This document shows positions 1 through 25,861 of a stretch of DNA of 25,861 nucleotides, one piece after another. Each line of letters starts with the position of its first letter. Position 1 is the stretch's first letter. A program made the position numbers and the translations under genes. Source of the stretch: a virus; the IMG/VR virus record IMGVR_UViG_3300013131_000222, positions 1 through 25,861 of that record. One strand, written 5' to 3'. The notes beneath the pieces are model-generated. The model was not told the origin of the DNA and searched no databases. It was given only the letters and a program-made list of their open reading frames with translations.

Positions 1-543
1 GGTGGCGGGGGCGGTCCGATTGAACTCGGCCTGCCACTGATAGTTGTCATCACTGAACGCACCCTCGCCTACCCCCATGCTTTTGATGCTCTTTCGTGTG
101 ACGCCCACCACGGGGCGCTCCGCGCCAGCCGCCTTGTCGATGGCCTTTGACACATCGGCCGACTTAGGAAACCCGGTTCCATAGAGCCATTGGAGCACGT
201 CCCGCATCTCGAAGCCGGCGAGTCGCAGCGCCATGCCCATCAGGTCTTGCGTGCGCGAGCCCGCGAAAACTAGCGCGTGGCCACCGGGTTTGAGCACCCG
301 CAGGACTTCGCGCCATACCTCTGGACCAGGCACCCAGGCGTCCCACGACCGGCCCATGAACCCGCGCTTGCTCGGCCGGTACTCCTCGCCCGCGCACCAC
401 GCCCGCAGGCACTCCAGCACGTCGGCCTGCGAGTGCTCCGATAGCCCGTATGGCGGGTCGGTGACCACGGCGTCGACCGACGAGTCGGCCATGCCCCGGA
501 GCGCATCGAGGCAGTCGGCGTTGATGACCACGGCGTCAGGCAT
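1..543 (-). CDS. DNA methyltransferase (DPPY class), C-terminus cut by window edge
   Basis: About 181 residues are visible, starting at an ATG (541-543) that overlaps the end of the upstream gene by 8 bases. Residues 29-32 are DPPY, the catalytic motif of amino (N6-adenine or N4-cytosine) DNA methyltransferases. It sits in the usual context after a hydrophobic strand (VDAVVTDPPYGL). Further on are LKPGGHALVFAGSRT and the segment WLYGTGFPKSADVSKAIDK, which I know from phage-encoded site-specific methyltransferases. A family member would normally have an FxGSGTT SAM-binding loop near the C-terminus; that part would lie beyond position 1. It presumably methylates phage DNA against host restriction; target base and site cannot be read. 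It is unlike the second methyltransferase at 16793-18001, which has an N-terminal ParB domain. Confidence 0.85.
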   Translation of the reverse strand, partial: MPDAVVINADCLDALRGMADSSVDAVVTDPPYGLSEHSQADVLECLRAWCAGEEYRPSKRGFMGRSWDAWVPGPEVWREVLRVLKPGGHALVFAGSRTQDLMGMALRLAGFEMRDVLQWLYGTGFPKSADVSKAIDKAAGAERPVVGVTRKSIKSMGVGEGAFSDDNYQWQAEFNRTAPAT

Positions 544-1390
544 TGAAGGCCCCCTGGCTCAAGAGCTGCTCCATGTATGCCTTCGCCTCCGGGACCAGGT
601 GGCGCGCCGTGATGCCGGGGTGTGTCCAGTTCCGGCCGCCCTCGTCTTCGCGAAACGACTCGGGGTTGTTGCTGATGGTGCGAAACGTCATGAACTGGTT
701 CTGCGTGTCCTTCTCGTAGGTCTTCTCCTCGCGAACCATGCCCGCGAAGATGTCCGTAACGTGGCGCGCGCGCAAACGCTCCGCACCGGCTGTGCCGGGG
801 GCCAACCGCCCGCCGTACTGCACCTGACCACCGCCCACCGCGCTCAGCGTCGGCGCGAGCTTGCCCGCCGCGCGCATGACCGCCCGGCCCATCGTGCGGG
901 CCGCCGTCGCCGTGAGGTCGCCACGGAACGCCTTGGAGTCGGCGCGCAGGCTGGCCTCGGTGAACTGCGACCCGGCTGGCGCCCCGTTGCGCCCGCCGGC
1001 GCCCGCGCCCATGTGCCGGAACGGGATGCTCACGTAGAGGTAGCCCGCCTTGGACACCTTCAGCCGGCGCGTGCCCGGCTTGAGGATGGTCAAGCGCAAG
1101 TCCCACGAGGACATGCCGTGCTCGACCATCCAGGGCAGAGAGCCCAGGACCTCGATGACGTACCGCTCCGCGCCCGTGGGGCCCTTCTCCAGGCGCATCG
1201 GCTGGATGGCCTTCACGTAGTCGCGGGCCGACGTGAAGAGCCGCTGCTGCGCCAGCACGACGAGGCGCGAGCGCGCGACCTGGGCGGCCTTCTTCAGGTT
1301 GAAGCTCTTCGACACGCCGGCGACACCCGCGAGCTCGGGGATGCTGGCCAACTCGGTCGGGTCGAGGTACTCAGCCACCGACGCCCCCAT
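536..1390 (-). CDS. Phage head-tail connector/completion-like protein (284 aa)
   Basis: A 284-residue protein starting at the ATG at 1388-1390 and overlapping the upstream gene by 20 bases. Near the C-terminus (about residues 235-268) it has MTFRTIS followed by NWTHPGITARHL. This W-x-HPGI-x-A-R combination I associate with phage neck or tail-completion proteins. The N-terminal third is helical and basic and contains a SKSFN segment resembling the KS motifs of the capsid module. The middle has a Gly/Ala-rich stretch (about 126-140). No enzymatic motif is visible. Its position between a Cys-rich connector-like protein and a methyltransferase supports a structural role. The specific function (neck, tail terminator or minor tail) is inference. 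Confidence 0.6.
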   Translation of the reverse strand: MGASVAEYLDPTELASIPELAGVAGVSKSFNLKKAAQVARSRLVVLAQQRLFTSARDYVKAIQPMRLEKGPTGAERYVIEVLGSLPWMVEHGMSSWDLRLTILKPGTRRLKVSKAGYLYVSIPFRHMGAGAGGRNGAPAGSQFTEASLRADSKAFRGDLTATAARTMGRAVMRAAGKLAPTLSAVGGGQVQYGGRLAPGTAGAERLRARHVTDIFAGMVREEKTYEKDTQNQFMTFRTISNNPESFREDEGGRNWTHPGITARHLVPEAKAYMEQLLSQGAFNA

Positions 1391-2291
1391 TGCCCTGGGT
1401 TGTGTCCCAGTCCAACTTGCACATGATTTCGAGCGGGAGCCGCTCGATGCGCATGTCCGGGGCCTTCTGCTTCGACTTGTCGTCGCGGATGGCGTGGTTG
1501 AAGGTCACGACCTCGTAGCGCGGGTGGTAGAGGTAGGTGATCGCGTACTGCTCGCCCACCTTCGGCGCGGTGCCGCGCTGGTCGCCCAACGTCCAGTCCA
1601 GCGAGCCGCCGATCACGACGTCACCGCCCTCCGTCGGCAGGCCGAACGCCGCGTAGGCCGACGCATCGACCACGGGGACCTTCTGGTCCTGGACGATGGC
1701 GCAGTCCAGGCCCACCGAGAGAACGTCGCCGGGCAGGCCAGCCGGGGTCATCTTCCGCAGGCGCATCACGCTCTGCCGGACGTTGCGCTTCACCAGCTCG
1801 CCGTCGGGCTTCGTGACCATCAGCTCGGTCTGGATGCTCGCGATGGGGTAGCGAGGGCGCTCGCGCACGGCGCGCCGAGTCCGCTTCTCCGAGAAGATCA
1901 TCACCGACGAGAGCAGCGTGTAGCGGTCGCGCGGGCCAGGCCGGTACTCGCTGCGCATCGTGAGGCGCGCGGTCCCGAAGCTCCAGGTCCCGAAGGCGAT
2001 CATCGTGTCCTTGTTCGACTCCAGATTGTCGTAGATGACGTTGATGACCTGACCGTCGTACCACTCGGTCCCGAGGCCCCCGCACACCGGGCACATGGCG
2101 TTGGGCTGCGCCGTCTCGGCATTGTTCCGGCATGGGCAGGCGCCGCTCTTCTCCCACAGCGTCGGGCGCCCGTGCTGGTTGAGTACCGCCTCGAAGTAGC
2201 CCGGCCGGAAGTCGATCCGCTGGTTCTCTTTGATGCGGGAAGGCGGCGCCTTCTGGACGCGGCGCACCTGGCGGTCGTCGCGCTCGCTCAT
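1371..2291 (-). CDS. Virion-associated protein with N-terminal Cys4 zinc knuckle (306 aa)
   Basis: I place the start at the ATG at 2289-2291, which overlaps the upstream stop by four bases (ATGA); the same frame stays open further upstream but there overlaps the preceding gene. Four cysteines (about C52, C54, C67, C70) lie in the pattern CPC...CPVCGGLG, a DnaJ-like zinc-knuckle layout. The rest (about 80-306) is predicted mainly beta, with phrases such as RYTLLSSVMIFSEKRTRR and YAITYLYHPRYEVV. I do not recognise a named family with certainty. Proteins with a CPVCxGxG knuckle do occur in phage connector regions, and the neighbours fit that. A role in head-tail joining or the proximal tail is inferred. 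Confidence 0.55.
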   Translation of the reverse strand: MSERDDRQVRRVQKAPPSRIKENQRIDFRPGYFEAVLNQHGRPTLWEKSGACPCRNNAETAQPNAMCPVCGGLGTEWYDGQVINVIYDNLESNKDTMIAFGTWSFGTARLTMRSEYRPGPRDRYTLLSSVMIFSEKRTRRAVRERPRYPIASIQTELMVTKPDGELVKRNVRQSVMRLRKMTPAGLPGDVLSVGLDCAIVQDQKVPVVDASAYAAFGLPTEGGDVVIGGSLDWTLGDQRGTAPKVGEQYAITYLYHPRYEVVTFNHAIRDDKSKQKAPDMRIERLPLEIMCKLDWDTTQGNGGVGG

Positions 2292-2860
2292 ACCGCATGC
2301 TCCGCTGAGAGCCGCGCCAGCGGCCCGCGATACAACACGAGTTTCGGGGAGGAATCGCACCAGACGCGAGATCCCCTCGTGGCCCCGGCGGGCCTGCGAG
2401 CCGAACGGCCAGTCGTCAACCCCAACGTTCGATACCCGGCGCGACGGAAACACGCCCCAGGCACGCTGGACGCTACCGCGGCTGGGTCAACCATCGTCTC
2501 CCAGTGCTCAGGAGCCCAACCGTATCGAGTGCGCCACTCGTCGGACGCGATGGTGTGCCACGCTCGCAGGATCTCAGACGCCGCAGGCTCGCCCTCCGCT
2601 CGCTCCGAAACGCGGAACATGGCGCAGCAGCCCGTCTTGGCAAGGGGGCGCGCGTCGCACAGCCCAATCCGCCGACGCGGCGCCAACTTGAACGCGGGCT
2701 CCCCCAATACGATGTGCCCGCGAACCCTGCCCCCGGTCCAGATAGCCCATGCGAGCTTCTTGCCAGGTGGGGCGCCACCGGAACCGGTGTAGTGCTCGCG
2801 GAACGCCGCGACAATGTCCGGGTCCCACGTAGACAGCGGGATGAAGGCGGAAACGCTCAT
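2288..2860 (-). CDS. DruA/DUF4338-like (GNAT/Mom-type) protein
   Basis: A 190-residue protein with ATGA overlaps at both ends, so it is embedded in the connector operon. The second half follows the DUF4338/DruA pattern: RYGWAPEHWETMVD (about 112-125), then PGACFRRAGY and GLTTGRSARR (134-156), then SSPKLVLYRGPL (171-181). The N-terminal half has HYTGSGGAPPGKKLAW (23-38) and a G-x-I-x-L-G strand, as in the N-terminal part of that family. DruA belongs to the Druantia anti-phage system, and I understand the domain to be distantly related to GNAT-type folds such as the Mu DNA-modification protein Mom. A phage copy could modify DNA or nucleotides or counter a host system; neither can be read from sequence. 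No other Druantia component is present. Confidence 0.6.
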   Translation of the reverse strand: MSVSAFIPLSTWDPDIVAAFREHYTGSGGAPPGKKLAWAIWTGGRVRGHIVLGEPAFKLAPRRRIGLCDARPLAKTGCCAMFRVSERAEGEPAASEILRAWHTIASDEWRTRYGWAPEHWETMVDPAAVASSVPGACFRRAGYRTLGLTTGRSARRPAGATRGSRVWCDSSPKLVLYRGPLARLSAEHAV

Positions 2861-3921
2861 ACGACGTGCAGGCTCGGGCCGTGGTAGGCGTTGCGGATGG
2901 CCGGGAGCAGCCGCTTGATCTCTTTGTCGTACTGGATGAGCCGCGAGCCGTAGCCGGCGTTCGTCGCGGAGCTCGTCGTCGAGATGCTCTGCGACAGCCC
3001 GCCCATCGAGAGCGAGTAGGAGGCCACGCCCGCGCCGCCGAGCAGGTCGCCGGCCGGATTCAGGATGCTGAAGTTGGCCAGCAGCGAGACCAGGTGCTTG
3101 ATGTCGGCGGGCACCTGCCCCGCGGCGAAGCCCGCCCGGTACTCGATGTGGAAGAGGCCCGGAAAGAGCTGCGAGCCACGCCCGTGGATGAGCGGGATGC
3201 GCTGCCCGATGTAGTAGGCCAGCGAGCCCACCGCGGGGACAAGCTCGATGCGCGCGGCCTCGGGGATCGTGAGTTGCACCCAGTCGAGCGGGAAGTCGAT
3301 GATGGGCGTGTCGTTGCCGGGGTAGAGCGCCTTCACCGAGACGATCTCGCGCACCGGCCGGCGGTCGAGCTTCAGTGTCGCGAACTGCGCGTAGTCGGGC
3401 AGGTGGTAGTCGTGGCGCTCGGGCTTCGGCGACAGGATGTCCACGGGCGCGATGTTGATGTCGAGCACGCGCTCGGCCGCCGCCGTGGCCTGTCTGATGG
3501 CCGTGACGAACATGCCGTCCGGGTACGGGACGCCGTTGTCGTCGGTGAGGTCGAGACCGTAGAGGTAGTCCCGGATCAGCTCCTCGCGGGACGTGATGAG
3601 GTCGGGGACGGCTGCCTGGGCCGCGACCTCGATGCGGAACTGCCGGACGATCTCGGCCTGCCCCTCGAAGGGGGTCAGCGTCCAGCGGTCGTAGAAGGTC
3701 TCGGCCTCGGCGAACGGCCCGACGAGGACCTGGTACTCGCCCTGCTCGATGCGGTTGATGTCGCGGGCGCCGACGGTGAGCACGACCTCGCCCGTGCGGG
3801 CCCGGACGATCTGGACGCGGCGCAGCTCGTAGGGGTCGAACGCCTGGCCGTTGTCCATCGTCCAGGTGGCGCGCAGGTCGATGACCTGACCCACGACCGC
3901 TGCATCTCGACGCACCGACAT
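2857..3921 (-). CDS. Head-tail connector/adaptor-like structural protein (354 aa)
   Basis: The ATG at 3919-3921 is preceded by a strong Shine-Dalgarno (GGAGGG, four bases upstream). The first 100 residues look like a beta domain (QVIDLRATWTMDNGQAFDPYEL...QIVRARTGEVVLTV). From about residue 105 an alpha/beta region follows with DLITSREELIRDYLYGLDL, then NIAPVDILSPKPERHDY, and a helical C-terminus ending in KEIKRLLPAIRNAYHG. A helix-rich region plus a strand dealing with 'LYPG...IIDFPLDW' is typical of gp6/adaptor-like connectors. The neighbours are small virion-like genes. The N-terminal beta part may be a fused decoration or Ig-like domain. The connector role is inferred from layout and position, without a diagnostic motif. 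Confidence 0.55.
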   Translation of the reverse strand: MSVRRDAAVVGQVIDLRATWTMDNGQAFDPYELRRVQIVRARTGEVVLTVGARDINRIEQGEYQVLVGPFAEAETFYDRWTLTPFEGQAEIVRQFRIEVAAQAAVPDLITSREELIRDYLYGLDLTDDNGVPYPDGMFVTAIRQATAAAERVLDINIAPVDILSPKPERHDYHLPDYAQFATLKLDRRPVREIVSVKALYPGNDTPIIDFPLDWVQLTIPEAARIELVPAVGSLAYYIGQRIPLIHGRGSQLFPGLFHIEYRAGFAAGQVPADIKHLVSLLANFSILNPAGDLLGGAGVASYSLSMGGLSQSISTTSSATNAGYGSRLIQYDKEIKRLLPAIRNAYHGPSLHVV

Positions 3922-3930
3922 CGCGCCCTC

Positions 3931-4308
3931 CTACGCCGGCAGGCCGGTGACGCCGCCGCCCAGGAGCAGCGACAGATCCGTGAGGTCGGAGACGGCGACC
4001 TGCACCGTCTCGCTCCAGTCGCTCGACGTGTCGTCGTGGCGCACGACGACGTAGTGAACCCTCGCCACGAGCGGCGTGAACGTCACGCTGTACTCGCCGT
4101 TGCCGAGCTCGGCGACGGTGGCCTCGATGCGTTGCCACGCCGGCAGCCCGCCATCCGACGAGTCGGCCAGGACGCGCTCGCCCGTGCCGTCGTCGATCCA
4201 CAGCTCGACGGCGAAGCCCGCGAGATCCGCGCCCTCGATGCGGGTGTAGCCGTCGGAGTCGATGAGCCCGAGCTGGAGGATGACCGGCTTGTTGAGCTTG
4301 CCCTGCAT
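3931..4308 (-). CDS. Small beta-rich virion-associated protein (125 aa)
   Basis: The ATG at 4306-4308 shares one base with the upstream stop (TGATG). The protein is short and appears almost all beta: KPVILQLGLIDSDGYTR, then FAVELWIDDGTGERVL, then NGEYSVTFTPLVARVHYVVVRHDD. This alternation, with D-x-x-x-T-R-I-E-G and G-E-Y-x-V-x-F segments, suggests an Ig-like or tail-tube/decoration sandwich. The end of the neighbouring 354-residue protein's N-terminal domain (GEVVLTVGARDINRIEQGEYQV) has a similar GEY strand, so the two may carry related domains. No catalytic residues are visible. Function unknown beyond a likely structural role. Confidence 0.6.
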   Translation of the reverse strand: MQGKLNKPVILQLGLIDSDGYTRIEGADLAGFAVELWIDDGTGERVLADSSDGGLPAWQRIEATVAELGNGEYSVTFTPLVARVHYVVVRHDDTSSDWSETVQVAVSDLTDLSLLLGGGVTGLPA

Positions 4309-4634
4309 CACCCCTCCGGATCGGGCGCGGGGGCGTGGACCCGCTGCGGGAACGGCCGGACGTTGGCCGGCAGGTCCTCGACGTTGACCGCCTCCGCGCC
4401 GTCCTCGACGCCCAGGTGCTCGAGCGCCTTCCCGAAGACGCTGTGCATGCGGCGCAGCAGCTCGGGCGACATGACGAGTTGCGCCACGGGCCGGATCTGG
4501 CCGGGGGCGCCGGGGTGGTCCACCTCGAAGAAGACCATCACCTCGTCGCGCCCACGCGCGGCCGAGACGGCGAAGCTGTTCGTGTAGCGCAAGAGCTCGG
4601 GGATGATCGGGCGGGGGCCCGTGGCCTGGCTCAT
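4308..4634 (-). CDS. Unknown small phage protein (108 aa)
   Basis: The ATG at 4632-4634 overlaps the preceding stop by four bases (ATGA). The sequence contains ELLRYTNSFAVSAARGRDEVMVFFEVD, then RPVAQLVMSPELLRRMHSVFGKALEHLG, and a Pro-rich end. The middle section (hydrophobic strand, 'VAQLVMSPELLRRM' and an amphipathic helix) resembles small bacterial and phage proteins with a V-x-x-V-x-(M/L)-(S/T)-P-x-x-A/L-K pattern, usually of unknown function. I cannot assign a role. Tight coupling to both neighbours indicates co-expression with the connector genes. Confidence 0.55.
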   Translation of the reverse strand: MSQATGPRPIIPELLRYTNSFAVSAARGRDEVMVFFEVDHPGAPGQIRPVAQLVMSPELLRRMHSVFGKALEHLGVEDGAEAVNVEDLPANVRPFPQRVHAPAPDPEG

Positions 4635-4966
4635 GGTGTCGCCGCACCGTTCAGGTGGACCTGCGTCGATGCCTTGGAGACGGCCTTCTCGACGCTCTCC
4701 GACGCCACCGCGCGCACGAACGCGGGTATGAACTTGGCCGGGTCTTCCTCGGCGATCTTGGCCAGCCGCGTGGCCTCCGCCTGGGTGATCGTCCTGTTGA
4801 CCGGGATGTCCACCGTGACGCTCACCGACGAGAGCATCGTGCGCACGAGTTGGGCGGCCATCTGCATGTCGAAGACGCCGTGCGCGGCGAGCGCCTCGGT
4901 TCGGTCGCGCAGGTCGAGCAGCGTCGCGAGGTCGATCTTGGCTGTGATCTTCGTGCGTCGAGCCAT
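4631..4966 (-). CDS. Unknown small basic phage protein (111 aa)
   Basis: It begins at the ATG at 4964-4966, just after the terminator-like hairpin at 5003-5039, so it is the first gene of the last transcription segment. It has a basic N-terminus (MARRTKITAKID), then helices 15-50 (LLDLRDRTEALAAHGVFDMQMAAQLVRTMLSSV) and a second helical part (TQAEATRLAKIAEEDPAKFIPAFVRAVASESVEKAVSKAS). No zinc ligands or catalytic motif are visible. The RBS upstream of the start is weak. It may be a small structural or regulatory protein; I do not recognise a family. Confidence 0.55.
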   Translation of the reverse strand: MARRTKITAKIDLATLLDLRDRTEALAAHGVFDMQMAAQLVRTMLSSVSVTVDIPVNRTITQAEATRLAKIAEEDPAKFIPAFVRAVASESVEKAVSKASTQVHLNGAATP

Positions 4967-5002
4967 CGCGCTCGATGGTATGCGACACACCCGCGGACCT
5001 GA

Positions 5003-5039
5003 AAGAGAAACCGCGCCGGAGGTTGGCCCCCGGCGCGGT
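5003..5039 (-). terminator. Rho-independent-type terminator after the fibre gene
   Basis: A perfect 10-bp stem (5010-5019 with 5030-5039) encloses a 10-base loop. Read on the minus strand, the hairpin is followed by the T-rich run TTTCTCTTTC. It lies 31 bases past the stop of the 715-residue fibre gene and upstream of the next start at 4966, where a terminator would be expected. Confidence 0.75.
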
Positions 5040-5070
5040 CCAGTCGGTCCGCGATGTCCGTCAGACCCGG

Positions 5071-7218
5071 TTACGGGTTGGAGACGGTGTCCTTGGTCAA
5101 GTCGAGCAGGATGCGGGCGGTGGTCGTGCCGTTGCCGGCCGCCGTGATTACCCGGCCGATCTCGCGAACGTCGGTGCCCGAGGCGGAGGGCGCGGTCGTG
5201 GTGCCGCCCGACGCGGCGTTGTTCACGAACACCCGGTCGCCCGCGGCCCAAACCTCGCCCGAGGGCTTCTTGATGGTCACGGGCCCGTGGGTCACGAGGC
5301 CCGTGCCGTTGTAGACGCCCTCGATGAGGTCGCAGTGCCCGCCGCTGGCCGCGGTCGCCTCGGCCAGGGTGTCGTTCGCGCTGATGTAGGCGAACTCGCC
5401 CGAGGCCAACCCGCCGTCGATGGTGAACCCGTCGAAGCAGAAGTCCGCCGCGAAGCTGAACTTCACCGTGGCGTTGATGTCGATGAGGCCCGTGCCGGCG
5501 TTGAACACCAGCCCGGCGGCGCCGTTCGTGCTGCCGAGGGTCAGCGCGCGCTCGCCGTCGGTGCCGATGTTGATGGCCTGATCGATGTCATCGGCGCCGA
5601 TGCTGATCGCGCCGCCGCTGGACTCGACCGCGATGGACCCGCTGGCATCGAGCTGCACGGCCCCGGCGACGTTGAAGTCCAGGAACGACCCGGTGTTGTT
5701 CCAGCTCAGGTCGACATCGTTGCCGGTGCCGAGCACCAGAGCCTTGTCGTCCACGAGCTTGACTGCCGCCGAGAAGAGCCACGTCCCGTAATCGGCCCGG
5801 TTGCTGCCGCCCAGGGTGCCCGCGACGTAGGTCAGCGTGCCGGTGTCCTTGTTGCTGCCGTCGTCGCTGACGAGGACGAGTGCGGCGTCCTCGTCGGCCG
5901 AGCCGCCGCCATCGCTGTTCACCGTCCAGGACAGGTTCGTCGTACCGGCCTGCGCGGGGTCACCGCCGAGCGTCACCCAGGCCGAGCCGTTGTAGACCTG
6001 GACCTCGGAGTCGGTGGTGTTCCAGACGAGGCAACCGGCCGCCACGGCCGCGAGCGCGCCCTGCTCGGTGTCGTTCTGGTTGGGCAGCCGGGCCGCGATC
6101 GTGGCGCTGCCGAGCTGGACGTAACCGTTCGCGTCCAGGCTCGTGACCCGGTCCACGTACAGGTCGCGCCAAGCCACCGTGCTCGAGCCCAGGTCCTTGC
6201 TGGAATCGGAACTCGCGATGATCGGCTGGTAGCTCGTGATGGAGGTGCCGGCGATGTCGAGGCCGTTCGCGGAACCTCCGTTGTTGGTGCGCAGGCTCAG
6301 GCCGCCCGCGCCCATGCCGCCGGAGACGATGAGGTCGCCGCCGCTGGACTTGACGACGTTGTTCGCGGCGGTCCCGCTGTTCAGGATGATGCCGTTCGTG
6401 CTGTAGATGCCGTCGTCGGCGCGCAGCGTGCCCGCGGTGAAGTCGACGTGGTCGAGGATCGCGTTGTTCGCCGCGCTCCCCGCCAGCCGGGCCATGACGA
6501 AGCGGTTGTCCGTCTCGTTCCAGATGAGCCCCTGGAACGGGGTGTAGATGGACAGCGCCGCGTTGCTGGCCGGCTGGACCGACCAGGCCGAGGCCACCGT
6601 GGCGATCTTGGTGGTGCCGTTGTAGGCGGTGATCTTGCGGACGTTGTTGTCCACGGCCGTCTTGATCCACATGCCGACGTAGTAGTCGTCCGTGGCCGAG
6701 GCGCCGGTGTTCAGGTAGACCTGCACGTTGGTCATGCCGGTCTGATCGCCGATGTCCGCAATGGTCACAACGAGGCAGGCCGAGTCGTCCACGACGTCGC
6801 CCGTGCCGGTCTGGTTCGCGGCCTGATACCGCTCGGAGGCGTAACCCGCGTTCTTCGAGGCGGCGGGGCCGCTGTTCACGAAGATCACGTTGTCGGCGAT
6901 GGTGATCTCGGTGCTGCTCACCGTGGTCGTGGTGCCGTTCACCGTGACGTTGCCGGTCACGACGAGGTTTCCGGCGATGGTCGTGTCCTGGCCGGACACG
7001 CCGATGCTGACCGAGCCGTCGTCGTTGAAGACCGCGAGGTCGTCGTCGGTCGAACTCTTCAGGTTCAGCGCGCCGTTGCCGCCCGTGTAGAGCTGGCGGA
7101 CCTGCGCCTGGTAGAAGCGGCCGACGTTGGATGTGGCGGAGTCATCGACCGCGATGCGCTTCGTCTTGTTGGCGGAGGTGTCCCAATACTGGAACGAGAG
7201 ACCCGTGCCGAGTGCCAT
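5071..7218 (-). CDS. Tail fibre / receptor-binding protein (715 aa)
   Basis: A 715-residue, Gly/Ser/Thr/Asn-rich protein of repeating beta segments. Residues 83-117 (NLVVTGNVTVNGTTTTVSST then ITIADNVIFVNSG) are the motif common in T4-like long-tail-fibre proteins and their relatives. Residues 339-372 (SSKDLGSSTVAWRDLYVDRV) are another fibre signature. Residues 374-415 end in VYNGSAWVTLG, a cap also seen in two smaller proteins here. Residues 177-225 share a beta module with the protein at 10806-11549. The C-terminal 120 residues (GEVWAAGDRVFVNN...VREIGRVITAAG) resemble DUF2190-like decoration domains. The ATG at 7216-7218 has GGAGA six bases upstream, inside a palindrome. The likely role is host recognition; trimerisation is inferred from the family. 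Confidence 0.85.
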   Translation of the reverse strand: MALGTGLSFQYWDTSANKTKRIAVDDSATSNVGRFYQAQVRQLYTGGNGALNLKSSTDDDLAVFNDDGSVSIGVSGQDTTIAGNLVVTGNVTVNGTTTTVSSTEITIADNVIFVNSGPAASKNAGYASERYQAANQTGTGDVVDDSACLVVTIADIGDQTGMTNVQVYLNTGASATDDYYVGMWIKTAVDNNVRKITAYNGTTKIATVASAWSVQPASNAALSIYTPFQGLIWNETDNRFVMARLAGSAANNAILDHVDFTAGTLRADDGIYSTNGIILNSGTAANNVVKSSGGDLIVSGGMGAGGLSLRTNNGGSANGLDIAGTSITSYQPIIASSDSSKDLGSSTVAWRDLYVDRVTSLDANGYVQLGSATIAARLPNQNDTEQGALAAVAAGCLVWNTTDSEVQVYNGSAWVTLGGDPAQAGTTNLSWTVNSDGGGSADEDAALVLVSDDGSNKDTGTLTYVAGTLGGSNRADYGTWLFSAAVKLVDDKALVLGTGNDVDLSWNNTGSFLDFNVAGAVQLDASGSIAVESSGGAISIGADDIDQAINIGTDGERALTLGSTNGAAGLVFNAGTGLIDINATVKFSFAADFCFDGFTIDGGLASGEFAYISANDTLAEATAASGGHCDLIEGVYNGTGLVTHGPVTIKKPSGEVWAAGDRVFVNNAASGGTTTAPSASGTDVREIGRVITAAGNGTTTARILLDLTKDTVSNP

Positions 7219-7223
7219 GTTGA

Positions 7224-7235
7224 TTCTCCGGAGAA
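7224..7235. promoter_or_regulatory. 12-bp palindrome covering the fibre gene's ribosome binding site
   Basis: TTCTCCGGAGAA is a perfect inverted repeat. Read on the minus strand its second half contains GGAGA, the likely Shine-Dalgarno, six bases before the fibre ATG. It could be a protein-binding site; as a hairpin it has no spare loop bases, so RNA sequestration would be limited. The surrounding gap (7219-7317) also contains a weaker inverted repeat (CGCTC...GAGCG, about 7289-7306). Confidence 0.45.
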
Positions 7236-7317
7236 GTGAGGGGGTACTGACGTCTTCTGCTGGAGCTGGGCTGCGGCTGTGCTGGGTCGCTCGTTCAGAG
7301 AGCGCGGGGATACCGTA

Positions 7318-8136
7318 TCACGCGACGGCGGGCTGTTCCACGCCGTCGGTGTCGTCGCTGAGGATGTCGGCGTCGTCCAGGTCGGATGACGCCGGGGCCT
7401 TGATGTCGAGGCCGTCGATGGCCGTGCGGACCTTGCTGGCAAGGTCGAGGGGGGCTGCGAGCGCCTTCTTCGCGGCGGCGTGGAGTTCGTCGGCCGTGCC
7501 AACGCCGCTGAACGGGAGCGGGCGCCCGTTGGTGAATGCCGTGCGGTTGCGCGCCCACTGCGCCAGTCGCTTCGCCGTGTCGAGGCACGCCGGGATCTGC
7601 GTCTCGCGCGTCGGCTTGACCAGCTTCGCAAAGGCGGTCTGCGCCTCGCCCTCGGCCTTCTTGATCGCGGCGTCGAGCGTCTCGCACTGGCGGTGCAGGT
7701 CGTCGAACAGGTCGATCGCGGCGCGCTCCACCGCCGCGGGCTCCGCGTCGACCGCCCATTTCGTGTCGGGGTCGTAGCTCGTGCCGTGGGGCTCGGCCTC
7801 GATGAGCACGTCGAGCAGCGCCGGGGCGTCGGCGGGCACTTCGAGGCCCACCCGCGCGTCCTCGAGGCGCTGGAGCGCCAGGTCCATCGCGCGCGTCGGG
7901 GCGAGCAGCGTCCGGAGCTTGTCCTTCAGCGGCTTGAGGCGTTCGGCCAGCCGCTCGGTCGCGAGATCACCCGCCTGGGTGACGGACTCGTCGAGCTTTC
8001 GGGCGTGCTCCTCCAGGGCCCGGCGGTCCTCGGCGAGACGCCGTTCCGTCTCGGCCTGTCGCTCGGCCGGGGTCTTCTGCCCGGCGCCCTTGGCGGGGCT
8101 GCTGGGCGCCTTCTTCTGCTGTGCTTTGCTGCGCAT
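7318..8136 (-). CDS. Alpha-helical phage protein, coiled coil (272 aa)
   Basis: The ATG at 8134-8136 shares a base with the preceding stop. A GTG three bases upstream is an alternative that would add one residue. The first 25 residues are basic and low-complexity. Residues 25-105 are charged, with a heptad-like helix (RQAETERRLAEDRRALEEHARKLDES and so on) that is probably coiled coil. A middle region (about 130-215) has more helices with KAEGEAQTAFAKLVKPT, and the C-terminus is acidic. There is no enzymatic motif. The layout would suit a minor structural, chaperone or single-strand-annealing protein. The segment IEAEPHGTSYDPDTKWAVDAEP does not match anything I can name. Confidence 0.6.
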   Translation of the reverse strand: MRSKAQQKKAPSSPAKGAGQKTPAERQAETERRLAEDRRALEEHARKLDESVTQAGDLATERLAERLKPLKDKLRTLLAPTRAMDLALQRLEDARVGLEVPADAPALLDVLIEAEPHGTSYDPDTKWAVDAEPAAVERAAIDLFDDLHRQCETLDAAIKKAEGEAQTAFAKLVKPTRETQIPACLDTAKRLAQWARNRTAFTNGRPLPFSGVGTADELHAAAKKALAAPLDLASKVRTAIDGLDIKAPASSDLDDADILSDDTDGVEQPAVA

Positions 8137-8465
8137 CACCGTCTCCCAGGGGCGTCTGTTGCCCCACGCTGTTTGGTGTCCTGCATGAGCTTGTCCACGG
8201 CCGCCAGAATGGTCGTGTTGCTCGCGCGCTCGTAGGCCGCGCTGCCCGCCCCCTTCGGGAGCTTCTCGATGGTGTCCGCCACTCGGCGCAGATCCGCGGC
8301 GAGTTGCGCGCCGTCGAAGGCGACCATATCGAGCGTGATCTTGAAGAACGGTCCCTCGCGCACGATGGCGGCGAGGGACGCCCCGCCGGCCTGGAGGACT
8401 GCGGCGAGGTGGAGGTTCTTCGTGACGACGGGCTGCGGCTGGGCTGTGCTGTCCATGTGGGTCAT
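8136..8465 (-). CDS. DUF5659-like small phage protein (109 aa)
   Basis: Starts at the ATG at 8463-8465 (ATGA overlap); a second ATG three codons on is possible. The core (residues 14-90) reads TKNLHLAAVLQAGGASLAAIVREGPFFKITLDMVAFDGAQLAADL...YERASNTTILAAVDKLMQ. The order 'T-x-x-L-x-L-A-A-x-L-x-x-G, a strand with F-x-I, a helix, then L-x-x-V-x-x-L-M' resembles the DUF5659 family of short phage/bacterial proteins of unknown function. The resemblance is by eye only. No catalytic residues are visible. It is translationally coupled to the virion-like genes on both sides. Confidence 0.5.
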   Translation of the reverse strand: MTHMDSTAQPQPVVTKNLHLAAVLQAGGASLAAIVREGPFFKITLDMVAFDGAQLAADLRRVADTIEKLPKGAGSAAYERASNTTILAAVDKLMQDTKQRGATDAPGRR

Positions 8466-8947
8466 CCGTACCCGGTCCCGGTGTCCATGCGGGCCATCAC
8501 GCGCGTCGCGGAGAGGGCGTACCCCATGGGGATCACGTTGAGTTCGTCGTCCGGGCTGTGGACGACGCCGCCGGCGCCGTCGGGCGCCACGTACACCGGC
8601 TCGGTGGCGGTCAGGCCGTCGAAGCCATCGACCTCGCCGTCGCGGGTCACCGCGACCAGGTCCCCGTCGATCACCGCGGAGAGGAAGCCGTCAGAACGGT
8701 CGTGGGTGGACGGATCTGTCACCACCAGCGCGTCGTCCACGAGGGTCACCGCGCGGGACGCCGTGATGCCGCCGGGGTTGGCGTGGATGGTGACGCCGGG
8801 GGTCATGCTGGCCCAGGCCGTCCCGTTCCAGATGAGCGTCAGGCCCGTCGGGGTGTGGAGCACCGCCTGCCCGTCCGTCGGAGACGCCGGGATGGTGGTC
8901 ACGGGGGACACTGCCCCCCGCGCAGGCTTCCAGCTCCGCATCTGCAC
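8462..8947 (-). CDS. Small fibre-like/decoration protein (161 aa)
   Basis: The most likely start is the GTG at 8945-8947, with AAGG nine bases upstream; an ATG at 8939-8941 is in frame two codons in. After a short lead, residues 17-50 read TTIPASPTDGQAVLHTP then LTLIWNGTAW. That is the same 'query-then-NG(S/T)AW' cap as in the large fibre and the 9553-10152 protein. The remainder is strongly beta (AVTLVDDALVVTDPS, DGDLVAVTRDGEV, ATEPVYVAPDGAGGVV). The final third resembles the 'GD-x-V-x-x-x-D-G' of DUF2190-like capsid or fibre decorations. It probably belongs to the virion surface. Confidence 0.6.
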   Translation of the reverse strand: MQMRSWKPARGAVSPVTTIPASPTDGQAVLHTPTGLTLIWNGTAWASMTPGVTIHANPGGITASRAVTLVDDALVVTDPSTHDRSDGFLSAVIDGDLVAVTRDGEVDGFDGLTATEPVYVAPDGAGGVVHSPDDELNVIPMGYALSATRVMARMDTGTGYG

Positions 8948-8951
8948 CGTG

Positions 8952-9542
8952 TCAGGCCTTCTTCGCCAGCGGCTTCACAAAGGTCTGGTGGATGCCGACC
9001 GACATCACCGGCGCGAGCGCGATGAAGAGGATCTGCCACCACGCCATTCCGTCGGAGACCTGCGCCACGCCTCCGGCCAGCGCCGAGGCGATGACCACAA
9101 ACACGCGCACCTGATGGGGCGTCAGGAGCAGCCCGCCGAAGCGCCTGGCCAGGGAGATCAGGAGCATGATGCCCGCCACGAGCGCGGCGGCGATGGCCGC
9201 CACCGTGGGCGCCTTCCGGGCCACCTGCACGGCCTCGAGCGCTTCCTTCCCGTGCCCGAACACGTCGTCGTCACCGGGCAGCGATGCGGGCGCGGCCTCG
9301 CCGGGGAACACCGTGGACGATGGCACGACCACGCCCGGGATCACGACCTCCGACGCCGGGGCGGGGGGCGCGCTCAGCGCCTCGGATGTGACCACCGGGG
9401 GCGATGCCACGACCAGACCGGAAGCGGGCGCAGACGGGGCCGCGGATGCCTCCACCGACGGTCCGGGGCCGGGAACGACGACGGGCGCGGCCAGCAGCCA
9501 CGCAGGGGAGAGCAAGAGCACCAGGGCGAGCAGGAAACGCAT
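8952..9542 (-). CDS. Holin-like membrane protein with signal peptide and Pro-rich stretch
   Basis: Residues 1-19 (MRFLLALVLLLSPAWLLAA) look like a Sec signal peptide or first membrane segment. Residues 20-90 are Ala/Pro/Val/Ser-rich and probably extended. Three membrane helices follow: about 112-131 (PTVAAIAAALVAGIMLLIS), 145-163 (VRVFVVIASALAGG) and 168-187 (AWWQILFIALAPVMSVGI). The basic tail is KPLAKKA. Three C-terminal helices with short charged loops suit a class I holin. The long Pro-rich ectodomain is unusual for one, so a phage envelope-exclusion protein is an alternative. No endolysin is adjacent. GAGAGG lies six bases before the ATG. Confidence 0.5.
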   Translation of the reverse strand: MRFLLALVLLLSPAWLLAAPVVVPGPGPSVEASAAPSAPASGLVVASPPVVTSEALSAPPAPASEVVIPGVVVPSSTVFPGEAAPASLPGDDDVFGHGKEALEAVQVARKAPTVAAIAAALVAGIMLLISLARRFGGLLLTPHQVRVFVVIASALAGGVAQVSDGMAWWQILFIALAPVMSVGIHQTFVKPLAKKA

Positions 9543-9552
9543 CGTGAACCTC

Positions 9553-10152
9553 TCAGGTCTCGGTGGTCACGCCGACCCAGGCGGAGCCGTTCCACAGCTC
9601 CAGCCTGCCGGCGTCGGTGTTGAAGCACAGGACGCCCGCCCAATCGGAGTCGAGCGCGGACGAGGTAGTGAGCGAGTCACGCTCGCTCTCGGTGAGCCTT
9701 GGGACGAAGAAGAATCCGCCGCTCACCTGGAATGCGACGTTGGCCGCAGGGCCCGTGTTACTGCCGAGAGGGCCGTTCGCGCGCGCACCGTCCTCGGTGA
9801 TGTAGAACGGGATGCGCGCATCGACCGACGCGAGCAGCGCCAACACGGCCTTGAGCGTCACGAGGCCGTTGGCCTTGTGCCAAAGCGCCGGGTCCGCAGC
9901 TCCCGAGTGCCCGAACTGCGCGTACTGGTTCGATCCGGTGCCGCTCGTTGAGGTGCGCGCAGCGCCGTCCGTGGTGACGCCCGCGTCCGTCCGCCCTGGC
10001 GTGCTCAGGTTGCCGCTGGCGTCCACGCTGACGAGGCTCGACACCACGCGCCCCGCGTTCGTCGCGAAGCGCAGCAGCCGTCCAGCGACGGCGCGCCCGA
10101 CCTCGCCCGCGTCCTTGCGCGGGAAGCCGAAGATGCCGTCCAGGATCGCCAT
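9553..10152 (-). CDS. Fibre-like protein with C-terminal NGSAW cap (199 aa)
   Basis: Begins at the ATG at 10150-10152, whose first base is shared with the upstream stop. The N-terminal third (MAILDGIFGFPRKDAGEVGR...VVSSLVSVDASGNLSTPGRTDAGV) is a Gly/Ser/Thr-rich lead typical of fibre shafts. The C-terminal part has VPRLTESERDSLTT, then WAGVLCFNTDAGRLELWNGSAWVGV. This is the widespread phage fibre 'P-R-(M/L)-T-x-x-(Q/E)-R-D, G-x-x-x-(Y/F)-N-T-D, NG-x-x-W' terminal pattern. It is probably a short fibre or the tip of a larger assembly. It shares its terminal motif with proteins at 5071-7218 and 8462-8947. Confidence 0.65.
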   Translation of the reverse strand: MAILDGIFGFPRKDAGEVGRAVAGRLLRFATNAGRVVSSLVSVDASGNLSTPGRTDAGVTTDGAARTSTSGTGSNQYAQFGHSGAADPALWHKANGLVTLKAVLALLASVDARIPFYITEDGARANGPLGSNTGPAANVAFQVSGGFFFVPRLTESERDSLTTSSALDSDWAGVLCFNTDAGRLELWNGSAWVGVTTET

Positions 10153-10565
10153 CAGGTCACCTTGCCGCCGAGCACGACGACGTGAACGACGTGGCCGGAG
10201 CCCAGGCCCGCGACCGGCTGAATCACGAGCTGGTCGGTGGCCTCGAGCACCAGCTTCGTGTTCGGCTCGCCGCCGATTCCGGGGATGATGTCCGGGTCGA
10301 GCAGGTTCTTCGCCGCGGTGCCGTTCGCGTGCCCCGCGTCGGCCGCGACCTGCACGCGGGCGAGCTGGTAGTCCACCGCGGAGCGACGCAGGAACACATC
10401 GAAGGTGTACGCCGTGCCGCTCTGGTTGGCGAGCAGCACGGCGCTCAGCACCAGGGCGCCGGTGTTGCCGTAGGCGACCACCTTGGCGTCCGTGCCGTCG
10501 CCGTCGTCGAAGGCGACGCCGTTGTTGTAGGGGCTGTTCGCAAAGATCGGAGCTTCGCCGGCCAT
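10152..10565 (-). CDS. Small beta-sandwich decoration-like protein (137 aa)
   Basis: The ATG at 10563-10565 follows the upstream stop by one base. The sequence runs ANSPYNNGVAFDDGDG, then KVVAYGNTGALVLSAVLLANQSGTAYTFDVFLRRSA, then NTKLVLEATDQLVIQPVAGLGSGHVVHVVVLGG. The pattern (a strand, a 'N-x-S/T-G-x-x-Y-T-x-D-V-x-L' strand pair, a 'DQL-x-I' strand and a final hydrophobic strand) suggests a compact beta sandwich like phage capsid decoration proteins. The proteins at 21878-22264 and 22412-22876 have a comparable size and strand layout. Function is inferred from this and context. Confidence 0.6.
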   Translation of the reverse strand: MAGEAPIFANSPYNNGVAFDDGDGTDAKVVAYGNTGALVLSAVLLANQSGTAYTFDVFLRRSAVDYQLARVQVAADAGHANGTAAKNLLDPDIIPGIGGEPNTKLVLEATDQLVIQPVAGLGSGHVVHVVVLGGKVT

Positions 10566-10566
10566 G

Positions 10567-10806
10567 TCACATCCCCAGGCGGAAGAGGTTCTGATTCGCG
10601 GCGTTCGTGATGTTCTGCGCCGCCGCGTCGATGAGGCGCGCGCCGATGCCGAACGGCTGCGTGGAGTCGTAGACCAGCGAGTAGCCGTTCGGGCCCGGCT
10701 CGATCTCACCCGGCTCGGTGCCGTCGTGGCCGACGAGGCCGCCTTTCTGGGTCAGCACGTCGGCGGGGTCGTAGACGCCCGCGATGTTGCCCTGCTGGCG
10801 CGCCAT
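10567..10806 (-). CDS. Short virion-module protein of unknown function (79 aa)
   Basis: A 79-residue protein beginning at the ATG at 10804-10806 that shares a base with the stop of the preceding gene and ends one base before the next start. It reads MARQQGNIAGVYDPADVLTQ, then a Gly-rich acidic centre, then FGIGARLIDAAAQNITNAAN. No domain is recognised. Perfect packing and the same codon character as its neighbours argue that it is real. It is presumably a small virion or assembly component. Confidence 0.55.
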   Translation of the reverse strand: MARQQGNIAGVYDPADVLTQKGGLVGHDGTEPGEIEPGPNGYSLVYDSTQPFGIGARLIDAAAQNITNAANQNLFRLGM

Positions 10807-11549
10807 CAGTCGCCCGCCACGAGCACGTCGAGTTGCCCCGTGAGGCCGCCCGCGTAGTCGGTCACCTGCACGAAGACCTGCCGGTAGCCGGTGCCCGGGA
10901 CCTGGAGTTCGACGAAGGGCTCCAGCGAGTCCGTGTGGTTGATCCGGAGCCAGTCGCCGGTGTCGGCCTGGGCCCAGATCGAGACGTCGATGTTGGCGTG
11001 CGAGGCCGGAAACGACGCCCGGATCTCGTACTCGGAGGTGTTGTCCGGCTGCGTGTCCCAGGCGCCGTCGATGGTCACCTCGAGGGTGCCGCCGTCGTAG
11101 TCCAGGATGAGCGCCCGCTGCCCCGCGCCCGTGCCGGCCACGATGGCGATCCACAGGCCGTTGTAGGCGTTGTCCACGTCGCTCGCGTCGTTGGCGAGCA
11201 CGATGGTGTCGGCACCGCCCGAGTCGGCCGTGCCGGCGAGCACGAGTTCGGCCGCAGCGGTGGGGCGCCAGTAGAGGCACAGCGCCCCGAACGGCGACAG
11301 GTCGAAGAGCCCGGTGCCCGCCGCCGGGGCGGTCGTATTCGGGGGGTCGGCGAGCGCGGCCGTGGTGTCCACCACCGCACCGAAGACCTCGGCCGACTCG
11401 CCTTCGCGATACGACGGCGCGCCCTTCCCGTGGTCGCGAACCGCAAAGAGGTTCGCCCAGCGGTCGAAGACGCGAGACAGCACATCCCCGGACGGGACCG
11501 TGCTCTTGGCGCGCGAGAAGCGGCGCAGCGACCGGGCGACGACGGACAT
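10806..11549 (-). CDS. Fibre-module-containing virion protein (247 aa)
   Basis: Starts at the ATG at 11547-11549, three bases after the upstream stop. The first 55 residues are basic and helical (MSVVARSLRRFSRAKSTVPS). The rest is beta-rich. The middle (about residues 118-170) contains DNAYNGLWIAIVAGTGAGQRALILDYDGG then DGAWDTQPDNTSEYEI. This closely parallels residues 177-225 of the large fibre and matches a module common in phage tail fibres. The C-terminus (VELQVPGTGYRQVFVQVTDYAGGLTGQLDVLVAGD) looks like a terminal beta sandwich. A tail/fibre-associated role is inferred. Confidence 0.65.
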   Translation of the reverse strand: MSVVARSLRRFSRAKSTVPSGDVLSRVFDRWANLFAVRDHGKGAPSYREGESAEVFGAVVDTTAALADPPNTTAPAAGTGLFDLSPFGALCLYWRPTAAAELVLAGTADSGGADTIVLANDASDVDNAYNGLWIAIVAGTGAGQRALILDYDGGTLEVTIDGAWDTQPDNTSEYEIRASFPASHANIDVSIWAQADTGDWLRINHTDSLEPFVELQVPGTGYRQVFVQVTDYAGGLTGQLDVLVAGD

Positions 11550-11552
11550 CGG

Positions 11553-12152
11553 TTACTCCTTCGGGGGCTCGGCCGGGGCCTCCACCGGGGCGTGGGAGGC
11601 CGGGAGCTCGACAGCGGGGACCTCGGCGGCCTTCGCGGCCTGGGGCTCCAGCGCCGTCGCGGACAGCGACTTCTTCCCGCCAGCGGGCTTCTTCTCGGCG
11701 GGCGCCTCGCTCTTCGGGGCCGAAGGCTCGACGGCGGGAACCGGAGCCTTCTGGGCCTCGGGCGCGGGGCCCGCGATGTCGGCCGCGTCGGGCAGCACGG
11801 TCTGCTGCGCCTTGCCGGCCTCGTTCAGAATCTCGCCGATCACGTCTTCGGAGACGCCATCGGCACGGGCGGCCCGGATCGCGGCGCTCGCCGCGTCCTC
11901 CGCCGTCGCGAACGCCGCCGCCGCACGGGCGTAGACGTCCGCCACCTTGCGCAGCTCCAGCACCGCGCGCCCCTCGATGGCCGTCCAGCCGGACGCCAGG
12001 AACTCGAGGGCCTGCTCCTCGGTGAGGTTGGTCAGGAGACCGTCCGGTCCGATCCGAAGCACCGAGCGAGTCGTCTCGCAGGTGATGGCACCGCCGTGCA
12101 TCCCCACGCTGGGGGCCTTGAGGGTGAACCGCTTCGTGGACTGACTGGACAT
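11553..12152 (-). CDS. Virion-associated protein with Ala/Pro-rich tail (199 aa)
   Basis: I prefer the ATG at 12150-12152, which has AGGAG five bases upstream; a GTG two codons before lies too close to that Shine-Dalgarno. Residues 1-60 form a small alpha/beta region (KRFTLKAPSVGMHGGAITCETTR...LTNLTEEQALEFLASGW). Residues 60-115 are Ala-rich and helical. From about 120 on, the sequence is low-complexity Ala/Pro/Glu/Lys (APAEKKPAGGKKS and so on), presumably disordered. It is the first gene after the capsid gene's hairpin. No family is recognised; the 'TEEQALEFLASG' segment recurs in small phage head-region proteins as far as I recall. Confidence 0.6.
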   Translation of the reverse strand: MSSQSTKRFTLKAPSVGMHGGAITCETTRSVLRIGPDGLLTNLTEEQALEFLASGWTAIEGRAVLELRKVADVYARAAAAFATAEDAASAAIRAARADGVSEDVIGEILNEAGKAQQTVLPDAADIAGPAPEAQKAPVPAVEPSAPKSEAPAEKKPAGGKKSLSATALEPQAAKAAEVPAVELPASHAPVEAPAEPPKE

Positions 12153-12184
12153 GGGCACTCCTGCTGGGCTGTGTGAGAGGCTGG

Positions 12185-12220
12185 AAGGGCGGGCGGGAGC
12201 TTACCTGCCCGCCCGTCCTA
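12185..12220 (-). terminator. Hairpin after the major capsid gene
   Basis: An 8-bp GC-only stem (12190-12197 with 12208-12215) encloses a 10-base loop. It sits 32 bases past the capsid stop, in the 94-base gap before the next start. There is no T tract on the minus strand, so it could be a weak terminator or an mRNA-stabilising hairpin that lets the capsid message accumulate. Confidence 0.5.
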
Positions 12221-12246
12221 CGTCACCGCTTTCGCGGCGAGGCGGC

Positions 12247-13680
12247 TTACTCGAAGCCGATGACCGCCGGCGTCATCACGGGGGCGTTGGGATCGCGGCC
12301 CACGTTGATGAGGCGGAAGCAGTGGCGGGGCGCCTTGAGCTGGAGCGCGCCGTAGAGCACCTGCATCCAGCGGATGCTGGTGTCGATGGTCGCGAGCGGC
12401 AGCTTCGTGAAGGGCGCGAGCTGCTTCCAGCCCAGGGTCGCCGGCTTCATCTCCAGGCCGAACACCGTCGAGCAGCCGGGGAGGTAGGCGTTGCGGTCGA
12501 TGATGTCCTGCGTGGGGCCCGTGCGCGCGACGCGGAAGGCTTCCTTGCAGGTCGTGGCCGCGCCACCCTTCTCGGAGCGGTAGACGATGTAGCCGGTCGT
12601 GTCCTGGCCGCCGTCCACCACCGGGATCGTGACGTTGTCGCCGGCGGCGGGGGAGACGCTGGCCGTGGTGACCGGGGCCGACCGCCCGAAGCGGTTGATG
12701 GCCACGATCTTGTAGTAGTACGCGCCGGCGTCACCGGCGGCGAACTGCGCGGTCGCGTCCACGGGGGAGGTCAGGCCGGCCGCGCCGATGGCGGGGGCCA
12801 GCGGGCGCTTGCTCGCCTTGCCCAGGCCGGAGGCGTGCGGGGCGCCGCCCTCCTGGATGAAGACGTTGTCCTCGATCTTCACGCCGCCGAAGCCGTCCAC
12901 CTTCGGCTCGAAGTCGACCTTGTCCCCGAAGCCGCCGCGGAGGCGCGCGCGGATGCGGTTCTTGATGTCGTTCTTCACGCCGATCGAGCAGAAGATCGTG
13001 TCGATCATGCCGTAGTTCGGCGCCATCCGGACGGAGGCGCACATGCCCGAAAGGACCTCCTCGGAGAGGGGGTCGCCGCGCATGTCGTAGGTCGGCGTGC
13101 CGCCGGCCGCCATCAGAGCGTTCAGGCCGTCGAACTGCACCGGCACGATGGCCGAGTCGCCGAAGAAGAGCGACTCCTCGAGCTGACGCATCAGCCAGAG
13201 CGTGCCGTTCTTCGTCTCCTGCGCGACGGCGTTCTCGATGCCGGCGGTGCGGACCAGGCTGGCGACGTGGGTGACCCGGCGGGTCGTGCCCATGAACTTC
13301 ACCAGCGTGACCTCGCGGGAGTAGGTGCTGTCCTCCTCCTCGGGGAGGTCGCCCTCGCCCATGAAGCCGGCCTCGCCCGCGCCGACCTTGTGGAGGCGGT
13401 TGTACTCCTCGGCGGTGTTGTAGGCGGGGTCCTTGTAGACGCCCTTCCAGAACTTGAACTCCTGCTCCGTGTAGGTCATGGATGTCAGCAGCGGGTCGAG
13501 CGACTCCGGCATCAGGGGGCCGAGGGCCCCGGCGGTCTGGACGCCGTGCGTCCCGCCGTTGCCGCCGCCCGCGCTGAGCGCCTTGTTCAGCTCGGCGACC
13601 TCTTCCACGCCGGCCGCGCCGGGGCCACCGGCCTGCTCGCCGTAGCCCTGCGTGAAGTCCTGCCAGTCGATGAGTGCCAT
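12247..13680 (-). CDS. Major capsid protein with inserted Ig-like domain
   Basis: A 477-residue capsid subunit, probably HK97-fold. The N-terminus (about 56-95) has PLMPESL...TYTEQEFKFWKGVYKDPAYNTAEEYN. The C-terminus has DRNAYLPGCSTVFGLE then LGWKQLAPFTKLPLATID and LYGALQLKAPRH. Both blocks match what I know of the capsid family found in SPO1/Twort-like and other large phages. Between them, residues about 295-388 (GAYYYKIVAINRFGRSAPVTTASV...TGYIVYRS) form a fibronectin/Ig-like domain, an insertion also seen in relatives. The N-terminal 35 residues may be removed at maturation: ELNKALSAGG (31-39) resembles motifs in the protease and scaffold. The Shine-Dalgarno GAGGAG lies 9 bases before the ATG. 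Confidence 0.88.
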   Translation of the reverse strand: MALIDWQDFTQGYGEQAGGPGAAGVEEVAELNKALSAGGGNGGTHGVQTAGALGPLMPESLDPLLTSMTYTEQEFKFWKGVYKDPAYNTAEEYNRLHKVGAGEAGFMGEGDLPEEEDSTYSREVTLVKFMGTTRRVTHVASLVRTAGIENAVAQETKNGTLWLMRQLEESLFFGDSAIVPVQFDGLNALMAAGGTPTYDMRGDPLSEEVLSGMCASVRMAPNYGMIDTIFCSIGVKNDIKNRIRARLRGGFGDKVDFEPKVDGFGGVKIEDNVFIQEGGAPHASGLGKASKRPLAPAIGAAGLTSPVDATAQFAAGDAGAYYYKIVAINRFGRSAPVTTASVSPAAGDNVTIPVVDGGQDTTGYIVYRSEKGGAATTCKEAFRVARTGPTQDIIDRNAYLPGCSTVFGLEMKPATLGWKQLAPFTKLPLATIDTSIRWMQVLYGALQLKAPRHCFRLINVGRDPNAPVMTPAVIGFE

Positions 13681-13726
13681 GTTGCTTCTCTCCTCAGTTT
13701 GGCCGTTGCCTGGCCGGTCTTCGCGC

Positions 13727-14488
13727 TCAGCCCTTGGCCTGGCGCAGGGTGGACTGCTCGATCTCGTTCGCGATGGCGTCCTTGCGGCCCGCCAGGAGCA
13801 GCGCGACGCTGTTCTGGAGTTGGTGCGCGCGGCCTTGATCGCCCGCGTCGAGGCTCTTTCTCAGCTCGGCGTTCATCGCGTTCGCGAGCTGGCCCTTGCT
13901 CAGGCCCGTGGGCGCCTGGCCGCCGCTGCCGCCCGCGTTGAAGCTCTTGGCCATCGGGGCGGAGGTCACCGTGCGGGGGGCCACGGGGGCGCCGGCCGCG
14001 GCGGTGAGCCGGTCGATCTTGTCGTGCAGGCGGGCGTTTTCGGCCGTGATCGACTTCACCAGCCCCAGGAGCAGCTTGCCCGTGGCGAGCACGGCGTCGT
14101 TGTTGATCGCCTGCTGCTGGCTGATCTCCGCGACTCCGGCGCCGAGGTCGTCGGCGTGCGCCGAGACGTGCTCCACGAGCGACTTCACGAACCCGGTCGC
14201 GTCGAGCGACTTGGCGAGCCCGATGTTGGTGGCCTCGCCGACGCGGTCACCGAGCGAGGCGCCCGTCTGCACGGCCTGCCCCTGGATGGCTTCGAGCTCG
14301 TCGAGCGCCTTGGACAGCCCGGTCGTGTCGAGGGACTTCTCCATCGACCCGTCGGGGTTGTCATCGCCCTCGTCGTCGTCGTCCTCGTCGGGCTCGCTCT
14401 CCATGGCCTTCAGGAGCTTGTCCTTGGCCTCGCAGTCCGGCATGGCCTTCAGGTTCTCGAGGAACTCGGCCTTGCTCTTCTTCTTCAT
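13727..14488 (-). CDS. Scaffold-like capsid assembly protein with repeated KS motifs
   Basis: I place the start at the ATG at 14486-14488 (ATGA overlap with the protease). The protein has 253 residues: a basic N-terminus, a very acidic run (residues 31-46, mostly D/E), and then mainly helix. Seven K-(S/A)-(L/I/F) sites occur at about 51, 60, 93, 102, 145, 181 and 211. Two of them sit in an internal repeat, KSLDTTGLSKAL (51-62) and KSLDATGFVKSL (93-104). The position between protease and capsid gene is the usual place for a scaffold. Helical content and the acidic N-terminus fit. The repeats may be cleavage sites for the adjacent protease, so the scaffold would be chopped up for exit. Confidence 0.7.
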   Translation of the reverse strand: MKKKSKAEFLENLKAMPDCEAKDKLLKAMESEPDEDDDDEGDDNPDGSMEKSLDTTGLSKALDELEAIQGQAVQTGASLGDRVGEATNIGLAKSLDATGFVKSLVEHVSAHADDLGAGVAEISQQQAINNDAVLATGKLLLGLVKSITAENARLHDKIDRLTAAAGAPVAPRTVTSAPMAKSFNAGGSGGQAPTGLSKGQLANAMNAELRKSLDAGDQGRAHQLQNSVALLLAGRKDAIANEIEQSTLRQAKG

Positions 14489-15294
14489 CGGGCGTCTCCC
14501 ATGCGGCGCGCGAGCGCCAGAATGCGGTCCACTTCCGCGGGCGACGCCCCCGGGTGCCGGACCTTGATGATTCGTTCGGCCAGGCTCTTCGAGAGCGCCA
14601 GCCCGCCGTTGGCCGCGAGCCACTCGTCCGTGATCGCCTTCGCGCGCTTCGCCACCGCGACCGGATCGGGTCCGCCGATGGTGAGGCGCACACCCAGCGA
14701 CTCGGGCATGAGCGGCCGCGCGCTGCCGGCGACCGCGACACCCGGCGACTGCCCCGGCCCGCCGACGGACAATGCCTTCGAGAGCTGCATCGACTTCACG
14801 AGGCCCAGCTTCGTGAACGGGTTCACCGGACAGTTCGTGATGGCCACGTTGCGGACGACGGCCTTCACGATCCGGTTCGGGTTGCGGGGGTCACGCTCGG
14901 GCGGCGGACCCTCGACACTGAACCCGAGCTGGCGCGGCGTGCCGTCGAGCGCGCGGGCGAGGTTGGCGATCCGCTGCGCCTCGGGCGTGTTGAGCAGGTA
15001 GCCCTCCACCGCCGTCGCGCGAACCTTCTTCCCGTCCTCGTCGTCGAGGGTGACCGCGTAGACCTTGTCCGGGTAGCCCAGGATGTCGGTCGTGCTCTTC
15101 GAGTGGTTGTCGTTGAAGAAGCCGCGCTTCAGGAAGTACCCGAAGTCGATGCCGTCCTGGACGATCGTGTCGCCGTCCTGGTCCATGTGCTCGGTGCTCG
15201 CCACGCCGCGAATGCGCACGCGCTCTTTGCCGTCCGCGCCCTTCTCCAGGCCGACGACATCGAACGGAATCCAGCGGTGAAACGAATCGGGCAA
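14485..15294 (-). CDS. Prohead maturation protease (HK97/U35-S78 type)
   Basis: A 269-residue serine protease. After GVASTEHMDQDGDTI (30-44) comes FFNDNHSKSTTDILGYP (59-75), which carries the likely catalytic His64. LGFSVEG (123-129) carries the likely Ser126. AITNCPVNPFTKL (151-163) is the last domain strand. These are the hallmarks of caudovirus prohead proteases. The start is a TTG (15292-15294) with GGAG seven bases upstream; no ATG or GTG is in frame before residue 37. The tail past residue 165 is unusual: LSKALSVGG...GVAVAG...PLMPESL (171-200) parallels the capsid protein's N-terminus, and KSL recurs at 236. The tail may be an autocleavage or targeting segment. It cleaves scaffold and capsid in the prohead (family knowledge). 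Confidence 0.85.
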   Translation of the reverse strand: MPDSFHRWIPFDVVGLEKGADGKERVRIRGVASTEHMDQDGDTIVQDGIDFGYFLKRGFFNDNHSKSTTDILGYPDKVYAVTLDDEDGKKVRATAVEGYLLNTPEAQRIANLARALDGTPRQLGFSVEGPPPERDPRNPNRIVKAVVRNVAITNCPVNPFTKLGLVKSMQLSKALSVGGPGQSPGVAVAGSARPLMPESLGVRLTIGGPDPVAVAKRAKAITDEWLAANGGLALSKSLAERIIKVRHPGASPAEVDRILALARRMGDAR

Positions 15295-15310
15295 CTTGGG
15301 GCTCCAAACG

Positions 15311-15345
15311 CAAAAAGGGCGCCCCCGCGGTTGCAGGAGCGCCCT
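15311..15345 (-). terminator. Rho-independent terminator after the Com-like gene
   Basis: On the minus strand a 10-bp GC-rich stem with one G-T pair (15345-15336 with 15325-15316) and a 10-base loop is followed immediately by TTTTT. It separates the 15426-15698 gene from the protease gene, whose start is only 17 bases further on. This is the cleanest terminator in the window. Confidence 0.85.
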
Positions 15346-15425
15346 CTCAGGCTCAAGGCCAGGGCGACAGGTTGTCGGCTGGTGCCGACGGATGACCTGA
15401 CGCTATTCGCGACGGATGGCGCCCG

Positions 15426-15698
15426 TCAAGAACCCTGCGACGCGCCCCCCGGAACAAGCTCCAGCCGGAGCCCCGTCGGGCGCGGCGCCAACGGCGGCGC
15501 CAACGACTGCACGAGCGCCGCGTCGGCCAGCGACAGAGGGAGCGGCACGTCGGCCTTGCACGTCGGGCACACCGTCTCGCAGACGTGCCCAGCCTCGCCG
15601 TCCGTGCGTCGGAAGCTCAAGATCGGGAGGCGGACCTTGAGTCGGCCGGCCTGGCTTTTCGCGAGGCTCGCACGGCAGTGAGGGCACCGGATGTGCAT
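15426..15698 (-). CDS. Com-like zinc-finger protein (90 aa)
   Basis: The start is the ATG at 15696-15698, one base after the preceding stop; the frame is open further upstream but would overlap the preceding gene. The N-terminus is MHIRCPHCRASLAKS, then a basic middle, then VCETVCPTCKADVPLPL. Cysteines 5, 8, 44 and 47 (with C40 extra) form a zinc ribbon. 'I-R-C-x-x-C-x-x-x-L-x-K ... CPxC' is the layout of the Mu Com family of small phage zinc fingers. Com of Mu activates translation of mom. Most phage relatives are uncharacterised. The C-terminal 35 residues are Leu/Pro-rich. A regulatory or assembly role cannot be decided. A strong terminator follows. Confidence 0.65.
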   Translation of the reverse strand: MHIRCPHCRASLAKSQAGRLKVRLPILSFRRTDGEAGHVCETVCPTCKADVPLPLSLADAALVQSLAPPLAPRPTGLRLELVPGGASQGS

Positions 15699-15699
15699 C

Positions 15700-15891
15700 T
15701 CAGCGGTGTACCACGTCGTCGAGGTCGTCAGACACAGACGCAAGGGCCAGCGCGAGATCGAGCGGGTCGAACGGGTTGTGCGCTTCGGCTGTCGGTCCCT
15801 CCGCCGTATTGTCTGCCTCGTCGTCGAACCGTTCGGCCAGCAGCGCGCCGGCCGCGGGCGTGAGCATGCCGTCGTCGTCGAAGACCCGCAT
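15700..15891 (-). CDS. Small acidic phage protein (63 aa)
   Basis: The ATG at 15889-15891 shares a base with the MuF gene's stop (TGATG). The sequence is MRVFDDDGMLTPAAGALLAERFDDEADN, then a linker, then DPLDLALALASVSDDLDDVVHR. It is very acidic, with a C-terminal amphipathic helix. Tight coupling between MuF and the zinc finger suggests a real product, possibly a small virion or assembly partner. No family is recognised. Confidence 0.55.
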   Translation of the reverse strand: MRVFDDDGMLTPAAGALLAERFDDEADNTAEGPTAEAHNPFDPLDLALALASVSDDLDDVVHR

Positions 15892-16793
15892 CACTCGCCC
15901 TCCATCTGCTGCGGGACAGTCGGGGCGTTCGCCGGCGGTCGCAGCACCCACTCGTCGTCGAAGGCCCATCCGTCTGGAACCATGACGGTGGCGCACCCGC
16001 ACCAGGGGTGGCTCGGAGGCAGGCACGGCACCCACTGCGACTTCGGCTTGCGGAAGTTGACCCCGTGCGGCGGCAGGTCGGCCAGTCGGAAGATCCGCGG
16101 CTTTCCGGCCCGTGTGTAGAAGCCGAGGCAGACCTCGCAAGCGTCCGGGTGCGGGATGACTGCGACGAGCGCCTCGTGGCCTTCCTCCTCCTCGATGGCA
16201 TCGGCGATGCCCGCGTTCACCGCGGCCTGGATCTCGGTCGCGGCGATGCGGTGCAGGTCTCGCGCCCAGTCCTCGCCGAGCTTCTCGCCCAGCGTGCCGC
16301 GCAGCCGGCGCCAGGACTCGCGCGCCTCGATGGACGTGGCGGTCTCCTCGGCGATGACCCGCCGGGCCTCGCGGGCCTGCTCGTTGTCGCTCGAGATCAG
16401 CGTGGTCGCGAAGTCGTCGGCGACCTCGTTCCCCAGACCCACCACGAACTGCGCGCCCTTCATGCGGGCCTGCCGCGCCATCCGGCGCTCCCAGTCGGAC
16501 AGCCCGTCGTGGATCGCGTCGGCCTGGCCGTCGAACTCCTCGGGTCGAGCGTTCGCGACCCGGGCGGGGTTGGCGTGTGACTCGTAGCCCAGGAGGTAGG
16601 CGTTCCCGGCGACGCCGCGCGGGCCGAAGCTGTCGATGAGCGCCTGCGTCAACTTGCCTGCCTTCACCGCGTCGTCGAGCAGTTCCTTGGGGATCGCGTC
16701 AACGCCGTAGAGCTGGATGGCCAGCACGACGAAGTTCTGCCGGATGAGGCTCTTGACGTGCTCCAGTTCATCGGGGGTGAGCGGGCGGGCCAT
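15891..16793 (-). CDS. MuF-type minor head protein (SPP1 gp7-like)
   Basis: A 300-residue protein with the ATG at 16791-16793 sharing one base with the methyltransferase stop. The N-terminal 200 residues are helical (DELEHVKSLIRQNFVVLAIQLYG... EDWARDLHRIAATEIQAAVNAGIADAI). The C-terminus has HPDACEVCLGFY (215-226), then PCLPPSHPWCGCATVM (256-271). The 'C-x-x-C ... HPxCxC' signature with C219, C222, C265 and C267 is characteristic of the MuF/head-morphogenesis domain. The 'T-E-x-x-x-A-x-N-x-G' helix is also typical. It normally associates with the portal in the prohead and affects DNA ejection. Here it is separated from its portal by about 6 kb of regulatory, lysis and modification genes. Confidence 0.85.
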   Translation of the reverse strand: MARPLTPDELEHVKSLIRQNFVVLAIQLYGVDAIPKELLDDAVKAGKLTQALIDSFGPRGVAGNAYLLGYESHANPARVANARPEEFDGQADAIHDGLSDWERRMARQARMKGAQFVVGLGNEVADDFATTLISSDNEQAREARRVIAEETATSIEARESWRRLRGTLGEKLGEDWARDLHRIAATEIQAAVNAGIADAIEEEEGHEALVAVIPHPDACEVCLGFYTRAGKPRIFRLADLPPHGVNFRKPKSQWVPCLPPSHPWCGCATVMVPDGWAFDDEWVLRPPANAPTVPQQMEGE

Positions 16794-18001
16794 CAGGCGG
16801 CCTCCGCGAGCCGCTCGGCGGCCACGGCCTCGAATGTCCGGCCGTCGCCGTCCAGCGTCGCGGCCTTGCCCGTGAACGCCTGCCAGCGCCGGACCGCCAC
16901 GTCCACGTACTCTGGCGCGAGTTCGACCGCGTAGACGTGCCGGTGGGTCATCTCGCCCGCGATGATGGTGGTCCCGCTTCCGCTGAACGGCTCGTAAAGA
17001 GTCGCGCCGCGTTCCGTCGTGCGTTCGATCAGCCACTTCCACAGGCCGACAGGCTTTGGGCATGGATGGTCGATATCTGGCGAGACCTCGGTGTGGACGA
17101 TGGCGTCTGGATGGCTTCCTTTGCCCTTGGCAAGTTTCGGATCCTTGCCGTAGCAGAGCATTGGCTGCCAGCAGCAGAATCCCCACGGCCCGCAGCCTAT
17201 CCCGGCCGGCGTGAACCACGCCATCGTCCATGTCGGCCTTGGGTAGATGAACTGATTCATTATTCCCGATGTCAGAACGACGACGGGCGCAATGCCTTGC
17301 GCAATCGGAAGAAACCCATCGACCAGCGTTTTCAGGTTCTCCACGCTGTCGTCATAGGTCGCATAGTTGTTCTTGTCGGTCGCTGAATTCCCGAGGCCAT
17401 AAGGTGGGTCAGTCAGACATGCGTCAGCCTTTCTGCCGCCCGTGGCGCGATGGACGGCATCCGCGTCTGTGCACGAACCGCAGATCAGCCGATGCTCACC
17501 CATGAGCCACAGGTCCCCGGCCCGCGTAACCGGCTGCTGGGGGGGTGCTGGCGCGTCGTCCGGATCGCCACCACCGCCACCTGGCGGTTGCTGCTCCGCG
17601 AACGCCCACAGCGCGTCGAGCTTGAGGTCGCTGAACAGGTCGCCCAGGGCCGCCTGCGCATCACCGAGCAGCTCGGCCAGTTGCGCCTCCGCCCAGTCGC
17701 CGCCGATGGCCGCGTTGTTGAGCGTGAGGTTCAGGGCTTTCTCGTCGGTCTCGTCGAGGTCGACCACCCGGACTTCGGCGTGCGTCTCGCCCAGGGCCAC
17801 GAGCGCCTTCACGCGCTGGTGCCCGCCCGCGAGCCGATTGAGGCGCCGGTTGAACACGATGCCGCCGAGCTCGCCGAACTTCGACAGGCTTGCCTTGAGC
17901 CCGGCCATCGCCGCCGGGGTCATCTTGCGCGGGTTGTAGCCGGCCGGCAGCAGGTCGGTCAGCAGCATCCGCACCGTCTCGGTCTGCGGGATCGCCGTCA
18001 C
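16793..18001 (-). CDS. ParB-like domain fused to DNA methyltransferase
   Basis: A 402-residue fusion. Residues 1-125 are a ParB/Srx-type nuclease-like domain (LLPAGYNPRKMTPAAMAGLKASLSKFG, then the GGHQR box at 59-63). A Gly/Pro-rich linker spans 138-157. Residues 160-380 form an amino-methyltransferase: DPPY at 198-201, GPWGFCCWQPMLCYGK, HPCPKPVGLWKWLIE at 312-326, then FSGSGTT at 339-345 and YAVELAPEYVDVAV. The DPPY-before-FSGSGTT order is the beta-class arrangement for N6-adenine or N4-cytosine methylases. Fusions of this kind are frequent in phages; the ParB part is thought to aid DNA recognition. Both domains look complete. Codon choice in about 17040-17440 is less GC-rich than in the ParB part. 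Confidence 0.88.
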   Translation of the reverse strand: MTAIPQTETVRMLLTDLLPAGYNPRKMTPAAMAGLKASLSKFGELGGIVFNRRLNRLAGGHQRVKALVALGETHAEVRVVDLDETDEKALNLTLNNAAIGGDWAEAQLAELLGDAQAALGDLFSDLKLDALWAFAEQQPPGGGGGDPDDAPAPPQQPVTRAGDLWLMGEHRLICGSCTDADAVHRATGGRKADACLTDPPYGLGNSATDKNNYATYDDSVENLKTLVDGFLPIAQGIAPVVVLTSGIMNQFIYPRPTWTMAWFTPAGIGCGPWGFCCWQPMLCYGKDPKLAKGKGSHPDAIVHTEVSPDIDHPCPKPVGLWKWLIERTTERGATLYEPFSGSGTTIIAGEMTHRHVYAVELAPEYVDVAVRRWQAFTGKAATLDGDGRTFEAVAAERLAEAA

Positions 18002-18306
18002 TCGGGGGCTCCAATCTTCGACAGGTAGGCGCCCACGTCCGCGACCAGCGCCCGCCCCTGCTCGGCCGCGGCGGCCTTCGCCGCCCGGTACATCGACAGG
18101 GTGACGGGGTGGCGGAACTTCTGCTCGATCGGGTCCGGCTCGCCTGGAGCCAGGGCCTTGTGCAGGTCCGGCTCGTGGTGCTCCGGGTGGTCGCAGGGCG
18201 CGGCGGCGGCCAGGGCGCCGGCGTCGAGCTGCATGAGCTGGCGCACGATCTCCGGCAGCTTGGCCAGGATCTCGCCCGGCTCGTGGTCCTCGACGCTCAC
18301 CCGCAT
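17998..18306 (-). CDS. Unknown small protein (102 aa)
   Basis: The ATG at 18304-18306 overlaps the end of the receiver gene by ten bases; the end overlaps the methyltransferase start by four. The first half is acidic and helical (EDHEPGEILAKLPEIVRQLMQLDAGAL). The central part has CDHPEHHEPDLHKAL, a His/Cys cluster that could bind metal. The last third is helical and Ala-rich (LSMYRAAKAAAAEQGRALVADVGAYLSKIG). It may be partnered with the methyltransferase or the receiver, but no family is recognised. Confidence 0.6.
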   Translation of the reverse strand: MRVSVEDHEPGEILAKLPEIVRQLMQLDAGALAAAAPCDHPEHHEPDLHKALAPGEPDPIEQKFRHPVTLSMYRAAKAAAAEQGRALVADVGAYLSKIGAPE

Positions 18307-18662
18307 GTTGCCCCCGCTGGCGAAAGCGCGGTCATGCGCTCGGTCATGTACTGCCACGGGCGCTCCAAAAGCTTCACCTTTCGGACCATGCTCGCCGGTC
18401 CGAGCGTCTCAAGCAGGTCTGAGCACAGCATGGCCGGGATGCCTCGCCGCTCTGCCGCGACGATCACGTCGGCCCCCGAGGCGTTCCCGCGAAACATCAG
18501 GTCGGACAGCACGAAATCGAACGCCTCGCCTGCGACGATGCGCTCGATGCCATCTGCGGGCGTCGGGCTCTGGACCAATTCGATCTCGGGGACGGCGCGG
18601 CGCAGCCGCCACCGGAGCGCCTGAATGAAGTCGTCGTCGTCCTCGACCACCAGCACTCGCAT
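18297..18662 (-). CDS. CheY-like response-regulator receiver domain (121 aa)
   Basis: A single-domain receiver. MRVLVVEDDDDF gives the acidic pocket (E7, D8, D9). FDFVLSDLMFRG (48-59) gives the presumed phospho-acceptor D54 on the third strand. AMLCSD provides S81, and KVKLLERPW (95-103) aligns with the fifth-strand 'K-P' segment, with R101 where the switch Lys usually stands before Pro. No output domain follows and no kinase is encoded nearby. The preferred start is the ATG at 18660-18662, with AAGGGG five bases upstream. A GTG two codons earlier overlaps the previous stop but lies too close to that site. It may intercept a host phosphorelay or act as a binding module; phage-encoded receivers are uncommon in this genome region. 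Confidence 0.75.
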   Translation of the reverse strand: MRVLVVEDDDDFIQALRWRLRRAVPEIELVQSPTPADGIERIVAGEAFDFVLSDLMFRGNASGADVIVAAERRGIPAMLCSDLLETLGPASMVRKVKLLERPWQYMTERMTALSPAGATCG

Positions 18663-18664
18663 GA

Positions 18665-19138
18665 TCACCCCTTGGTGCCATTTGGCTTGATCGATCGCAG
18701 CACGTCGTTCTCGATCTTGGTCGCGAGCGCCTGGAGTTGCAACACGCTCAGCTCGCGCGGGACCATCTCGGCAGACAGTTTTTCCAGGCTCGCATTGAAC
18801 TCGTCGCGAGCCAGCTTGGCCTCTCGGGCCTGATCCTCTCGGGCGCGATGGCTCTCCGCGATGAACGATGCGAGCTCGTTCCGGCGCTCGACCACCGACG
18901 CCTGGAGTTGCGTGGTGAGCGTCGTGAGCTGCTGCGTGAGGTGCTCCTGCCGGGCCTCGTACTTGCCGACGTCGCGCCCGAGCTTCAGCAGCAGCCCGAT
19001 GGTCGGCGTGATTGCGATGGCCGCCATCACCCCATACCCGACCAGCGTGCCCGTGCTGGGCTCCGCGGTCATGCCTTGCGCCATGGCGACGCTGCCCCAG
19101 CAGCAGGCGAAAGCGATCATCCCGAACGGTAACTTCAC
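18665..19138 (-). CDS. Membrane-anchored coiled-coil protein (157 aa)
   Basis: Starts at a GTG (19136-19138) in a GTGA overlap, with GGGGAG four bases upstream. Residues 1-21 (MKLPFGMIAFACCWGSVAMAQ) look like a signal peptide with an A-M-A cleavage site. A membrane helix follows at about 30-52 (TLVGYGVMAAIAITPTIGLLLKL). Residues 55-145 are a long coiled coil (YEARQEHLTQQLTTLTTQLQ...SLEKLSAE). It belongs to the same coupled group as the two membrane proteins at 19135-19979, suggesting a lysis or envelope role. If the signal peptide is cleaved, the coil would be cytoplasmic, unlike an inner-membrane spanin. No family name is offered. Confidence 0.6.
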   Translation of the reverse strand: MKLPFGMIAFACCWGSVAMAQGMTAEPSTGTLVGYGVMAAIAITPTIGLLLKLGRDVGKYEARQEHLTQQLTTLTTQLQASVVERRNELASFIAESHRAREDQAREAKLARDEFNASLEKLSAEMVPRELSVLQLQALATKIENDVLRSIKPNGTKG

Positions 19139-19623
19139 CGCGCTCCCCAGAGGAACCCGGCCGTGACGCCGAGCCCGAAAATGCCGAGCCCGATGGTCAG
19201 GTCGCGCCACTTCTGCCACGCATCCAACCGCTCCGCGGCCTGGAGCCGCGCGTCGAGTGCGTGAGAGGTGGCCTCGGCCTTCAACCGGGCGGCGTGTTCT
19301 TCGTCGAAGGCCTGCGCGTCCGCCTCGCGGGCGTCGCGCCAGCCGTAGAGCCAGGAGGCCCGCGCCCGCTCGTCGGAGAGCGCCGGCGCGAGTTGGAGCG
19401 CCATGGTCAGGCGCAGGTGCCCGGCCGGGCCGTAGCAGACCTGCGAGGGGCCTACGACGGGCGCCTCGCCGGCGGGCAGGTGAAGTACGTCGTCCAGCAC
19501 CGACAGGGGGGTCACGTAGGGCGGCAGCGACGTCGGGGCTGGAATGGGCCCCAGGAGGCCCGCAAAGGCCGGGGACTGGCACGCGGCCACCAGGACGAGG
19601 GCAAGGGCGAGAACGCGGCTCAT
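19135..19623 (-). CDS. Candidate unimolecular spanin (lipoprotein with C-terminal TM)
   Basis: A 162-residue protein with a lipobox near the start (LVAAC, C15) after a hydrophobic run, and a C-terminal hydrophobic helix (TIGLGIFGLGVTAGFLWG, about 143-160) ending in AR. Between them are a Pro-rich part (GPIPAPTSLPPYVTP, 25-39) and a charged helix (about 83-140: SDERARASWLYGWRDAREADAQAFDEEHAARLKAEA and so on). Outer-membrane lipid anchor plus C-terminal inner-membrane helix is the u-spanin layout known from phage T1 gp11. It would disrupt the outer membrane at lysis. Alternatives are signal peptidase I cleavage at AFA-G (then no lipid) or an unrelated envelope protein. ATGA overlaps the preceding membrane gene. 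Confidence 0.55.
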   Translation of the reverse strand: MSRVLALALVLVAACQSPAFAGLLGPIPAPTSLPPYVTPLSVLDDVLHLPAGEAPVVGPSQVCYGPAGHLRLTMALQLAPALSDERARASWLYGWRDAREADAQAFDEEHAARLKAEATSHALDARLQAAERLDAWQKWRDLTIGLGIFGLGVTAGFLWGAR

Positions 19624-19979
19624 TTGCCCCCCCGCGGCGGTTCCTGTGGTGCTGGCGTGTTGCTCTGGGAGGGTGGCGCGCCGATGAGGCTCGCCACGGC
19701 GTCGGCCTGGCTGCGCAAATCCCCCGCCAGTCGGACGGCGTCCTCCGCCGCCCCCGAGGTGGACACGGCGCGCTCGGCCTGGCTCTTCGCCTCGCCCTCG
19801 GCTGCGATCTGGGCTGCGGTGCGTTGGCGCTGCTCCGAAGCGTCGGCCGCGTCCTCGCGGGCCTTGTCCATCGCACGTCGGCGCGCTTCTTCGTCGCTCA
19901 CGACGTTTCGCGGGCGCAGGTAGAGCACCGCCACCACGATGCACGCCACCAGCACTGCGAGGAAACCCCAAACGGTCAC
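19620..19979 (-). CDS. Rz-like/inner-membrane helical protein (119 aa)
   Basis: I choose the GTG at 19977-19979 because GGAGGT (positions 19984-19989) lies four bases before it. A single N-terminal membrane helix (about 5-21, GFLAVLVACIVVAVLYL) is followed by RPR and a helical charged region (about 28-100: DEEARRRAMDKAREDAADASEQRQRTAAQIAA), then a Pro/Gln-rich tail. This is the layout of an inner-membrane spanin (Rz-like), and the lipoprotein gene overlaps it, as Rz/Rz1 pairs do. Against that, the basic residues just after the helix would favour a cytoplasmic coil. It is the first gene after the 476-base non-coding stretch. Confidence 0.55.
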   Translation of the reverse strand: MTVWGFLAVLVACIVVAVLYLRPRNVVSDEEARRRAMDKAREDAADASEQRQRTAAQIAAEGEAKSQAERAVSTSGAAEDAVRLAGDLRSQADAVASLIGAPPSQSNTPAPQEPPRGGK

Positions 19980-20083
19980 TGCGACCTCCACGTTCGCCGT
20001 CGAGACCCATGGAGCATAGCCGTGGGCGCCCGCTGACGGAAGCCCACCGAAGCGACAACGCAGCGGCATCCACAACGTTCAAT

Positions 20084-20121
20084 CGCGCGCGCGCATAATG
20101 CACGCGCACTCGCGCACACAC
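20084..20121. repeat. Alternating purine-pyrimidine tract (Z-DNA-prone)
   Basis: Runs of strictly alternating C/G and T/A (20084-20097, 20098-20109, 20111-20121), broken only twice, lie about 105 to 142 bases before the membrane-gene start. Such CG/CA repeats can adopt left-handed DNA under supercoiling; whether they do here is not known. Confidence 0.6.
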
Positions 20122-20169
20122 CCCCAATAACTAGTAAGCGTACTTCTCCCGAAACCGCCTGTGGTGCGG

Positions 20170-20250
20170 GATTCTGGGGTTCCTGACATGTAGGTCCGTG
20201 TGTGCAAGACCGCTCGGCGGGCCTGTTTCTCGGGTGGCAGAATCCAGAAT
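20170..20250. repeat. Inverted pair of GATTCTG/ATTCTGG elements
   Basis: GATTCTGG at 20170-20177 is mirrored by CAGAATC (20238-20244) and CCAGAAT (20244-20250) on the same strand. Two overlapping copies on the opposite strand, about 70 bases apart, would suit a pair of operator sites. They could also be chance 7-mers. Confidence 0.35.
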
Positions 20251-20278
20251 TCCCTACGGCCATGCGGTTACGGGGCGA

Positions 20279-20297
20279 TTTCAGGCATTTTCTGAAA
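20279..20297. repeat. Inverted repeat TTTCAG-N7-CTGAAA
   Basis: Perfect 6-bp arms with a 7-base spacer, in an AT-rich patch of the non-coding region. It is a plausible operator half-site pair. Confidence 0.45.
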
Positions 20298-20311
20298 AGT
20301 GGCCGTTTCAC

Positions 20312-20325
20312 GGGTACACTTACCC
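20312..20325. repeat. Inverted repeat GGGTA-CACT-TACCC
   Basis: Perfect 5-bp arms with a 4-base spacer. It lies 15 bases past the TTTCAG repeat and may be part of the same regulatory site. Confidence 0.4.
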
Positions 20326-20455
20326 ACGTCTGACTACTGAACGGGGGCGCAGGTGTTCCGGGTCACTGCGAGCGCGCTCGGGGGGCACGTCAGCGACGGT
20401 CGGTGGGCATGCCGAGCGGGAGTCGAGGGGAGCGGCTGGAGACGGGGGGCGAGGA

Positions 20456-21289
20456 TCAGGAGAGCGGCATCTGCTCGTCTGCGGGGCGGGATGTCCGACC
20501 GCTGCGGCGATCAGCCTCGGCGCGGAAGGCGGCCATGGCGCCGGGGTGGAAGTCGGGACGCGAGAGCACCCAGCGCAGGAGCCCGGCGTCGATGTCCGTC
20601 AGGCGAGCGCCGCGCGACTTCCCGAAGCCCAGGCGCAGCACGGCCTCGCCGTCGCCCAGTATATCCCGGTAGAGCTTGCGCCCGAAGTCCCGCTCCTCGC
20701 GGACGAGCACCTCGCGCCACTGGGCCTGGACCTGGAAGGCATGGTCCAGCCCCGTAGGCATCAGCCCCTCGCGGACGAAGGCCACGAGCAACTCGGCGGT
20801 GGCGCGGGCGTCGTCGTCGGCGGCGTGGGCGTTGTCGAGGGTGATGCCGTGGCGCCCGCAGACGTCCGACAGCTTCGACGGCAGGTGGTTGTGCCGCCGG
20901 CGCAGGAAGATGAACGGGTCGAGCACGCGGGCGCCGTCCAGCCGGAACGAGAGCCCCTCGTTCTCGAAGGCCGCGTTCACCATCGGCACGTCGAAGTGGA
21001 CGGCGTTGTAGCCGGCGAGCACGACGTCGTCTGCCCCGAGGCGCTCGGCGATGCGCTGGGCGACGTCCCCGAAGAACGGGTCGCCGGCGACGTCCTGATC
21101 GCGGATGCCGTGGACGCTCGATGCCTCGGGCGGGATGGGCATGCCGGGGTTCAGCCGCAGGGTGAAGCTCCGGCCGACCTGGCCGCGGATGAGCTCGACC
21201 GCGGCGATCTCCACGACGGCGTCGCGGGCCGGGTCAATACCGGTGGTCTCGGTGTCGAAGACGAGGATGTTGGCGTCGAGGATGTTCAC
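20456..21289 (-). CDS. DnaQ-type 3'-5' exonuclease with DUF3820-like tail
   Basis: A 277-residue DEDDh exonuclease. FDTETTG (11-17) gives D12 and E14, GYNAVHFD (93-100) gives D100, and HAADDDARAT (155-164) gives H155 and D160. All five catalytic positions are present. The start is a GTG (21287-21289) overlapping the previous stop, with GGAGG seven bases upstream. Past residue 180, RLGFGKSRGARLTDIDAGLLRWVL (219-242) and a basic helix resemble DUF3820 domains ('FGK-x-x-G-x-x-(L/I)-x-(D/E)-(L/I)-x-x-x-(Y/L)-L-x-W'). This combination is known from phages. It may act in replication, repair or host DNA turnover. It closes the regulatory island before the 476-base gap. Confidence 0.85.
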   Translation of the reverse strand: MNILDANILVFDTETTGIDPARDAVVEIAAVELIRGQVGRSFTLRLNPGMPIPPEASSVHGIRDQDVAGDPFFGDVAQRIAERLGADDVVLAGYNAVHFDVPMVNAAFENEGLSFRLDGARVLDPFIFLRRRHNHLPSKLSDVCGRHGITLDNAHAADDDARATAELLVAFVREGLMPTGLDHAFQVQAQWREVLVREERDFGRKLYRDILGDGEAVLRLGFGKSRGARLTDIDAGLLRWVLSRPDFHPGAMAAFRAEADRRSGRTSRPADEQMPLS

Positions 21290-21501
21290 GATGTCGCCTC
21301 CAGGAACGCTTCCTTGAACGTGCTGGCCAACTTGACCAGCTTGTTGAGCCGACCGAGGGATTCCTCGGTGATCTCGACCGTGCCGAACCGGGAACGACAC
21401 TTGAGGCACTCCCGACGTCGATGCACCTGACCTTTCCGTGCCCGCGAGTTGATGACCTTCGTGTCCCCCGCGCACGAGGGGCAGACCACGCCGGCGCTCA
21501 C
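21286..21501 (-). CDS. NrdR-like zinc-ribbon protein without ATP-cone
   Basis: A 71-residue protein starting at a GTG (21499-21501) that overlaps the previous stop. VVCPSCAGDTKVINSRARKG then HRRRECLKCRSRFGTVEI (about 5-43) is close to the N-terminal zinc ribbon of the ribonucleotide-reductase repressor NrdR ('CPxC ... SR ... RRRREC-x-x-C-x-x-RF-T-x-E'), with C7, C10, C32 and C35. NrdR normally continues with an ATP-cone of about 100 residues; here only a short helix follows. It may bind NrdR-type DNA sites, or be a general zinc-ribbon module. It sits between the XRE protein and the exonuclease. Confidence 0.7.
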   Translation of the reverse strand: MSAGVVCPSCAGDTKVINSRARKGQVHRRRECLKCRSRFGTVEITEESLGRLNKLVKLASTFKEAFLEATS

Positions 21502-21797
21502 GGCGCGGCCACGTCCGGGCGCACCAGCGGCTCCCATGGGCTGCCCGGATCCAGGGCCGCCACCGGAACGCCGAGCGCCCTGGCGAACCGCTCGATGGCG
21601 TCGTCAGGGCCCCCGCCGGGGCGCCTCCAGGGGCGATTGCCGCCCAGGTACAGGTTGACCTGGGCCTGGGACATGGGGCGCTCCATTCGGGCGCCCAGGT
21701 CGGCCTGCGTGAGGCCGATACGGGCCATGCGCACCTTGACGCGCTTGGCGGTGGTGTCCTCGTCCGGGGGCGGTCTCTGCGTCTCGGATGTGTCCAT
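21498..21797 (-). CDS. XRE-family HTH regulator (99 aa)
   Basis: The start is the ATG at 21795-21797. The frame is open to 21833, but the extra residues fall in the AT-rich control region. Residues about 20-85 (VKVRMARIGLTQADLGARMERPMSQAQVNLYLGGNRPW...AIERFARALGVPVAALD) follow the Cro/C1-type helix-turn-helix pattern: 'L-T-Q-x-x-L-A/G' then 'S-Q-x-x-V-x-x-Y-L'. It heads a three-gene group with a NrdR-like ribbon and the exonuclease. It could regulate that group or the late genes. Three GGCCGG boxes lie directly upstream and may be its operators. Confidence 0.75.
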   Translation of the reverse strand: MDTSETQRPPPDEDTTAKRVKVRMARIGLTQADLGARMERPMSQAQVNLYLGGNRPWRRPGGGPDDAIERFARALGVPVAALDPGSPWEPLVRPDVAAP

Positions 21798-21877
21798 GGC
21801 GCAGATGTTGCGGCCGGCCGGTATAAAAAACAAGCGGCCGGTTATCTTTTACCATCGACTGGCCGGCTGATACCGGG
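21798..21877 (-). promoter_or_regulatory. Control region of the XRE gene with three GGCCGG boxes
   Basis: GGCCGG occurs at 21812-21817/21816-21821 (overlapping pair), 21836-21841 and 21861-21866, 20 to 25 bases apart. The first two are followed by TAT or TTAT, giving CGGCCGG-T(T)AT repeats. The stretch between them is T-rich on the minus strand (TTTTTTATA), the likely promoter core, but I cannot define a -35. The spacing of about two helical turns fits dimers of an XRE protein on one DNA face. Confidence 0.5.
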
Positions 21878-22264
21878 TCAGTTGTTCCCGACCGCGACGA
21901 GGGTGACCGAGACCGCGGCCGTGCTGCTGGGGTTCTCCAGCCACACGCCGGAGTCGGTTTCCAACTCGATGACGGCGAACCCTATCTGACCCTCCGACAC
22001 GGGCTTGAGCGGCATCGGATCGGCGTCGTCCGCGCCCAGGCGCAGGTTCACCGCGCCGTTGAACTCGATGGCCAGGGCTTTGAGCGTGGCGATCTCGCCC
22101 AGGTCGACCTGCACGTTGGCCGACGCGGCGAGCTGCCGGACGAACGTGGCCGACGACTCCAGGGACGAGTCGACGATGGTGCGGTCCCGGTCCGCGACCA
22201 GGAGCTCGAAGGCTGTGTCGTTGGCGACCGAGACGACCGCTCGGCGCTTGTAGCTGATGGCCAC
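21878..22264 (-). CDS. Small beta-rich virion-like protein (128 aa)
   Basis: Starts at a GTG (22262-22264) with AGGAG six bases upstream. The sequence runs AVVSVANDTAFELLVADRDRTIVDSS, then a helix, then VDLGEIATLKALAIEFNGAVNLRLGADD and GQIGFAVIELETDSGVWLENPSSTAAVSVTLVAV. The strand-rich layout with a final N-x-S/T-x-x-x-A-x-V-x-V-T-L strand resembles small phage decoration or tail-surface proteins. It is separated by a terminator-like hairpin from the gene before it and precedes the XRE control region. Function is inferred from composition and position only. Confidence 0.6.
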   Translation of the reverse strand: MAISYKRRAVVSVANDTAFELLVADRDRTIVDSSLESSATFVRQLAASANVQVDLGEIATLKALAIEFNGAVNLRLGADDADPMPLKPVSEGQIGFAVIELETDSGVWLENPSSTAAVSVTLVAVGNN

Positions 22265-22281
22265 GGGCTGCTCCTGGAGGT

Positions 22282-22312
22282 GGAAAGAAACCCTGGGGAG
22301 GGGGCTCCCCAG
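22282..22312 (-). terminator. Rho-independent-type terminator between virion genes
   Basis: A perfect 8-bp stem (CTGGGGAG, 22293-22300, with CTCCCCAG, 22305-22312) has a 4-base loop. On the minus strand it is followed by GGTTTCTTTCC. It lies 100 bases past the stop of the 22412-22876 gene and 18 bases before the next start. The intervening 22313-22411 shows no gene. Confidence 0.7.
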
Positions 22313-22411
22313 CGTTACCGCTCAGCGGCGGGCTGGGCCGCGCGGGCTCCCCCCGCTGGCCGCGCCACGGAGTCTCTCATCCGCACCTGCGCGACCTGGC
22401 CCGTGGATGCG

Positions 22412-22876
22412 TCAGCCGACGAGGACCTTCACGTCGAGGAACAGACCGGAGGGCGCGGTGCCGCCGGCCTCGATGGCGTCCACGTCCACGTCGAGGTAGT
22501 CGCCGGGGGCGACGACGATGCCGAAACCGTCGTAGGCGGCGTGGTCGGACTTCAGCACGGCGGCCAGGCGGTCGTTGTCTCCGCTGGCGTTCTCGTGCTG
22601 GATGGTGGCGTTCAGGATCGAGGACCCGTTGAGGTTCACGTCCACGTCGGTGCTGTCGTCGGCGCCGACGCCGGAGGCGGCCGTGCGGCGGAACGAGCTG
22701 ATGGCCAGGATGCGGCCGGGCTCGGTGAAGTAGACGCGCTTCTTCAGCGTCGCGGCGGCGATGGTCCCGACGGCCTCGAACTCGAGGTGGCGGACGCGGG
22801 AGAGCTTGTGGACGCCGGCGGCCTCGAGATCGGAGGGGCTGGCATTCGGCGGGAGGGGGTTGTTCGCGACGCTCAT
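22412..22876 (-). CDS. Decoration/virion-surface-like protein (154 aa)
   Basis: The ATG at 22874-22876 has AGGAG seven bases upstream. After a short Pro-rich lead come HLEFEAVGTIAAATLKKRVYF, GRILAISSFRRTAASGVG, DVDVNLNGSSILNATIQ and DGFGIVVAPGDYLDVDVDAIEAG. The order is beta strands with a 'GRILAISSF' entry, an Asn/Asp-rich loop and 'V-x-x-G-D-x-L-x-V-D-V'. This is the arrangement of many phage decoration and head-fibre proteins. It directly follows the portal gene. No catalytic residues are visible; the role is an inference. Confidence 0.65.
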   Translation of the reverse strand: MSVANNPLPPNASPSDLEAAGVHKLSRVRHLEFEAVGTIAAATLKKRVYFTEPGRILAISSFRRTAASGVGADDSTDVDVNLNGSSILNATIQHENASGDNDRLAAVLKSDHAAYDGFGIVVAPGDYLDVDVDAIEAGGTAPSGLFLDVKVLVG

Positions 22877-22886
22877 GGAAAGGCTC

Positions 22887-24557
22887 CTACAGGGTGAAGC
22901 TGCTGACCCTTGGGCGCTTTGCCCGAACGGTCAGGGAGGCGGCGAGATCCGCCGGTTGCGAGGTCTGCTGTACCATGCCGCCGGGCGGCGTGCCAACACT
23001 CTGCGGGGGCTGTGCTGCGGGCGGGGGTTGCTCGGTCTGTGCGAACAGGCCGTCGGTGTCCATGTCTGGGGCGGGCGGCTCTCCGCCGCCGTCGCCGGCC
23101 TGCGCCGCGGCCTGGGAGAACTGGAGCCAGATGGGATTGAGGATGCAGGCGCCCGTGCCATCGGGCATAGGAGGCATGTCGTTGCGCGCGCGGAGCTGGT
23201 CGATGGTCATGTAGGCGCCGAGGCGCTTCACGTCGAGGTCGAGATCGGTCGACTCGGAGTTCTGCCGGAGGCCCTGGGCGACCACCTCGAAGTCCGGGTC
23301 GATTTGCCAGATCACGAAGCGGTTGAGTTGGGCGAAGATGAACCGGATGAGCGGCTTGAGCCCGCGCTCGCGGGACTCGGCGATCTTCTCGACCTGGTTG
23401 GCCGAGCCCATGCTGCTCTGCTGCCCGGTGTTGCCGAAGTTGAACCCGATCTCGGCCGGGTCCATGCTGTAGAGCGCGCAGGCCAGCTTCGTCAGCAGGT
23501 CCATCCACGCGCTGTATTCCATCTCGCGGTTGGTCGAGTGGAGGTTGATGAACTCCATGCCTTCGGCCGAGGTCACGGGCAGGCGGTGAGCGTTCTGCGC
23601 GCCGGTCACGAGCATCTGGAGCTCGCGCTTGAAGGCCCGCATGATCTTCTCGTTCACGACCTGGCCCTTCAGGTTCAGGATGCCGGGGATGCCGGCGCCC
23701 TGACTAAAGAATCGGCGGTTGTACTCGAAGGCGTTGAGCCAGGCCGTCACGATGGTGACGAGCATCTCCAGCTCGGAGTAGCCGTAGCCGACGAACTCAA
23801 GGTCGGAGCGCGGGTTGCGCACCGCGAAGCACAGCTCGGCCGGGCGGTACTCGTTCACGACGACCTCGTCGTAGACCTGCACCCATCGCGGCGTCTCGAA
23901 GTCGTCGTCCGGCAGGGCGTGCCCGTCCTGCGTGGTGTTCGCAATGCGGATGGTGTGAGCCGGCGCGGCCACGAAACGGGCCGGACGGAATCCTCCGCCG
24001 ATTCGCGAGAGGCGCGAAGGCACGACCTCGAAGCAGAGCTGGTCGTAGGTGAGGCTGTCGCGCACGACCTTCTTCACGAACGTCGAGAAGCTGTCGCGGA
24101 GTTGCACTTGGCGCATGTCTTCGACGACGCCGCCCTGGAGGATGAACCGCTCCAGCTCCTCGATCATGCGCAGGGCGGCGCGCGAGGGCGCGGCCTTCCG
24201 GTTGCGCATGCGCACCTTGAAGCCGGGGAGGTACGGGTTCTCCTCGGGGTGGCAGAAGTCCTCAGCGTCCTCGCAGCGGCGCTTGATGATCGCCGAGATC
24301 GGGGGGGCGGCGGCCATCCGGCGCAGGGTGTTCCAGTCCAGCGACAGCGGCCGCTGGTGGAACTCCTGGTTGCCCGAGTACCAGGAGTAGGGGTCGAAGA
24401 GCAGGCTGTCTGGGGCGCGGGCGGCCGGGCCGAAGACGCGGTTGTCGCCGTCGGGCGAGGCGTCCGCGGCGGGCTCCAGGGAGTCCTTGCCGGCCTTGCT
24501 CAGGTCCCCCAGGAACCCGGCGACCCCCTCGGCGAGTGCGGACTGCCAGTTGCCCAT
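22887..24557 (-). CDS. Portal protein
   Basis: A 556-residue portal. Diagnostic features are PISAIIKRRCEDAEDF (86-101), the wing segment VRDSLTYDQLCFEVVPSR, VYDEVVVNEYRPAELCFAVRN, then YGYSELEMLVTIVTAWLNAFEYNRRFFSQGAGIPGILNLKG. After it come SAEGMEFINLHSTNREMEYSAW, a membrane-free helical crown and a Pro/Gln-rich tail (about 478-545). 'Y-G-x-S-E-L-E' followed by 'N-R-x-F-F-x-x-G' is the usual portal core. It would form the 12-mer at the capsid vertex through which DNA is packaged. The length fits. The start ATG is six bases after AAGGCG, three bases after the upstream stop. The N-terminus has LSKAGKDSLE, loosely like the KS motifs of the capsid module. Confidence 0.88.
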   Translation of the reverse strand: MGNWQSALAEGVAGFLGDLSKAGKDSLEPAADASPDGDNRVFGPAARAPDSLLFDPYSWYSGNQEFHQRPLSLDWNTLRRMAAAPPISAIIKRRCEDAEDFCHPEENPYLPGFKVRMRNRKAAPSRAALRMIEELERFILQGGVVEDMRQVQLRDSFSTFVKKVVRDSLTYDQLCFEVVPSRLSRIGGGFRPARFVAAPAHTIRIANTTQDGHALPDDDFETPRWVQVYDEVVVNEYRPAELCFAVRNPRSDLEFVGYGYSELEMLVTIVTAWLNAFEYNRRFFSQGAGIPGILNLKGQVVNEKIMRAFKRELQMLVTGAQNAHRLPVTSAEGMEFINLHSTNREMEYSAWMDLLTKLACALYSMDPAEIGFNFGNTGQQSSMGSANQVEKIAESRERGLKPLIRFIFAQLNRFVIWQIDPDFEVVAQGLRQNSESTDLDLDVKRLGAYMTIDQLRARNDMPPMPDGTGACILNPIWLQFSQAAAQAGDGGGEPPAPDMDTDGLFAQTEQPPPAAQPPQSVGTPPGGMVQQTSQPADLAASLTVRAKRPRVSSFTL

Positions 24558-24560
24558 CGG

Positions 24561-25861
24561 TTACGCCTTCGAGTGGTGCTTGTGGGCCATCCGGAGCGCG
24601 CCGTCGTGCTTCCCGGATGCGATGTCGCTGGCGAGCGACGGCTTGGCAGCCCCGTTGGTGATCGCGTCGGCCAGGTGTCGCCCGGCACGGCCGTCGAGCA
24701 TCTCGCGCGCAGCGTCGTGCGTCGTCTTGTTGACACTGGCGCTGCGCTTGACCGCCGCGTCGAAGGCCGCGCGGGTGTGCTCCAACTTGTCCCCGCCGTC
24801 GGGCATCGCGTTCGACACCGTCCCGTGGAACCCGAACGATCTGTTTTTGGAGTGAACCCGATCGGACGGCTGGCCGGCAGCGGAGAGCCCTGCGGGGGTC
24901 GCCTTGACGATGTGATGCCCGGCCGGGTCCTTGCTGATGGTGACGTGGCCGGAGGCCGCCAGGGCCTTGTGGCTGATCGACGGCCTCGATGTGGCGACGC
25001 CGCCCTCTTCGTGGGTGTCGACGATCCTCTTCAGCTCAGCCGCGCGCTCTGGGTCCATCTCCGCCCGGCCGTGTCCGCTCGCGGCGTCTGACGCCTTGCT
25101 GGCCGCTGCTGACAGGTCGGACGCATTGTGGGCCCCTCGTCGGTGCGCGTTCAGCGCGTCGGCGTGGGCGCCGGCGGCCGCCCGGTGCGCAAGGTATTCG
25201 GCGCTCCCACGCGCCGCGGACTCCATCGCGTCTGCGTGCTCGTCGAGCTTCCTCTGGTGAAAGTCGGCCGACGTCTTGTCGACGGCGTGCCCCGTCGTGG
25301 GGGCGCCCTTCCACGGGATGGTGTGGGCGGCGTCGGCCCACTTGCCCCCGTGGGGGCCGATGAACGGGCCGCCGGACTTCGCCATCGGCGCCTCCGGCGG
25401 GCACCGGACGCCAACGACGGCCTGCTGCGCGGCTCCGGCGGCGATGTGCCCGTAGAAGGCGCCCATGCTCTTGCGCATGCCGTTCACCGCGCCTCGCTGG
25501 GCGCTGTAGGTGGTCGGCTCGGGGCTGGCCGGGGTGGTGACCTCGGCGGCAGGCTTGGAGCCCGCCACGACGGCGGGGAGGTGGCCCAGGGCGTCGCCGG
25601 TGCCATTGCTCCCGGCGAACGCGAAGCCGCGGGCCGCCACGGGCGACTCCATCGACTTGCGGAAGGCTGCGAAGGTGGGGCGCTGTTGGTCGGGGATGCC
25701 CGCCCACGCTTTGACGAGCCCGGCGACGCGGCCGGCCTGGGCCATGCCGGCGTTGAACTCGCGGGTGGAAGCGGCGTCGTTGGCCGTGGCCTCGTAGAGC
25801 CCGGCGGCCTCGCGGTGCGCGGCGGCGGCGCCCGCGTCCGGCTGTGCCGCGGCGGCGGCGA
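24561..25861 (-). CDS. Unrecognised head-associated protein, N-terminus beyond the window
   Basis: About 432 residues are visible and the frame stays open to the right edge (Ala-rich ...HREAAGLYEATANDAASTREFN), so the start lies outside; the first ATG in view (25743-25745) is probably internal. The middle has APMAKSGGPFIGPHGGKWAD then HTIPWK, a conspicuous GG-x-x-x-G-x-x-GG-x-W-A-D...IPW motif. His/Ala/Asp-rich helices follow, then HVTISKDPAGHHIVKATP and SKNRSFGFHG, and a helical, basic tail (KHHSKA). Three KS motifs (FRKSM, MRKSM, MAKSG) resemble those of the protease and scaffold. It lies directly upstream of the portal. I cannot assign a family. Confidence 0.6.
   Translation of the reverse strand, partial: AAAAAQPDAGAAAAHREAAGLYEATANDAASTREFNAGMAQAGRVAGLVKAWAGIPDQQRPTFAAFRKSMESPVAARGFAFAGSNGTGDALGHLPAVVAGSKPAAEVTTPASPEPTTYSAQRGAVNGMRKSMGAFYGHIAAGAAQQAVVGVRCPPEAPMAKSGGPFIGPHGGKWADAAHTIPWKGAPTTGHAVDKTSADFHQRKLDEHADAMESAARGSAEYLAHRAAAGAHADALNAHRRGAHNASDLSAAASKASDAASGHGRAEMDPERAAELKRIVDTHEEGGVATSRPSISHKALAASGHVTISKDPAGHHIVKATPAGLSAAGQPSDRVHSKNRSFGFHGTVSNAMPDGGDKLEHTRAAFDAAVKRSASVNKTTHDAAREMLDGRAGRHLADAITNGAAKPSLASDIASGKHDGALRMAHKHHSKA

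What the first reader, a model, noticed from the sequence alone, without database searches (positions are those of the whole stretch)
2288..2860. DruA/DUF4338-like protein nested in the connector cluster
A 190-residue protein with the DUF4338 hallmark residues (YGW-x-P-x-x-x-E-T-x-V-D, then PG-x-C-[FY]-R-x-A-G-[YW], then T-x-GR-x-x-R) sits inside a structural operon with four-base overlaps on both sides. DUF4338 is best known from the Druantia defence system, where DruA acts with other proteins. Here no other Druantia component is present. It could be a DNA or nucleotide modifier (the fold is thought to be near Mom/GNAT), a counter-defence decoy or a defence moron.
Basis: partly seen in the sequence, partly recalled or inferred. 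Interest (0 to 1): 0.78.

Follow-up and report, generated by a model that had tools for sequence, protein, structure and literature searches.

The report
Phage cousin of DruA and Mom
A small phage gene, tucked between virion genes, encodes a GNAT-fold protein related to the bacterial defence protein DruA and, through it, to the phage Mu DNA-modifying enzyme Mom, so it most likely tags phage DNA bases to escape host defences.

Summary
The ORF is real: minus strand 2288-2860, 190 aa, ATGA overlaps on both sides, motifs as quoted. It belongs to an unnamed family (T) with seven more IMG/VR contigs and one MAG contig, 57-69% identical to the window protein, under purifying selection, on at least five backbones whose flanks are otherwise largely unrelated: mobile cargo. 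The DUF4338 link holds by profile: a T-only search of 395 genomes hits DUF4338-type proteins, and profile-profile alignment gives 98% probability over 146 columns (score 90; shuffles at most 18). Pfam's own DruA model stays below its cut-off (11.7 against 27 bits). T also matches phrog_24928. DruA-type proteins align with Mom (97%, score 74; shuffles at most 21); T does not match Mom directly by sequence. The AlphaFold model is a GNAT fold whose top-ranked solved structure is Mu Mom (Z 11.7, tied with other GNATs). Two DNA methyltransferase genes lie in the window. Most likely function: late-expressed, CoA-dependent modification of phage DNA bases against restriction; substrate and chemistry are inferred. 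New variant of a known kind.

The parts
2288..2860 (-). The gene: 190-aa stand-alone GNAT-fold protein of the DruA/Mom superfamily (family T)
   Evidence: Translation; relatives; T-only alignment hits DUF4338-type proteins in genomes; profile comparison; structure model
2857..2860 (-). ATGA overlap: start of the gene with the stop of the upstream gene
   Evidence: Sequence read directly
2288..2291 (-). ATGA overlap: stop of the gene with the start of the downstream gene
   Evidence: Sequence read directly
2789..2794 (-). Codons of H23-Y24, the HY motif shared with DruA-type proteins, phrog_24928 and Mom (Mu H58-Y59 in the 241-aa numbering)
   Evidence: Invariant in T; alignments
2576..2578 (-). 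Codon of S95, the position that aligns through DruA-type NLAS with the serine changed in the inactive S124A mutant of Mu Mom; Gly in L002 and L003
2486..2500 (-). Codons of E121-T-M-V-D125, counterpart of ETFVD (DruA type), TFVD (phrog_24928), SFAD (Mom)
2432..2461 (-). Codons of P134-GACFRRAG-Y143, counterpart of GTCYRAANW (DruA type), PGxCFxxAGW (phrog_24928), YQASNF (Mom)
2857..3921 (-). Upstream gene, 354 aa, virion/connector protein (phrog_772 tail fiber; phrog_442 head-tail adaptor)
1371..2291 (-). Downstream gene, 306 aa, virion structural protein (phrog_1004)
1..540 (-). DNA methyltransferase, third gene downstream, cut by the contig end (PF01555 N6_N4_Mtase 33.9 bits against cut-off 26.7)
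16793..18001 (-). ParB-like domain plus DNA methyltransferase fusion (phrog_498, phrog_67, phrog_620), a second DNA methyltransferase in the window

Best explanation
The gene encodes a phage-borne, stand-alone GNAT-fold enzyme whose closest named relatives are the catalytic-core part of DruA/DUF4338 proteins and, beyond them, Mom. It is expressed late with the virion genes and most likely transfers an acyl-derived group from a CoA donor to an amino group on phage DNA bases before packaging, so that the DNA resists host nucleases. Shown here: the ORF, its family, its conservation, GNAT fold of the model, homology of T to DruA-type proteins and phrog_24928, homology of DruA-type proteins to Mom, cargo-like spread. 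Inferred: CoA use, nucleic acid as substrate, the target base, late expression, and protection as the benefit. Placement in the DruA/Mom superfamily alone I hold at about 0.93.
For: T-only alignment finds DUF4338-type proteins first in 395 genomes (E 7.0e-8 and 5.3e-7). T against five DruA-type sequences: probability 98.1, score 90.3, 146 columns, 50 shuffles at most 17.6; DruA-type against ten Mom proteins: 96.9, score 74.1, 170 columns, shuffles at most 20.6. T against phrog_24928 proteins: 96.7, score 67.0. Model pLDDT 76.8, pTM 0.75; Mu Mom 8bv8 ranks first by VIA-align, Z 11.7, 162 residues, rmsd 4.3. Position S95 aligns with Mom S124, the residue changed in the inactive mutant. All T proteins have pI 10.0 or more. 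Two DNA methyltransferase genes in the window; the phrog_24928 protein of phage Lily lies directly before two DNA methyltransferase genes. DUF4338 is classed as a GNAT domain in PMC10853773; Mom proteins are GNATs that modify adenine N6 (PMC7824862) and protect phage DNA from restriction (PMC6483171, abstract).
Against: No direct sequence match of T to Mom (probability 1.7; 0.1). S95 is Gly in L002 and L003, and D125 is Leu in L006, so two Mom-like positions are not strictly kept. The structural lead of Mom over other GNATs is under 1 Z unit, a tie; Foldseek ranks ordinary acetyltransferases above it. No biochemical activity of DruA was found in the papers held. Methyltransferase neighbours are common in phages and are not adjacent here.
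Confidence: 0.55

Rival explanations
1. A GNAT enzyme that acts on another substrate: tRNA or rRNA, a host or phage protein, or a small molecule. Benefit could be shutting off or rewiring the host.
For: The fold is shared by many protein and small-molecule acetyltransferases with Z 9.6 to 11.4, tied or nearly tied with Mom; GNAT fold shows no substrate. The DruA-type relatives have no known activity.
Against: The nearest sequence relatives with a studied function, at two steps, are Mom DNA modifiers; very basic protein; DNA-metabolism or methyltransferase context in several relatives.
Confidence: 0.25
2. A non-catalytic DruA-like protein: a decoy or inhibitor that imitates DruA and blocks Druantia or a related host system.
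For: Homology to DruA-type proteins across the GNAT core without the N-terminal part; stand-alone cargo gene in unrelated phages; loss of the S95 position in L002/L003.
Against: HY, E121-T122, G135, C137-F138-R139 and the C-terminal residues are invariant in seven distinct sequences at 55-71% typical identity, as expected of an active site; T is far from DruA in sequence (about 27% over the aligned core), too far for simple mimicry.
Confidence: 0.1
3. A defence gene carried as a moron, acting against competing phages or restricting host DNA.
For: DruA belongs to a defence system (PMC7251935); cargo-like distribution.
Against: Located inside a late virion operon in the window with translational coupling, the wrong time for superinfection exclusion by a prophage; no ORF in the window exceeds 754 aa, so no intact large DruE-type helicase, though the contig may be partial.
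Confidence: 0.07

Closest known systems
DruA / DUF4338 (PF14236), Druantia type I
   Same: HY motif, GxxL, R(D/R) block, LAS-IL, ETFVD, GTCYRAANW, G-T-T-GR and the terminal PKL-PL-R strand are collinear over 146 columns.
   Different: Below the Pfam cut-off (11.7 and 15.4 bits against 27); lacks the N-terminal part of about 100 residues or more found in the DUF4338-type proteins read here; lacks the NNxRFLIL stretch; no Druantia partner recognised nearby; CF instead of CY.
phrog_24928 (unnamed; phages Lily, Salinibacter M8CR30, plasmid and Micromonospora phage copies)
   Same: Direct HMM match (E 6.4e-5); HYSR, FR, VDP-PGxCFxxAGW; stand-alone small phage proteins.
   Different: Shorter (148-159 aa where annotated), lacks the GEPxxK-RR block and the TTGR-ARRP tail; only the C-terminal half aligns well with DruA type (57 columns).
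Mom (PF25680), phage Mu DNA methylcarbamoylase
   Same: GNAT fold, top-ranked structure for the model; HY, the S124 position, SFAD and YQASNF have counterparts reached through DruA-type proteins; late phage gene of basic protein.
   Different: No direct sequence match; no match to PF25680 in the scans; Y159 position is Phe in T; no com-like regulator seen.

Membership tests
DruA (PF14236) | Score above the curated Pfam cut-off of 27 bits | tested here: not met
   11.7 bits for the window protein, 15.4 for L006, none reported for the others scanned
DruA (PF14236) | Homology of the core to DUF4338-type proteins | tested here: met
DruA (PF14236) | N-terminal region before the GNAT core | tested here: not met
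   The window protein starts 22 residues before HY; DUF4338-type proteins read here mostly have 120 or more
Druantia type I system | druB, druC, druD, druE alongside | tested here: inconclusive
   No ORF over 754 aa and no helicase neighbour found by PHROGs among the proteins scanned, but the contig may be partial and druB-D have no models in the libraries scanned
Mom (PF25680) | Match to the Pfam Mom model | tested here: not met
   No PF25680 row at E up to 10; direct profile comparison not significant
Mom (PF25680) | Serine at the S124 position | tested here: inconclusive
   Ser in 5 of 7 distinct T sequences, Gly in L002 and L003; the mapping runs through DruA-type sequences
Mom (PF25680) | Modifies adenine in DNA | not testable with these tools
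   Needs nucleoside mass spectrometry
GNAT superfamily | GNAT fold | tested here: met
   Model pLDDT 76.8; best matches in PDB and viral libraries are GNATs
GNAT superfamily | Acyl-CoA binding | not testable with these tools
   No canonical Q/R-x-x-G-x-G/A loop recognised by eye in the alignment; Mom proteins read here lack it too
phrog_24928 | HMM match | tested here: met
   E 6.4e-5 window, 5.9e-4 L002, 3e-3 L006, 6.8e-3 L007, partial coverage

The most novel reading that the evidence does not exclude
DruA, Mom, phrog_24928 and the T family are branches of one superfamily of nucleic-acid-modifying GNATs: Druantia then contains a base-modifying enzyme of the same kind that phages use to hide their DNA, and T is a new phage branch with its own chemistry (Phe in place of the Mom Tyr, Ser not strictly kept).
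Probability: 0.3. Interest if true: 0.75.

Novelty: new variant of a known kind. Interest (0 to 1): 0.5.

Why it matters
DruA is listed as of unknown function (PMC7251935). A small stand-alone phage relative that links it by profile to Mom turns DruA's activity into a testable question: does this fold modify DNA bases? It also adds an unannotated candidate to the set of phage DNA-hypermodification enzymes and anti-restriction tools. No held paper was found that mentions three or more of Druantia, DruA, GNAT, Mom and hypermodification together, which is weak evidence that the link has not been discussed.

Tried and rejected
Pfam, PHROGs, NCBIfam and PADLOC scans gave no named family above threshold. 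Phage collection tblastn at E 0.01: nothing; at E 10 only weak leads, of which the Clavibacter tape-measure and Lily hits were weak by themselves. The Rhizobium plasmid hit (H2) has its match on the other strand from the annotated gene and was dropped. PDB sequence search gave only chance hits such as designed propellers and CFTR. Direct T-Mom sequence homology was tested and rejected. A scan of 148 genomes of one phylum with the Pfam DruA model found nothing, and its controls did not ring either, so it says nothing. Chance ORF and antisense artefact were rejected by the relatives and dN/dS; antisense similarities follow from the coding strand.

Full report
Observation. The window is a 25,861-base IMG/VR virus record. 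The gene is on the minus strand, 2860 to 2288, 190 aa, with ATGA overlaps at both ends. Genes at hand are mostly on the same strand and include portal, head maturation protease, major head protein and connector or tail genes. The gene sits between a phrog_772/phrog_442 protein and a phrog_1004 virion protein. The three motifs in the finding are present as written.

Family. Close relatives were found in seven other IMG/VR contigs and one contig of a MAG labelled Bacteroidetes from the GSL series; three of the seven (L003, L004, L005) carry the same protein. Identity to the window protein is 57-69%. Invariant residues include H23, Y24, G33, E54, K58, R62, R63, R71, H102, Y113, E121, T122, G135, C137, F138, R139, Y143, G147, G151, K173, P180, R183; S95 is Gly in L002/L003 and D125 is Leu in L006. 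For the closest distinct pair dN is 0.041 and dS 0.345, so the protein is under purifying selection.

Spread. Within the stretches held (about 6 kb each side where available) no other window gene has a homologue in these loci, except a DNA polymerase exonuclease subunit shared with L006. L002 and L004 share a backbone, and L007 and L013 share two replication genes. That makes at least five different settings: virion operon in the window, near an exonuclease in L006, next to a primase in L007, near helicases in L013, unassigned genes in L002 and L016. The gene behaves as accessory cargo.

Relation to DruA. Pfam's DruA model gives 11.7 bits for the window protein and 15.4 for L006, below the cut-off of 27. 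A DNA pattern for the recalled DUF4338 motif found a viral contig whose protein scores 103.7 bits to PF14236, and two plasmid relatives, one annotated DUF4338. To avoid choosing the answer, I searched 395 genomes of one phylum with an alignment of T proteins only: apart from the MAG contig itself the best matches were two proteins with the DUF4338 signature, E 7.0e-8 and 5.3e-7; these two were identified as DUF4338 type by their motifs, not scanned against Pfam. Profile-profile alignment of T with five DruA-type sequences gives probability 98.1, score 90.3, 146 columns, against at most 17.6 in 50 column shuffles. With only three DruA-type sequences it was 96.9 and 74.9, against at most 24.1 in 100 shuffles.

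Relation to Mom and phrog_24928. T matches phrog_24928 directly (E 6.4e-5) and by profile (96.7, score 67.0). DruA-type sequences match ten Mom proteins, score 74.1 over 170 columns, against at most 20.6 in shuffles. T and Mom do not match directly. So the Mom link is by transitivity through DruA-type proteins. In these alignments HY, the LAS serine, ETFVD and CYRAANW of DruA type correspond to HY, S124, SFAD and YQASNF of Mom. PDB entry 8bv8 is titled an inactive S124A mutant of Mu Mom, and its sequence carries Ala at residue 124 of the 241-aa reading.

Structure. An AlphaFold model on eight sequences has pLDDT 76.8 and pTM 0.75. Foldseek matches are GNATs in both libraries, Mom among them. 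VIA-align ranks Mu Mom first, Z 11.7, 162 residues, rmsd 4.3; the next rows, other GNATs, are within 1 Z and count as tied. An earlier model without any DruA sequence was weaker but also GNAT-like.

Function. PMC10853773 calls DUF4338 a GNAT domain; PMC7824862 describes Mom-family GNATs as acylating the N6 of adenine, and PMC6483171 states that the modification protects phage DNA from restriction. The window carries two DNA methyltransferase genes, and the Lily relative lies directly before two more. All T proteins are very basic. I therefore favour base modification of phage DNA at a late stage; the timing is inferred from the operon. Other acyl acceptors remain possible, since fold alone shows no substrate. 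Decoy and defence readings have only circumstantial support.

Standing. T is outside PF14236 and PF25680 by their own models, yet homologous to the first and, through it, to the second. I file it as a new variant of a known kind: an unannotated phage branch of the DruA/Mom GNAT superfamily. Whether the DruA-Mom link is already published I cannot say; a full-text search of the held library found no paper with three of the five terms.

Noticed in passing
L027 332-1325; L040 (reading frame of 467 aa): DUF4338-type domains occur at the N-terminus of reading frames that continue into transposase-like sequence; L027 is annotated as an ISAs1 family transposase. DruA-like domains may travel with insertion sequences.
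   Followed up: partly
L019 9330-10238 and L020 (same IMG/VR contig): One viral contig carries two identical copies of a DruA-type gene in opposite orientation near its two ends, as an insertion sequence or terminal repeat would give.
   Followed up: no
window 16793-18001 (-): A ParB-like domain fused to a DNA methyltransferase lies ahead of the head genes.
   Followed up: no
window 20456-21475 (-): A DNA polymerase exonuclease subunit (phrog_192) lies between the portal and head genes, an unusual place; a 37% identical relative is in L006.
   Followed up: no
L009 5950-6396: A phrog_24928 protein of 148 aa sits unannotated in the flagellar gene region of an Acetobacter pasteurianus plasmid.
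   Followed up: no
L013 5348-6004: The gene just before the T gene in L013 matches phrog_12600 (unknown) strongly and a DNA methyltransferase family only weakly (E 0.0083).
   Followed up: no

Follow-up and report, generated by a model that had tools for sequence, protein, structure and literature searches.

Predicted lysine-directed cleavage code in the capsid protein, scaffold and protease tail of an SPO1-type phage head module

The head genes of a virus genome fragment of 25,861 nt (a 25.9-kb virus record, here called the window) carry a repeated short motif, Phi-x-K↓(S/A)-Phi, in which Phi is L, I, V, F, M or W, the arrow marks the bond expected to be cut and the P3 position is hydrophobic. 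The motif occurs in four proteins, namely a head maturation protease, a scaffold, the major capsid protein (MCP) and a protein encoded upstream of the portal, and it coincides with the first residue of two mature capsid chains in relatives. From comparative sequence evidence, it is highly likely that the protease matures the head by cutting the capsid protein, the scaffold and its own tail at this motif.

Three consecutive genes on the minus strand are identified by sequence comparison as those of the head-maturation protease (15294-14485, 269 aa, TTG start; phrog_1028, 6.5e-37), the scaffold (14488-13727, 253 aa), whose start overlaps the protease stop, and an MCP of the SPO1/SU10 type (13680-12247, 477 aa; phrog_752, 9.1e-75). 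The capsid protein matches Pfam SU10_MCP (1.8e-5) and SPO1 Gp6.1 chain 9vel (4.7e-57), and Pfam and PHROG profile searches gave nothing notable among the matches of the scaffold. The protease has tblastn matches in herelleviruses, and its H64 and S126 are invariant in nine aligned relatives, as is the whole G124-F125-S126 stretch. Pfam Peptidase_S78 (PF04586) was matched by one of the nine protease relatives (5.5e-4), and profile comparisons with HK97 gp4 (hhalign E 0.13) and HK97 gp5 were not significant.

Closest to the window is a 78.9-kb IMG/VR contig (G001); among named phages, its nearest relatives are SPO1-like and other herelleviruses, together with phages that infect Chryseobacterium, Bacteroides, Thermus and Aeromonas. 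Likeness to the SPO1 type concerns the head module of this fragment. The order protease-scaffold-capsid is that of SPO1 (gp3.2-gp3.3-gp6.1) and of phage K (ORF42-43-44), capsid and protease are homologous to theirs, and in the head genes of SPO1 and the Herelleviridae the motif is likewise found in all three proteins, with a capsid-like cassette in the protease tail. The window differs in that its capsid protein is about 32% identical to that of SPO1. In addition, about 7.6 kb separate its portal gene (listed from 24557 to 22887) from the protease gene, whereas in SPO1, K and others the portal gene is directly upstream and adjacent, an arrangement that the SPO1-type module is not known to require.

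A sequence-only reading of the window had pointed to K-(S/A)-(L/M/F) triplets in these three proteins and proposed a comparison with shuffled sequences, in which the recurrence proves genuine and far above chance. K[SA][LMF] occurs eight times in the window scaffold, where shuffling gives 0.71 (p = 0.0003, the lowest value that 3000 shuffles allow), and three times in the protease against 0.30 (p = 0.004), while the single occurrence in the capsid protein, against 0.47, is not significant as a count (p = 0.38). The scaffold, credited at first with seven sites, holds eight such triplets plus one KSI, at K14, K27, K51, K60, K93, K102, K145 (the KSI), K181 and K211. Under the refined motif, eight sites are present (K27, 51, 60, 93, 102, 145, 181 and 211; within 13727..14488, minus strand) against 0.18 expected (p 2e-11, for an ORF with a longer N-terminus).

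The protease, scaffold and capsid sequences compared came from the window, eight IMG/VR loci and 14 named phages, and the motif was refined on 22 related scaffolds. A scan of all dipeptides in these scaffolds, with no motif assumed, placed KS first (172 against 49.2 expected, z 18.7) and ED second (z 5.8), and positions -2 and +2 around KS are strongly hydrophobic. The full Phi-x-K-[SA]-Phi motif was counted 103 times where 4.9 were expected, and no more than 15 times in any of 2000 shuffle sets; because related phages are not independent, the enrichment p-values are only descriptive. The K-[SA]-Phi triplet is weakly or not enriched in the scaffolds of LMTA-34, SIOphi, A9 and two Thermus phages. 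A continuation of the sites as (S/D/N)-x-(G/T), also proposed earlier, is seen in the window and is only weak across the family, with D/T/N at +3 and A/G at +4.

It could be argued that disordered scaffolds rich in Lys, Ser and Leu would yield such triplets anyway, and scaffold translations are indeed compositionally biased. However, composition-preserving shuffles never came near the observed count, KS was singled out by the dipeptide scan, and Phi-x-K-[SA]-Phi is absent from the control scaffolds T4 gp22, T4 gp68 and P22 gp8. These results refute an artefact of composition, and chance is an exceedingly improbable explanation. Beyond the nearest relative, scaffolds share only 18-25% identity with that of the window and their columns are poorly conserved; site density has therefore been kept despite sequence drift. 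The same observation weighs against the view that the repeats reflect shared ancestry, the scaffold and protease tail having been duplicated from the capsid N-terminus without any role in cleavage. For all the clear resemblance between the protease tail and the N-terminus of the capsid protein, this view is very unlikely given the retention of sites in such divergent scaffolds.

In the capsid protein, the site owes its significance to its position and not to its count. The KALSAGG segment described earlier is present at residues 33-39, and L31, K33, A34, L35, A37 and G38 are invariant in nine IMG/VR relatives, the rest of the capsid N-terminus being variable. Of 23 related capsids, 22 have Phi-x-K-[SATG]-Phi within residues 15-55, whereas 1000 shuffles gave 1 on average and 6 at most. 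The MCP of staphylococcal phage K/812 starts, as deposited in chain 9row, at S25 after VVK24 (VVK↓SFQT); chains 9row, 9rox and 9roz have the same sequence as the capsid protein of phage K and all begin at Ser25. Likewise, HK97 capsid chain 1ohg begins at S104 after FNK103 (FNK↓SLGS), and the HK97 cleavage site is named K103/S104 and lies in an unstructured part of the shell (PMC10275583). The window junction ELNK33↓AL (13576..13584, minus strand) aligns with both Lys sites, FNK103↓SL and VVK24↓SF, and because these two deposited mature chains begin at the motif, K33↓A34 is very probably the maturation cut of the window MCP. Chain 9vel (SPO1) and entry 5lii were deposited with full-length sequences and are neutral as to cleavage. 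The capsid protein of Listeria phage A511 is reportedly processed at Lys-23, with which K23 in its relative LMTA-34 agrees. The mature capsid protein is thus predicted, by homology to the mature termini of 9row and 1ohg, to comprise residues 34-477 (444 aa, 47.3 kDa, from 50.7), which agrees with the earlier forecast of trimming near residue 35.

The window capsid propeptide junction therefore carries Phi-x-K↓(S/A)-Phi as in HK97-type Lys↓Ser maturation. HK97 shares with the window the Lys↓Ser cut, the hydrophobic P3 and P2' residues (FNK103↓SL), its placement in a flexible stretch and a protease gene that adjoins the capsid gene. HK97 differs in having no separate scaffold, since the N-terminal delta domain of its capsid protein gp5 serves instead (PMC10275583). 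The tail of the HK97 protease, gp4, is also KS-rich (4 against 0.6) but is without a capsid-like cassette. Other phages follow the same principle with another specificity: in T4 (gp21/gp22/gp23) and SPN3US (gp245), a single protease cleaves the head proteins as well as itself, recognising a short motif that recurs in them, and the cut follows Glu motifs rather than Lys. In T4, gp22, which by annotation is degraded by gp21, contains 16 [IL]xE against 5.7 expected, and in SPN3US cleavage motifs are repeated in internal head proteins (PMC10052503). The mature capsid of P1 starts SVAAEM (PMC9024508), the preceding residue is Glu, and the P1 capsid propeptide, DarA and Pro contain none of the Lys sites. 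Site density therefore follows protease specificity, and a motif universal among phages is ruled out.

The three sites reported earlier in the protease tail are K167, K173 and K236. GLVK167↓SM (14788..14796, minus strand) has a Lys that is invariant in nine relatives, QLSK173↓AL (14770..14778, minus strand) matches the motif, and ALSK236↓SL (14581..14589, minus strand) lies in a predicted C-terminal helix. An additional match at K144 falls on a predicted strand within the catalytic domain and is probably due to chance and not a site. The AlphaFold model of the protease (moderate confidence, nine sequences) places the catalytic core at about residues 24-165, a disordered stretch at 167-209 (pLDDT < 50) and helices at 211-268, and a fold search with this model returned no useful PDB match. 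The predicted disorder coincides with a cassette and its two sites: protease residues 164-205 (14680..14805, minus strand), containing K167↓S168 and K173↓A174, are a copy of the N-terminal region of the capsid protein, residues 24-66 (13483..13611, minus strand).

When the capsid protein was searched against the window by local BLAST, these two segments were 52% identical (E 2.9e-5), a similarity with p about 2.5e-6 by shuffles. The copy starts at the cleavage site and is 30-40 residues long; in phage K, the corresponding capsid and protease-tail pair reads MKSFLTGHGTSPDTQVDAGALRKE and VKSFQTGYGITPDTQIDAGALRRE. Most relatives possess the cassette, and for 17 of the 23 compared the fitted p is about 1e-4 or below; it is weak in L025 and L029 and was undetected in L005, L007, MA9V-3 and DAC16. 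Matched capsid and protease cassettes outscore permuted pairs (their sum was reached in 0 of 20000 permutations), much of which reflects clade structure. In deep contrasts between the capsid and protease copies, self exceeds cross in 240 of 253 pairs, which suggests that the two copies evolve together. Nearest-neighbour contrasts are weak and mixed, with 8 of 11 positive and two or three strongly so, and strict concerted evolution is inconsistent among close relatives. Recent gene conversion between the two genes is unlikely because identical residues often use different codons.

In the simplest reading of sequence and model, the protease would part from its own tail at the same type of bond as is cut in the capsid protein. 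The similarity that continues past the cut suggests a second role of the cassette in docking or self-inhibition. The tail would then mimic the capsid N-arm, in SPO1-type phages and distant relatives alike, and may seat the protease in the lattice by posing as a capsid arm, or act as an internal substrate that inhibits it, until self-cleavage releases it; this proposal is tentative, with a likelihood somewhat short of even. An alternative is that the motif and the shared cassette serve in docking or targeting, bringing scaffold, protease and cargo together on the capsid lattice, and that only the capsid site is cleaved. Protease and capsid remain similar for about 30-40 residues past the cut, a longer stretch than the active site of a protease would be expected to recognise, the portal-upstream protein also has sites, and targeting signals are used by phage capsids, for instance in the case of P1 DarB (PMC9024508). 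Docking alone is nevertheless unlikely, as the scaffold sites share only the P3-P2' core without the long cassette, and this core matches two mapped capsid termini. Docking and cleavage may also coexist.

Under the preferred explanation, cleavage of all three proteins, the protease, scaffold and capsid protein would form a procapsid, in which this protease would act as the enzyme and cleave after Lys at Phi-x-K↓(S/A)-Phi. The capsid protein would lose residues 1-33, and the scaffold would be diced into pieces able to exit the shell, predicted at about 9-43 residues if all eight sites are used. The protease would cut its own tail after K167 and/or K173, and the portal-upstream protein would probably be carried into the head and processed too. 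The shared recognition motif for the prohead protease that was first suggested from the window is thereby supported and sharpened, from a triplet to Phi-x-K↓(S/A)-Phi.

Across genomes, the motif is selective. In the window, the three top-ranking ORFs are the scaffold, the protease and the portal-upstream protein, and the top three in the 78.9-kb relative are the scaffold (7 against 0.21), the portal-upstream protein (6 against 0.15) and the protease (3 against 0.19). In SPO1, where a simple caller defined 191 ORFs, only the scaffold reaches significance after correction (8 against 0.24). The portal-upstream protein (24561..25859, minus strand), a fragment at the window edge, has sites K50↓AW, K68↓SM and K130↓SM in open-fragment numbering, three against 0.19 expected (p 9e-4), and its homologue in the 78.9-kb relative (L033:5987-6973) has six against 0.15 (p 1.2e-8). 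Because only this protein stands out genome-wide beside the scaffold and protease, it is a probable further substrate and a candidate processed internal head protein. The triplets noticed earlier in this protein fare unequally: FRKSM and MRKSM belong to the enriched sites, and MAKSG is present but does not fit the refined motif. No Pfam match was found for the protein in the window or in the 78.9-kb relative, and no excess of sites is seen in the large proteins that other IMG/VR loci encode upstream of the protease. Compared with the relative, the window version is extended at its C-terminus by a part that includes a GGPFIGPHGGKW segment.

A weaker candidate is GVSK28↓SF (1301..1309, minus strand) in the protein encoded at 536-1390. 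The SKSFN segment reported there is present and the site is conserved in the 78.9-kb relative (GVSKSF / GVAKSF), but on numbers alone it is not significant (p 0.15).

Lys↓Ser capsid maturation in HK97 and repeated motifs in the internal head proteins of SPN3US are already known. A literature search, with most subscription papers outside its reach, found no report of Lys↓Ser cleavage of a herellevirus scaffold or of a capsid-like protease tail; a scaffold-wide Lys code in this group and the cassette in the protease tail may thus be unreported, a statement kept tentative because of that reach. The analysis provides a testable cleavage code for a large group of phages, among them staphylococcal, listerial and enterococcal ones under study for therapeutic use, and from sequence alone it predicts where mature proteins begin, which scaffold fragments arise and which further proteins are head cargo. 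A protease tail that mimics the capsid could account for the entry of the protease into the procapsid or for its silencing.

Several neighbouring features were also recorded. Chryseobacterium phage MA9V-3 encodes protease and scaffold as a single fused ORF of 532 aa (L010:8198-9796), the scaffold part of which retains nine cleavage-type sites. Two N6/N4 DNA methylase genes (1-543 and 16796-18001; Pfam N6_N4_Mtase, 4e-8 and 1e-13) flank the structural genes of the window. A small response-regulator-receiver-like protein (18300-18668; Pfam Response_reg, E 0.0014, below the cut-off) is odd among phage structural genes, and a similar ORF is found at 13259-13621 of the 78.9-kb relative. An 83-aa protein encoded at 21289-21537 has an NrdR-like zinc ribbon (5.5e-11) with no other NrdR domain, and it adjoins a DnaQ-type exonuclease (20459-21430; RNase_T, 4e-25).
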